DNA of 64,000 bases from Bifidobacterium pseudolongum subsp. globosum. Lineage in GTDB: Bacteria > Actinomycetota > Actinomycetes > Actinomycetales > Bifidobacteriaceae. The first letter of the stretch is position 1; each line of letters starts with the position of its first letter. Location: contig NZ_JGZG01000002.1 in assembly GCF_000741295.1 (NCBI RefSeq), positions 1 through 64,000 on the forward strand, in the 5' to 3' direction. Below the pieces are notes generated by a model. The model had not been told where the DNA came from. It did no database searches and worked only from the letters and a program-made list of their open reading frames with translations. A program made the translations under genes and the position numbers. This document shows positions 1-64,000 of the stretch, one piece after another.

Positions 1-2055
1 CGACTCCCCCGGCATGCGCTGCCACGGGTCGTCGGGCTTGGCAGCGCGCGCCTGCGCCGCCTGTTGTTCGAACGACGAGACGCGGTCGAAGTCGATGTGC
101 GTCTGCTCGTCTTCCGGGTACGCCCACGGGTCGATGTCGTCGAGCGCGGACGCCGCAGCCGAGGCAGCGGGTGCAGATTGCGCGGGCGCGGCTCGGTGCA
201 CGGCGTCGGCGTCCGACGTCGCCTCGCCGGCCGCGGCGCTGTGCTCGCTGGGTTCGCGTTCCGCACGCCCTGCGATCTGCGACTGCAGGCTGCCGGTCAG
301 CAGCTGCGCCTTGATGCGCTGCTGCTGGTCAGCAGGCAGTTTGCTCAGCGGCGGCGCCACTTGGCCGTCGGCCATTTTCTCGGTCGGCGCGAGCGCCACC
401 TGCGGACCGAACACACGGTGCACTTGGGCGCGCAGAATATCCACGACCTTCGTGGTGCCGTCCACGCTTTCGGCACTGACGGCGAGCGCGAACGCGTATT
501 TGCTCATCGGGGTGTCGAACTTGATCCACAGGCGCGAGCGGCCGCTGCGCGGGTCCTGCGCAAGGTTGATGCGCGGCACCTTGGTGCGGTCCACGTATGC
601 GCGCACATCCGCGGGCAGGCCGCGCACCAACGCGTCCCAACGCTCGTCGGGGCTGCCGTCGGGTTGGGCGGATTGTGCGGACTGGGCAGGCGTGCGGGCC
701 GCCATGTCAGGCCAGCCGGACTGTACGGGTGCGGCGGACGGCTCAGGCGCGGCGTGCGGTTGGGCCGTCGGCTGCGCGGTGGACTGCGCGGGCGCCTTCT
801 GCTGCGGTGAAGCCGGATGCTGTGCCGATTGCGCAGGCGCCGTCTGCTGTTGGGCCTTGGCCTGATTGGCGATGAAGCCGCCGTGCGGCGCGGGTTTCGT
901 GGGATCGTCAGCGGCCGCCTTGGCGGGCGTGTTGATTGCCGCATAGCCGGTCTCGCGGCCGGCAAGCAGTTTCGCGGCGAGCAATTCGAGCCGCATGCGC
1001 GGTGAGATCGCGCCGGCCATATGCGCGAGCGCATCGTCCATCGTCTCGGCCATGGCCGTGAGCGTCGGCAAACCCAGCGCCTTGGCCTGCCTATGCAGTT
1101 GTTCGAGGTCCTCGACCGCGGCGTCGTCGCTCAGCACGCGTTCGGCCTGGTCACCGCCGAGCGTGAGCACGAGCAGGTCGCGTGTGCGCGCCAACAGGTC
1201 CTCCACAAAGCGGCGCGCGTCAAACCCGCCGACGATCACCTTCTGGATCACGTCATACAGCTTCGCGCCGTCGTGGTCGATGATCGCGTCGATCGCCGTG
1301 CCGATCAATACGTCGGGCGTGAACCCGAGCAGCGCCACAGCGGCGTCATACGAGATCTCACCGTCCACCGCGCCCACCATGAGCTGGTCGAGCACCGAAA
1401 GCGTGTCGCGCACCGACCCACCGCCCGCGCGCATCGCCAGACGCAGCACACCGGGCTCGGCCTCGATCTGCTCATGTTCGCAGATCTCCTCAAGGTACGG
1501 CCCCATCACCTCGGGCGGCACCAAGCGGAACGGGTAATGGTGCGTGCGCGAGCGGATCGTACCGATCACCTTTTCGGGTTCGGTCGTGGCAAAGATGAAC
1601 ATCACATGCTCCGGCGGCTCCTCCACGATCTTGAGCAGCGCGTTGAACCCCTGCTGGGTCACCATGTGCGCCTCGTCGAGGATGAAGATCTTGTAGCGGT
1701 CACGCGCAGGGGCGAACCCCGCGCGTTCGCGCAATTCGCGCGCGTCGTCCACGCCGTTGTGGCTCGCGGCGTCGATCTCCACCACGTCGATCGAACCGGG
1801 GCCGCCGGTCGCCAGGTCACGGCAGCTTTCGCAGACGCCGCACGGCTGCGACGTGGGGCCTTCCGCGCAGTTGACGCAGCGCGCCAGAATGCGCGCCGAG
1901 CTCGTCTTGCCGCAGCCGCGCGGGCCCGAGAACAGATACGCGTGCGTGAGCTTGTGTTCATCGAGCGCGCGCATGAGCGGCACGGTCACCTGATCCTGCC
2001 CGATAACGCCCGCGAACGTGTCTGGACGGTACCGACGATATAACGCTAATGCCAT
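1..2055 (-). CDS. dnaX: DNA polymerase III gamma/tau subunit, 3' end missing
   Basis: Clamp-loader ATPase that loads the beta sliding clamp and ties the polymerase cores together. About 685 residues are visible; the C-terminal end lies off the left edge. Seen: Walker A GPRGCGKT at about residues 44-51, a zinc-binding Cys set (C63-x8-C72-x2-C75-x2-C78), Walker B ILDEAH, and the SRTHHYPFRL sensor region. A long Pro/Ala/Gln-rich linker from about residue 385 leads into the tau-type tail. The start is the ATG at 2055, giving MALALYRRYRPDTF, the usual N-terminus of actinobacterial DnaX; an AGGG lies six bases upstream. Gene identity is certain; only its length is unknown. Confidence 0.97.
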   Translation of the reverse strand, partial: MALALYRRYRPDTFAGVIGQDQVTVPLMRALDEHKLTHAYLFSGPRGCGKTSSARILARCVNCAEGPTSQPCGVCESCRDLATGGPGSIDVVEIDAASHNGVDDARELRERAGFAPARDRYKIFILDEAHMVTQQGFNALLKIVEEPPEHVMFIFATTEPEKVIGTIRSRTHHYPFRLVPPEVMGPYLEEICEHEQIEAEPGVLRLAMRAGGGSVRDTLSVLDQLMVGAVDGEISYDAAVALLGFTPDVLIGTAIDAIIDHDGAKLYDVIQKVIVGGFDARRFVEDLLARTRDLLVLTLGGDQAERVLSDDAAVEDLEQLHRQAKALGLPTLTAMAETMDDALAHMAGAISPRMRLELLAAKLLAGRETGYAAINTPAKAAADDPTKPAPHGGFIANQAKAQQQTAPAQSAQHPASPQQKAPAQSTAQPTAQPHAAPEPSAAPVQSGWPDMAARTPAQSAQSAQPDGSPDERWDALVRGLPADVRAYVDRTKVPRINLAQDPRSGRSRLWIKFDTPMSKYAFALAVSAESVDGTTKVVDILRAQVHRVFGPQVALAPTEKMADGQVAPPLSKLPADQQQRIKAQLLTGSLQSQIAGRAEREPSEHSAAAGEATSDADAVHRAAPAQSAPAASAAASALDDIDPWAYPEDEQTHIDFDRVSSFEQQAAQARAAKPDDPWQRMPGES

Positions 2056-2100
2056 AATGTGCCCTGTTTCCTTCTCGCGATGATTCGCGTAGTGCTGCTA

Positions 2101-2592
2101 CTAAAATACAGGCTGCATCACCCGTATGGGGCGCGGGCGCGGACCTGTGCACGCGGAATGCCCCCTTGCCTGCGCGTGTTGCACGGCTTCCGTGGCGGCG
2201 CATGGGCGCGGGCCGGCGCGCGCCTGCGCCGTGACATGCCGTACGAACGGCACTTGTGTGGCCACGCGCGCACGCACCTGCACGTCGTCGCCGTCCACCA
2301 TGCAGGACTCGATGGCGCCGCCGTTCGCGCTGGCGATATGCCCAGCGAGAACGCACGGCGTCTCCGTTTCGCCATACCACAGCGCCTGCGCCGCGCCGAC
2401 CGCGGCCAGGTCGGCCACCGTGCGCGCCTGCCCGCGCCGCAGCACGATGTTGCCGCCGGCGGCGATCAAGCCGAGCAGCAGGGCCGCCGCGCACACGAGC
2501 GCCACGCCAGCCATCGTGGCACTGCCTGCGTCGTGCGCGGCGAACTTGTTGCGCATGCGCCGCGTGGCGCGGCCGATGCTATGCCTGCCCAT
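2101..2592 (-). CDS. TadE-like pseudopilin (Rv3654c type)
   Basis: Last gene of the tad (type IVb pilus) locus, 163 aa. A short basic N-terminus is followed by DAGSATMAGVALVCAAALLLG, resembling a processed pseudopilin N-terminus and one membrane helix, then a small domain with two Cys residues. In actinobacterial tad loci this position is held by the helicase/secretion-neighbourhood TadE-like protein (Mycobacterium Rv3654c). It overlaps the upstream tadE by 14 bp, so the two are probably translationally coupled. Assignment rests on position and the N-terminal hydrophobic segment, because the rest is poorly conserved. Confidence 0.75.
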   Translation of the reverse strand: MGRHSIGRATRRMRNKFAAHDAGSATMAGVALVCAAALLLGLIAAGGNIVLRRGQARTVADLAAVGAAQALWYGETETPCVLAGHIASANGGAIESCMVDGDDVQVRARVATQVPFVRHVTAQARAGPRPCAATEAVQHAQARGHSACTGPRPRPIRVMQPVF

Positions 2593-2980
2593 CTTGTTTC
2601 ATCCCCACCGCGTTGCCATGCACGCTGCCTGGAATCACGTGCAGCGGATCGGACACGACTCTGCACGTTGTGGTCACGACGTACTGGTTCGCTTCGCCGG
2701 CCACCGCGACATGCACGCCGGCCCCGGCCGAGGCGCGTGCTGCGGCGACGTCGCCATCGAGCACCACGAGCTGGCGCGCCACAGCGGCCGCCGCATCCTG
2801 GCATTCCAACTGCACCACACATGCGCGGGCCGTGTAGAGCAGCAGGGCGAGCATGACCACCACGGCGGGGAGGACCACCGCGAATTCCGCGGTGGCCGCC
2901 CCCTCGTCGTGCGCCCGGAACCAGTGCCCGAGACGTTGCGCCATGTGCCGCACGGTACCGGCGCCATTGGTGCCGCGCAT
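2579..2980 (-). CDS. tadE: TadE-family minor pilin
   Basis: Pseudopilin thought to help assemble or prime the Flp pilus. It has 133 aa from the ATG at 2980, two bases after the flp stop. A second ATG at 2944 would give 121 aa; neither has a good ribosome site. Around residues 28-33 it carries DEGAATAEFAVVLP, the same Gly / +5 Glu cleavage signature as the neighbouring Flp pilin, followed by a single hydrophobic helix. The soluble part is short and has two Cys residues. Corresponds to Rv3655c in the mycobacterial locus. Confidence 0.82.
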   Translation of the reverse strand: MRGTNGAGTVRHMAQRLGHWFRAHDEGAATAEFAVVLPAVVVMLALLLYTARACVVQLECQDAAAAVARQLVVLDGDVAAARASAGAGVHVAVAGEANQYVVTTTCRVVSDPLHVIPGSVHGNAVGMKQDGQA

Positions 2981-2982
2981 CG

Positions 2983-3267
2983 CTAGGCGACACTCAGCGC
3001 CTTCTTGACGATGTTCGTCAAGAGCGTCTTGATGGTGTCCGATTTGAGCAATGCCACGAGTATGGCCGCAAAGCCAGTGGCCGCCACAAGCACCACAGCG
3101 TATTCGGCCGTGGCGGCGCCTTCCTCCGGCTCGGTGGCCAACGTGCGCCAGCGTGCGTCGAGCATGACGGCCGCGCGCTGCGCACGGGCCGCCCAATCCC
3201 CGACCGCGCCGCTGAAGCTGTGGCGGATCGCGAGGCCATCTCCATTGATGGCGGTGAGTTCGTTCAT
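2983..3267 (-). CDS. flp: Flp-type major pilin, DUF4244 family
   Basis: Structural pilin of the tad pilus, 94 aa. The start at 3267 is chosen because GGAG lies six bases upstream; the in-frame ATG at 3279 has its purine tract directly abutting. A 50-residue leader ends in EPEEG, followed by AATAEYAVVL, so a type IV-like prepilin peptidase would cut after Gly50, leaving Glu at +5 as pilins require. A 20-residue hydrophobic helix and a short Lys-containing tail follow. The leader is much longer than that of proteobacterial Flp but usual for the DUF4244 family (Rv3656c). A 143-bp gap separates it from tadC, so flp has its own leader and probably its own promoter, as expected for an abundantly made subunit. 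Confidence 0.88.
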   Translation of the reverse strand: MNELTAINGDGLAIRHSFSGAVGDWAARAQRAAVMLDARWRTLATEPEEGAATAEYAVVLVAATGFAAILVALLKSDTIKTLLTNIVKKALSVA

Positions 3268-3378
3268 GATGCACTCCATTCCTCAAGGTGTTCTGTATTC
3301 GGTTATATGGCGCCTCTCTTGCGGGGCGTGGGTCCACTGTGCGCCATGTGCGTCTGCGCGTCCAGCCCGAAGGGGGGC

Positions 3379-3405
3379 ATGTGGTCGGACGGTCAGTTAT
3401 CCACA
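3379..3405 (-). promoter_or_regulatory. Shared tad-locus motif with DnaA box, upstream of flp
   Basis: The block ATGTGGTCGGACGGTC (3379-3394), then three variable bases, then TATCCACA (to 3405). The last part is within a perfect DnaA-type box TTATCCACA at 3397-3405. The same block with the same spacing recurs upstream of tadZ at 7077-7103. It lies about 112 bp from the flp start. A possible -10 (TATAAC on the minus strand) lies nearer the gene, around 3301-3306. The motif is seen directly; a role as operator or activator site is inferred. Confidence 0.5.
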
Positions 3406-3410
3406 TTCCC

Positions 3411-4004
3411 TCAGCCCTGCACGAACGACATGATCGTCGGCACCACGGCGATACACAGGAACGCCGGCAGAAAACATAGGCCCATCGGCAGCAGCAGCCG
3501 CACCGAAAGCGTCGAAGCCGCGCGCTCGATGTGCATGCGTTCGAGTGTGTCCAACTGTTCAGCGGCGGCGCGCAACCGCGGCACGGCTGCCGAGCCGTCT
3601 TGCCACGGCGAGCGCAGCGCGTCGTCGAGTGTGTGTAGCACGGCGCCCAAGCCGCGCGTGCCCGGCTCGTCCGCAAATGCGCCCGCTACACTCCAGGCGT
3701 CGCCCCACGGCACGCCCTGCTCGAGTGCATCGGCCACAGCGGCGAGTGCACTGGCGCACACGGGGCCGCAACAGGCGCCCACGGTGCGCAGCGCGGTGGG
3801 AATCGATGCGCCTTGCTCAAGCGCCGCGATGACGAGCGCAATCACCAAGGTGCCCGACGGCTCCCAATCGTCGCCATGGGGCGCTCCGGCGCGCGCGTCC
3901 TGCAGCCGCACGGTCGCGGCGTGCGGTGCGGGCAGCCACCATACGGCCGCCGCCGCGCCGCACGCGGCCACCACCATCCACACCGGTCCCGTCAGCGCGA
4001 TCAT
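3411..4004 (-). CDS. tadC: TadC-like pilus platform membrane protein
   Basis: Second of the two inner-membrane platform proteins of the tad secretion machine (type II secretion F-domain family), 197 aa. It has hydrophobic segments near the N-terminus (IALTGPVWMVVAACG) and at the C-terminus (LPMGLCFLPAFLCIAVVPTI). Between them lies a cytoplasmic helical domain with the ALEQGASIPTALR and ALEQGVPWGDAW repeats typical of T2SF domains. The start ATG at 4004 overlaps the tadB stop (ATGA), which supports this start over ORF extensions further upstream. Corresponds to Rv3657c. Confidence 0.8.
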   Translation of the reverse strand: MIALTGPVWMVVAACGAAAAVWWLPAPHAATVRLQDARAGAPHGDDWEPSGTLVIALVIAALEQGASIPTALRTVGACCGPVCASALAAVADALEQGVPWGDAWSVAGAFADEPGTRGLGAVLHTLDDALRSPWQDGSAAVPRLRAAAEQLDTLERMHIERAASTLSVRLLLPMGLCFLPAFLCIAVVPTIMSFVQG

Positions 4005-4750
4005 GGCGGTGCGCCGATCATCGCGATCATCAGCCGATGCATCCATGCGCCGCCCACGGCATAGCAGACGGAGCCGAGCAGCAGACAGCACACCCCCTGC
4101 ACCGAACCGAACAGCACGCCGAGGGGATGCGCACCCAGCAATTCGCCCAATGCCACCGTGACGGCCGGAAGCCCCATGAGCATGCGCACCGTGGATTGCG
4201 GCACGGCGAACGCGTTGCGCTTGAGGTCTTCGCGCAACCGCAGACGCGCGTATGATTCACGCACCGCGTCGAAACAGCGCGCGGCCGGGCAGCCGAGCCG
4301 CTGACTGACCCCATACGCCGCGCATATGCCGTGTGCGGCGGCGCGGATCTGCGCATCGGTCTCCTCCGCGAGCCTGTGCGCCTGCAACAATGTGGCGATC
4401 GCCTCAGCGTCGCAGTCGCCGTTGGCGTCCGTCACCGCTGCGCGCGCCACGAGTCCGGGCGGCATGCCGCTGCACGGACTGGACAGCGGCGACGCGCGTG
4501 CACGAATCTGCGATGGCAGCGCCTCGAATTGGCGGCACAGCGCCTCGAGCACGCCGGCACCGCCCTGCAACGAGGCGACGATGCCCGCGAGCACCACGCT
4601 CACTCCCCGATTGCCTGAACCAATATGTGTTTCACCTGCGCTCGCACCCGGGGCCTCGTGCGCATCACGCAGCCGCGCGTGCGGCGCACGCATGCATAGC
4701 CATACGGCGGCGCCCACGCACAGCGCCGCCCACCACGCCAACCAGTTCAT
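4001..4750 (-). CDS. tadB: TadB-like pilus platform membrane protein
   Basis: Inner-membrane platform protein of the tad machine, 249 aa. It starts MNWLAWWAALCVGAAVWLC, an N-terminal membrane segment, followed by a cytoplasmic domain with GGAGVLEALCRQFEAL resembling the T2SF-domain core, then two C-terminal hydrophobic stretches. It overlaps tadA by 4 bp (ATGA at 4747-4750) and tadC by 4 bp, showing tight operon coupling. Corresponds to Rv3658c. The TadB/TadC names follow gene order and family, since single-domain T2SF proteins are hard to tell apart. Confidence 0.8.
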   Translation of the reverse strand: MNWLAWWAALCVGAAVWLCMRAPHARLRDAHEAPGASAGETHIGSGNRGVSVVLAGIVASLQGGAGVLEALCRQFEALPSQIRARASPLSSPCSGMPPGLVARAAVTDANGDCDAEAIATLLQAHRLAEETDAQIRAAAHGICAAYGVSQRLGCPAARCFDAVRESYARLRLREDLKRNAFAVPQSTVRMLMGLPAVTVALGELLGAHPLGVLFGSVQGVCCLLLGSVCYAVGGAWMHRLMIAMIGAPP

Positions 4751-5949
4751 GCCCCGCCTCCAGACCCGCGCTCCTTCCACTGCGCGACGAAATCACTCCA
4801 CGCCTCTCCGGCCACCGCGTCGCCCGTGCCACTCCACTGCGCCACCACGCGCCCACACAGGCGGCCATCCACGCATTGCACCATGCCGATCTGCGCGATG
4901 CGCCGGCATTGCGAGCCCCGTTCCAAGTGCAGCAGCACGTCGAACGCGCCGTCCGCCAACATCGCCGTCGCGCGCGGCTCGAGCCCCGCAAGCAGGCCCA
5001 AGGCGATGAGCCGCCCCGGCACGCGCGACACGGAATCCGCGTGCACCGTGGTGAACGACCCACGGTGCCCCGAATTCAACGCCCGCAACAGATCGGCCAC
5101 CTCTTCGCCGCGGCATTCGCCGACCACCACGCGGTCGGGCCGCATGCGCAGCGTCGCCTTGACAAGGTCGGGCAATCCCACCTTGCCCTTGCCTTCGACG
5201 TTCGCCGCGCGCGCCACGAGCGACACCGTGTGCGCGTGCGGCACGGCATGCAGTTCGCGCACCTCCTCGACCGTCACAATGCGCTCCTCGGGCGCGCAAC
5301 AGGCCAACAGTGCCTTGAGCAGTGTCGTCTTGCCCACGCCGGTGCCGCCGGTGATGAGCACATTCGCACGGCCCTGCACCAACAGCCGCAGCAGCGGCAC
5401 CCACGGCGCAGGGCACATGCCCAGCCGCGCCAGCACATCCAGGTCGGGCGCCACGCGGTCGGGGAAGCGAATCGAGACCGACGCGCCATGCGGCACAATC
5501 GGCGCGACGACCGCGTGCACGCGCGTGCCGTCCGGGGCGCTCGCGTCGGCAATCGGCTGGGATTCGTCGAGCCGGCAGCCCAGTTGGGCGCACAGGCGCA
5601 CGGCGAAATCACGCAGCACATGCGGGTCGTGCAGCGGAATCGCGGTGTGTGCAAGCTGCATGCCACGCCCGCAGTCTATCCACACTGCGCCGTCGCACGT
5701 CACCACCACATCGGTCACAGTGCCGTCGCGCGCGAACCGCTCGAGCGGGCCGAGCTGCAACGCCGGCGCGGTTCGCTGCGCGAGTGTTGGCGCGGACCGA
5801 TACGTGCCCGGCCGCACAGCTGCTTGCATGGATTCCTGTGCTTCCGCCGGCACCATATGCCAGCCATGCTCGGGTGTCATCGCGCCCATGCGCTGTACCG
5901 CCGCGCGCCCTGACGCCGTGCGCGCCACTGCCGTATGCCCCATCGTCAT
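4747..5949 (-). CDS. tadA: TadA/CpaF-type secretion ATPase
   Basis: Hexameric ATPase that powers assembly of the Flp pilus, about 400 aa. Seen: Walker A GGTGVGKTT, an Asp/Glu box ERIVTVEEVRELH, Walker B RPDRVVVGECRG and the His box GSFTTVHADS. The N-terminal domain (PLERFARDGTVTDVVV) matches CpaF proteins. ATG codons at 5952 and 5949 both follow an AAAGGTGG tract; 5949 gives better spacing. The preceding tadZ stop is 17 bases away and the gene overlaps tadB at its end. Corresponds to Rv3659c. Confidence 0.92.
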   Translation of the reverse strand: MTMGHTAVARTASGRAAVQRMGAMTPEHGWHMVPAEAQESMQAAVRPGTYRSAPTLAQRTAPALQLGPLERFARDGTVTDVVVTCDGAVWIDCGRGMQLAHTAIPLHDPHVLRDFAVRLCAQLGCRLDESQPIADASAPDGTRVHAVVAPIVPHGASVSIRFPDRVAPDLDVLARLGMCPAPWVPLLRLLVQGRANVLITGGTGVGKTTLLKALLACCAPEERIVTVEEVRELHAVPHAHTVSLVARAANVEGKGKVGLPDLVKATLRMRPDRVVVGECRGEEVADLLRALNSGHRGSFTTVHADSVSRVPGRLIALGLLAGLEPRATAMLADGAFDVLLHLERGSQCRRIAQIGMVQCVDGRLCGRVVAQWSGTGDAVAGEAWSDFVAQWKERGSGGGA

Positions 5950-5968
5950 CATCCACCTTTCGCACGCC

Positions 5969-7027
5969 TCAGTCACGCCGGCCGTCGAGTGCGCAGGCAT
6001 GCTCCGCGATCGACGTCAGCTCATCGATGACCGGGCGGTTCCTGCGCGGCACTGCGCGCACGCCGAGCCCTTCCAGCACGTCGCCGCACAAATGCCCATC
6101 CGCGCGCAGCGTGCCGATCACGTCGCGCCCCAGATATGACGTGGCTTCGTCGGACGTCACCATGCCGCGCTCGCGCACCGTGCTGCGCGGCTCGACGCCC
6201 ACGACCGCCACGATCTGCCCCGGCACCGCCGCCATCGGGCGCACTTCCTGCCCAATGCCGGGCGGGGTGTTGCGCTGCTCCACACTGTCCAGACCGACCT
6301 GTTCGAGCCACTCGATGTGCATCTGCGCGCGGGCGAGCCCCAGCACCGAAAGTTCGACGAACACGATGTGCGAGGCCTCCACAAGCGTGGCGACCTGTTC
6401 GATCATCTCGCCGCGGCCGGCGTCCACGACAACCGCATCGTCTTCCTGCGCGAGCGCCTGCACCGCCGCCTGCACTTCCCACCAGTCCGGTGCCTCACCC
6501 TGCCACGGATTGTGCGAAAGAACGGCCACGCCCTTCCACTTCGGCAGTTTGCGCTGCAATGCGGGGCCGTTGAGCTGGCCGAGCGGCGCGTGCACGTCGT
6601 GCCACCGCACCCCGCGTTCATGCTCCAGCCCGAGCACCACGTCGAGCCCACCGCCCGCCACGCGCAGGTCGGCGTCGACGAGCGCAGTGGACGCATGGCG
6701 CTTGGCGAGCTGCTGCGCCAATATCGCCGCCGTGAGCGTGGTGCCGATGCCGCCGCTCGCGGATGAGCATGTGATGACGTTGCGTCCGGCAACCGTCACG
6801 CACTCGCGCTCCGGCGCCGGATCGACGAGCGCCTCATGTGCCGGCGCGACCGGCGCCCAGCGCACGCCCGCACCCGAGCGGGATGCGGCACGCGCGGGCT
6901 CCTGTTGGTGCGGCACGTAGAACCGCTGCGGTTCGAGCGTCGTGCGGCGACTGCCGGGCGATTGCGAGGCATCGCGCTGTGCGAACGGTGTCTGGATATT
7001 GCCTAGGGGCATTACTGCTGTATTCAT
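5969..7027 (-). CDS. tadZ: TadZ/CpaE-like pilus localisation ATPase (Ssd family)
   Basis: ParA/MinD-superfamily protein that positions the tad apparatus; the mycobacterial homologue Rv3660c is called septum site-determining protein. It has 352 aa from the ATG at 7027. After a disordered N-terminal 85 residues comes VITCSSASGGIGTTLTAAIL, a deviant Walker A without the usual Lys, as is typical of TadZ. ALVDADLRVAGGGLDVVLGL and DDAVVVDAGRGE form the switch and Walker B regions. The start is uncertain: no Shine-Dalgarno is visible at 7027, and an in-frame ATG at 7045 is possible. It is the first gene of the tadZABC run. Confidence 0.85.
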   Translation of the reverse strand: MNTAVMPLGNIQTPFAQRDASQSPGSRRTTLEPQRFYVPHQQEPARAASRSGAGVRWAPVAPAHEALVDPAPERECVTVAGRNVITCSSASGGIGTTLTAAILAQQLAKRHASTALVDADLRVAGGGLDVVLGLEHERGVRWHDVHAPLGQLNGPALQRKLPKWKGVAVLSHNPWQGEAPDWWEVQAAVQALAQEDDAVVVDAGRGEMIEQVATLVEASHIVFVELSVLGLARAQMHIEWLEQVGLDSVEQRNTPPGIGQEVRPMAAVPGQIVAVVGVEPRSTVRERGMVTSDEATSYLGRDVIGTLRADGHLCGDVLEGLGVRAVPRRNRPVIDELTSIAEHACALDGRRD

Positions 7028-7076
7028 GGTTCGATTGAACGGCATGCGCACAGTGCTGGCCAAACTGTGCGGGCCT

Positions 7077-7113
7077 ATGTGGTCGGACGGTCGACTATCC
7101 ACACTTATCCACA
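7077..7113 (-). promoter_or_regulatory. Shared tad-locus motif with DnaA boxes, upstream of tadZ
   Basis: Second copy of the motif found before flp: ATGTGGTCGGACGGTC at 7077-7092, three variable bases, then TATCCACA at 7096-7103. A perfect TTATCCACA follows immediately at 7105-7113. It sits 50 bp before the tadZ start. Two copies inside one locus, each ahead of a transcription unit, suggest a common regulator. Whether DnaA itself binds is untested. Confidence 0.5.
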
Positions 7114-7175
7114 TTGTCAGTTGATCTGACGGTCCCGCAATGCCCACCTGCGGCACCAACTGCGCCCCTTGCATT

Positions 7176-7292
7176 GCTACGGGTAGTGCTTCTTTCGCTA
7201 CGGGCAGTGCCCTTCCAAACCGCTCTTCCCTACAAACCCCCATTTTCCAACGTTTGTAGTTGGGAATCAGTCACGGAAGCACTACCCGTAGC
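7176..7292. repeat. Dispersed palindromic repeat family A, copy 1
   Basis: Outer boxes GCTACGGGTAGTG (7176-7188) and GCTACGGGCAGTG (7197-7209) face an inverted box GCACTACCCGTAGC (7279-7292). In the centre is a hairpin with arms CTACAAAC (7230-7237) and GTTTGTAG (7252-7259) and the loop text TTTTCCAACG. A second full copy lies at 32650-32788 in inverted orientation, with a different stem but the same loop text. Single boxes occur at 36110 and 60567. No ORF or known element explains it. Confidence 0.7.
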
Positions 7293-7370
7293 AAAGAAGG
7301 CGCTCTTCTGCGCGAACGCAGTGGTATAAGCACGTCGGATTCGCCGCGTATGGCAGTGGAATGGTCATGG

Positions 7371-7498
7371 GTGTCGATGGTCAGATACCAACAGCCATAT
7401 AGGTCACAATCGGCGACAGTTGATGTCTAGCCTCTAGACGCCAACAGCCATGCAGGCCATGATCGGCGACCGTTGGTGTCTAGGTTCCAGACACCAAC
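7371..7498. repeat. 53-bp tandem hairpin array (family B), copy 1
   Basis: Degenerate direct repeats ending in (A/G)TGTCTAG, with the ends at 7423 and 7476 exactly 53 bp apart and a weaker unit before them at 7371. The second unit folds on itself: AGACGCCAAC pairs with GTTGGTGTCT. The junction GTTGGTGTCT / AGACACCAAC (7472-7498) is another perfect 10-bp hairpin. The same period recurs at 32392-32558. Sequence between the conserved ends varies. Related AGACATCAACAGCC text continues to about 7553. Confidence 0.65.
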
Positions 7499-7626
7499 GG
7501 TCGCCCACAGCAACTCAGACAGCAGTTCGCGGCGGAGCATAGACATCAACAGCCGCGCAAGGCGACGCCGGCACAGACACCTATTGACTGCCGTATTTCA
7601 TTCGCATTATTTTACGGCTCATGCAC

Positions 7627-7791
7627 AAAAAAGGGAAGGCCCACGCTATTGTGGGCCTTCCCTACAAGTCCAACTGCACAGAATCTCTGCACAACCTCAT
7701 CGTTGCAACGGTAAGTCTTTCCAATACCCGCTCAACGTAATAATCTTGCTGATCATATACTTTTTGTGGGTCTGCTATTCAGTTGTTCTTG
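7627..7791 (-). ncRNA. Candidate small RNA ending at an orphan terminator
   Basis: A textbook intrinsic terminator on the minus strand (7627-7662) is followed by no annotated gene on that strand: stem GGGAAGGCCCAC / GTGGGCCTTCCC, loop of six, then six U. Upstream, TTGCGG and TAATTA (plus-strand 7798-7803) spaced by 18 bp could be a promoter, predicting a transcript of about 165 nt. The segment is clearly AT-richer than its surroundings. The only ORF inside is 19 codons (from about 7755) without a good ribosome site. The terminator is certain; the RNA is inferred. Confidence 0.35.
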
Positions 7792-8258
7792 TACTTGTAA
7801 TTATGCTCGCTATTTGCCATTCCGCAACTTGATTCAGCCAATGTTCACTAATTCTTCATTTTGTTCACTCAACTACCTAACCGCACATCGCAATGTGCCA
7901 TTTTGCATGCAGAACCTACCCAAAATGTTCATTCAAACATGTTATGCGGCACCACACGGCGTGTCGTACATCCCGCTCCCCAACACCCGCCGCGCCACCC
8001 AAAATGATCCGCCACGACACCCAGCCGAGCAACCCAGACAAACGTCATGACCCTGATCCCAGAGCACGACAATCCTCGGCACGGAGCAAAGAATCGTCGC
8101 GATTGCCCGCCACCTGCGCGATATTCGTCTATAGAACCCACAGGAACGTCACCGCCAACACCACCCACACCCCATACAACACCGCGGAACTTGAATAAAT
8201 AGCAAAGTTTTCGCCGTTTTCAGTGTTTTTTCGGATTCGACCCCCTAAAGTAGTGACC
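7663..8258. other. AT-rich intergenic region upstream of ppk
   Basis: No supported protein gene. 7663-7960 is low in GC and unlike the neighbouring coding DNA. From 7960 GC rises again. A family C half-copy (TTTTCGCCGTTTTC) lies at 8208-8221. The ppk -10 box TAAAGT is at 8246-8251. Confidence 0.6.
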
Positions 8259-10496
8259 ATGGCACAGATTTTTGACGCACCTTCAAAGGCGATTCTGCGC
8301 AGCCAGATCGCCGAACATATCGCAGAGACGGACAAGAGCGACAAACGCGAGACGCTCAACGGTGAACAGCCGCTGCCGCCCGACCGCTTCTTCGACCGTG
8401 AGCTGAGCTGGCTCAAGTTCAACAAGCGCGTGCTCGAACTGGCGCAGGACGAAGACATCCCGATCATCGAGCGCGCCACGTTCGCCGCGATCTTCGCGAG
8501 CAACCTCGACGAGTTCTTCATGGTCCGCGTGGCCGGTCTCAAGCGCCGCATCGACACCGGCATCGCCGTCACGAGCCCGTCGGGCCTGAGCCCGCGCCAG
8601 CAGATGCGCGCGATCAGCGAGCAGGCCCACCGCCTGCAGGACGAGCACGCGCACTACGTGGTGGACCACATCCTGCCCGATCTGGCGAAGGAGAACATCA
8701 AGCTGCTGGGCTGGGACAAGCTGACGATCGCCGAGCAGGAGCGCCTCTCGAAGTACTTCCGCCAGCAGGTGTTCCCCGTGCTCACCCCGCTCGCCGTGGA
8801 CCCCGCGCACCCCTTCCCGTACATCTCGGGCAACTCGATCAACCTGGCCGTGCTCGTGGAGAACCCGGCTTCGGGCAAATCGCACTTCGCGCGCGTGAAG
8901 ATCCCCGACAACATCAACCGACTCGTGCCGGTTGACGACATGACCGAAGACGAGGCCGACGAGGTGCGCTACGGCTTCATCACGATGGAGAACCTGATCA
9001 TCGCGCATCTGGAATCACTGTTCCCGGGCATGATCATCAAGGAGGCGCGCTCGTTCCGCGTGACGCGCAACGAGGACATCGAGGTCGAGGAGGACGACGC
9101 CGAGAACCTGCTCAACGCGATTGAAAAGGAGCTGCTGCGCCGCCGCTTCGGGCCGCCGATCCGCCTGGAGATTTCCGACGAGACCTCGCCGTTCCTCTCG
9201 CAGCTGCTCGCCGACCAGATGGGCGTGACGCCGGAGGAGGTCTACCGCCTGCCCGCCCCGCTCGACGCGACGGTGCTGTTCGAGCTCGGCGGCATCGACC
9301 GGCCGGACCTCAAGTTCCGCCCGTTCGTGCCGACGACGAACCGCCAGATCGCACAGGTCGAGTCGAGCCGTGCGCAGGACATCTTCGCGGCGATCCGCGA
9401 GCGCGACATCCTGCTGCACCACCCGTACGACTCGTTCTCCACTTCGGTGCAGGCGTTCCTCGCGCAGGCAGCGGCCGACCCGAAGGTGCTCGCGATCAAG
9501 CAGACGCTCTACCGCACGTCGAGCAACTCGCCGATCATCGACGCGCTCATCGACGCCGCGCACGCCGGCAAGCAGGTGCTCGCGCTCGTCGAGCTCAAGG
9601 CGCGCTTCGACGAAGACGCGAACATCGCATGGGCGCGCAAGCTCGAGCGCGCGGGCGTGCACGTCGTCTACGGCATCGTCGGACTGAAGACGCACTGCAA
9701 GCTCTCGCTCGTGGTGCGCCAGGAGGCGGACGGCCTCAAGCGCTACTGCCATGTGGGCACTGGCAACTACAACCCGAAGACCGCGCGCCAGTACACCGAC
9801 CTTGGCCTGCTCACGTGCGACCCTGTGGTGGGCCAGGACATGACGCGCCTGTTCAATCAGCTGAGCGGCTACGCGCCGAAGTCGAGTTTCCACCGTCTGC
9901 TCGTCGCGCCACGCACGGTCCGCTCCGGGCTGATCCAGCGCATCCGCCGCGAGGAGGACGCCGCGCGCGCCGGCAAAGAGGCGTGGATCAAGATCAAGGT
10001 GAACTCGATTGTCGACGAGAAGACAATTGACGCCCTGTACCGCGCGAGCCAGGCCGGCGTGAAGATCGACATCGTGGAGCGCGGCATCTGCTCGCTCAAA
10101 CCGGGCGTGCCGGGCCTGTCCGAGAACATCCGCGTGCGCTCGATCCTGGGCCGGTTCCTTGAGCACAGCCGCATCTACGCGTTCGCGAATTCCGACGGCC
10201 CGCAGATCGGCGAGGGCCCGATCGCCGGCCCGGAGGTGTGGATCGGCTCCGCCGACCTGATGCACCGCAACCTCGACCGCCGCGTGGAGGCGCTTGTGCG
10301 CATCACCGCGCCTGAGCAGATCGACGAACTGATCAAGTACATCGACCTGCAGATGGCCGACACCACGTCGTCGTGGCACATGGAGCCCGACGGCACGTAT
10401 GTGCGCCACTCGAAGGACGAGGAGGGCCGCCCACTCGTGGACAGCCAAGAGTACCTGATCCGCAAGCACCAGCGCAGGCCCAATCCGCACCGCTGA
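8259..10496 (+). CDS. ppk: Polyphosphate kinase (PPK1)
   Basis: Makes inorganic polyphosphate from ATP, reversibly. 745 aa, full length for PPK1. The phospho-accepting His is in [13 protein letters not shown] (His479), with the second conserved His in [20 protein letters not shown] (His498). The 19-residue spacing equals that of E. coli His435/His454. The N-terminal domain begins [19 protein letters not shown], the PPK1 signature. The start at 8259 (MAQIF) is preferred over an upstream extension because a TAAAGT box lies seven bases before it, suggesting leaderless transcription; no Shine-Dalgarno is present. The downstream mutT1-like gene appears to have its own promoter. Confidence 0.96.
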
Positions 10497-10522
10497 CCCC
10501 AGCTGAATCCCGGCACCTCGCC

Positions 10523-10552
10523 GAGGCCGTCCGCACGCATGCGGGCGGCCTC
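10523..10552 (+). terminator. Hairpin after ppk
   Basis: GAGGCCG pairs with CGGCCTC around a partly paired middle. No T-run follows, so it is a weak terminator or an mRNA 3'-end stabiliser. Confidence 0.4.
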
Positions 10553-10590
10553 TCACGCATTCCCCGCACAACCTCCTACAATGGGGAACC

Positions 10591-11646
10591 ATGAGCAAAC
10601 GCAGAATCGTCGAAGCGGCAGGTGGCATCCTATATCGCACGCGCGAAGGCGCGCCGGATGGCGACATCGAAGTGTGCGTGGTGCACCGGCCCAAATACGA
10701 CGATTGGAGCTGGCCGAAAGGCAAACTGGAACTCAACGAGTCCCGCCGCCATGCGGCCGTGCGTGAAATCGGCGAGGAGACCGGCTGCCATGTGGCGCTC
10801 GGCCCGTTCCTGGGCGAGGTCGAATACCCGCTCGCCGACGAAGGCCGCAAAAAGCGCCACGCCAGCGCGCAGGCCAACCGCAACGGCAGCGCCGACATGC
10901 AGATCAAACATGTGGCCTATTGGATGGCCACGGTGATCAGCGACACGCGGGCGCGCCGCATGGCCACCGCGTTCGGCCCCGTGCACCGCGCCGACGCCGG
11001 CGAGATCAGCGACGTGCGCTGGCTCACAATCGCCGAGGCGCGCAAGCGGCTCACCCATTCCACCGACAAAGACGTGCTCGCGTGGTTCGTCGACCGCCTG
11101 CAGGAGGACGCGCACCACGCGCGCACGGTCCTGCTCGTGCGGCACGCCAAGGCGGAGCCGCGCAAACTGTGGAAAGGCACCGACCCCGCGCGCCCCATCA
11201 CACCGAAAGGCGCGGCGGCCGCCTATGCGCTCGACCGCGAACTCGCCTGCTACGCGCCCGAACGGCTCACCACATCCCCGTGGATTCGCTGCCAGCAAAC
11301 CATGCAGATGCTCGCATGGCAGACTGGATTACCCGTGGAGCTGATCCCCGAGCTGACCGAAGACGCGTTCGCCGCCGACCCAGCCGCCGCGTGGTCCGCG
11401 TTCCGCGCGCAGATCGGCGAGGCGCTCACCAGTGGCGCCACGACCGCGATCTGCATGCACCGCCCCGTCATCGGCGGCATCTTCGAGCAACTGCGCCCGC
11501 TGTGCTCGTGCAAATCCCTGACCAAACGACTCATCGCGAAGTCCCCGTACATGCCCACCGGCAATGCGCTCGCCCTGTTCGTCACCGGCAGCCCGGAGGA
11601 CCCGCACATCATCGATATTCAGAAAGTGGCACCGATTGTCTACTAA
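10591..11646 (+). CDS. mutT1: Nudix hydrolase fused to histidine phosphatase (MutT1-like)
   Basis: Two-domain enzyme of 351 aa, like mycobacterial MutT1, which hydrolyses 8-oxo-dGTP and diadenosine polyphosphates. The Nudix box [20 protein letters not shown] is at about residues 44-63. The C-terminal half has the histidine-phosphatase signature [14 protein letters not shown] near residue 185. In this family that domain can act on the diphosphate product. TACAAT at 10577-10582 ends eight bases before the ATG, so the transcript may be leaderless. The stop overlaps the likely TTG start of the next gene. Substrate is inferred from family. Confidence 0.85.
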
Positions 11647-12391
11647 CGCCCCGCACTTCGGCAATGGCTCCGTGATCGCGAGCCGTGCCGCGTTCACCCA
11701 CACCGGCTCGCCCCGCCCTGCACGCCCAGGCCAGCTCGACCAAGGGCTCGCCGAGAACATCGCCGGCGGCGTCGACCCCGAGCAGCTGAGCGAAGTGAGT
11801 CACGCGACCGCCTGGGCCCTCCTCAGCCATGTGCACAAGACCGACGACCCGGCCGTCGTGGCGCGCACACTGACCCTCGTGGACCATGAGGGTGTGGACG
11901 TGATCGCGGAACTGTGGAGCCACGCGGAACCCGACTCACTGCCGGGCGTGCTATGGCGCCTGTATCTGCTGCGCACATGGATGCGCCGCCAGCGTGATGC
12001 GATCGCGCGCCTGTGGCGTCTCGGCGAGCCGATCGCCACGTCGGCGTCCGCGATCGCCGGAGTGGACGCGGCGCCGACGGAAGAGGACATTGCGCGCACG
12101 GCGGATTCCATCCTCGCCGGCGCGTTCCGCGGCGATTTCGCCGTCGCGCTCGAGCGCGCCTCGACGTTCGTGGATGTGGTCGTACTCGGACTGCGCGTCG
12201 AGGCGAAACGCATGACCGCGCGCGCCTTGGCGATGGCCGACACCGACTCCCCCGTTGTCGGCACGACCGATGAGATCCACACCCTGCGCGCACAAGCGGC
12301 GCGCCTGCTGCACACCGCGGCGAACCTGCAGACCACCGCGCGGGACCTGCGGGCCGGCGCGCACCTGTGGCGCCGCGGCCAGCTCGAATAG
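11636..12391 (+). CDS. Unknown actinobacterial protein
   Basis: I do not recognise this family. 251 aa, Ala/Arg-rich, mostly helical in appearance, with no signal peptide, membrane helix or Cys cluster. The start is taken as TTG at 11636, overlapping the mutT1 stop by 11 bases, because AGAAAGTGG (one mismatch from the full anti-16S complement) lies six bases upstream. A GTG at 11672 is the alternative, without a ribosome site. The overlap implies co-translation with the MutT1-like enzyme. The C-terminal part ([15 protein letters not shown], then [17 protein letters not shown]) looks like a helical bundle. Codon use matches the neighbours. Confidence 0.7.
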
Positions 12392-12437
12392 CGGCGCGCG
12401 CTACACCGACATGGTGGTCACACCCGCGCAAATCATG

Positions 12438-12501
12438 TACAATATAAGACGCGTCGGGCCGTGCATAGCCCCGGGCTCCATTTTTTGCCGCTGCGAGCGG
12501 C
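12438..12501. other. Structured intergenic segment, possible RNA
   Basis: Between two convergent genes: TACAAT at 12438-12443, then GGGC/GCCC and AGCCC/GGGCT self-complementary stretches, a six-T run (12481-12486) and the hairpin GCCGCT / AGCGGC (12487-12501) followed by CTTT. It could be overlapping terminators for the convergent genes or a short independent RNA. Sequence alone does not decide. Confidence 0.3.
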
Positions 12502-12558
12502 CTTTGCGCCGACATGGCGCTTTCGCGGTCCGACGTTCTCTTTTCCCTCAGCCGCGCG

Positions 12559-13497
12559 TCAGTGTGCAGGCACGGGCACGTTCGGCAGTTCCTCATCGAT
12601 GAACTTCATGTACGGCTTGGCCACCACCTCATTGCGGTGCGCGCTGTACCATGCGTATGACTCGCGCAGCCCCTCGGCGAGCGGAGTCGTCTCCGGCATG
12701 AGTTCGCGTTGCGCGCGCACATCGAGCTCATACTGGTAATCGCGGAAGGGGAAGAAACTGCACTGGGGCACGTTGTGCACTTCCACGCATTCGAGCGGCT
12801 TGCCCGCGGCGCGGTAGCACAGCTCGACCCATTCGCGCACACTGACCGATTCCGGATTGCCCACATTGAACACATGCTGCTGCGGCCGCTGCCCGATGAT
12901 CACGTTGATGAACCGGCACAGGTCGCGCACATGGAAGAACTGCAGGCGCATCTCGCCGTCGCCCGGAAGATGGAACGTGCGCGAGGCGTCGGCGCAGTCG
13001 AAGACGAAGGCCTCGCGGTACACGTTGTTCATCGGTCCGTACAAGTACGGCGGCCGGATGATGTACGCGTTCGGAATCTGTTGGAGCACGGCGCGTTCGG
13101 CGGCGATCTTGCCTTCGCTGTACGGGCCCCACACCTCATGTTTCGTATTGAGCCCAAGCCGGCCGTTCTCGACGAATGGCTGCAGGTTAGTGGTTGGGTA
13201 CACCGCGCTGGAACTGATCATCACATAGGTCTTGAAAGTGGCTGATTTCAAGGCGCGCGCCAAATCGTCCACATCCTGCGCGTTGTAGGCGGTTACGTCG
13301 ATCACCGCGTCGAAATGCTGGCCGTCCAGCACATTCCCCAGTGCGTGCCGGTCGGCTTCGATGACCGTGACGCCCTCCAGCCGCTCCTTGGTATTGCGGT
13401 TGAGGACCACAACGTCCGCGCCAAGACCCGCGAAATACCGCGCGATGTACTTGCTCACGAAGACGGTTCCCCCTGTCACCAGAATCCTACGTGCCAC
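12559..13497 (-). CDS. NAD-dependent epimerase/dehydratase family protein
   Basis: Extended short-chain dehydrogenase of 312 aa, probably acting on a nucleotide sugar. N-terminal Rossmann strand RILVTGGTVFVSKYIA carries Val and Ser where most members have the second and third Gly of GxxGxxG; this variant occurs in a recognised subfamily. The active-site pair is YSEGK (YxxxK), with SSSAVYP supplying the Ser. The substrate is unknown. The gene stands alone: its upstream side carries a long inverted repeat (13618-13712) and its downstream neighbour is convergent. Confidence 0.8.
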   Translation of the reverse strand: MARRILVTGGTVFVSKYIARYFAGLGADVVVLNRNTKERLEGVTVIEADRHALGNVLDGQHFDAVIDVTAYNAQDVDDLARALKSATFKTYVMISSSAVYPTTNLQPFVENGRLGLNTKHEVWGPYSEGKIAAERAVLQQIPNAYIIRPPYLYGPMNNVYREAFVFDCADASRTFHLPGDGEMRLQFFHVRDLCRFINVIIGQRPQQHVFNVGNPESVSVREWVELCYRAAGKPLECVEVHNVPQCSFFPFRDYQYELDVRAQRELMPETTPLAEGLRESYAWYSAHRNEVVAKPYMKFIDEELPNVPVPAH

Positions 13498-13617
13498 TTC
13501 GCCTCCCCTTGTTCTCCTGTGGATTCAGACCACAGCAGAACGTACCAGATGGATGCGGGACATGGAGTCAGGGCGCCCACGATGTGGGATTGAGCAGGCC
13601 CCCATGTCATGTGATCA

Positions 13618-13712
13618 GATTCGCCGTTTTCGTCGCCGTTTTCGCCGTTATGGTCATTAATCGAGATAAAAAGTGACGAAAACGGCGAAAACGGCGACGA
13701 AAACGGCGAATC
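13618..13712. repeat. Perfect 32-bp inverted repeat, family C copy
   Basis: Left arm 13618-13649 and right arm 13681-13712 are exact reverse complements over 32 bases. Each arm is built of TTTTCGCCG-type units (GATTCGCCGTTTTCGTCGCC and on). The 31-base loop includes GTCATT...AGTGAC, which extends the pairing. It lies between a divergent epimerase promoter side and a GlsB-type gene end. Related copies: 15537-15630, and half-copies at 8208 and 32582. Confidence 0.85.
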
Positions 13713-13809
13713 CAGAGAGGTAACGACACCTATCGCCACGACAGCAGGCGGCAAGACGGCAATCTTCAACCATCTCCAAACCACAATCATCCTGCATCGC
13801 ATAACAAAG

Positions 13810-13838
13810 AGGCCCTGCATGTAGAGCATGCAGGGCCT
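13810..13838 (-). terminator. Terminator of the first GlsB-type gene
   Basis: Perfect 12-bp stem AGGCCCTGCATG / CATGCAGGGCCT with a 5-base loop. Read on the minus strand it is followed by CTTTGTT. It begins 20 bases after the stop at 13859. The stem is symmetric but no gene on the plus strand needs it. Confidence 0.75.
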
Positions 13839-13858
13839 GAAACGCCTATGCGTGACGA

Positions 13859-14113
13859 TCACTTCTTGGCGGTGACTCTCATCACGAAGAACGAGACAAC
13901 AGCGACCACGATGACCGCGCCGATGAGCGATGGGAAGATGGCCATGCCGCCGAGTTGCGGGCCCCAGCTGCCGAAGAGCGCCTGGCCCAGCGCCGAACCA
14001 GCAAGGCCTGCGATGATGTTGGCGATCCAACCCATCGATCCGCTGCGGTTCGTGATGGCTCCAGCGATGGCTCCAATGATTGCTCCAACGATAAGCGTCC
14101 AAATCCAATACAT
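13859..14113 (-). CDS. GlsB/YeaQ/YmgE-type stress membrane protein
   Basis: Small integral membrane protein, 84 aa, of the transglycosylase-associated family, usually linked to envelope stress. Three hydrophobic segments: YWIWTLIVGAIIGAIAGAI, WIANIIAGLAGSALGQALFG and FPSLIGAVIVVAVVSFFVM, with Gly-rich turns. AAGGA lies six bases before the ATG. A close paralogue of the same size lies 285 bp upstream in the same orientation. Each has its own hairpin terminator, so they are probably separate transcripts from a duplication. No biochemical function is established for the family. Confidence 0.88.
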   Translation of the reverse strand: MYWIWTLIVGAIIGAIAGAITNRSGSMGWIANIIAGLAGSALGQALFGSWGPQLGGMAIFPSLIGAVIVVAVVSFFVMRVTAKK

Positions 14114-14340
14114 GATGTTTCCTTACGTCTTGGTTTTCAAAGTTCGGGAAGAAACCTTGAACTATCCTTCACTGTACGGGACCGCGCCATGATTTCCTTG
14201 AAATCACGAGGTTTTACGCTACTACGGCAAAATCAGGCAACGCACAGGCCGGCCAGCTATACTTCCGCATGTGCGCCGGCCGCGTAAGTGGCCCGGCCCG
14301 TCATTCACCCGTGCGCCCCTCGCATTCGGACAAAAACGCA

Positions 14341-14374
14341 ACGCCGGTGCAAGGCGTATGCCCCACACCGGCGT
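14341..14374 (-). terminator. Terminator of the second GlsB-type gene
   Basis: Stem ACGCCGGTG / CACCGGCGT with a 16-base loop, followed on the minus strand by TGCGTTTTTGT. It starts 24 bases after the stop at 14399. Confidence 0.7.
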
Positions 14375-14398
14375 ATGACGGTAACCAACCCCGTGACG

Positions 14399-14647
14399 TC
14401 ACTTGCTTGAACGCATGAGGAAGAACGAAACGACGGCAACGACAATGATCGCGCCGATGAGCGACGGGATGATTGCCATGCCTGCGAGCTGCGGACCCCA
14501 ATGTCCCAGCAGGGCCTCACCGATCGCCGAGCCAACCAAGCCGGCGATGATGTTGCTAATCCAGCCCATCGCTCCACTACGACGGGTGATGGCACCAGCG
14601 ATTGCACCAATAATGGCTCCTACAATCAATACCCATATCCAATGCAT
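14399..14647 (-). CDS. GlsB/YeaQ/YmgE-type stress membrane protein, paralogue
   Basis: 82 aa, nearly the same sequence as the neighbour at 13859-14113 (HWIWVLIVGAIIGAIAGAI, then WISNIIAGLVGSAIGEALLG). It differs mainly in the loops and in a shorter tail ending MRSSK. Shine-Dalgarno AAAGGAG lies seven bases before the ATG. The upstream 90 bp (14650-14740) are AT-rich, with TATACT- and TATATT-like boxes, unlike the GC-rich surroundings, which suggests a strong or stress promoter. Same likely role in envelope stress. Confidence 0.88.
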   Translation of the reverse strand: MHWIWVLIVGAIIGAIAGAITRRSGAMGWISNIIAGLVGSAIGEALLGHWGPQLAGMAIIPSLIGAIIVVAVVSFFLMRSSK

Positions 14648-14872
14648 AATAGTACTCCTTTCCTAACGCGAAGAATGTGAATAAGTATAAATATACCAAG
14701 CCGATAATGGTGAGTATTGCTTTTTAGCTGATGGCAAGCACCGATATCTCATAGCTGAAAAGGCATGCGCGTTGACACGATTGTGCTACCCGCATGAACA
14801 TCGGCGCATCGCCCGGTGTGCGTCCATCGCTGAATCAGACGCGCGCGCCATGCGCAGGCTATGCTAGGAGGT

Positions 14873-15514
14873 ATGGAACTCCAAGTACTCAATCATCCGC
14901 TGGTCGAGCACAAGCTCACCGTGCTGCGAGACAAGAACACCCCTTCATCCACCTTCCGCGAACTCGTCTCCGAGCTCGTCATGCTCGAAGCCTACGAAGC
15001 CACCCGCAACCTTGAGGTCGTGGACAAGCCGATCGAGACGCCTGTGGCGCCGATGGTGGGCAAGACGATCGCCAAGCCGCGCCCGATCATCGTGCCGGTG
15101 CTGCGTGCCGGCTTGGGTATGCTCGACGGCATGACGCGCATGATGCCGAGCGCCGAGGTCGGATTCCTGGGCATGAAGCGCGACGAAGAGCATCCCACCC
15201 AGCAGATCACCTACGCGAACCGCTTGCCGGACGACCTTTCGGGCCGCCAATGCTTCCTGATCGACCCGATGCTCGCCACCGGCGGCACGCTCGTGGCCGC
15301 CACCCACTATCTGGCGGAAAAGGGCGCCAAAGACGTGACCGCCATCTGCATCATCGCCGCACCGGAGGGCATCAAGTTCGTCGAAGAAAACATCGACCCG
15401 AGCATCTCGTTCCGCGTTGTCGTCTGCGGTGTGGATGAAGGCCTCAACAGCAAGAGCTACATCGTGCCCGGTCTGGGCGACGCCGGCGACCGCCTGTACG
15501 GCGTCATCGACTGA
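14873..15514 (+). CDS. upp: Uracil phosphoribosyltransferase
   Basis: Salvages uracil to UMP with PRPP. 213 aa, matching the family. The PRPP-binding loop is [14 protein letters not shown], and GMKRDEEH and [12 protein letters not shown] are the uracil-site elements. [10 protein letters not shown] is the family N-terminus, so the start at 14873 is preferred over the ATG at 14861. AGGAGGT directly abuts the ATG, too close for normal use, and TATGCT (14860-14865) ends seven bases before it, so this mRNA may be leaderless. Stands alone between divergent and convergent genes. Confidence 0.96.
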
Positions 15515-15536
15515 CACAACCTACGCACAGACGGGC

Positions 15537-15630
15537 TTTTCGCTGTTTGTGCCACTGTTTTCGCCGTTTTCGTCATAAATCCAACCAAAAAATGACGAAA
15601 ACAGCGAAACCAGCGACATAAACAGCGAAA
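15537..15630. repeat. Imperfect 39-bp inverted repeat, family C copy
   Basis: Arms 15537-15576 and 15592-15630 pair with a few mismatches and contain TTTTCGCCGTTTTCGTCA and its inverse TGACGAAAACAGCGAAA. The short loop is A-rich. It lies between the upp stop and the convergent glycerophosphodiesterase gene and may act as a transcription end for both, though no clean T-run flanks it. Confidence 0.75.
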
Positions 15631-15644
15631 CCCCCAATGCAAGA

Positions 15645-15675
15645 GCGGGCCGCGGTATTCACCACCGCGGCCCGC
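15645..15675 (-). terminator. Terminator of the glycerophosphodiesterase gene
   Basis: Perfect 12-bp stem GCGGGCCGCGGT / ACCGCGGCCCGC with a 7-base loop. On the minus strand it is followed by TCTTGCATT. It lies 22 bases past the stop at 15697. Confidence 0.65.
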
Positions 15676-15696
15676 CCGTATTATGCGCGTATCAGC

Positions 15697-16764
15697 TCAT
15701 AGCTGCATGTTCGGCGCGGGCAGTTCGCCCGGCACGAACGCTTCGAAGATGTAGCGGTCGAAGTACGGCATGCTCTGGCTCAGTTCGGCCGAGCTGCGCA
15801 CGGTCCACGCCACGGCGAGCGCTCCCATCTTGCGCGCGAAAGCGAGCAGCTTGCTGCTGCCGTTGCGGTAGTCGTACGCCACAAAATCAGGGCGCGACAT
15901 CCAGTTGAACGCGAGCTTGCCGGCGGCCCATGTTACGGCGTCGGCGCCGCCGAAGCGCACATCTTCGGCGAGCTGACCGCGGCACACATCCGGATGGTTG
16001 GACTTGTACCAGTTCATGGCGGCGGGGCTGAACGACTCCACCACATACAGGCCGCGGTACGCCTCGAGCAGATCCGCCGCGCGCGTCATGAATTCCTCGT
16101 CGCGGGCGTCCCACGAACGCGGGTTTTCGAATTTGAATTCGACGATGATCGGCACGCGGCCGTCCACCACGCGCAGCACGTCGCTGAGCAGCGGCACATG
16201 CTGGTAGTAGCCCTTCGGCGCGGTGGCCGGTGTGGCGACGGCGGACGGGTCGTCGGCGCTCGCCCCCGGCAGCAGCGGCGACTCATAGGCGCCCGGCGCT
16301 GCCGTGGGGAACAGCGGGATGCGCACGAGCTCGTCGTATGTCAGGTCGGCCACGCGGCGCGGGTCTCCCGCAACGCGCAGCAGGTCGGGGTCGTGCAGCA
16401 CCACGATCTGGTTGTCGAGCGTCATCTGCACGTCGAGTTCGATGCCGTAGCCGGCGGTCGCGGCCGCGGCGAATGCGGCGAGCGAATTCTCAGGCGCGAT
16501 CGGGCCCGGCTCATTCGGTGTGCCGTAACCCGCCTGCATCGCCATGCGGCGTGCGAGTGCGATGTATTCGCCGCTCTCCCCCGCGTACTGCTGGCTCAGG
16601 CCGGAGCCCGCGTCGTGCAAGCCGCGGTGCGCGTAGGGGATCTGCGGCAGCGTGGGCACATAGTTCTTGCGCTTGTTGCCGAACGTGCGCGGCGCCATCG
16701 CCCACAATCCGGCACCTGCGGCGAGCGCTCCGCCAATCAGGATTTTCTGTACGGTCTTGGCCAT
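15697..16764 (-). CDS. Glycerophosphodiester phosphodiesterase
   Basis: Hydrolyses glycerophosphodiesters such as deacylated phospholipids or teichoic acid units to glycerol-3-phosphate and an alcohol. 355 aa. An N-terminal hydrophobic stretch (ILIGGALAAGAGLWAM) suggests a membrane anchor or signal segment. GDPD core: AHRGLHDAG, PENSLAAFAAA, GIELDVQMT and VLHDPDLLR supply the His pair and metal-binding acids, and VEFKFENPR is the second acidic strand. An insertion of about 40 residues, Ala/Pro-rich, sits between the last acid and the C-terminal half. AAGGAGG lies four bases before the ATG. Confidence 0.9.
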   Translation of the reverse strand: MAKTVQKILIGGALAAGAGLWAMAPRTFGNKRKNYVPTLPQIPYAHRGLHDAGSGLSQQYAGESGEYIALARRMAMQAGYGTPNEPGPIAPENSLAAFAAAATAGYGIELDVQMTLDNQIVVLHDPDLLRVAGDPRRVADLTYDELVRIPLFPTAAPGAYESPLLPGASADDPSAVATPATAPKGYYQHVPLLSDVLRVVDGRVPIIVEFKFENPRSWDARDEEFMTRAADLLEAYRGLYVVESFSPAAMNWYKSNHPDVCRGQLAEDVRFGGADAVTWAAGKLAFNWMSRPDFVAYDYRNGSSKLLAFARKMGALAVAWTVRSSAELSQSMPYFDRYIFEAFVPGELPAPNMQL

Positions 16765-16834
16765 GTTTCCTCCTTGGGAGTTCCACTACCCGAGCCTACT
16801 GCACGCCGGTGCCGTTGCTGTCAGCGAACGCGCG

Positions 16835-18868
<2,034 letters not shown>

Positions 18869-18881
18869 AGGCAAACCAAAA

Positions 18882-18912
18882 CGCCGCCCGGGGCATACCG
18901 GCTCGGGCGGCG
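18882..18912 (-). terminator. Hairpin between the phasin-like and UbiB-like genes
   Basis: Stem CGCCGCCCG / CGGGCGGCG, 13-base loop, followed on the minus strand by TTTTGGTTT. It ends about ten bases before the UbiB-like start. It can end the upstream transcript or act as an attenuator for the downstream gene. Confidence 0.65.
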
Positions 18913-18999
18913 CGTGTCATCGGGAGCTTGTGCACGTCATCGCACGCTCATCGGGATTGGCTACGGCGCGGGCCACGCAGGGCGCCGCGCCGGGGCGGC

Positions 19000-19371
19000 T
19001 CACTTCGCGGAGCCGGCGTTCGCAGGGTCGGACGGGGTGCTGTCAGCGTCATCGTCGGAATCGACGACGGACTTGACGGTCTGCTGCACCTGGTCCTTGA
19101 TGCCGGCGGCGGCGTCACGCACGGTCTGCGTGGCTTCCTGCGCCTGCTCCTTGAGGCTTGCCGACTTTTCGTTGGCCTTGTGCGCGAGCTCGCTGTTGAG
19201 CTTCTTGCCCTGCTCGACGGTCAGCTCGCCGCGGGCCACCAGATTGTTGACGATCTCCTGGCCCTTCTCCGCGGTGGCGGCGAGCGCGCCGACGCCCGCG
19301 AGGAAGATCTTGCGCAGGCCTTCGCCGAAGTCAGGCATGTTGGTGTTGTTGGAAGTGTTGTTGTCGGTCAT
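19000..19371 (-). CDS. Phasin-like (PhaF/PHA granule-type) helical protein
   Basis: 123 aa, short Asn/Thr-rich N-terminus, then a long amphipathic helical stretch (FGEGLRKIFLAGVGALAATA, then EKGQEIVNNLVARGELTVEQ) and an acidic tail. This matches the polyhydroxyalkanoate-synthesis-regulator phasin family, which in actinobacteria often lies next to UbiB-like kinases. No PHA synthase is visible, so a role in polymer storage is doubtful. GGGAGG lies four bases before the ATG. A hairpin terminator follows. Confidence 0.75.
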   Translation of the reverse strand: MTDNNTSNNTNMPDFGEGLRKIFLAGVGALAATAEKGQEIVNNLVARGELTVEQGKKLNSELAHKANEKSASLKEQAQEATQTVRDAAAGIKDQVQQTVKSVVDSDDDADSTPSDPANAGSAK

Positions 19372-19450
19372 GATACCTCCCGGGTTCAAACGACTGTCAT
19401 TGCCCACTCTACACGCTTGAGGCCGGCCTGCCGCGCGCCGCGGCGGCGTT

Positions 19451-20200
19451 TCAGCGTGGGCGTACCTCGGCCACGGCTCGGGCATGTTCGGCGAGTGCGT
19501 CCAAGCGCGCGAGCTCGTCGCGCATGTCTGCGCTCTGCTCGGGGGTGAACGTGCCGTAGCGGCGTTCGGCGGCCGCACGGATCAGGAAGTCGCTGATCGC
19601 GGGGTTCTTCGGCAACAGCGATCCGTGCATGTAGGTGCCGATCACATGGTTCACCACGGCGCCTTCGGTGTGGTCCTCGCCGTTGTTGCCGCAGCCGTCG
19701 GCGTCCACACTCCCCAGCGGCCGTACATGTTCGCGCAGGAACGTCTGCCCCGAGTGATTCTCGTAGCCCACGATCCGGCCGAATTGTTCGCTCGTTTCGG
19801 TGAGGTTGCCGATCATGCGCACATCGCGCCCCACCGTGTAGGCGCCGATAATCGAGATGCCTTCGAGCTTCGAGCCGTCCACCGTCTCGAAGTATTCGCC
19901 GAACAGCTGGTAGAGGCCGCAGATCATGAGCATCGGCACGCCGTCCTGCGCGAGCGAGCGCAGCAAGTCGGCGCGGCGGAACAGGTCCTCGATGATCTTG
20001 CGCTGGCCGTTGTCCTGCCCGCCGCCACCCAGGATGATGTCGGCATGGTCGGGCCACGGGTCATTCTGGTTGATGGCGTGGATGCGCGGCTCATAGCCGT
20101 AGAGCGCGAGCCGGCGCTCCACGGTGAGCACGTTGCCCGAATCGCCGTAGATGTTCATGTCTTTGGGGTAGAGCGAGACAATGTCGATTTGCCGTGCCAT
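19451..20200 (-). CDS. gatD: Lipid II isoglutaminyl synthase, glutaminase subunit GatD
   Basis: Class I glutamine amidotransferase that releases ammonia for MurT to amidate D-Glu of lipid II. 249 aa. Nucleophile Cys94 in MLMICGLYQLFG and catalytic His192 in GTYMHGSLLPKNP; the Cys position equals that of Staphylococcus aureus GatD. GGGGQDNGQ is the CobB/CobQ-type glutamine-site loop. Starts at ATG 20200 (a GTG lies just upstream) with AAAGGAG six bases before. It follows murT by 11 bases, so the two subunits are co-transcribed. Confidence 0.93.
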   Translation of the reverse strand: MARQIDIVSLYPKDMNIYGDSGNVLTVERRLALYGYEPRIHAINQNDPWPDHADIILGGGGQDNGQRKIIEDLFRRADLLRSLAQDGVPMLMICGLYQLFGEYFETVDGSKLEGISIIGAYTVGRDVRMIGNLTETSEQFGRIVGYENHSGQTFLREHVRPLGSVDADGCGNNGEDHTEGAVVNHVIGTYMHGSLLPKNPAISDFLIRAAAERRYGTFTPEQSADMRDELARLDALAEHARAVAEVRPR

Positions 20201-20211
20201 CACGCACTCCT

Positions 20212-21660
20212 TTACTTGCCCACGCCGGCGTCCGCCACGTCGGCCATCGTGCCCAGGATCGAACGCACGGCGAGCATCGCCGTGTATGTGCAGTAGATGT
20301 GTTTGCGCGTGCCCGGGTCCATGCCCACGAACGCGCGCACCGCCTGCTCGAGGTCGGTGTTGACGCCGCGCGCCGCCACGCCGTCGTATTCAAGCCGCAG
20401 CGCCATGTCCCACGCGCGCACGCCCGACACGGCGTCGACGCCGGTGGCGTGCAGGCTCGTGAAGTCGACGTCCCACAGCCAGCTCATGTCGCGGCCGTCG
20501 GCGTATTCGTCGTTGATGCAGATCATCGTGTTGCAGCCGGCCGGCGGGAATGAGGCGAGCGCCAGACGGAACCCCATCGGGTTCTTGACGAGCAGCAGCT
20601 CGACGGGCGAGCCATGCACGTCGATCACCTCGCCGCGTCCGAACGCCGGCGTGACCTGCGCGAGCGCATCGACGAGCGCATCGGTCGAGGCGCCGGCGAA
20701 GCGCTGGGCGCGCATCACGAACCCGTCGCGGCGCTTGGCGGGCAGGCGCGCGGCGCGCTCGCAAATCGCCTGCGGGTTGCGTACGTTAGCCTGCACCGCG
20801 CGCACCACGGCGAGCGCGGCCGCCGCGTTGTACAGGTTGTAGACGCCTTCGAGGCGCACCTCGGAGTCGTATTCGGTGCCGTCGATGAGCAGTTGCGCGC
20901 GGTGGTCGCCCACGCCGGTGAGCATCACGTCGGCCACGGTGCCCGCAGTCGGTTCGGCGGGCGCGGGCGCCGGTGCGGCGTCACGCTCGAAGGTCGTGGC
21001 CATGTCGTCGTCGGTCGGGAAGAACCGGCGCAGGGCCTGCGAAAGGCCGAAGTGCACAGTGCGCGCACTGCTTGGCACGACCTGCGCGAGCGCGGCGATG
21101 CGCGGGTCCTCGCGGTTGAGCACCACCGTGCCGGTCGTGGCGGCGGCGACGCGTGACAGCAGGCGCGCAGTGTTGTCGATCTCGCCGAAGCGATCGAGCT
21201 GGTCGCGCATCACGTTGAGCAGCAGCGCGTAGTCGGGGCGCACCTGCTCCACGAAATGCACGGCGTAGGCCTCGTCGAGCTCGAGCACGGCGATGTCGGC
21301 GTCGAGCGCGCCGCCCGCCGAGACCTCCTGCAACAGCGCGGAGACGACGCCGCGCGTGAAGTTGGAGCCGGTGGGATTCGTGAACACGCGCAATCCCAAC
21401 GATTCGAGCATCATCGAGACCATGCGCGTGGTGGTCGTCTTGCCGTTGGTGCCCGAGACAAGCACCACACCGAGCGGCAGCTGCGCGAGCGTGCGGCACA
21501 GGAAGCCGGGGTCCACGCGTTCCACGACCTTGCCGGGGAACGCGCTGCCCCCATGGTGCGTGATGCGCGAAGCCCAGCGCACGCCTTTGCCGATCGTGGG
21601 CGTGGCGAAGGCGTACCAAGGCGCGCGCGGCGCCGGTGTGCCGGTGGGTGCTTGCGTCAT
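20212..21660 (-). CDS. murT: Lipid II isoglutaminyl synthase, MurT subunit
   Basis: Mur-ligase-like ATPase partner of GatD, 482 aa. The P-loop VSGTNGKTTTTRM is at about 69-80; VLELDEAYAVHFVEQV supplies the acidic residue and NVMRDQLDRFGEID the second Mur motif. The C-terminal DUF1727-type domain (LLLVKNPMGFRLALASF, then DYAD-type NDEYADGRDMSWLWDVDF) binds GatD. Unlike Staphylococcus MurT, the middle domain shows no four-Cys zinc ribbon; an Ala/Pro-rich stretch stands there. The ATG at 21660 lies one base after the dnaB stop, with GGGGGT six bases before it. Confidence 0.93.
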   Translation of the reverse strand: MTQAPTGTPAPRAPWYAFATPTIGKGVRWASRITHHGGSAFPGKVVERVDPGFLCRTLAQLPLGVVLVSGTNGKTTTTRMVSMMLESLGLRVFTNPTGSNFTRGVVSALLQEVSAGGALDADIAVLELDEAYAVHFVEQVRPDYALLLNVMRDQLDRFGEIDNTARLLSRVAAATTGTVVLNREDPRIAALAQVVPSSARTVHFGLSQALRRFFPTDDDMATTFERDAAPAPAPAEPTAGTVADVMLTGVGDHRAQLLIDGTEYDSEVRLEGVYNLYNAAAALAVVRAVQANVRNPQAICERAARLPAKRRDGFVMRAQRFAGASTDALVDALAQVTPAFGRGEVIDVHGSPVELLLVKNPMGFRLALASFPPAGCNTMICINDEYADGRDMSWLWDVDFTSLHATGVDAVSGVRAWDMALRLEYDGVAARGVNTDLEQAVRAFVGMDPGTRKHIYCTYTAMLAVRSILGTMADVADAGVGK

Positions 21661-21661
21661 G

Positions 21662-23038
21662 TCAGACCCCCTGTTGCATGTTCTGGGCCATGTCGCTGAA
21701 GCGCGAGTACTGGCCCTGGAACCCGAGTTGGAACGTTGCGGTGGGGCCGTTGCGGTGCTTCGCCATGATGATGTCCGCCTCGCCCGGCCTGTCCTCTTTA
21801 TCATAGACGTCGGGGCGGTGCACCAGGAAGATCACGTCGGCGTCCTGCTCGATCGAGCCGGATTCGCGCAGGTCGGAGATCTGCGGCTTGCGGTCGTTGC
21901 GCGTCTCGGAATTGCGGTTGAGCTGGCTCAACGCCACGACCGGCAGTTCGAGCTCTTTCGCGAGCAGCTTGAGCGCGCGCGAGAACTCGGAGACCTCCTG
22001 CTGGCGGCTTTCCACCTGCTTGCCCGAGCTCATGAGCTGCAGATAGTCGATCACCACAAGCTTGAGGCCCTGCGTCTGCTTGAGGCGGCGGCACTTGGCG
22101 CGGATCTCCATGAGGCTCATGTTCGGCGAATCGTCGATGTACAGCGGGGCGCTCTCGAGCTTGCCATAGAAGTCATTGAGCACGTTCCAGCGGCCGGGGT
22201 CGATGTCGTCGGGGTTGCGCATCGCGGCGAGCGGAATGTTCGTCTCCGCGGCGATGATGCGCTGCGCGAGCTCGATGCGGCTCATCTCGAGGCTAAAGAT
22301 CACGGTGGGCTCGTGGTGCTTGAGCGCGGCCGAACGCGCGAAGTCCACGCCGAGCGTCGATTTGCCCATCGCGGGGCGGCCGGCCACAACCACCATCTGG
22401 CCCGGCTGCAGGCCCTTCGTCATCGCGTCGATCTCGCGGAAGCCAGTGGGGATGCCGGCTTCGATCTCGCCTTTCTGGATGCGGTCGATCTGGTCGAGCG
22501 CCGTGTTCACGGCGTCGCGCAGCGGCACGTAGTCCTGATGCACCTTGCCTTCGCCCATCTCGTAGGCCTCGGCCTGCGCCAGGTTGATCACGTCCTGGGC
22601 CTGCGCGCCGCCGGCGTTGTAGCCGAGCTGGGTGATCTTGGTGCCGGTGGCGATCACGCGGCGCAGCAGCGCGCGCTGGTGCACGATTTCGGCGTAATAC
22701 AAGGCGTTCGCGGCCGTCGGCACCTCCGACGCCAGGTCGTGCAGATAGTTCACGCCGCCAATCTTCTGCAGGTCGCCGTGTTCGTCGAGCTTCGTGGCCA
22801 CCGTCACGCTGTCCACGGGGTCGCCGGCGCTGAACATGGCCAGGATCGTCTCGTAGATCGTCTGGTGGTTCGGTTGGTAGAAGTCCTCGGGGTCGAGGGC
22901 CTGCGAGATCTCGCCGATCGCGTCTTTGCTGACGAGCATGCCACCCAACGCGGCACGCTCGGCGTCATCATCGTGCGGGGGCACGCGGTCGAACAGCGAT
23001 GCGTCATTCATGTCGGTTTTCTGGAATCCTTCAGCCAT
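21662..23038 (-). CDS. dnaB: Replicative DNA helicase
   Basis: Hexameric 5'-3' helicase at the replication fork. 458 aa, no intein. N-terminal domain PPHDDDAERAALGGML; RecA-like core with Walker A AGRPAMGKSTLG; DYLQLM (Walker B-like) and the C-terminal ALSQLNRNSETR. TATACT (minus strand, plus 23047-23052) ends eight bases before the ATG at 23038, and there is no Shine-Dalgarno, suggesting a leaderless message. It leads the dnaB-murT-gatD run, an unusual pairing of replication with wall amidation. Confidence 0.95.
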   Translation of the reverse strand: MAEGFQKTDMNDASLFDRVPPHDDDAERAALGGMLVSKDAIGEISQALDPEDFYQPNHQTIYETILAMFSAGDPVDSVTVATKLDEHGDLQKIGGVNYLHDLASEVPTAANALYYAEIVHQRALLRRVIATGTKITQLGYNAGGAQAQDVINLAQAEAYEMGEGKVHQDYVPLRDAVNTALDQIDRIQKGEIEAGIPTGFREIDAMTKGLQPGQMVVVAGRPAMGKSTLGVDFARSAALKHHEPTVIFSLEMSRIELAQRIIAAETNIPLAAMRNPDDIDPGRWNVLNDFYGKLESAPLYIDDSPNMSLMEIRAKCRRLKQTQGLKLVVIDYLQLMSSGKQVESRQQEVSEFSRALKLLAKELELPVVALSQLNRNSETRNDRKPQISDLRESGSIEQDADVIFLVHRPDVYDKEDRPGEADIIMAKHRNGPTATFQLGFQGQYSRFSDMAQNMQQGV

Positions 23039-23169
23039 AGCTCACGAGTATATCCACCGTCCGGCAGCACCGACACCCCCTGCGCGCAACCTGTTTCCCC
23101 CGTAGCGAGACCCGCCATCCACCGGCGTGGCGCGCCTACAATCGGAAGCCAGATCGGTGGGAGGCCGCA

Positions 23170-23763
23170 TTGGCAAGTATCGAAGACATCAGAACCAGCA
23201 TCATCAACGACCCGCGCAACGCGCGCTTCACCGCCGAAGGGTGGAAGCCGGTGTTCTCCGCGCCATCCACCGCCGTGATCACGATCGTCGGCCAGACGCC
23301 GAGCGCGGACGCGCAGCGCAGCGGGCTATGCTGGGACGACCGCAGCGGCGACCGCCTGCGCGAGTGGCTCGGCGTGGACCGCGAGACGTTCTACCATTCC
23401 GGCCTGTTCGCGCTCGTGCCGATGGATTTCTACTTCCTCGGCGACGGAGAGGACGGCCATGGAGACACACCGCGCCCGTGGGTCGCGCCACAATGGCACC
23501 CGCAGATCAACGCGGACCTGCCGCATGTGCAGCTGACGATCCTGGCGGGCGAAGACGCGCAGCGCTACTACCTGCATGAGAACACCGAAGCGCGCGAAAC
23601 GCAGACCGTGGAGCACTTCGAACAATACCTGCCCAAGTTCTTCCTCATCGTGCACCCCTCGGGCCGCACCAACATCTGGCGCACGGAGCACCCGTGGTTC
23701 GACGAGCGCGTGATCCCCGCACTGCGCACACGCGTGCATGGAATCATCGACGCGCGGCAGTGA
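23170..23763 (+). CDS. Uracil-DNA glycosylase superfamily protein
   Basis: 197 aa, starting at TTG 23170 with GGGAGG five bases before. The core ITIVGQTPSADAQRSGLCWD, then DRSGDRLREWLGVD, and later VHPSGRTN fit the uracil-DNA-glycosylase-like fold (COG1573-related). The typical family 4 iron-sulphur Cys set is absent, so true glycosylase activity is uncertain. A paralogue follows immediately. TACAAT at about 23137 may be its promoter. Confidence 0.82.
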   Translation: MASIEDIRTSIINDPRNARFTAEGWKPVFSAPSTAVITIVGQTPSADAQRSGLCWDDRSGDRLREWLGVDRETFYHSGLFALVPMDFYFLGDGEDGHGDTPRPWVAPQWHPQINADLPHVQLTILAGEDAQRYYLHENTEARETQTVEHFEQYLPKFFLIVHPSGRTNIWRTEHPWFDERVIPALRTRVHGIIDARQ

Positions 23764-23830
23764 CGTGCCCTGCCCCCTACATGGAAAAGGTGACCGATGG
23801 AAACGATTGAGCGCATCACACAGGGAGATC

Positions 23831-24379
23831 ATGGCCGACCCGGCCAACCGCAGCTACACCGAGCGGGGCATTCCACCGCTGTTCAGTGCGCCCACGACCG
23901 CGCGCATCAACATCGTGGGGCAAGCGCCGGGCGTGCGCGCGCAGGAGACGCGGCTGTTCTGGAACGACCCAAGCGGCGACCGCCTGCGCGCATGGATGGG
24001 CGTGGACCGCGACACGTTCTACCATTCGGGCATGTTCGCGATCCTGCCGATGGATTTCTATTTTCCGGGCAAAGGCAAATCAGGCGACCTGGCGCCGCGG
24101 CGCGGATTCGCCGAGAAGTGGCATCCGCGCATCCTGGCCGACCTGCCCGATATCCAGCTCACGATCCTCGTGGGCCAATACGCGACGCACCACTACCTGC
24201 ACCTCAAGTCGTCGGTCAAGCTCACGAGCATCGTCGAGGATTACCGCAGCTACCTGCCCGAGTTCTTCCCGATTGTGCACCCTTCGCCACGCAACGGCAT
24301 TTGGCTCGGTGCGCACCCGTGGTTCGAACGCGATGTGGTGCCCGCGTTGCAGCAGCGCGTGCATGAGATTCTCAAGTGA
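23831..24379 (+). CDS. Uracil-DNA glycosylase superfamily protein, paralogue with shifted N-terminus
   Basis: 182 aa from ATG 23831 (MADPANRSYTERG). The core is INIVGQAPGVRAQETRLFWN, then DPSGDRLRAWMGVDRDTFYH, clearly the same family as the preceding gene. Eleven further N-terminal residues matching the paralogue (METIERITQEI) are encoded from ATG 23797, which has a good AAAAGGTG ribosome site, but one extra G in the GGG at 23823-23825 puts them out of frame. Either the gene has been trimmed by a frameshift or the base is a sequencing error. GGGAG three bases before 23831 may allow restart. The core looks intact. Confidence 0.78.
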   Translation: MADPANRSYTERGIPPLFSAPTTARINIVGQAPGVRAQETRLFWNDPSGDRLRAWMGVDRDTFYHSGMFAILPMDFYFPGKGKSGDLAPRRGFAEKWHPRILADLPDIQLTILVGQYATHHYLHLKSSVKLTSIVEDYRSYLPEFFPIVHPSPRNGIWLGAHPWFERDVVPALQQRVHEILK

Positions 24380-24429
24380 CCTGCTCCACTGCATTTTTGC
24401 GGTGGGCAGAAAACCATAGGATGCCACCC

Positions 24430-24534
24430 TGTGGATGAGATTATCCACAAAATCGTGAGTTATCCACATTCTGGGGATAACCATGTGGATTGTCGCTGAT
24501 TTTATCCACATTCGGTGGATAAGTCTGTGGATGG
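24430..24534. promoter_or_regulatory. Cluster of DnaA boxes between convergent genes
   Basis: Three perfect TTATCCACA boxes (24441-24449, 24460-24468, 24502-24510) and five near-matches on both strands (24430, 24472, 24484, 24514, 24526) in about 105 bp. Flanking genes converge here, so it is not a promoter. No dnaA, dnaN or rpmH is nearby, so it is probably not oriC. A DnaA-titration or replication-control site is the best inference. Confidence 0.65.
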
Positions 24535-24613
24535 CGTGGGGATACAGACCCATGGCCGCCGCTCCCCACTGTCCCGATTTGCCATATAGGCAACTCTCTG
24601 CTACACCTACCAC

Positions 24614-26470
24614 TCACATGTGGTATTGCGCCACCGAGGCCATCGTCGTCACCAATTGGGCGCGCCACCGGCTCCACCCCACCTTGCCCGAGATCTGCTC
24701 TTCGGCGGTGGCTCCCAACGAACACATGTCGGCACGCGTCAGGTCGAACAGCATGTCGAGCAGCGCCGGGTCGTGCTCCACGCGCCGCGCAAGCTCACCG
24801 CCCGCCTCGGGGTCGTTCGGGTTGCGCGAACTTGCGAATTCCGAAAGTGTCAGATGTTCGCGCACGAGCAATGTAGCCCAGTGCACAATCCGCGGGTCGA
24901 AACCCATGCGCGTGAGCACCGCGCGCGCATGGCGCGCCCCTTCACGCGCGTGGTCGGTGACGCCCGGCCGTTTGCCGATGTCGTGCAGGATCCCCGCGAG
25001 CAACAGCGCCGTATACTGGTCGCTCGTGTAGTGCTCCGCGGTGCGCGGCGCCACGCCGGCCGCCAGAAAATCGGGGCGCGTGTAGGTGAGCTGCGCCGTC
25101 ACCTCGAGCATGTGCCGGTCGATGGTGAAGCGGTGTGCGGCGGAGGCGCTCGGCCGGTTGCGGATCGCCTCCCATTCGGGCATCCAGCGGCTGGGGAGCC
25201 CCACCACATCGAGCTCCTCCCATGTGCGCGTCAATTGTGCGCCGGTGGCGAGCAGACGCACGAACAGCGCGCGCGTCTCGTCCGTCCACTCCGTGTAGCT
25301 GATTGGCGCGCGCCGCAGATTGAGCAATGTGGACGTGTTGATTGAAAGGCCGTGTTCGGCCGCCGCGACCGCCGCGCGCAGCGGCAGTGCGCCGTCGGCC
25401 TGCACGTCGGCGCCCGGCGCCAGCACCACCTCGTGCTCGTGTTCGGCCACGCCGGCCGCGAGCACGTCGAAGGTCGGCGCCTCACGTTTGCCGCCGGCAC
25501 GCGGATGGCGGATCTGGAAGAACGAGAAGCGCGGCTTGTCGTGCACAAGCGTGCGTTCGGCGCGCGCCGCCGTGGCGTCGAGCGAGAACGCGATCGTACG
25601 CCCGAGCCGCGCGAGCAATGTCTGCAGATCGTCGATCGACTTCGCCTCGCGCGCACCACTCGGCAGTGTGGGGTCCGCAAGCCCGAGCATCGCGGCGACC
25701 GGCGCCTGATAGGGCGCGAGCAGCAGGTTTGTGTCTTTGCCGGCGGCCATATGGATGCAGTCACGCACGTCGAGCAGCCGCTCCACACTGGCGTCATACC
25801 GGCCGTGAGGGCGGTCCGCGAGCCACGACGCGGCGAGCGCGCCCAACAACACGGTGTCACGCAGGCCGCCGCGTGACTCCTTGATGTCGGGCTGGTTCAC
25901 ATACGGCATCTGCCCGAACCGCTTCAGCCGCACGTGCGCGGAGTCGAGCAGTTCCGGCAGCCGTTTGCGCGCGGCCTTGCGCCAGCGTTCCAAAATGGCG
26001 GTGGATGTGCGCGTCACGAGTTCACCGTCGCCCGCGACCGCGCGCACGTCGAGCCAGCCCATCGCCGCCGGCAGGTCGTGGTCGGTCACGGCCTCGCACT
26101 CCGCCACGGTGCGTACCGAATAATCCAGGTCGATTCCCGCGTCCCAGATCGGATACCACAGCTTGTTCGCGAGTTCGGCGAGCCGCGTATGGTCCAACGC
26201 GCGGCCGTCGCTGATCAGCACGAGGTCAAGGTCGGACGCGGGGCCGATCTGCCCGCGCGCGAGCGAACCGACGGCGGCGAGCGCCACACCGCGGCTCGGC
26301 ACGTCGAACGGCACGGCCTGCGCGGCTTCGTTCCACAATTGCGCCAGCGCGTCCATCGCGAGCGCGGTGCGCGCGGCGCGCTTGGCGGTGCCGCCGCGCA
26401 GTACGCCGTCCGCGTCCGGCGCGCTCAGTTCGAGCATGCGTGTTTTGAGATCGCTGACTGCGCTGGGCAT
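24614..26470 (-). CDS. glnD: PII nucleotidyltransferase (GlnD), lacking C-terminal ACT domains
   Basis: Modifies PII (GlnB/GlnK) according to nitrogen status. 618 aa. The nucleotidyltransferase motif is VGSLARGQIGPASDLDLVLI; the central GlnE/GlnD helical region follows (QPDIKESRGGLRD); the HD hydrolase has LLAGILHDIGKRP. The protein ends soon after the HD domain, whereas E. coli GlnD (890 aa) carries two ACT domains for glutamine sensing. Start at 26470 with AAGGA four bases before. A hairpin terminator separates it from glnB, so some of its expression may be lower or separate. Confidence 0.93.
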   Translation of the reverse strand: MPSAVSDLKTRMLELSAPDADGVLRGGTAKRAARTALAMDALAQLWNEAAQAVPFDVPSRGVALAAVGSLARGQIGPASDLDLVLISDGRALDHTRLAELANKLWYPIWDAGIDLDYSVRTVAECEAVTDHDLPAAMGWLDVRAVAGDGELVTRTSTAILERWRKAARKRLPELLDSAHVRLKRFGQMPYVNQPDIKESRGGLRDTVLLGALAASWLADRPHGRYDASVERLLDVRDCIHMAAGKDTNLLLAPYQAPVAAMLGLADPTLPSGAREAKSIDDLQTLLARLGRTIAFSLDATAARAERTLVHDKPRFSFFQIRHPRAGGKREAPTFDVLAAGVAEHEHEVVLAPGADVQADGALPLRAAVAAAEHGLSINTSTLLNLRRAPISYTEWTDETRALFVRLLATGAQLTRTWEELDVVGLPSRWMPEWEAIRNRPSASAAHRFTIDRHMLEVTAQLTYTRPDFLAAGVAPRTAEHYTSDQYTALLLAGILHDIGKRPGVTDHAREGARHARAVLTRMGFDPRIVHWATLLVREHLTLSEFASSRNPNDPEAGGELARRVEHDPALLDMLFDLTRADMCSLGATAEEQISGKVGWSRWRAQLVTTMASVAQYHM

Positions 26471-26503
26471 GGGGTTCCTTTCCACAGGGTGCAGGTATGG
26501 AAA

Positions 26504-26533
26504 ATCCCCGCGAGCTGGGGGCCACGCGGGGAT
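26504..26533 (-). terminator. Intrinsic terminator between glnB and glnD
   Basis: Perfect 9-bp stem ATCCCCGCG / CGCGGGGAT with a 12-base loop, followed on the minus strand by TTTTCC. It may reduce read-through into glnD. Confidence 0.75.
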
Positions 26534-26594
26534 GGAGTGTGCGCGGACGGGCGGAAAGGGTTCAGAACCGCCCGCCCGCGCATGTCTGGATGGG

Positions 26595-28230
<1,636 letters not shown>

Positions 28231-28338
28231 ACGGCCACCTCCCTATTATGTAGTCTTTCTTTCATTTCGCCCCTGCGGGCGACTCTCCAATGATGCAGCC
28301 CCCTGCGGGGCTCACATGCGTTATGGAACGCCCCGCGG

Positions 28339-28375
28339 ATTTTGAACAAGTTACGGCGCATTACGAATGTGTAAC
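28339..28375 (-). promoter_or_regulatory. Candidate GlnR operator upstream of amtB
   Basis: Read toward amtB: GTTAC-6-GTAAT-5-GTAAC-6-AAAAT, close to the actinobacterial GlnR pattern of four half-sites spaced about one helical turn. It lies about 108 bp before the amtB start. Inverted repeats GCAGCCCCCTGCG (28296-28308) and its complement (about 28380-28393) flank it. Seen by eye; binding is inferred. Confidence 0.5.
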
Positions 28376-28407
28376 CTCACGCAGGGGGCTGCGAAGGGCT
28401 GCTTGGG

Positions 28408-29658
28408 TCAGCCGAGGATCCCGTCGACGAACGATTCGGGGTCGAACGGGGCCAGATCGTCGGGGCCCTCGCCCACACCCACGAGCTTGACCGGCACGCC
28501 GAGTTCCTTCTGCACGGAAATCACAATGCCGCCCTTCGCGGAACCGTCGAGCTTCGTCAACACCACACCGGTGATGCCGATCGCCTCGGCGAATACCTTG
28601 GCCTGCGCCATACCGTTCTGGCCGGTCGTCGCATCGAGCACGAGCAGCACTTCGTCCACGGGCAGGTTCTTTTCGGTCACGCGGCGGATCTTGCCGAGCT
28701 CGTCCATCAGGTTCGCCTTGTTCTGCAGGCGGCCCGCGGTGTCGATGATGAGCACATCCACGTCGTCGTCCTTCGCTTTCGCGGCGGCTTCGAACGCGAC
28801 CGAGGCCGGATCGGCGCCCTCTTTGTCGGAGCGCACCACAGGCACGTCCACTTTCGCGCCCCACGTCTCGAGCTGGTCTGCGGCGGCGGCGCGGAATGTG
28901 TCGGCGGCGCCCAGCATCACGGTCTTGTCTTCCGAGACGAACAGGCGGGCGAGCTTGCCAGCGGTCGTGGTCTTGCCGGTGCCGTTCACACCGACCATGA
29001 TGATGACACTCGGCTTCTTGGCGCCCGGCTTCTCCGCCTCAAGGCTGCGGTCCACGTCGGTGCCCACAAGGGCGAGCAGTTCGCCGCGCAGCGCCTCACG
29101 CAACTGCGTGGGGTCGGTCTCGCCGGTCACGCGCGCGTCGGTGCGCAGTTGCTCCACAAGCTGTTCGGAGGCCTCGGCGCCCACATCGGCGAGCAGCAGC
29201 GTGTCTTCCACATCCTCCCAGTCGGTTTCCGACAGGTGGTCCTTCGCCAGAATGTTGAACAGCGCCTTGCCGAAGGGGTTGCTCGACTTCGACAGGCGTT
29301 CGCGCAGGCGCTGCAGACGGCCCTTCTTGCCTTCCGGCTTCTCGACCGGAGGCACCGGTTCCTCGACGACGCCGGTCTCCTCGACCGTTTCGACTTCTTC
29401 AACGGGCGCTTCAGCCGGCGGCGCAAGCGCGTCCGGCGTCTGTTCGGCCGGGCTCCGCTTGGCTTCGGCCGGTTCGGGCGCCGTGGGCCTCTGCGCCGCG
29501 CGTTCTGCTGCCAGACGCTCGTCGGCCTTCGCCTTCGCGGCCTCTTGTGATTGCTGTATGTTCTTCTTACGTGAGCGGTCCATCCAGATGCCGCCCACAA
29601 TGAGCAACACCGCGATGACCACGACGGCAATGATGCCGTACACCATGTTGGTATCCAT
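28408..29658 (-). CDS. ftsY: Signal recognition particle receptor FtsY
   Basis: SRP-GTPase docking ribosome-nascent-chain complexes at the membrane. 416 aa from ATG 29658. N-terminal membrane helix (VYGIIAVVVIAVLLIVGGIWM), an acidic Glu/Pro-rich A domain, then NG domain: GVNGTGKTTTAGKLA, DTFRAAAADQLETW, DTAGRLQNK and TKLDGSAKGG. The purine tract GGGAGG is one base from the ATG. TAGGCT ends seven bases before it, so leaderless initiation is likely. It faces the divergent TetR gene 75 bp away. Confidence 0.95.
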   Translation of the reverse strand: MDTNMVYGIIAVVVIAVLLIVGGIWMDRSRKKNIQQSQEAAKAKADERLAAERAAQRPTAPEPAEAKRSPAEQTPDALAPPAEAPVEEVETVEETGVVEEPVPPVEKPEGKKGRLQRLRERLSKSSNPFGKALFNILAKDHLSETDWEDVEDTLLLADVGAEASEQLVEQLRTDARVTGETDPTQLREALRGELLALVGTDVDRSLEAEKPGAKKPSVIIMVGVNGTGKTTTAGKLARLFVSEDKTVMLGAADTFRAAAADQLETWGAKVDVPVVRSDKEGADPASVAFEAAAKAKDDDVDVLIIDTAGRLQNKANLMDELGKIRRVTEKNLPVDEVLLVLDATTGQNGMAQAKVFAEAIGITGVVLTKLDGSAKGGIVISVQKELGVPVKLVGVGEGPDDLAPFDPESFVDGILG

Positions 29659-29733
29659 GCCTCCCAGCCTAGACCATTGCGCGCACACCGCCGCGGGGCC
29701 GGCTGGGCGAGAGGGTGTGAAAGACTGGAGGGC

Positions 29734-30441
29734 ATGGCCAATGCTTCCAGAATGTCTTCATACCAGCGGCGCGAACAGCTCATCTGCATCGGGCGCGCGC
29801 TCTTCGCCGCCAAGGGCTTCGAGTCGGTCAGCGTCGAGGAGATCGCCGCGACCGCCAAAGTGAGCAAGCCGATCGTCTACGAGCATTTCGGCGGCAAAGA
29901 GGGACTGTACGCGGTCGTCGTGGACCGCGAGATGCGCGCGCTCAACGACATGCTCATCGGAGCGCTGCGCGCCGACGACGTGCACCCGCGGCAGATCGTG
30001 GAGCGCACGACACTCGCGCTGCTCACCTACATCGAAGAGAACACCGAGGGATTCCAGGTGCTCGCGCGCGATTCACCCACGACCGACCCGACGAGCTCGT
30101 TCTCGTCGTTGCTCGGCGACGTCTCCACGCGCGTGGGGCAGATCCTTGAGGAGTGGTTCAAACGGCAGAAACTGCCCGCGAAGAACGCGCCGTACTATGC
30201 GCAGATGCTCGTGGGGCTCACCGTATATACAGGCCAGTATTGGGCCGACCGGCGCAAACTGAGCAAAGAGCAGCTCGCCGCGCTGATCGTGAACCTGGCA
30301 TGGAACGGACTGAGCCGCATGGAAGCCAAGCCGACCCTGCGGTTCGAAGACGGCAAGGCCACCAAAGCGGCCGCCGCCCCCGAACCCGAGCACGAACCCG
30401 CTGAGGAGCCCGCTACTTCATCCAGTGATCAGACATCTTGA
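29734..30441 (+). CDS. TetR/AcrR-family transcriptional regulator
   Basis: DNA-binding repressor, 235 aa. The helix-turn-helix ISVEEIAATAKVSKPIVYEHF-type region is at residues 26-55: GFESVSVEEIAATAKVSK, then PIVYEHFGGKEGLYAVV. The ligand-binding C-terminal domain and an Ala/Glu/Ser-rich tail follow. AAGACT ends seven bases before the ATG and GGAGGG abuts it. The last 29 bp overlap the end of the convergent peptidase gene. Target and ligand are unknown; ftsY is divergent and an unlikely target. Confidence 0.85.
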   Translation: MANASRMSSYQRREQLICIGRALFAAKGFESVSVEEIAATAKVSKPIVYEHFGGKEGLYAVVVDREMRALNDMLIGALRADDVHPRQIVERTTLALLTYIEENTEGFQVLARDSPTTDPTSSFSSLLGDVSTRVGQILEEWFKRQKLPAKNAPYYAQMLVGLTVYTGQYWADRRKLSKEQLAALIVNLAWNGLSRMEAKPTLRFEDGKATKAAAAPEPEHEPAEEPATSSSDQTS

Positions 30442-31972
30442 ACGCGTTGTGCATCAGATTGCTCGCCTCGTAGAGCACCTCGTTGAGCAGCCGCTGCGTG
30501 CGTCCCTGCAGCCAGAGCGCCATCTGATCGTTCGCCTCGCCGAGCGCGAGCCGCACCGCCGCCATGCGCTCCGTGCCGTTGTCGCCTTCGAGCGCGTCGG
30601 CGTCGTCGGCGATCGACGCGTCGGTGTGCTTGACGAGCGCGTGACCGTAGGTCTGCACATCCTCGATGTACTGTTCGATCAGGTTCATCGTGCCATACCA
30701 GTGCGCGTCGGCGATCACCGCGATGATGCGGTTCGTCCAGTACAGCGAATCGGTTGACGCGTCCACGCCCGGCGTATCGCGCAGGTACGCGGGCGTGTCC
30801 ACGACGTTCGCATAGAACGGTGCCGGCGCGGTGAACGCGCCGCAGCCGTACGAGATCCACATGACCGACCGGTACGTCTGAGCCGCGTACGGGCGGATCT
30901 GCATGCACACCATGTGCCCCGTGCGGTTGATGCCGATCGGGCGATAGGCGTGGCGCGTCACCGCCGTGCCCGTGGTGCCGTACGGGTCGTACGGCGTGCC
31001 GTCGAAATGCGAGCCCATCAGGAACGCCACATCCTCGATGGTGATCTTGCGCTCCGGCTCGCGGCACCACGGCAGGTCCTGGGAGGCGGGCGTGTGGCGG
31101 GCCTGCGGCGAATCCCAGTCCTCGCTGGGATTGAGATGGCGCTGCATGTACCATGCGCGTGGCGTGTTGTAGACCGCGTCCTTCGGCGTGGCCGTGCCGA
31201 ACGCCGAACGCGGGTCGAAGTGCGCGGGGCTGCCTTCGAAACTCGTCATGTCGCGGTCAAGGTGGTTCCCTTCGATGAATTCGCGCAGGTCGGCGCTGCA
31301 CATGTTGTTGCGGCGCTCGCTGAACGCGTCGTCCAGGTCGAGCGAGTCGATGCCCAGCTGGTTGGGAATCGCCGCGTAACAGTCGTCGGGCACGCGGCGC
31401 GCCATCCAGTGGTGGCCGCCGATCGTCTCGACATACCAGATTTCGTCGACGTCGCTGATGATGATGCCGTTCGACTCGTACGTGCCGACTTCCTCAAGCA
31501 GGCGGCCGAGGCGCTCCACGCCTTCGCGCGCGGTGCTGATATATGGCAGCACGATCGTGATGATGTCCTCTTCGCCGAACCCGCCCGGCGTCTCCTCCAC
31601 ATACCCCGGCTCGCCCGGCTCGCCGACGGCCGGTTTGAGCGCCACAAGTGGATCGGCCGCAAGCACGCGCGGATTGACGGCGATCGTCTCGGTGGCGCTC
31701 ATCGCCACATTGTGTTCGTTCACACCGGCCTCCGCGAGCACGCCGCGGTTCGGCACCACATTGGGCACGATGCTGTAACGGCACGGGTCGGCGGGAAGGT
31801 CGAGCTCCATGTGGCTGATCACGCTGCGGTAATGGCGCGGCTGGTCGGCCGGCGCCACGGCCACGAAATGCTTGGGGTCATAGGTGCCGCTGCCCGAATC
31901 GTCATTGCGGGCGATGATGGTGGATCCGTCATAACTGGCTGATTTGCCGACTAACAATGTGGTGCAAGACAT
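30413..31972 (-). CDS. pepD: C69-family dipeptidase
   Basis: N-terminal-nucleophile dipeptidase, 519 aa. Starts MSCTTLLVGKSASYDGSTII: after removal of Met-Ser the Cys3 nucleophile would be exposed, as in the PepD family. RNDDSG and ARDGTT-like TGTAVTRHAYRPIG fit the family. No signal peptide, so cytosolic. The start at 31972 is favoured because the nucleophile must be close to the N-terminus and a TAACGT box ends seven bases before it. Likely trims dipeptides from casein or other peptides. Confidence 0.9.
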   Translation of the reverse strand: MSCTTLLVGKSASYDGSTIIARNDDSGSGTYDPKHFVAVAPADQPRHYRSVISHMELDLPADPCRYSIVPNVVPNRGVLAEAGVNEHNVAMSATETIAVNPRVLAADPLVALKPAVGEPGEPGYVEETPGGFGEEDIITIVLPYISTAREGVERLGRLLEEVGTYESNGIIISDVDEIWYVETIGGHHWMARRVPDDCYAAIPNQLGIDSLDLDDAFSERRNNMCSADLREFIEGNHLDRDMTSFEGSPAHFDPRSAFGTATPKDAVYNTPRAWYMQRHLNPSEDWDSPQARHTPASQDLPWCREPERKITIEDVAFLMGSHFDGTPYDPYGTTGTAVTRHAYRPIGINRTGHMVCMQIRPYAAQTYRSVMWISYGCGAFTAPAPFYANVVDTPAYLRDTPGVDASTDSLYWTNRIIAVIADAHWYGTMNLIEQYIEDVQTYGHALVKHTDASIADDADALEGDNGTERMAAVRLALGEANDQMALWLQGRTQRLLNEVLYEASNLMHNAFKMSDHWMK

Positions 31973-32052
31973 AGGCACTACGTTAGCGCACCGGCCGCCG
32001 CCTCCACCCGATTTTGTGTTTTCGTGTGGTGGTTGTAGAATAGCGGGTTGTT

Positions 32053-32125
32053 GCCCCTCTAGCTCAACGGTTAGAGCAGCGTCCTTTTAAGTCGTGGGTT
32101 CAGGGTTCGAATCCCTGGGGGGGCA
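32053..32125 (+). tRNA. tRNA-Lys (UUU)
   Basis: Cloverleaf of 73 nt followed by an encoded CCA (32126-32128). The acceptor GCCCCTC pairs with GGGGGGC through one G-U, D-arm GCTC/GAGC, anticodon loop CTTTTAA (anticodon TTT) and T-arm CAGGG-TTCGAAT-CCCTG. The anticodon stem GCGTC/GTCGT has a T-T mismatch at 30-40 and a G-T end pair. TAGAAT at 32035-32040 is a plausible -10. Confidence 0.95.
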
Positions 32126-32135
32126 CCATCACAGG

Positions 32136-32167
32136 CCCCGAACCGTTGCAATTCCAACGATTCGGGG
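32136..32167 (+). terminator. Terminator of tRNA-Lys
   Basis: Stem CCCCGAACCGTTG / CAACGATTCGGGG with one mismatch and a six-base loop, followed by CTTTGCTC, eight bases after the CCA end. Confidence 0.75.
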
Positions 32168-32386
32168 CTTTGCTCATACCTAGCCCATACCCCAACCGCA
32201 CTGTTTGGGCGCACTTTGGGCGCACATTCAGCGATAAAAGCCCTATAGGCTCTCCAGCCCTCCCCACGCATCCCACTTTCCGCTGCATCCCAACCCTGCG
32301 GGGAAAAGCCCAGTACAATACAGGAAAAGCCTAGGACTGACCTCCTAGAAAATCCCAAAGAATACCGCACCCCGCTTCTGGATGGC

Positions 32387-32560
32387 TGTCGGTGTCTAGT
32401 GGGCAGACGCATGCGGCTGCCATTTGTGCTTTGGGCGTCCGTCCGTGTCTAGAGGCCAGCTATATGCAGCCGTCTTCGGCTTCTTGGGTGGTCGTCTGTG
32501 TCTAGTGGCTAGACAGGAGCAGTCACCACCCATGCTTTGGATGACCGTTAGTGTCTAGAA
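32387..32560. repeat. 53-bp tandem hairpin array (family B), copy 2
   Basis: GTGTCTAG recurs at 32392, 32445, 32498 and 32551, each exactly 53 bp apart. The text between diverges but keeps a CAGAC or CTAGACA start that can pair with the TGTCTAG end, so each unit can fold alone. Same unit as at 7371-7498. Not CRISPR: the repeat is 8 bp and the intervening text is related rather than unique. Confidence 0.7.
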
Positions 32561-32581
32561 TCCAGCCGTGGGCGGCCACGC

Positions 32582-32600
32582 CGATGACGAAAACGGCGAA
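32582..32600. repeat. Family C half-copy
   Basis: GATGACGAAAACGGCGAAT, one arm of the inverted repeat seen at 13618 and 15537, without a partner arm here. It sits between the family B array and the family A element. Confidence 0.5.
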
Positions 32601-32649
32601 TATATTGCCAATATGATCATCATCCCCACCCAACACAGCAGTCCTTTCC

Positions 32650-32788
32650 GTTACCGGTAGCATCCTTTTCTGCTATGGGTAGTGCCCCTTCGCTACGGGT
32701 AGCGCGCCCGCAGCCAGCCGCCAGATACAATCGTTGGAAAATGGCGGCTCATAGACGCAGCGACGCCAAAAATACACTACCCGTAGCG
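32650..32788. repeat. Dispersed palindromic repeat family A, copy 2
   Basis: Boxes GTTACCGGTAGCA (32650), GCTATGGGTAGTG (32672) and GCTACGGGTAGCG (32692), then a central hairpin AGCCGCCA / TGGCGGCT (32716-32749) whose loop holds CGTTGGAAAA, then CACTACCCGTAGCG (32775-32788). The loop text is the complement of that in copy 1, while the stem differs, which hints at conserved structure. The copy is inverted relative to 7176-7292. Confidence 0.7.
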
Positions 32789-32818
32789 AAAAGGCGCACT
32801 CGCCAGGGGCAATCGAGG

Positions 32819-32974
32819 ATGGCTAGGCCCTCCGACCAACGCCATCCCCATGATGCACCACACCAGCAAGAGGCGGACGACTCCGACTCCGGTACCGGAT
32901 CAAGCGAATCCGACTCCGGCACGGCAGACACGGAGTCGAGCGATTGGCTCATGGAGTTCTTCGAGATCGCCTGA
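32819..32974 (+). CDS. Possible small acidic protein
   Basis: 51 codons from ATG 32819, ending ESSDWLMEFFEIA after an Asp/Ser/Gly/Thr-rich stretch. No family recognised. The reading frame extends upstream into the repeat element without an obvious better start, and no clear ribosome site is present. Composition (acidic tail, aromatic end) resembles a real C-terminus, so it could be a remnant. Confidence 0.28.
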   Translation: MARPSDQRHPHDAPHQQEADDSDSGTGSSESDSGTADTESSDWLMEFFEIA

Positions 32975-33001
32975 ACCCGCCAATCAACTCAATCCACCGA
33001 T

Positions 33002-34462
33002 TCAATCCAACGCGAGGATCCGGTCGCACCAATGGGCGGCGAGCTCGTCGTCGTGCGTGATGACGAGCACCGCCACCCCACGGTCGGCGAGCTCGCGCAG
33101 CAACGCGCCGACCTGCATCATGTGCGCGCGGTCGAGCCCGCTCGTCGGCTCGTCGAGCACCACGAACCGCTTCTTTCCCATCAACGCCACGGCGATCGCG
33201 AGCCGTTGCTTCTGGCCTCCGGAAAGGCTCATCGGGTGCCGGTCCGCCACGTCGAGCAGATCGAGTTCGCCCAGCAGCGCGTCGCATTGTTCGCGCGCGG
33301 CGGCGAGCTCCCCGCCGGCCTGCACCGTTTCGAGCATGACCTCGGCGCGCACGCTTTCGGCGAAGAGCTGGTAGTGCACGTCTTGCATCACCAATGCCGC
33401 GGCGCGTGAGAGCGCCGACGCGCGCGCCGACTCGCCGCCGAGTTCGACTGTGCCGGCGAGCGGCGCCTGCAGTCCGCACAACGTGCGCGCGAATGTGCTT
33501 TTGCCCGCGCCGTTGCGCCCCATGATTCCCACAATCTGCCCGCCGTAGACATCGACGTCCGGAATGCGCAGACTGAATTCCACACCCCGCCGGAACAGCG
33601 CGCGCTTGCGGTAGCCCACTTCGAGCCCTCGCGTGCCGAGCACCGGCGTGCCTTCGCCATGCGAGGTGTGCGGTGCGCGCGCGAGTGCGGCGATCCGCGC
33701 GCGGTCTTCGCTCACGTCGAGCGCGCGCAACCCCCACGCCTCGCGCTGCGTCGCCGGCAGCGCCTCGAATTCGCGCGCGGTGTAGGTACCGAGCAGTTCG
33801 CCGCCATCGAACACGCAGTAGCGGTCCACGAGATCAGCGCACCATGCCAGCCGGTGTTCGGCGATCACAATCGCCACCCCGTCGGCTTTCAGCGCGGCGA
33901 TCATGCCGTGCAGGCGCGCCATCGACGCGGTGTCGAGGTTGCTCGTCGGCTCGTCGAGCACCATCACCGCCGGTTCGAGCACAGCCGCGGACGCCACGGC
34001 GAACCGCTGCTGCTGGCCTCCCGACAGGTTAACGATCGCGCGGTCGAGCAGGTCGGCAATCCCGAAGCGCGCCGCCACCTGCCGCACGCGTTCGCGGATC
34101 TGCGGCGCGGGCATGCCGGCGTTTTCGCACGGGAATGCGAGTTCGTCGGTCGACCGCGCGTGGAAATACTGGGTTTTGGGGTTCTGGAACACGCTGCCCA
34201 CCACGCGCGCGTGTGATTCGAGCGGCGCACGGCTGGCCTCGAGGCCGCCGGTACACGCGTGCCCGGTGAGCGTGCCGGTGAAATGCCTGGGCGCGAGCCC
34301 GTTGACCAGACGCGTGGCGGTGGTTTTGCCGCAGCCGCTGGGGCCCACGAGCATCACGAGTTCGCCCGCGCGCACGTGCAGCGTCACGTTGCGCAGGGCT
34401 GCGCCTTCGCCGCTGTATGCGAACGTGCAATCGCGCAATGTGCACAATGCCGTACTGTCCAC
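33002..34462 (-). CDS. ecfA: ECF transporter ATPase with two fused ABC domains
   Basis: Energises uptake by an energy-coupling-factor transporter. 486 aa with two full ATPase domains. First: GPSGCGKTTATR, LSGGQQQRFAVASA and MVLDEPTSNLD. Second: GRNGAGKSTFART, LSGGQKQRLAIAVA and VVLDEPTSGLD. Each ends in a switch His (IVIAEHRL and LVITHDDE). GTG start at 34462 is chosen because AAAGGA lies seven bases before it. Follows ecfT by 14 bases, forming an A1A2-T-S operon in which one gene replaces the usual EcfA1/EcfA2 pair. Confidence 0.92.
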   Translation of the reverse strand: MDSTALCTLRDCTFAYSGEGAALRNVTLHVRAGELVMLVGPSGCGKTTATRLVNGLAPRHFTGTLTGHACTGGLEASRAPLESHARVVGSVFQNPKTQYFHARSTDELAFPCENAGMPAPQIRERVRQVAARFGIADLLDRAIVNLSGGQQQRFAVASAAVLEPAVMVLDEPTSNLDTASMARLHGMIAALKADGVAIVIAEHRLAWCADLVDRYCVFDGGELLGTYTAREFEALPATQREAWGLRALDVSEDRARIAALARAPHTSHGEGTPVLGTRGLEVGYRKRALFRRGVEFSLRIPDVDVYGGQIVGIMGRNGAGKSTFARTLCGLQAPLAGTVELGGESARASALSRAAALVMQDVHYQLFAESVRAEVMLETVQAGGELAAAREQCDALLGELDLLDVADRHPMSLSGGQKQRLAIAVALMGKKRFVVLDEPTSGLDRAHMMQVGALLRELADRGVAVLVITHDDELAAHWCDRILALD

Positions 34463-34476
34463 TCCCCTGTCCTTTC

Positions 34477-35205
34477 TCAGCCGGTGACCGCGGCGACCGC
34501 GAGCGGCGCCAGGCTCAACGCCACGGCGAGCCAATCCACCGCGCGCATGCGCAGTTCGACCATGCTCGTCGGCTCGCCGGGCGCGCCCAGTCCGCGCGCC
34601 AGCCCCGCCACCGTCAGGTCGCGCGCCACGTTCGCCGCGTTCATCAACAGCGGCACCAGTATGTATTCGAGCGAGCGCAGCGGATGCCGCGCCAACGCCA
34701 TGCCGCCGCCGGCGAATCCACGCAGGCGCAGGCTTTGGCGGATCAGCCGGTAGTCATGGCGGATCGTGGGGAAGAACCGCATCATCACCACCACGGGAAT
34801 CACGAGCGCGTCGGGCGCGCGCATGCGGCGCATCGCGCACACCATGTCGCCCGGGCGCGTGGTGGCGAACATGGCCATGCCGGCGGTCAGGCACGGCATC
34901 ATCATGCACACGCCCGCCGCCGTGGCGCCGGCGATGTGCAGCCAGGGCAGGCGGTCCACGCCGAGCGCGCTCGCCCATTCCACCGCGCACAGCACACCAT
35001 AGACGGCGAGCATGCGCACGCCGGCGGCCGCTTTGCCGCCGAACAGCAGCGGCAGCGAGAACAGCACGACCGCGAGCGATTGCGCGGCGGGGCCGGCGTG
35101 CAGGAACATGAGCACGTTGGCCACCGCGAGCATGGTGAGTTTGGCGCGCGGGTCGAGGCGCAGCGCGCGGGTGCGCACGCCGGCTGCGCGCGCAGCGGCT
35201 GTCAT
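34477..35205 (-). CDS. ecfT: ECF transporter transmembrane subunit EcfT
   Basis: Membrane scaffold coupling the ATPase to the substrate-binding S component. 242 aa, about five hydrophobic segments (LTMLAVANVLMFLHAG, SLAVVLFSLPLLFGG and others). The coupling-helix Ala-Arg-Gly motifs are seen as SLRLRGFAG and VAGLARGLG. It overlaps the S-component gene by 4 bp (ATGA) and precedes ecfA. Confidence 0.9.
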   Translation of the reverse strand: MTAAARAAGVRTRALRLDPRAKLTMLAVANVLMFLHAGPAAQSLAVVLFSLPLLFGGKAAAGVRMLAVYGVLCAVEWASALGVDRLPWLHIAGATAAGVCMMMPCLTAGMAMFATTRPGDMVCAMRRMRAPDALVIPVVVMMRFFPTIRHDYRLIRQSLRLRGFAGGGMALARHPLRSLEYILVPLLMNAANVARDLTVAGLARGLGAPGEPTSMVELRMRAVDWLAVALSLAPLAVAAVTG

Positions 35206-35834
35206 TGTGTGACCCCGGCCTTCGCGAAGTGGCGGCGCAGGAGCACCAGGCCGAAGACGCCGCCCGCGAGCGCGCCGACGACGATCGCGAGCATCGCGCC
35301 GGCAAATGTGGCCATGTTGACGTGGTCGAACAGGCTCGCGATATAGGCGGAGTCCTTGCCTTTGCGCTCAAGGCTCGCGATATAGGCGCCCTTCATGAGC
35401 CAGATCGGCAGGATCGGGCCGGCGCAGCCGAACGAGAACAGCACGTAGCCGCCGAGGAGCGCCGCCTTGTTGCGGTAGGCGCCGAGGCGCGCCACAAGGT
35501 CGCCGAGCAGCGGGAACGCGATGCCGGTGACCAGCGATGTGGCGAAGTGCCCGAAGACGAACAGGAACAATCCCAGCACCACGCCCATCGTGGTGATCGC
35601 GCCGAATGCGCGCACGCGCGCATTGAGCAGCATGAACACGGGACCCGCAAGCAGCGCGGCGAACGCGGGCAGCAGCAGGTTGCCGGCCACGCCGAAGGCG
35701 ATGTTGCTGGCGAGCGCGCACAGCGCCACGATCATGAAGTACAGCGCGGAGAACACGCCGATGTTGATGTAGTCGGGCACGGCGAGGCGGCGTTTGGCGT
35801 CTTGCGCGGTGGGCAGTGCGGACTGCTGGGTCAT
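35202..35834 (-). CDS. ECF transporter S component, MptD/Trep_Strep type
   Basis: Membrane protein of 210 aa with about six hydrophobic segments (YINIGVFSALYFMIVALCAL, LLLPAFAALLAGPVFMLLN, FGAITTMGVVLGLFLFVFGH). It confers substrate specificity. The MptD family has no settled substrate. ATG 35834 has GGAG eight bases before it. First gene of the operon. The 358-bp upstream gap ends at the YhgE-type fragment, with a palindromic site at 36119. Confidence 0.82.
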   Translation of the reverse strand: MTQQSALPTAQDAKRRLAVPDYINIGVFSALYFMIVALCALASNIAFGVAGNLLLPAFAALLAGPVFMLLNARVRAFGAITTMGVVLGLFLFVFGHFATSLVTGIAFPLLGDLVARLGAYRNKAALLGGYVLFSFGCAGPILPIWLMKGAYIASLERKGKDSAYIASLFDHVNMATFAGAMLAIVVGALAGGVFGLVLLRRHFAKAGVTQ

Positions 35835-36192
35835 GCGTTGCGCTCCGTTTCGGTGGGGCAGCCCGGCACGCGACAACTTGGTTTTGCGCGGCGCGAAAAG
35901 ACCGGCATGCGGAAGATTGACGTCTGCATGATGGACGTGAGCTGCGTTGGTGCGTAAATGATTCACAATCTATTGGGCGCAGGCGCGTAAAACAAGAGCT
36001 TTACGCAAAGAATCCCCATTAATTCCACAATGCGGACCGCGCTGTGAGAATCTGCGCCGCCGCAAAGGCCGGCATTGGCACCGGCGCGCGCACGCCTTCG
36101 GCATAACACTACACTACCCGTAGCGCTACGTAGAGCGTATCGTTTATGATTGCTCTACGGCACCATCCACCGCCCGGCAGAAGAGGAGCCCC
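35835..36192. other. Divergent intergenic region
   Basis: No gene seen. Contains the ECF promoter side and, at 36110-36150, a family A single box overlapping the perfect palindrome CGTAGCGCTACG (36119-36130) just before a TATGAT -10 (36145-36150) for the YhgE fragment. Confidence 0.5.
36110..36150 (+). promoter_or_regulatory. Promoter with overlapping palindrome
   Basis: ACACTACCCGTAGC joins CGTAGCGCTACG (36119-36130), a 12-bp palindrome placed where the -35 would be. TATGAT at 36145-36150 is the likely -10, 43 bases before the start. A repressor could bind here. Confidence 0.4.
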
Positions 36193-37270
36193 ATGCGCAA
36201 CATATGGTTCATTCTCAAGCGCGACCTCAAGCGCCTGGTCCGCGTACCCACGGCATGGATCATCATCTTCGGCCTCACGTTCATCCCCGCGCTCTACGCA
36301 TGGTTCAACATCGCCGGATTCTGGGACCCGTACGGCAACACCTCCGGCATCCGCGTGGCGGTGGCCAACGAAGACAAGGGCGCGGACAGCTCGCTGCTGG
36401 GCAAGATGAACCTGGGCGACCAGATCGTGGGCTCCCTCAAGAAGAACCACCAGCTCGGATGGCAATTCATGACCAAAGCCGAGGCCATGGAGTGCGTCGA
36501 ATCGGCGCACTGCTACGCCGCCATCGTGATCCCCGGCGACTTCAGCGAATCCATGTCCAACGTGCTCACCAGCACCAGCACCCGGCCGCAGCTCGACTAC
36601 TACGTCAACGAGAAGGCGAACGCCGTGGCCCCCAAGATCACCGGCGTCGGCGCCACCACCGTGGACCGCCAGGTCAACAGCACCTTCGTCTCCACCGCCA
36701 GCAGCGTGATCAGCGGCATCGTCAACACAACCAACACGTCGATCAGCGAGCAGGCCGACAGCTCCGTGCAGCAGGCGCTCGCGCAGATCACCAAGACCAA
36801 AAACAATCTGGGCAAGACGCGCACGATGATCGCCGACCTGCGCACCACGCTCGCGGGCACAAAAGAGAAAACCGACGCGGCCAGCAAGGCGCTCGACGGC
36901 GTCACCACAGCCGCCAACACCGCCGGCACAGGGCTCGCCACCGCCTCCGACCTGCTCACGAAAACCCAGTCCGGGCTCAACGGCTTCGCCGCGAACACCT
37001 CCGACCAGCTCGACAAAGGCAGCAACCTGTTCCTGCAGGCGAGCGGCCAGGCCACAACCGACGCCACACGCATCACGAACGGCATCCTCACGGCCAACGG
37101 CGCCGCCGGCACCGCGCTCAACAACATGACGAGCGTCAACAACGACGTGGCGCAGCTCATCGAAGACCTCAAGAACCTGCCGGACAACCCGTTCAACGAA
37201 GACATCAAGCAGATCGTGGACGACCTGACGCGCGAGAACCAGAAGGCCGCCGCCACGCTCGCCGCGGCAA
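36193..37270 (+). pseudogene. YhgE/Pip-family membrane protein, 5' fragment
   Basis: N-terminal half of a YhgE/Pip (phage-infection-protein-like) protein: one membrane helix (TAWIIIFGLTFIPALYAWF), then the extracellular YhgE/Pip N-domain (GIRVAVANEDKG, PQLDYYVNEKANAVAPKI) and a helical Ala/Thr-rich region. The family normally continues to about 700 residues with C-terminal membrane helices; here recognisable sequence ends near residue 360. The frame then runs out of character (Arg/Ala-rich) to a stop at 37407. From about 37274 another frame carries the tail of a different protein, so a deletion fused two genes. AGGAG before ATG 36193. Secretion or export function is probably lost. Confidence 0.75.
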
Positions 37271-37273
37271 AGC

Positions 37274-37561
37274 GGCGTGCAGGTGCACGGCACGCGGCGC
37301 GAACAGTCCCAGCAGATCGCCGACGAACTGCATCTCGACCCCGCGCCGCTCAACGAAGCAGTGCGCGAGGCGGATTATGTGGCGTTCTCGGGCGTGCCGG
37401 CGGATGAGCGCGCGGCCGAGGCATACTGGAAGCGCATCGACGCCCTGCGCGGCAGCATGCTCGCCGCGCTGCCGCGGTGGCGCCGCTGGCGCACGCGGCT
37501 GTCGTTGCGCGACCTGTGGCACAGCCGCCAATCAGGCACACGAGGCAAGGAGCAGCGATGA
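37274..37561 (+). pseudogene. 3' fragment of a probable transglutaminase-like (TgpA-type) gene
   Basis: A frame different from the YhgE fragment encodes GVQVHGTRREQSQQIADEL, ADYVAFSGVPADERA and WRRWRTRLSLRDLW, resembling the cytoplasmic tail of transglutaminase-domain membrane proteins that precede PP2C genes in bifidobacteria. No start or N-terminal domains remain; a GTG at 37277 is the first candidate. It ends with the ATGA overlap into the PP2C gene, so the original operon coupling is kept. Parent identity is inferred from context and tail style. Confidence 0.5.
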
Positions 37562-38550
37562 ACGAGGCGATTGCGGTGGGCGCGCTCACCGATGTCGGCA
37601 TGCGGCGTGCCACGAACCAGGACGCGTTCCTTGCCGAATGCGGCGTGTATGTGGTGTGCGACGGCATGGGCGGCGAGTCGGGCGGCGAGCGTGCGAGCGC
37701 CATCGCCGTCGAGGAATTCACGCGTCTGGCGGCGGACGGCGAACGCACACGCGCCGCCATCGATGCGGCCGTGCAGCGCGCGCAACGCCGTGCCCGCGCG
37801 CTCGGTGTGGAGCTCGGCGGCATCGCCGGCACCACAATCAGCGGCATCGTGCTGCCGCAGTGGGGCGCCGGCGCGGCGACGAGCCCGCTGGCCGCCCCGC
37901 ACGGCGCGCATGCAGCCGCGCATATGCCGCATCGCGGCGCCGAATCGGTCATCGACGACTGGGACGCCACACAGCCGGGCGCCACGCTCGACGACAGCAC
38001 GCTCACCGGCGAGTGGCAGGCGGCGCGCGGCGGCTGGGCCGCCCCATGCTACGTCGTCAACATCGGCGATTCGCGCACCTACCATATGGAACGCGCGGAT
38101 TCAGCGGTCATGGCGTGGGACGCGCGCACGTTCACACAGCTCACGCATGACCATTCGAGCAGGCAGGAGGCGATCGACGCCGGCATGGGCGAAGCCGAGG
38201 CCGGGCGCCGGATCGCGCGCAACATCATCACACGCTGCATCGGCGCGCCGCACGGCACCCACGCCGACGTGTTCGTGGCGCCGGCGCACGGACGGTTCAT
38301 TATGTGTTCCGACGGGTGCCATGGCGAGCTCGAAGACGCTACGATTGCCTCTATCGCCGCCGCGCACAACGACGCGGCGGACGCGGCCCGTGCGCTCGTG
38401 CAGGCTTCGCTCGACGCGGGCGGCAGTGATAATGTGACTGTGGTGGTCGTGGACATACCGGCCGACCGCGCCGCGCTGGGCGCGCGTCTGGAGGACGACG
38501 AGGACCTCGGCGACGTGCATGGGCTCGACGACGCCACGGTGCAGACCTGA
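37558..38550 (+). CDS. PP2C-family Ser/Thr protein phosphatase
   Basis: Metal-dependent phosphatase of 330 aa. Motifs: DVGMRRATNQDAF, VVCDGMGGESGGERAS, NIGDSRTY and GGSDNVTVVVVD supply the metal-binding Asp residues. Between GTTISGIVLPQWG and the NIGDSRTY motif there is an insertion of about 55 residues (Ala/His/Asp-rich) not typical of PstP. AAGGAG lies five bases before the ATG, which overlaps the stop of the truncated upstream gene. Genes for a variant LRR protein and an FHA protein follow. Confidence 0.9.
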   Translation: MNEAIAVGALTDVGMRRATNQDAFLAECGVYVVCDGMGGESGGERASAIAVEEFTRLAADGERTRAAIDAAVQRAQRRARALGVELGGIAGTTISGIVLPQWGAGAATSPLAAPHGAHAAAHMPHRGAESVIDDWDATQPGATLDDSTLTGEWQAARGGWAAPCYVVNIGDSRTYHMERADSAVMAWDARTFTQLTHDHSSRQEAIDAGMGEAEAGRRIARNIITRCIGAPHGTHADVFVAPAHGRFIMCSDGCHGELEDATIASIAAAHNDAADAARALVQASLDAGGSDNVTVVVVDIPADRAALGARLEDDEDLGDVHGLDDATVQT

Positions 38551-38606
38551 ACCGGCGCACGACAATTGGACCTGAATGCGTGGCGGCGCACACCGCCGCG
38601 TGATGG

Positions 38607-38636
38607 GAGCTGGGGCATCTGCAGATGCCCCAGCTC
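38607..38636. terminator. Perfect 30-bp palindrome after the PP2C gene
   Basis: GAGCTGGGGCATCTG followed by its exact complement CAGATGCCCCAGCTC, no loop. Located 56 bases after the PP2C stop and 30 before the next start. As RNA it folds into a hairpin with a small loop; no T-run follows, so partial termination or mRNA processing is possible. Confidence 0.5.
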
Positions 38637-38665
38637 AGCAGAGAACACAGAGAGGAACAACAAGC

Positions 38666-39385
38666 ATGGTGAGTTACGACGAGGCGGTTGCAATCGTGCA
38701 GGACCCGCAGGCGGACCCCGTGATGCTGGCCAAAGTGGCCTACGAGAACCCGGAGTTCGGCGCCAACGTGGCGGCGCACCCCCGCGCCTACCCGGGTCTG
38801 AAGCGCTGGATCGCGCAGTTCGGCGACGAGCGCGCGCGGCGCATGGTGGCGCAGCAGGGCTATGAGTCGCCGCTCGGCCCCATCGAGGACCGTGAGGAAG
38901 CCGCGCAGCCGGAACCGGCCGTGGCGGCCGAGGTCGCCGAGGTGGCGCAGACACCGGCATCGTTCGAACCGCAAGGGTATTCGGGCGTGGAGATGCTCGA
39001 TGAGCAGTTCAACAGCCTGCCCGACGAATCGGTGCTGCCGTCGTTCGTCACCTCCGCCGATGTGCAGGCCATGGCGCACGACGCCGCGCAAAGCTCCCCG
39101 CAGGCTTATGAGCCGCAGCAGCCAGCCGAACAGTCGTACGACCCGGCGCAGCAGCAGGCGGCCACCGGCGCGCAGACCCAGCCGGCCGCCGCGAACGCAT
39201 ACGGGTTCACGGCGCAGCAAGCGGCCACCACCAACGACCCGGCCGTCATGCAGCAGATCGCGCAGTATGCACCCGAACTGCATGCGGCGCTCGCCGGCAA
39301 CCCCTACCTCTACCCCGAACTGCGGGCATGGCTCGGCATGTTGGGCAACCCGGCCGTCAACGAGGTCCTCTCGCACCGCCAGTGA
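38666..39385 (+). CDS. Variant leucine-rich-repeat protein
   Basis: 239 aa. N-terminal repeat pair DPQADPVMLAKVAYENPEFG with ANVAAHPRAYPGLKRWIAQF, and a second at the C-terminus, DPAVMQQIAQYAPELHAALA with GNPYLYPELRAWLGML. These match the variant leucine-rich-repeat domain common in bifidobacteria. Between them is a Gln/Ala/Pro-rich linker of about 120 residues. No membrane segment. AGAGAGGA lies about nine bases before the ATG. Likely a protein-protein adaptor in the PP2C/FHA neighbourhood. Confidence 0.75.
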   Translation: MVSYDEAVAIVQDPQADPVMLAKVAYENPEFGANVAAHPRAYPGLKRWIAQFGDERARRMVAQQGYESPLGPIEDREEAAQPEPAVAAEVAEVAQTPASFEPQGYSGVEMLDEQFNSLPDESVLPSFVTSADVQAMAHDAAQSSPQAYEPQQPAEQSYDPAQQQAATGAQTQPAAANAYGFTAQQAATTNDPAVMQQIAQYAPELHAALAGNPYLYPELRAWLGMLGNPAVNEVLSHRQ

Positions 39386-39398
39386 CGCCATACAACGC

Positions 39399-39431
39399 GT
39401 GAGGCCCATGCACAGTGTGCATGGGCCTCAC
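39399..39431. terminator. Bidirectional terminator between the LRR and FHA genes
   Basis: Perfect 15-bp arms GTGAGGCCCATGCAC / GTGCATGGGCCTCAC with a three-base loop between convergent genes. Confidence 0.75.
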
Positions 39432-39452
39432 GTATATCAGGAACAATTGCGC

Positions 39453-40070
39453 CTAGGCCTGTTCGAAATCGAAGATCTGGTCGCCGATGCGGATGCGCGC
39501 GGGGGCGTGCAGCTGCACGGGCGCGCCTTTGAGCACGGGTGTCTCGGTGTCTCCCGCGTAGATCGCGGTGCCGTTGAGCGACCCGAAGTCCTCGAGCCAC
39601 ATCGAACCGTCCTCGTCGAAGCTGATCGCCGCGTGGTTGCGCGAGACCGTGCGCGTGGGGTCGATCAGGCGCACCGATTTCGCGCCCGCCGGGATGTCCT
39701 GCGAGGGACGGCGGCCCATCAGCACGCCCATGTCCACGAGGATCGTCTGCCCGGTGATCTCGTTGGTCATGCGGTAGTTCGCGTGCGGCTGCTTCATGAA
39801 CGCCGTGGAGAGGACCGTGCCGTCCCATTCCTCGCTGCCCTGCGCGTCGGCCGCCGCGGTGTATTCGAGGTCGGCGCCCTGCGGGATGAACGAATCGTCG
39901 TCGAGCTCGGCCGCGTGCGCGTCGGCCGTCTGGAGCGGTTCGGGCGCGGCCGCCCGGGCCTGGGAGTGGTCAGTTTGGAAGTCGTCGATGGCGCCGAGGA
40001 TCTGGCCGGCGGCTTCGTCGTCGGCGTACCAGCCCGGTTCAGGCGCGGGAGGATAAGGTAACTTCTGCAT
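39453..40070 (-). CDS. FHA-domain protein
   Basis: 205 aa. C-terminal forkhead-associated domain: MGRRPSQDIP, RTVSRNHAAISFDEDG (phosphothreonine-binding Arg, Ser, His), EDFGSLNGTAIYAG. It binds phosphothreonine on partners, presumably substrates of a Ser/Thr kinase that the nearby PP2C opposes. The N-terminal 100 residues are acidic and disordered. Sits convergent to the LRR gene and shares a bidirectional terminator. Confidence 0.88.
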   Translation of the reverse strand: MQKLPYPPAPEPGWYADDEAAGQILGAIDDFQTDHSQARAAAPEPLQTADAHAAELDDDSFIPQGADLEYTAAADAQGSEEWDGTVLSTAFMKQPHANYRMTNEITGQTILVDMGVLMGRRPSQDIPAGAKSVRLIDPTRTVSRNHAAISFDEDGSMWLEDFGSLNGTAIYAGDTETPVLKGAPVQLHAPARIRIGDQIFDFEQA

Positions 40071-40155
40071 ACCTGCATTCTTACCACACGCCGCGCGCTT
40101 CGCCCAGCCGCCGCCTCACGTTATGAACGCGGCGGTGGAACGGCACGGCATATGC

Positions 40156-40201
40156 GAACAGCGGGCGCGCGCACCGCCGCCGGTGCGCGCGCCCGCTGTT
40201 C
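40156..40201 (-). terminator. Terminator of the rpoBC operon
   Basis: Perfect 20-bp arms (40156-40175 and 40182-40201) with a six-base loop, 23 bases past the rpoC stop. GC-rich stem without a strong T-run. Confidence 0.75.
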
Positions 40202-40223
40202 ATGTCAGTCGGACCGTGCCGGA

Positions 40224-44255
<4,032 letters not shown>

Positions 44256-44306
44256 TTACTGTTCCTGTCTTTGTAGGTTCTTGTGTTCTCTTGAATGACG
44301 TGTGAA

Positions 44307-47867
<3,561 letters not shown>

Positions 47868-48034
47868 TGGACGTTCCTTAATCGCTGCTAGTTGTCTTGC
47901 TTGTTCAACTGGGAAAGCACCGCGGCGGCCACCATATGCCTGATCGCGGGCGCTTCGTCTTTGGCAGCATGCCCGCTATATGACATACTTACACACGGAA
48001 ACACAATACTACCAGTCCCAACGATTCACACACC

Positions 48035-48056
48035 CCTCACATTCCACAATGTGAGG
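48035..48056. other. Hairpin in the rpoB upstream region
   Basis: CCTCACAT / ATGTGAGG with a six-base loop, 20 bases past the stop of the membrane-protein gene and beside a TATAAT at 48065-48070 (minus strand). It may end that transcript or regulate rpoB. Confidence 0.4.
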
Positions 48057-48075
48057 AATATCACATTATAGTGTG

Positions 48076-48729
48076 CTATTCGACGGTGATCGTGACCGGC
48101 TTGCTCATCACCTTCGGATCGTCCTTGAGCACGAGCTGCGCCACATACGTGCCGCGGTCCACATGCGGCAGGTCCCCTTCGGCCACGCATTCGGATCCGG
48201 AGCGCACGGTGTCCCACGTCATCTTCTGCTCGTCGGTCACGCCCTGCATCATCAACAGCGGACGGTATGCCGCCTCGCACGCGTCCGAACGCCACACCAC
48301 GTCGCTCCCCGAACTGATCTGCAGCACGCGCCCGTCGTCCGCACCGTCCACATAGCAGCCGGCCGGGTCCTTGCCCGTGTATGTGATGCGCGCCGTGAAC
48401 TCCAGCGATCCGCCGACCGGCACCGACGTCGACGCCGGGTCGAGCACCAGTTCGATGTCGTTCGCCGAGCATACGCGCACCTTGCTCTTGCGCACCGGCA
48501 CCGGCGGTTGTGTGGCGCGTGTGACCGCCATGCGCTCATCCGCGCCCACCCACGCCGGCACAAGCGAGGCGCCGCGCACCAAGCTGTACACGCAGAACAC
48601 GGCCAGCGCGAGAAACGCCACAAGCCCCACAAGCACGACGATGCGCCTGCGGCGGTACATCTGCCGCTGCCGTTTCGACAGGCGGCGTTTGCGCGGCTTG
48701 GCTGCGCGCGGGGAGGATTGGCTGGGCAT
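48076..48729 (-). CDS. Single-pass membrane protein with Cys-containing extracellular domain
   Basis: 217 aa, unrecognised family. Basic N-terminus (KPRKRRLSKRQRQMYRRRR), one membrane helix (IVVLVGLVAFLALAVFCVYSL), then an extracellular beta-rich domain with Cys residues (VCSANDIELVL, AGCYVDGADD, DACEAAYRP, SECVAEGD) that could form disulphides; WDTVRSGSECVAEG looks like an Ig- or CalX-like strand. TAGACT ends seven bases before the ATG at 48729, suggesting leaderless transcription. Downstream of mutY, upstream of rpoB. Confidence 0.7.
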   Translation of the reverse strand: MPSQSSPRAAKPRKRRLSKRQRQMYRRRRIVVLVGLVAFLALAVFCVYSLVRGASLVPAWVGADERMAVTRATQPPVPVRKSKVRVCSANDIELVLDPASTSVPVGGSLEFTARITYTGKDPAGCYVDGADDGRVLQISSGSDVVWRSDACEAAYRPLLMMQGVTDEQKMTWDTVRSGSECVAEGDLPHVDRGTYVAQLVLKDDPKVMSKPVTITVE

Positions 48730-48772
48730 GCGCACCAGTCTACCGGGGGCGCCCGCCATGTTCACGCCGCCG

Positions 48773-49711
48773 CTATTGCGGCAGCCGCAGCGCATGGCCC
48801 GGCAGGATCTCGATCAGCCCGTCCTCGTCAAGCGAAGCGATGCACCGGTCAAGCTGCGCACGGTCCGGCCACAGCTCCGCCGCGCGCGCATACACGAGCA
48901 CGCCGCCCGCCTCGGGCTCCAGTTCGCGCAGCGCGTGCAGCACACGCCCGCGCACCTGCCGGTCCGTGCCGGCGAACCGCTGACGCGGGCGCGTGCGCCG
49001 TTCCCCCAGATTCGGCAGGCCGGCCGCGAAAAAACGGCATTGCGCGCGCACCGGGCACACCTCGCACTGCGGCTGCTTCGCCGTGCAGACAAGCGCCCCC
49101 AGCTCCATGACCGCCTGATTCCACGTCGTCGCGTCGCGTGCGCCGGCCGGCAGCACGCAATCGGCGAGCGCGCGCTCGAGCGGCGACGCCGAGCCGCCAA
49201 GCGACTCCTCGCCCAAAAACACGCGGCTCAGCACACGGCGGATGTTCGTGTCGACGACGGCGATGCGCTCGCCGTACGCGAAGCTCATCACGGCGCTCGC
49301 CGTGTAATCGCCCACGCCCGGCAACGCCGTCAGTTCGCTATAGCCGCGCGGCAATTCGTCGTCGTATTCACTGGCCACCACGCGCGCGCATTCCTGCAGC
49401 CGCAGTGCGCGCCGCGGATAGCCGAGGCGCCCCCACGCCTGGATCACGTCGGCCTTCGGCGCGCCGGCCAGGGCGCGCGCGGTGGGCCATTGGCTCATCC
49501 ACGCCTGCCAATACGGCACCACGCGGCTCATCTGCGTCTGCTGGCTCATCACTTCGCACACGAGCACGCCCCACGGCGTCGTCTGGCCGTTGCGCCATGG
49601 CAGGGCGCGCGCGTGCTCGTCCCACCAGGCGAACAGCGGCGCGCGCACGCCGGCGCGGGCGAGTTCGCGCAGGAACGCCTCGTCGAGTGCGGAACGGGTC
49701 TGTGTTGTCAT
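48773..49711 (-). CDS. mutY: A/G-specific adenine glycosylase
   Basis: Removes A mispaired with 8-oxoG. 312 aa. EVMSQQTQMSRV holds the catalytic Glu and VVDTNIRRVLSR the conserved Asp. The HhH motif is LTALPGVGDYTASAV. The [4Fe-4S] site is C-x6-C-x2-C-x5-C (CTAKQPQCEVCPVRAQC). The C-terminal NUDIX-like 8-oxoG-sensing domain of E. coli MutY is absent or very short. TAGAAT ends nine bases before the ATG. Divergent from trmL. Confidence 0.92.
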   Translation of the reverse strand: MTTQTRSALDEAFLRELARAGVRAPLFAWWDEHARALPWRNGQTTPWGVLVCEVMSQQTQMSRVVPYWQAWMSQWPTARALAGAPKADVIQAWGRLGYPRRALRLQECARVVASEYDDELPRGYSELTALPGVGDYTASAVMSFAYGERIAVVDTNIRRVLSRVFLGEESLGGSASPLERALADCVLPAGARDATTWNQAVMELGALVCTAKQPQCEVCPVRAQCRFFAAGLPNLGERRTRPRQRFAGTDRQVRGRVLHALRELEPEAGGVLVYARAAELWPDRAQLDRCIASLDEDGLIEILPGHALRLPQ

Positions 49712-49787
49712 AAAACCGCTATTCTAGCGGGGCGCACCGCCCGTGTACAAGGCCGCGCTGTCGCTTGAGCGCAATATCGTGGACCGC

Positions 49788-50432
49788 GTGACGAATGCAG
49801 ACAATACCGCGCCCGAGGCGCGCGTGGAGAAGATGTTCGAATACGGCTACCGCAAGTCGAATTACGGCCCCGACGAACTGGTGACCGACGCGCACGGCAA
49901 CCCGATCTCGGTCGTCGACGCGATGCTCTCGCCCGAGGCCGCGGCCACGATGGAGACGACGACCCCGCACCTGTGCTATTACTCGCCGCGCATCCCCGGC
50001 AACACCGGGTCGGCGATCCGCCTGTGCGCGGTGACCGGCACGATCCTGCACCTTGTGGAGCCGTTGGGGTTCAACCTGCGCGACACCAAGCTGCGCCGCG
50101 CCGGGCTGGACTACCACGACATGGCGCATGTGGTGCTGCACCCGGATTTCGACAACCTCGTCGAGTCGATGCCCGAGTCGCGCATCATCGCGTTCACGGC
50201 TCATGCGACCAAGCTGTACACGGACGTCGAGTACAAGCCGACCGACATCCTGCTGTTCGGGCCCGAACCGGGCAACATCCCCGACCCGACCGACATCATG
50301 TTCGGGCCGCATGTGGCCGAGCAGGTGCGCCTGCCGATGCGCCCGAGCCTGCGCAGCCTCAACCTGACGAACTGCGCGTCGATCGCGATCTACGAGGCAT
50401 GGCGGCAATTGGGGTTTGACGGGGGTCAATAA
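49788..50432 (+). CDS. trmL: SPOUT tRNA methyltransferase, TrmL-like
   Basis: Probably 2'-O-methylates the wobble nucleotide of tRNA-Leu. 214 aa from GTG 49788. SPOUT core: HLCYYSPRIPGNTGSAIRLC, LHLVEPLGFNL, LLFGPEPGNIP and LRSLNLTNCASIAIYE. The first 55 residues are an N-terminal extension absent from short TrmL proteins. Start is supported by TATCGT (49775-49780) seven bases before; earlier GTG codons lie inside that promoter. Confidence 0.87.
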   Translation: MTNADNTAPEARVEKMFEYGYRKSNYGPDELVTDAHGNPISVVDAMLSPEAAATMETTTPHLCYYSPRIPGNTGSAIRLCAVTGTILHLVEPLGFNLRDTKLRRAGLDYHDMAHVVLHPDFDNLVESMPESRIIAFTAHATKLYTDVEYKPTDILLFGPEPGNIPDPTDIMFGPHVAEQVRLPMRPSLRSLNLTNCASIAIYEAWRQLGFDGGQ

Positions 50433-50435
50433 CCA

Positions 50436-50507
50436 CACCACCCCACAATCGCGATTGGGCGCACATCAACCGGTTGATGTGCGCCCAATCGCGATTGTGG
50501 GGTGGTG
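50436..50507. terminator. Perfect 72-bp palindrome between convergent genes
   Basis: Two exact 36-base complementary arms with no loop (CACCACCCCACAATCGCGAT...), containing the inner palindrome AATCGCGATT in each arm. Sits between trmL (stop 50432) and the UPF0210 gene (stop 50509). It would serve as a very strong bidirectional hairpin terminator. Its length and perfection are unusual. Confidence 0.85.
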
Positions 50508-50508
50508 C

Positions 50509-51873
50509 TCAGTTCTTAAAACTATGAATCGGCGCCGGAATGCGGCCGCCGCGAGTCACGAAGGCCTCGCAGCTCGCCGTGTTGACCGGCATGATCGGCG
50601 CATAGCCCATGAGGCCGCCGAAATTGGCCATCTGCCCCACGGTCTTGCCCACGACCGGGATGATGCGCACGGCCGTCGTCTTCTGGTTGACCATGCCAAT
50701 CGCCGATTCGTCGGCGATGATGCCCGAGATCGTCGAGGCAGGCGTATCGCCGGGGATCGCGATCATGTCGAGGCCCACCGAGCACACGCACGTCATGGCC
50801 TCAAGCTTCTCGATCGTCAGGCAGCCGGATTCCGCGGCGTCGATCATGTTCTTGTCTTCCGAGACCGGGATGAACGCGCCGGACAGGCCGCCGACATACG
50901 ACGACGCCATGATGCCGCCCTTCTTCACCTGGTCGTTGAGCATGGCGAGCGCCGCCGTGGTGCCGGGGCCGCCCACCTGCGTCAGGCCCATCTTCTCGAG
51001 CACTTCGCCGACCGAATCACCCACGGCCGGGGTGGGCGCGAGCGAAAGGTCGATGATGCCGAACGGCAGGCCAAGGCGCTTCGAGGCCTCTTGGGCCACG
51101 AGCTGGCCGACGCGCGTGATCTTGAACGCGGTGCGCTTGATCGTTTCGCACAGGAACTCGAAGTCCTTGCCTTCCGCGGCGTCGAGCGCACGGGAGACCA
51201 CACCCGGGCCGGAGACGCCCACGTTGATGACCGCATCGCCTTCGGTCACGCCATGGAAGCCGCCCGCCATGAACGGGTTGTCGTCGGGCGCGTTGCAGAA
51301 CGCCACGAATTTGACACAGCCGTACGAATCGATGTCGGCGGTCGCCTCGGCGATCTCCTTGATGATGTGGCCGAGCATCTCGACGGCGTTCATGTCGATG
51401 CCGGTCTTCGTCGATCCGACATTGACCGACGAGCAGACGATGTCGGTCTCGCTCAGCGCGGCCGGCAGCGACCGGATGAGCAGCTCCTCGGCCGGCGTCA
51501 TCGACTTCGAGACGAGCGCGGAATAGCCGCCGATCAGGTCGACGCCCACGGTCTTCGCGGCGCGGTCGAGCGCGTGCGCGATCTTGACGAAGTCGCCGCT
51601 TGTCTTGCAGCAGCTGGCGCCGACGAGCGCGATCGGCGTGACGGTGATGCGCTTGTTGACGATCGGGATGCCGAAGTCGCGTTCGATCGATTCGCCGGTG
51701 GACACGAGGTCCTTGGCGTAATGTGTGATCTTCGCGTAGATCGCCTCGCACGTCTCGTCCACGTCGGCACGCGCACAATCCATGAGGTTGATGCCCATCG
51801 TGATCGTGCGCACGTCGAGCTTCTCCTGCTCAATCATCTGGTTCGTCTCATGGACTTCCATGATATTCAGCAT
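50509..51873 (-). CDS. PFL family protein (UPF0210)
   Basis: 454 aa, matching the UPF0210 family with a pyruvate-formate-lyase-like fold. Sequence features: [52 protein letters not shown]. Function is unknown. Adjacent to the ACT-domain gene, 26 bases apart, an arrangement kept in many bacteria, suggesting a pair. GGGAAG before ATG 51873. Confidence 0.92.
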
Positions 51874-51899
51874 GGTTCTTCCCTTCCGTTCCCGTGCGT

Positions 51900-52172
51900 T
51901 CAGACGCGGTGCATCTTGGTGAAGATCTCCTCGCGCTGGCAGCGAATGCGCACGCCGATGTCCTCACCGAGCGCCTCGAGGTCTTCCACAATCGTCTCGA
52001 ACGCCACGTCCGCGTCCGAATAATCGACGATCATCATCATGTTGAAGAACCCGTCGATGATCGTCTGTGAGATGTCGAGCACGTTCGTGTGGTGCTCGGA
52101 AAGGTACGTACATACGCGCGCGATGATGCCGACGGTGTCTTGGCCGACGACGGTGATGATTGCCTTGTTCAT
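51900..52172 (-). CDS. ACT-domain protein (UPF0237)
   Basis: 90 aa, a single ACT domain: [20 protein letters not shown] and [21 protein letters not shown] domains bind amino acids or other small molecules. It precedes the UPF0210 gene and may sense a ligand for it. AGGGAG four bases before the ATG at 52172. Confidence 0.9.
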
Positions 52173-52310
52173 GGAACTCCCTGGTCGCAAACTATACGGC
52201 AATGCCCCAGTATAGGGAACGCTTGCGCCAACCACGCGCTTTTCCCGCATGTCAGAACGCAACGCGCCGGCGGTGCCGTGTGCACGGCGCCCGCCGGCGC
52301 GAACAGGGCG

Positions 52311-53318
52311 CTAGTGCCTGCCCCTGGCATGGTGCGACGGCTTGCCCGCACCGCACAGGCGCCTGCGTTGCACGGTGAAGACCGTCACGAGCACGGCGAT
52401 CGTGGCCACAGTGATGATGACGGTGATGAGCATGTCCTGCTTCAACGCCTTGTTCTCGTACGTCGCGTGCTTCGCCTCCTCGGGCGTGGGGATGCGCGTG
52501 CCGGTCACGATGAGGCGGTGCGAATTCACGCCGTACGGCGTGCAGGTGACGAGGCTGACAAGGTCGCGCCCCTCCTGGATCTCGAGGTTCTTCACGTTAT
52601 TGGGCAGCACCACGTGCGTCTCTTCGACCTCGTAGGTGAGCACGTCGTCATACACGGTGACGGTGAACGTGTCTCCCTTTTCCAGAGTGTCGATGCCGGT
52701 GAACAGCATCGCGCTCGGCAGGCCGGTGTGGCCGGTGAGCACGGCGTGCGTGGATTCGCCGCCGATCGGGAAGCTCGATCCTTCCATATGCCCCGAGGCG
52801 ATCTGCAGCACCGCTTCGTCGGTGCCGTGGTAGATCGGCAGGCGCGCGTCGATCTTCGGGATCGTCACATAGCCCATGATGCCGGTGCCGGTGATGTCGA
52901 GGATCGAATTGTATTCCTTCTTCTCCTCTTCGGTCGGCAGGAACCGTGTCACGCCGCGCCCCACGAGCGATTCGTTGTATTCGCGCGCGCGGGTGAGCTG
53001 GGCTTCGCGGTCCTCCTTGGAGGTGTCGGCCACCCGCTCCACGTAGCCGGCGACCACGCGGCTCGCCACATGGCGGTTCCATGCGTCGGCCACGGTCGGG
53101 TACAGAATCAGGCCCACGCCCACCACAAGCATGACGCTCATCGCCACCAGGATCGCGATGAACTGCCGGTTGCTGCGTCGTGTCAAGGCGGCCTTGGCCT
53201 CGGGCGACACCGGTTCCGGCGGCACATCGCCTTGCGGCGTGTCGGCGAACTGCGGCAACTCGTCAAGCCCCATGTTCTGCGTGGTGTGTGTGGTCGCGTC
53301 GTTCGGCTGTTCGTTCAT
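52311..53318 (-). CDS. srtC: Class C (pilin-polymerising) sortase
   Basis: 335 aa. N-terminal membrane helix (FIAILVAMSVMLVVGVGLIL), a lid region, catalytic His in VLTGHTGLPSA, catalytic Cys in SLVTCTPYGVNSHRLIVTGTR, and a C-terminal membrane helix (MLITVIITVATIAVLVTVF), as in SrtC. Usually encoded next to LPXTG pilins; none is present within the window on either side. It may polymerise pilins encoded elsewhere. Confidence 0.92.
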   Translation of the reverse strand: MNEQPNDATTHTTQNMGLDELPQFADTPQGDVPPEPVSPEAKAALTRRSNRQFIAILVAMSVMLVVGVGLILYPTVADAWNRHVASRVVAGYVERVADTSKEDREAQLTRAREYNESLVGRGVTRFLPTEEEKKEYNSILDITGTGIMGYVTIPKIDARLPIYHGTDEAVLQIASGHMEGSSFPIGGESTHAVLTGHTGLPSAMLFTGIDTLEKGDTFTVTVYDDVLTYEVEETHVVLPNNVKNLEIQEGRDLVSLVTCTPYGVNSHRLIVTGTRIPTPEEAKHATYENKALKQDMLITVIITVATIAVLVTVFTVQRRRLCGAGKPSHHARGRH

Positions 53319-53464
53319 CTGGCGTGCGTCACCCCTGCTGCATGTCTTCCCGGGGCGCGCTCACGCACGCCCCACGGCACTCTTCTGCCTTGTGAGCATA
53401 ATCGCTTTGCGCGCCGGGCACCATGGGGCGTCCCAAATCTTCACGACTTCTCACTACGCATAAC

Positions 53465-53506
53465 GCACGGTGGCCGCACGGGGACTCCCCCGCACGGCCG
53501 CCGTGC
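53465..53506 (-). terminator. Terminator after galK
   Basis: Stem GCACGGTGGCCG / CGGCCGCCGTGC with one mismatch and an 18-base loop, 12 bases past the galK stop. Confidence 0.6.
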
Positions 53507-53517
53507 ATGTATGCGTG

Positions 53518-54774
53518 TCAGTCGTTCACGCGGTGCGCCGACCGCGAGGCGCGCACCGGCAATGCGCGCGGCGCGTCGAATCCGCGGCGCGCGAATTCGT
53601 CGGCGATCGCCTGCGCGATGCGGCGGCTTTCGCCTGCGTTGACGAGCGCGATGATCGAGCCGCCGAAGCCGCCGCCGGTCATGCGCGCGCCGTACGCGCC
53701 CTCGTCGCGCGCCACATCGACGGCCACGTCGAGTTCGGGCACGGTCACCTCGTAATCGTCGCGCAGCGAATCATGCGACGCGTTGAACAGCGCGCCGGCC
53801 GTCTCGATGTCGCCCCGGCCGAACGCGTCGATGAAGTCGTCCACACGGCCGATCTCGGTGATGACGTGCCGCACGCGCCGGCGCATCGTCTCGTCGTCCA
53901 GCTGCACGAGCACGTCCTCGAGCGCCGCCGCCGGGTCGGCCGCAGCGTTCACCTGGTCGGCCACCACGCGCAGGTTCGGCACACCGAGGATCTGCGCGGC
54001 CTCTTCGCACATCGTGCGCCGCGCCTCGTACTGGCCGTCGTTGAGCTGGTGCGGCGCCTGCGTGTCGAGCACGAGCAGCTCAAGACCGTAGGCAGACAGG
54101 TCGAACGGCTCCTGGCGCACGCTCTGCGCGGCGGTCAGCCCGGGCATGCAGTCGAGGCGGATTGCGTGGTCCGCCGTGCAGCGCATCGAGGCGTTCTGGT
54201 CGAGGCCGCCGGTCGACGCCCCCGCCATCTCGTTCTCGGCCATCACGGCCGCGTCGATCAGCGCGATACGCCCCTCGTCGCTGCCGCCGAACCCGAGTCC
54301 ATACACATCGTCGAGCGCGAGCGCGGTCGAGCAGGTCATCGCGGCCGACGAGCTCAGGCCGGAGCCGAGTGGCACGCACGAGCTGAACACGGCGTCGAAC
54401 CCGCGCACCTGGTCGAACCCGGCTTCGTGCAGCGCCCAGGCCACGCCGATCGGGTAGGCGCCCCAGCCGTCCACGCCGCCCGCGGCCAGACCGTCCAGAT
54501 CGGCCATGGTCATCTCGTCGGGCGTCATGTCGGAGATGACGCGCACGGTCGTGTCATCGCGCGGGGCGAGCGCCACATATGTGCGGTGCGGCAACGCGAT
54601 CGGCAGGCACAGGCCGCCGTTGTAGTCGGTGTGTTCGCCGATCAGGTTCACGCGGCCCGGCGCGGCCCACACGCCGGCCGGCGCCGTGCCGAAGCGCGCT
54701 TCGAACAGTGCGGAGGCACGGGCGGCACCGTCGGTGTCGCCCATCGGCTCGATGAATTCCACTGCAGTGGTCAT
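53518..54774 (-). CDS. galK: Galactokinase
   Basis: Phosphorylates galactose at C1. 418 aa. Galactokinase signature GRVNLIGEHTDYNGG; ATP loop PLGSGLSSSAAMTCS; C-terminal GARMTGGGFGGSIIAL. AGAAGGG before ATG 54774. Follows galT by 39 bases and ends with a hairpin terminator. Part of the DeoR-galT-galK group. Confidence 0.95.
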   Translation of the reverse strand: MTTAVEFIEPMGDTDGAARASALFEARFGTAPAGVWAAPGRVNLIGEHTDYNGGLCLPIALPHRTYVALAPRDDTTVRVISDMTPDEMTMADLDGLAAGGVDGWGAYPIGVAWALHEAGFDQVRGFDAVFSSCVPLGSGLSSSAAMTCSTALALDDVYGLGFGGSDEGRIALIDAAVMAENEMAGASTGGLDQNASMRCTADHAIRLDCMPGLTAAQSVRQEPFDLSAYGLELLVLDTQAPHQLNDGQYEARRTMCEEAAQILGVPNLRVVADQVNAAADPAAALEDVLVQLDDETMRRRVRHVITEIGRVDDFIDAFGRGDIETAGALFNASHDSLRDDYEVTVPELDVAVDVARDEGAYGARMTGGGFGGSIIALVNAGESRRIAQAIADEFARRGFDAPRALPVRASRSAHRVND

Positions 54775-54813
54775 GATGGTCCCTTCTGTCGTCTGTTGTG
54801 CGGGTGCGCGCGC

Positions 54814-56061
54814 CTAGTCGAGGTCGACCGCGCCGAGTTCGTGGAAACGTTGCGCGATGAGTTCGGGCGTCGTGTCGCTCACCCACGCAGCCATGCCCGA
54901 TTCCGAACCGGCGAGGTACTTGATCTTGTTGGCAGCGCGGCGGAACGAGAAGAACTGCAGGTTGAGGCGGTAGTGCCCGCCGCGCGGGTCGTGCACAGGC
55001 GCCTGGTGCCATGCGGCGATGTACGGCAGGTCCATGCCCTTGCCGTCGCCGGTGTCGAAGAACATGTTGCCGCGCTTGAGCAGCTGCGAGTACATCTGCG
55101 CAAGGTCCCAGCGCTCATGGTCGTCGAGCTCGTCCAGCGTGCGCACGTCGCGCAGCGGCTGCACGTGCACCTCGAGGGGCCAGCGCGCGGCCGCGGGCAC
55201 GTAGGCGACCCAGCTGCCGTTGCGCATGATCACGCGCTCGCCGGCGTCGATTTCGGCGCGCATGATGTCGGCGAGCAGATTGCCGCCGGTGCGCTCGTGG
55301 TAGGCCTCGGTGTGCTTGAGTTCCTGCTCGAGCTTGGGGGCGATGAACGGGTAGGCGTAGATCTGGCCGTGCGGGTGCGCGAGCGAGACGCCGATCTCCT
55401 GGCCGTGGTTTTCGAAGACGTAGATCTGCTCGAGGCCGTCGATCGCGCTCAGTTCTGCGGTGCGGAACGCCCATGCCTCCACAACGGTGCGCAGGCGTTC
55501 GACCGGCAGATCGGCGGGCAGCCCGTGCGCGTTGGGGTCGAAGCAGATGACTTCGCAACGGCCGGACGCCGGGCGCTGGAGCCACAGCGGGTCGTCGTCC
55601 ACTTCCACCGTCTCGTTGGGCACTCCCGGCACCTGCACCATCGAGGGGAAGCGGTTTTCGAAGACGACCACGTTGTAGTCGGTATCCGGCACTTCGCCGT
55701 CCTGGTACGGGTCGCCCGGTTTGCGCGCGGCGAGCGGGTTGCCGGTGGCCGTGGCGCCGGGGCCGATCGTGATCGGCCGGTTCATGCGGGCCGTGGCCAT
55801 CGGAATCCAGTCGCCGGTGAGCGGGTCGCGGCGCATCTGCGGAGCGGCGTACGGCACTTCGTTGCCGTCCGCGTCCAGATACGGCGCGAAGCGGTAGGGC
55901 AGGTCGCGCGGGTCGGCAAGCTGGCGCGTCTTCTTGCCGCAGACGTAGTCGGGCTCGTCGTCGAGATAGAAGAACTCGCGGCCGTCAGACAGCGTTGTGG
56001 GGGTGATGCGGATATGCTCCTGCGCATATTCGCCCGGCTGGTAGTGGGCGAATTGAGACAT
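54814..56061 (-). CDS. galT: Galactose-1-phosphate uridylyltransferase, class I
   Basis: Exchanges UMP between UDP-glucose and galactose-1-phosphate. 415 aa. Active-site SLAHPHGQIYAYPF (His-Pro-His). VVFENRFPSM and YCGKKTRQL-like VCGKKTRQL present. Start MSQFAHYQ at 56061; upstream in-frame ATG at 56115 would overlap the regulator by 14 bp. Ribosome site is weak. Confidence 0.93.
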   Translation of the reverse strand: MSQFAHYQPGEYAQEHIRITPTTLSDGREFFYLDDEPDYVCGKKTRQLADPRDLPYRFAPYLDADGNEVPYAAPQMRRDPLTGDWIPMATARMNRPITIGPGATATGNPLAARKPGDPYQDGEVPDTDYNVVVFENRFPSMVQVPGVPNETVEVDDDPLWLQRPASGRCEVICFDPNAHGLPADLPVERLRTVVEAWAFRTAELSAIDGLEQIYVFENHGQEIGVSLAHPHGQIYAYPFIAPKLEQELKHTEAYHERTGGNLLADIMRAEIDAGERVIMRNGSWVAYVPAAARWPLEVHVQPLRDVRTLDELDDHERWDLAQMYSQLLKRGNMFFDTGDGKGMDLPYIAAWHQAPVHDPRGGHYRLNLQFFSFRRAANKIKYLAGSESGMAAWVSDTTPELIAQRFHELGAVDLD

Positions 56062-56101
56062 CGGTGTCTTTGCTCTTTTCTTGGGGGTTGCTGTGGGGTG
56101 G

Positions 56102-56917
56102 TTATGCTGTGGCAAGCCTGTCGTCGGCTTCCTCGTCCACGCCGTGGGCGAGCACGAGTTCCTTGACGAGGTCGCGCGTCTTGGTGGCCGAATCCGGGTC
56201 GAGCCCGTCGTCGGTGATCACCGTGTCCACTTGGTCAAAGCGGGCGAACAGCGACAGCGATGTGCTGCTCCACTTCGTGTGGTCGGTCAGGATGATCGTG
56301 CGGTCCGCGATGTCCATCATGGCCATGTCGGTGGCCGCTTCGAGCGAATTGGGCATCAGGAAGCCACGCGGCACCGAGACCGAGTGTGTGCCGAGGAACA
56401 CGGTGTTGACGCGCAGCGAGGCGATCACCTTGTCGGCGATCGGCCCCACGAGCGAATTCGAGCGTGTGATCACGCCCCCGGTCACGATCACCTCGACGTC
56501 CTTGGATTCGAGCGCCTGCACGAGCTCGGCCACGGGAATCGAGTTCGTGAGGATCGTGATGCCGTTGGCGCGCTGCGATTCGAGCAGGTGCTGGGCGAAC
56601 ACGTAGGCGGTCGTGCCGCCGCCGATCGCAATCACATCGCCGGGCGAGACGTACTCGATCGCGCGCTGTGCGATCGCGTCCTTGAGCCCGAGCTCCATCT
56701 GCGATTTGACGGAGAACAGCGGCTCGCTCAGCAGCGTGCTCGTGGAGACTGCGCCGCCGTGGACTCGCTTGAGCAGGCCTTTGTCGGCCAGATCGGCGAT
56801 GTCGCGGCGGATCGTCATGGCCGAGACACCGAGTTCCTTCGAAAGCGCGGTGATGCGCACCGCACCGCGCGTACGCAGGCGGCTCAGGATCAGATGCTGA
56901 CGTTGTGAGGAAATCAT
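56102..56917 (-). CDS. DeoR-family regulator of the gal genes
   Basis: 271 aa. N-terminal helix-turn-helix RITALSKELGVSAMTIRRDIADL; C-terminal sugar-phosphate-sensing domain (DAIAQRAIEYVSPGDVIAIG, DHTKWSS). Probably represses galT-galK and itself. Start ATG 56917; operator-like direct repeats ACATTATC sit just upstream (56922-56939). Overlap-free 40-base gap to galT implies one transcript. Confidence 0.88.
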   Translation of the reverse strand: MISSQRQHLILSRLRTRGAVRITALSKELGVSAMTIRRDIADLADKGLLKRVHGGAVSTSTLLSEPLFSVKSQMELGLKDAIAQRAIEYVSPGDVIAIGGGTTAYVFAQHLLESQRANGITILTNSIPVAELVQALESKDVEVIVTGGVITRSNSLVGPIADKVIASLRVNTVFLGTHSVSVPRGFLMPNSLEAATDMAMMDIADRTIILTDHTKWSSTSLSLFARFDQVDTVITDDGLDPDSATKTRDLVKELVLAHGVDEEADDRLATA

Positions 56918-56921
56918 GCGA

Positions 56922-56939
56922 ACATTATCGCACATTATC
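56922..56939 (-). promoter_or_regulatory. Tandem ACATTATC sites upstream of deoR
   Basis: Two direct copies of ACATTATC spaced by GC (10-bp period) five bases upstream of the start; these overlap possible -10 boxes. Likely autoregulatory operator. Confidence 0.45.
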
Positions 56940-57065
56940 TCCCAAACACCAACTCAGTTTGAGTACTTCGGCGTGTTTTCCGACAAAACTGCACGTAATC
57001 GCACATCCACACACCCGTAACTCGAACAATTTCCACCGCACGGCTCCACACCCGCACTCGTGCAA

Positions 57066-58067
57066 TCAGTCGACGCCCGCCTCGGCCTCGTCCACGAGCT
57101 CGTCGTCGAGCACATCGTCGGGGCCGTCCTCGATCTGGCGTTTCGCGTCGGTGATCTCGCGGGGGATCTCGTCGGGGTCGTGCAGCTGGCGATGCATGCG
57201 CGCGAACCCCCAGCGCGTCACCTTGTTCATCGCCTCGCGCACGATCGACCCGTCCATCTTCGATTCGCCGCGCGCGCGTTCGGGGAACACGATCGGCATC
57301 TCCACCACGGTGCCGCCAGCGGCGACCACACGCCGGGTCATGTCGATCTGGAACACGTAGCCGTTGTCTTCGATGGTGTGCAGGTTCACCTTGCGCAGGA
57401 TGCCCGCGCGGTAGACCCGGAACCCCGAGGTCATGTCGCGCACCTTGAGCCCGAGCATGAGGCGCGCGTACTGCGAGCCCACGCGGCTGATGAGGTCGCG
57501 GTACCACGGCCAGTTCTCGGTCGTGCCGCCGGGCACGCGCCGCGAACCGACCACGAGGTCGATGTTCGCGTTCCCCTCGATCCGGTCGAGCATGCGCTTG
57601 AGGTCGTCGGGGCGGTGCGAGCCGTCCATGTCCATCTCGCAGATCAGCGTGTAGCCGTGCCCGAGCGCCCATGTGAAGCCGTCCACATACGCCGAGCCGA
57701 GCCCCAGCTTGCCTTTGCGGTGCAATACGAACACGCGCGAATCCATCGTGCAGCCGTTGATGCGGTTCGCGATCTTCAGGTCCGGCGTGCTCACATGCGC
57801 GTCGTAAAGCACCTTGGCGTTCTTGCCGTCACGCTCGAAGCCCACGTCGCTCGGCTGCGCGCCGGGCTTGACGCGCACGCTCAGTTGCGGCGCCATGTTG
57901 GTGGCCTTCGAGATCACGTCGGCGAGCGTGCCGGTGCCGTCGGGCGAGGCGTCATCGACGATGAGCACGTCCACGCCCGGGTTCTGCACAAAGACGCCGG
58001 TGAGCGTGGGCTCCAGGTTGTCGCGCTCGTTGTACGTTGGCATGACCACGCATACGCGATCCGTCAT
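57066..58067 (-). CDS. Polyprenol-phosphate mannosyltransferase-like GT2
   Basis: 333 aa, GT2 family: VVMPTYNERDNL, LIVDDASPDGTG, CEMDMDGSHRPDD (DXD), VVGSRRVPGG, SGFRVYRAGIL. About 45 extra residues (PSDVGFERDGKNAKVLYDAH and on) are inserted between the first strand pair and the LHRKGKLGLGSAY motif. C-terminal acidic tail. Makes polyprenyl-phosphate-mannose, or a similar sugar donor, for envelope glycans. AGGAGG before the ATG. Confidence 0.88.
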   Translation of the reverse strand: MTDRVCVVMPTYNERDNLEPTLTGVFVQNPGVDVLIVDDASPDGTGTLADVISKATNMAPQLSVRVKPGAQPSDVGFERDGKNAKVLYDAHVSTPDLKIANRINGCTMDSRVFVLHRKGKLGLGSAYVDGFTWALGHGYTLICEMDMDGSHRPDDLKRMLDRIEGNANIDLVVGSRRVPGGTTENWPWYRDLISRVGSQYARLMLGLKVRDMTSGFRVYRAGILRKVNLHTIEDNGYVFQIDMTRRVVAAGGTVVEMPIVFPERARGESKMDGSIVREAMNKVTRWGFARMHRQLHDPDEIPREITDAKRQIEDGPDDVLDDELVDEAEAGVD

Positions 58068-58180
58068 CTGCCCACCTCCTGCTTTCGGCTATGCCACGAC
58101 TGTAGTGCGCGGCGCCGTGGTCCGCCCGCCGTGAACCCGTGCGCCTCGACGCGCGAAGGCGTTCGTGGCACAATGGACGC

Positions 58181-59329
58181 ATGTCTTATGTATCAGAGCA
58201 TAGTCTGCACGACGCCGTCAACAAGGCCACGACCGACCTGTTCACCTTCGCGTACAAAAACGTCATCAAACCGCATTTCGTGTTCAACCACACGCCCGAC
58301 GTGGCGCATGACCAGATGATCGGCTTCTGCGATGTCACGCGCCGCGTGCCGCCGCTCATGTGGCTGCTGCGCACGATGCTCGACTACACCGACCCGGTGC
58401 TCGAGACCACCACGATGGGCGTGCATTTCGCCAATCCCTTCGGGCTTTCCGCCGGCCTTGACAAGAACTGCGAGATGCCCGTGCTGCTCGACAACGCCGG
58501 CTTCGGCTTCGAAACGGTGGGATCCACCACGTCACGCCCGTGCCGGGGCAACGCGCGCCCGTGGTTCCACCGCCTGCCCGAATACGATTCGATGATGGTG
58601 CATGTGGGTCTGGCCAACCTCGGTTCCGCCGAAGTGATCGACCGCGCGCAGCGGGCGTGGAGCAGGACGAAGACGATGCAGATGTCCGTGTCGATCGCCC
58701 GCACGAACGACCATCTGGTGGGCGACCTGGACGAAGGCATCGAGGACTACTGCATCTCGATGCGCCGCGCGGCCGGGCGCACCGCGATGGTCGAAGTGAA
58801 CGTCTCCTGCCCCAACACCACCGCGGGCGAACCGTTCACCGCGGACCCCAACGCGCTCGACCGCCTGTTCACCGAACTCGACAAGATCGACCGCCCGCAG
58901 CCCACACTCGTCAAGATGCCGCTCAACAAGACCTGGCCCGAGTTCAAGGAGCTGCTCGACGTGCTCGCCGAGCACAATGTGCAGGGCGTCACGATCGCCA
59001 ACCTGCAAAAGGACCGCAGCGGCCTGAACATCCCGCGCGACTGGCCCGGCGGTCTTTCGGGCGGTCCGTGCACGGTCGAAAGCACCGAACTGATCCGCCG
59101 CGTCTACCGCGACTACGGCCAGCGCTTCGCGATCGCGGGCGTCGGCGGTGTATTCACGCCGCAGCAGGCCTACGACAAGATCCGCGCCGGCTCGTCGCTC
59201 GTCATGTTCATCACGTCGCTCATGTACCGCGGGCCGCAGCAGATCACCGTGCTCAAGCGTGGCTTGGCGGAGCTGCTCAAGCGCGACGGCTTCGCGCATG
59301 TGGGCGAAGCCGTCGGCGTCGACGCCTGA
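58181..59329 (+). CDS. pyrD: Dihydroorotate dehydrogenase-like protein
   Basis: 382 aa. FMN enzyme of pyrimidine synthesis. N-terminal extension (LHDAVNKATTDLFTFAYKNV) as in membrane-bound class 2, then NPFGLSAGLDKNCEMP, VEVNVSCPNTT and AGVGGVFTPQQAYDKIRAG. Active-site base is Cys210 in NVSCPN, as in class 1; class 2 has Ser. CACAAT ends six bases before the ATG, weak. Divergent from the mannosyltransferase-like gene. Confidence 0.88.
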   Translation: MSYVSEHSLHDAVNKATTDLFTFAYKNVIKPHFVFNHTPDVAHDQMIGFCDVTRRVPPLMWLLRTMLDYTDPVLETTTMGVHFANPFGLSAGLDKNCEMPVLLDNAGFGFETVGSTTSRPCRGNARPWFHRLPEYDSMMVHVGLANLGSAEVIDRAQRAWSRTKTMQMSVSIARTNDHLVGDLDEGIEDYCISMRRAAGRTAMVEVNVSCPNTTAGEPFTADPNALDRLFTELDKIDRPQPTLVKMPLNKTWPEFKELLDVLAEHNVQGVTIANLQKDRSGLNIPRDWPGGLSGGPCTVESTELIRRVYRDYGQRFAIAGVGGVFTPQQAYDKIRAGSSLVMFITSLMYRGPQQITVLKRGLAELLKRDGFAHVGEAVGVDA

Positions 59330-59339
59330 CCGCTACGCG

Positions 59340-60518
59340 TCACCACGCGCCGCGCAGATACTGCGGCGGGTATGGGATCTGCGCGCGCCCGACGCCCAGT
59401 TTCGCGGCGGCGCGCAGCGGCCAGTACGGGTCGCGCAAGGCGGCGCGACCGATTTCCACGGCGTCGGCCTGCCCGTGCGCCACGATTTTCTGCGCCTGTT
59501 TGGGCTTCGTAATCAGGCCGACCGCCGTCGTCGGCACACCTGCCTTCGCGCGGATGCGGTCGGCGAACGGCACCTGGTACCCCGGTTTGACGGGGATCGT
59601 CACGCCGTCGATCAGGCCGCCCGTCGACACATCGATGAGGTCCACGCCGTGCTCCTTGAGCGTGCGCGCCAGCACGACCGACTGGTCGACGTCCCAGCCG
59701 CCCTCGGCCCAGTCGGTCGCCGATATGCGCACGAACAGCGGCAAGTCGTCGCGGATCACGCCGCGCACCTCGTCGACGACCTCCACGAGCATGCGCATGC
59801 GGTTGGCGAGCGAACCGCCGTAGTCGTCGGTGCGCGTGTTGATCAGCGGGTCGAGGAATTCCGAGAGCAGATACCCGTGCGCGGCGTGGATCTCGACCGC
59901 CTCGAACCCGGCGGTCATCGCGCGCCATGCGGCGTCGCGGAAGCGGTGCACAATCCCGTGGATGTCGTCCACATCCAATGCGCGCGGCGCCTGCAGGCCG
60001 CCGAACGCCAGGTCCGAGGGGCCCACGGTGGGCCAACCGCCCTTGTCGGCCGGCACGGTTTGCCCATCGTATCCAATCGAGAAACAGCCGATCGAACCTT
60101 TGCGCCCGGCGTGGTTGAGCTGGATCGCGGGCACGGCGCCGGCCTGTTTGACCGCTTCCGTGATCCACCGGTACGCGTCAATCTGCGCGTCTTCCCACAG
60201 GCCCAGGTCGCATGGCGAGATGCGACCGTCGGGCGTGACCGCGGTCGCTTCGACGATGATGAGGCCGAAACCGCCCAGCGCACGGGACACATAATGCTGG
60301 TAGTGGAAGTCTGTGGGCCGGCCGTCGCGCGCGAACGCCGAATACATGTCCATCGGCGGCAGCCATACGCGGTTGCGCGCAGTCATGCCGCGCAAGGTGA
60401 TCGGGGTGAACAGCGCCGGCTCCGTCGCCTTGACCGTTGTCTGTGACGCCTTGGTTGCCTTGGCTGCCTTCGATGTCTTGGATTGCTTGATGCCCTTGGC
60501 TTGTGATTGCGTGCCCAT
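59340..60518 (-). CDS. NADH:flavin oxidoreductase, old yellow enzyme family (YqjM-like)
   Basis: 392 aa. FMN-binding TIM barrel: NRVWLPPMDMYSA, QLNHAGRKGS, EIHAAHGYLLSEFLDPLINT (catalytic His pair), RTDDYGGSLANRMR, and VEIGRAALRDPYW. The N-terminus adds a Lys/Thr/Ala-rich linker of about 30 residues. Reduces activated alkenes; substrate unknown. TAGGGT ends eight bases before ATG 60518. A family A box (60567) lies just upstream. Confidence 0.9.
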   Translation of the reverse strand: MGTQSQAKGIKQSKTSKAAKATKASQTTVKATEPALFTPITLRGMTARNRVWLPPMDMYSAFARDGRPTDFHYQHYVSRALGGFGLIIVEATAVTPDGRISPCDLGLWEDAQIDAYRWITEAVKQAGAVPAIQLNHAGRKGSIGCFSIGYDGQTVPADKGGWPTVGPSDLAFGGLQAPRALDVDDIHGIVHRFRDAAWRAMTAGFEAVEIHAAHGYLLSEFLDPLINTRTDDYGGSLANRMRMLVEVVDEVRGVIRDDLPLFVRISATDWAEGGWDVDQSVVLARTLKEHGVDLIDVSTGGLIDGVTIPVKPGYQVPFADRIRAKAGVPTTAVGLITKPKQAQKIVAHGQADAVEIGRAALRDPYWPLRAAAKLGVGRAQIPYPPQYLRGAW

Positions 60519-60566
60519 ACCCCGCCACCCTACCACACTGGATACGGACGGCATGACGGCTGCCCC

Positions 60567-60580
60567 GCTACGGGTAGTGT
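60567..60580 (+). repeat. Family A single box
   Basis: GCTACGGGTAGTGT, the outer box of the dispersed family A element, without the central hairpin, between the OYE and penicillin-binding-protein genes. Confidence 0.5.
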
Positions 60581-60605
60581 CCTTGCCGCCACGTGCACAT
60601 ATGGC

Positions 60606-60639
60606 GGTGGCGGCGCACCAGCTTGGATGCGCCGCCACC
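60606..60639 (-). terminator. Hairpin after the penicillin-binding protein gene
   Basis: Perfect 12-bp stem GGTGGCGGCGCA / TGCGCCGCCACC with a 10-base loop, 34 bases past the stop. Confidence 0.6.
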
Positions 60640-60673
60640 GGTCAGCCGCGTTTGGTGGGGCCCGGAATCAGGA

Positions 60674-62929
60674 TCACCGGTTCTGCTGGTTTTGGTTCTG
60701 TTGCTGCTGCAACTGGCCCTGCTGCGTGCCCTGCACCATGTCGCTGGTCTGCGACCTTGAGACGCCCACCTGTTTCATGTACTTGTCCGCAGCCTGCCCG
60801 TAGTCGTTGTCCATCGGCAGGTTCTTCTTCGCCGCGTATTGGCTCACGGCCCTGCTGAACGCAGGCGCGGCGATCGTCGAGCCATCCCAGTAGCCGTGGT
60901 ATTCGCCATTGATCGCGATGTTCTCGATCGGGTGGTTGATCGGGTCCTGCACGTCGCCGACGAGCACGAACGTGGCGATCTGGTGCGGAACGAACCCACC
61001 CGTGGTCACATACATGTTCTCGTTCGTACCGGTTTTCGCGAAAGTCTTGCGGTTGTCGGCCAGCTGGGCCGCGCGCGCGGCGCCGTCAGGGCGCGTCACG
61101 CCTTGGTTCATCGTGTAGGCGAGCGTCTGGATGATCTCCTTGTCCACCGCCTGGTGGCAGTTCGCCTGCGGCACATCGAGCTTGTTGCCGTCGGAGTCCT
61201 CGGCCGATTTGATCGCCACCGGCGTGCACTCGACGCCATCGGCCGCGATCGTGGCATACACGTTGGCCATCGTGAGCGGCGAGACCGAGGTGGTGCCGCC
61301 GATCAGCAGCGCGGGGTGCATCGAGATGTCGCTGTAGACGTCTTCCTGCCCGATCTTCGAATTGTGGTAGCCGAGCGACTTCGCGGCGTCGGCCACCGCA
61401 CACAGGCCGATCTGCGCGCCCATCGCCGCCATCGTGGTGTTGTGCGAATGCACGAGGCCGAGGAACGGGCTTTCCGGGCTCACCGTGCCGTTCGTCAATG
61501 CGTTCGTGACGTGCCAGTTGTCGGAGCCGCCCTGGTAGCCGTTGCACGAGAACCTGTTCGTTAGGAAGTCGGTGGGAGCCACAAGGCTTTCGTTGATCGA
61601 ACGGCCCTGCTGCATCCACGCCACGAGGTTGATCGGCTTCCACGACGAGCCGATCTGGAAGCCCTGGCCGCCGCCGTCGATCTGGTCCACCGCGTAGTTC
61701 ATCGACGAGCGCGTGGGGTCGGTGGCCGCCGCGTCGGTCGCGTCATAGGTGCGGTTGAGGCCGAAGCCGAGCACTTCGCCGGTGCCGGGTTTCACCGAGG
61801 CCATCACGATCTCCATGCCGCTCGAATCGGCCGCTGGGATCGTGGCGTTCGCCACGTCCATCATCGCCGCGTTCGCATCCAGGTCGAGCGTCGTCACGAT
61901 CTTGAGGCCGCCCTCCTGCAGCAGGCGCTCACGGTCTTCCGCCGTCTTGCCGAATTCGGGCGAGTTCTCGATCTTGTGCACCACGTAATCGCAGAAATAG
62001 CCGGCGTCGTACTTCGCGGCCATGCAGCCGCGGCTCACGCTCGTCAAATGCAGCGTGTCGACAAGCGGCGTGTTCACGGCCTCCTCGTACTCCTTCTGCG
62101 TGATGAAGCCTTGGTCGTGCATCAGTTGGAGCGTGATGTTGCGCTGCTTCTGCGCCTCTTCCTGGTTCTCTGGAATCGAAGGGTCGTATTTCGACGGGTT
62201 CTTCGTGATCATGGCGATCGTGGCCGCTTGCACCACATTCAGTTTGTCCGCGGTCGTGTCGAAATACCGTTCCGCCGCCGCCTGCACGCCGTACAGCGAA
62301 TTGCTGCCGAATTGCGCGATGTTCAGGTACCCCTGCAAGATCTCCTGCTTCGAATACTTCTTCTCCATCTGCACCGAGATGAGCATCTCGCGCAGCTTGC
62401 GCGAGATCGTGTCTTCGGTGGCATGGTATGCGGCGATCGGGTCGTTGTTGTCGCGCGCCTTGGTGGCGAGCACGTTCTTCACGTACTGCTGCGTCAGCGA
62501 CGAACCGCCCTGCTGGTCGCCCTTGCGCATGTAGGTCTGCACGAACGCGCGCATCACGCCCTGCACATCCACGCCCGAATGCTCCCAGAAGCGCTTGTCC
62601 TCGCGGGCCACCACGGCCTGCATCATCGGTTTGGAGATGTCTTTGAGCGGCACCACTTCGCGGTTCTGCGCATAGAACTCCGCGATCACGGTCTTGCCGT
62701 CGCTCGCGTACATCGTCGATTTCTGCGGCAGATTTGTCACATCGAAGTCAATGCCTTCCACCTGCATCGACGGGGCCACCGCTTTGGCCACATTGTTCGC
62801 GCCCATCACCGCGGGCAGGAACAGCACGCTCATCGTCACACCGCCCGCAATGCACAGGGTGATGAACGCGAGCGCGAGCGCAAGCACGCGCATTCCAGTC
62901 AGGGATTTCTTCTTGTTCGGCTTCGGCAT
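60674..62929 (-). CDS. Bifunctional penicillin-binding protein (transglycosylase/transpeptidase)
   Basis: 751 aa. Membrane anchor (VLALALAFITLCIAGGVTMSV), GT51 domain VAREDKRFWEHSGVD, QGGSSLTQQYVKN. Transpeptidase motifs: GSSWKPINL (SxxK), VHSHNTTM (SxN) and FAKTGTNEN (KTG). C-terminal tail is Gln/Asn-rich. Polymerises and crosslinks peptidoglycan. TAGAAT ends seven bases before ATG 62929, which is preferred to 62938 lying inside the promoter. Confidence 0.94.
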   Translation of the reverse strand: MPKPNKKKSLTGMRVLALALAFITLCIAGGVTMSVLFLPAVMGANNVAKAVAPSMQVEGIDFDVTNLPQKSTMYASDGKTVIAEFYAQNREVVPLKDISKPMMQAVVAREDKRFWEHSGVDVQGVMRAFVQTYMRKGDQQGGSSLTQQYVKNVLATKARDNNDPIAAYHATEDTISRKLREMLISVQMEKKYSKQEILQGYLNIAQFGSNSLYGVQAAAERYFDTTADKLNVVQAATIAMITKNPSKYDPSIPENQEEAQKQRNITLQLMHDQGFITQKEYEEAVNTPLVDTLHLTSVSRGCMAAKYDAGYFCDYVVHKIENSPEFGKTAEDRERLLQEGGLKIVTTLDLDANAAMMDVANATIPAADSSGMEIVMASVKPGTGEVLGFGLNRTYDATDAAATDPTRSSMNYAVDQIDGGGQGFQIGSSWKPINLVAWMQQGRSINESLVAPTDFLTNRFSCNGYQGGSDNWHVTNALTNGTVSPESPFLGLVHSHNTTMAAMGAQIGLCAVADAAKSLGYHNSKIGQEDVYSDISMHPALLIGGTTSVSPLTMANVYATIAADGVECTPVAIKSAEDSDGNKLDVPQANCHQAVDKEIIQTLAYTMNQGVTRPDGAARAAQLADNRKTFAKTGTNENMYVTTGGFVPHQIATFVLVGDVQDPINHPIENIAINGEYHGYWDGSTIAAPAFSRAVSQYAAKKNLPMDNDYGQAADKYMKQVGVSRSQTSDMVQGTQQGQLQQQQNQNQQNR

Positions 62930-63008
62930 GCTGACCATTCTAAATGGTCGGCTCTACTGCGTCCACAGCTTCCCCGCAATGCTCACGCAATGTGCGCAAC
63001 CGCCCGCG

Positions 63009-63719
63009 CTAGCGCTGCGAGCGGCGGATCAGTTTGCCCGGCTGGTAGATGATGATCGTGCGCCCCTCGCGCGCGATCCATCCGCGGTTGGCAAAATCCA
63101 TGAGCGCCTTGTTCACTGTTTCGCGGGACGACCCCACAAGCTGCGCCATCTCCTCCTGCGTCAGGTCGTGCGGCACCTGCAGGCCCTCCTCGACCGGCTT
63201 GCCGAAGCGTGCCGCCAGATTGAGCAGTGTCTTCGCCAAGCGCGCGGGCACGTCCATGAACACCAGGTCCGCGATCCGCTCGTTGTTCAGGCGCAGGCGG
63301 TTCGCCAGCACCTGCAGCATGTCGACGGCCACGCGCGGGTGCGCGTTGAGCCACGCGAACAGCGCGTCGTGTTCGAGCCACACCACTTTGGTGCCATTGA
63401 GCATCGCCACTGCGGTCGCCGTGCGCGGGCCCCCTTCGGGGTCGAACACGGGAATCTCGCCGAGCACTTCGCCGCGCGTGTGGATGCTCAGCAGCTGCAC
63501 GCGGTTGTCCGCCGACTGCCGGATCAGCTTCACGCGCCCCTGCTCGATCACATACATGCGGTGATCGGTGTCCCCCTCGCGGAAAATCGTGTCGCCTTTG
63601 TTCACCATAGCGCTGTGCATATGTGGCAGCAGCTCCTCCGCCTGTTGCACGGAGACCTGCTTGAACAGGGCCGTGTGCAGCAGCGGGTTGTGCGTCTGAT
63701 CGTCGTTGTGCGTCGCCAT
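63009..63719 (-). CDS. Crp/Fnr-family regulator (Crp/GlxR-like)
   Basis: 236 aa. Cyclic-nucleotide-binding domain: GDTIFREGDTDHRMYVIEQG, GEVLGEIPVFDPEGGPRTATAVA (phosphate-binding cassette RTATA). C-terminal helix-turn-helix LTQEEMAQLVGSSRETVNKAL. Close to actinobacterial GlxR/Crp. GAGGTGG three bases before ATG 63719. TACAAT (63782-63787, minus) suggests a leader of about 55 nt. Confidence 0.9.
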   Translation of the reverse strand: MATHNDDQTHNPLLHTALFKQVSVQQAEELLPHMHSAMVNKGDTIFREGDTDHRMYVIEQGRVKLIRQSADNRVQLLSIHTRGEVLGEIPVFDPEGGPRTATAVAMLNGTKVVWLEHDALFAWLNAHPRVAVDMLQVLANRLRLNNERIADLVFMDVPARLAKTLLNLAARFGKPVEEGLQVPHDLTQEEMAQLVGSSRETVNKALMDFANRGWIAREGRTIIIYQPGKLIRRSQR

Positions 63720-63830
63720 GACCACCTCATGCTTGAACCGTGTGCCTGCGCCCGGGCCGTCCATGGGCGCACGGTTGTCCCATTGTAGTCCAGCCACGCA
63801 CCGAACCCCAGCCTGCCGCGCCCCTGCGCG

Positions 63831-64000
63831 TCATACGGCGCCAAATGCGCGCGCCGTGCGCACGAGGCGCGCCACGACCTGCGCGCGCGTGAGCCGTGTG
63901 CCCGCGCATATCGGCTCCACGCGTTTCGCCGCCGATTTGACCGCTTTGTCAGACATCTTCTCGGCGCTCGTGTTCAACACGGCGCCCATTGCGCGCGCGT
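63831..64000 (-). CDS. Unidentified protein, C-terminal part only
   Basis: 56 codons are open to the right edge and end at TGA 63831-63833. The visible tail reads MGAVLNTSAEKMSDKAVKS, then AAKRVEPICAG, TRLTRAQVVARLVRTA and ends RAFGAV. It is basic, without a recognised family. The visible Met may be internal. Orientation matches the Crp gene downstream. Confidence 0.45.
   Translation of the reverse strand, partial: ARAMGAVLNTSAEKMSDKAVKSAAKRVEPICAGTRLTRAQVVARLVRTARAFGAV

Follow-up and report, generated by a model that had tools for sequence, protein, structure and literature searches.

An apparent YhgE-transglutaminase fusion in Bifidobacterium pseudolongum subsp. globosum as a probable false join in a draft assembly

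In the deposited genome of Bifidobacterium pseudolongum subsp. globosum, a gene for a YhgE/Pip protein runs directly into the tail of a transglutaminase gene, which raises the question of whether the junction arose in the bacterium or in the assembly. Strain LMG 11569 (JGZG00000000) of this subspecies comes from bovine rumen (PMC5540593). The strains sequenced in that study were assembled with MIRA (PMC5540593), as the LMG 11569 draft may also have been. The genome comprises 1,935,255 bases in 26 contigs, and the window, the whole stretch of 64,000 nucleotides that was analysed, corresponds to bases 1-64000 of contig C2 (177,628 bp). The two parts of C2 on either side of the junction are referred to as C2-left and C2-right.

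At the junction, one reading frame (36193-37407) follows YhgE up to '...QKAAATLAA', turns Arg-rich beyond 37266 and continues as AKRRAGARHAARTVPADRRR... until its stop. A second frame, from a GTG at 37277 to a TGA at 37561, reads MQVHGTRREQSQQIADELHLDP... and overlaps the start of a PP2C gene as ATGA (37558-37561). The features of the locus are as follows.

36193..37266, plus strand: 5' part of yhgE1 (YhgE/Pip), 358 codons; native continuation at C7:367-2058
36901..37266, plus strand: 366-bp stretch with two copies in the assembly (window and start of contig C7), by identity to C7:1-366
37246..37263, plus strand: 18-bp word GCCGCCGCCACGCTCGCC at the junction, common to yhgE1 and the tgm of strain 2093B
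37266..37267, no strand: breakpoint between C2-left and C2-right, where identity to C7 ends and tgm-like sequence comes next
37267..37561, plus strand: 3' tail of tgm, the PFNA-cluster transglutaminase gene; native upstream part at C6:1-2032, minus strand
37558..38550, plus strand: prpC, PP2C-type phosphatase, starting in the ATGA overlap (PF13672 PP2C_2, E 2.5e-6)
36193..37407, plus strand: spurious chimeric reading frame, which leaves YhgE at 37266 and then reads tgm DNA in the wrong frame

The resemblances on the two sides of the junction go beyond chance: residues 1-364 of the junction ORF match YhgE of relatives, and the tail after the junction matches the transglutaminase C-terminus in 36 of the 59 genomes searched. 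As one contiguous match, the junction was found in none of the 111 other genomes of the genus that were searched. The frame at 36193-37407 is a product of the join and not a gene. The initial annotation had correctly seen that YhgE is joined here to the tail of the gene that precedes PP2C, with its ATGA overlap, and the features are as it described them; its breakpoint at about 37270-37274 has to be moved to 37266/37267, since 37266 is the last base identical to contig C7.

The remainder of yhgE1 is found on contig C7 (30,994 bp). C7:1-366 is 100% identical to window 36901-37266, after which the YhgE frame goes on, and joining 36193-37266 to C7:367-2058 yields a single stop-free frame of 921 aa that matches the YhgE of subsp. 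pseudolongum DSM 20099 at 94% identity over its whole length. The part of YhgE1 within the window shows 93% protein identity to DSM 20099 and 91% to strain 2093B. Upstream of the repeated 366 bp, positions 36193-36900 occur only once in the assembly. Directly after yhgE1 on C7 comes yhgE2, as it does in DSM 20099 and 2093B. Near the right end of C7 lies an intact-looking transposase gene of 447 aa (L027 9403-10746, C7 about 29403-30746), putatively ISL3-type as judged by eye, which may be the reason why the contig stops there.

The remainder of tgm lies on contig C6. When the DSM 20099 transglutaminase is used as the query, residues 2-676 are located at C6:5-2032 (minus strand, 65% identical) and residues 683-780 at window 37265-37558. 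C6 carries the first 676 residues of the protein, with the Transglut_core domain in this part (PF01841, E 2.3e-14, Pfam), and ends 4 nt into the 18-bp word. The same contig encodes a MoxR-type AAA ATPase (C6:3384-4355, 76% identical to DSM 20099), and DUF58 is placed between MoxR and tgm by the alignment of C6:47-4321 to DSM 20099 (L029). Further along, C6:5844-10535 aligns at 74% to an approximately 2000-aa Fn3/Ig-like gene of DSM 20099, with the domain assigned by eye and position. After tgm, the window holds prpC (37558-38550), a hypothetical gene (38667-39385) and fha (39453-40070, minus strand), an order conserved in two relatives (L028 and L029), in the first of which the Ser/Thr kinase gene pkb2 is also found upstream of fn3. 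The bifidobacterial PFNA cluster has been described as pkb2-fn3-aaa-atp-duf58-tgm, followed by a variable part with prpC, a hypothetical gene and fha (PMC6803598, PMC8430577). If C6 is joined to C2-right, the order of the cluster is ordinary from fn3 onward. The absence of the MoxR, DUF58 and transglutaminase genes noted in the initial annotation holds next to the junction only; genome-wide, all three are present on C6.

Relatives show how these pieces fit together. On a single contig of 2093B, C6 is reversed, and C6:1 (at 87550) meets the window from 37246 onward (at 87547); the tgm of this strain is open, encodes 817 residues and has the same ATGA overlap with PP2C. In DSM 20099 as well as in 2093B, C2:1-37266 follows the far end of C6 in collinear arrangement and is itself followed by C7. 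Read from this synteny, the native order is the reverse complement of C2 from 37267 on, followed by C6, C2:1-37266 and C7. C2-left and C2-right are thus natively about 139 kb apart (101,657 + 37,266 bp and a small gap) and oppositely oriented. In both relatives the end of C6 (C6:101657) falls about 25-55 bp before C2:1, in GC-rich sequence. Because C6 and C2 are separated at these other ends too, the assembly has small GC-rich dropouts, and the start of the window is one such gap and no natural boundary. When the ends of C2, C6 and C7 were compared with each other, no further overlaps were found.

The breakpoint coincides with a short shared word. In 2093B, GCCGCCGCCACGCTCGCC lies within tgm (L090 1501-1518), at the very point where C6 ends and C2-right begins. 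No longer word is common to yhgE1 and the 2093B tgm; in a chance control, the shared word reached 18 bp in 1 of 400 randomly drawn pairs of segments of similar length. The assembly holds two copies, on C2 and C7, both with yhgE1 upstream, and a native tgm copy is absent from it. From 2093B we infer that the strain's own tgm carries the word as well, and that this copy would have been lost in the break. Relative to a clean exchange inside the 18-mer, the join has one extra nucleotide. When a slip of 1 nt is allowed, the shared sequence amounts to about 21 bp.

The junction is most probably a false join in the draft assembly at the 18-bp word, a reading to which we assign a probability of about 0.88 on the strength of sequence comparison. 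The initial annotation had named an assembly join as its alternative, and this is where the evidence leads: the native continuations of both sides are present elsewhere in the assembly, on C6 and C7, and adjoin in relatives. An assembler would have used the word to overlap reads whose ends lie in yhgE1 with reads that begin in tgm. Reads spanning the tgm site would have been missing or misplaced, probably through a failure of coverage there, and C6 would have been left ending at that site. The remaining native yhgE1 reads would have been built into C7, which would be why the 366 bp are repeated on that contig. Three points speak against a misjoin, namely the reliance on 2093B for the word in the native tgm, the 1-nt offset, which could come from error-tolerant read overlap, and the length of the join, since assemblers do not usually join on 18-21 bp except where coverage is poor.

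Among the alternatives, a real inversion of about 139 kb, covering C6 and C2-left in a part of the cultured cells, fares best, although we consider it unlikely. It would have arisen by recombination between copies of the 18-bp word in yhgE1 and tgm that are inverted to each other; C2 would then show the chromosome after the inversion and C7 the chromosome before it. In the native order the two copies do face opposite ways, an exchange between them would give exactly the C2 junction, the shared word is located at the breakpoint, and the original form is also present, as C7 indicates. However, the reciprocal junction between reversed C6 and C7 is absent from the assembly, C6 stops 4 nt into the word, and both yhgE1 and tgm would be broken. 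Moreover, 18 bp is short for RecA-dependent exchange, which counts against an inversion. A programmed or phase-variable inversion would require both reciprocal junctions, and that between reversed C6 and C7 was not found in the assembly. That a fraction of the cultured cells carries the inversion of about 139 kb through the 18-bp inverted word, reversibly breaking the YhgE/Pip gene and the PFNA-cluster tgm, is quite improbable.

The initial annotation had preferred a deletion that removed the MoxR and DUF58 genes and most of the transglutaminase gene and fused yhgE1 to the remaining tail. The gene order within the window alone fits this proposal, but all the genes supposedly lost are present on C6 and the rest of YhgE on C7 of the same assembly. 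To save a deletion, C6 and C7 would have to be of contaminant origin, and the contamination estimate of the assembly is 0.1%. Close relatives carry the genes intact on both sides of the junction, the very observation that the initial annotation had named as refuting its proposal. The geometry is of the inversion type; in relatives the two sides face opposite ways, so that a simple deletion cannot join them, and this reading is highly improbable. The same low standing is given to a real duplication, with an extra partial copy of the 5' part of yhgE1 beside tgm and intact copies elsewhere: the 366-bp stretch does occur twice in the assembly, yet 36193-36900 is present once, the second copy of the 366 bp begins exactly at a contig start, and one copy suffices for synteny.

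Two further candidates were rejected. A tandem duplication or excised circle, suggested by same-strand tgm and YhgE in the distant genomes G002, G004, G008 and G015, was discarded as near relatives show the inverted orientation. The difference in identity to DSM 20099 between YhgE1 (94%) and the transglutaminase (58-65%) had suggested contamination or a chimera of two species; this is ruled out because 2093B matches both sides of the junction (DNA identity of about 92% for yhgE1 and about 96% for tgm) and because identity is low only within a bounded block.

This block is of interest in its own right. It spans about 23 kb, is sharply bounded and holds the PFNA cluster, extending in native order from about 40.2 kb down to 37.3 kb of the window and then from C6:1 to about 20.8 kb (L038, L104). 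Its DNA identity to DSM 20099 is about 74%, compared with more than 90% over most of the flanking DNA, and shorter patches of low identity follow farther along C6. The corresponding figure for 2093B is 94-98% throughout the block. Among the searched genomes, only two have a tgm of the globosum type; these two copies share 97% identity, and near relatives with full-length matches reach no more than 66%. The tgm of DSM 20099 is 81-85% identical to those of B. criceti, B. italicum and B. choerinum. As judged from these identities, the whole PFNA region of the globosum lineage looks like an allelic replacement from an unsampled source. The two subspecies differ by a published PFNA distance of 0.4054, which has been read as taxonomy (PMC6803598). 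Local replacement, if true, would explain this value without deep divergence of the genomes.

As deposited, contig C2 gives the impression that the strain has no intact tgm and that its YhgE is a fusion. Annotation or gene-loss surveys that use this assembly would inherit the error. The PFNA locus has served in published work on host-adaptation genes, and a truncated tgm would distort alignments.

The locus can be set beside three known systems. It resembles chimeric contigs from overlap-based draft assemblies in its overlapping contig ends, in a breakpoint within a shared word and in a join contradicted by synteny; it differs in the length of that word, which at 18 bp, or about 21 with one indel, is unusually small. 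Given that C6 and C2-right are placed together, fn3-like, MoxR, DUF58, tgm, prpC, hypothetical and FHA genes follow in the same order as in the PFNA cluster, whereas here the cluster is split over two contigs and its allele shows about 74% DNA identity to that of subsp. pseudolongum. Finally, yhgE1 and yhgE2 form a tandem pair of the YhgE/Pip type, the same as in relatives and without difference once the misjoin is discounted.
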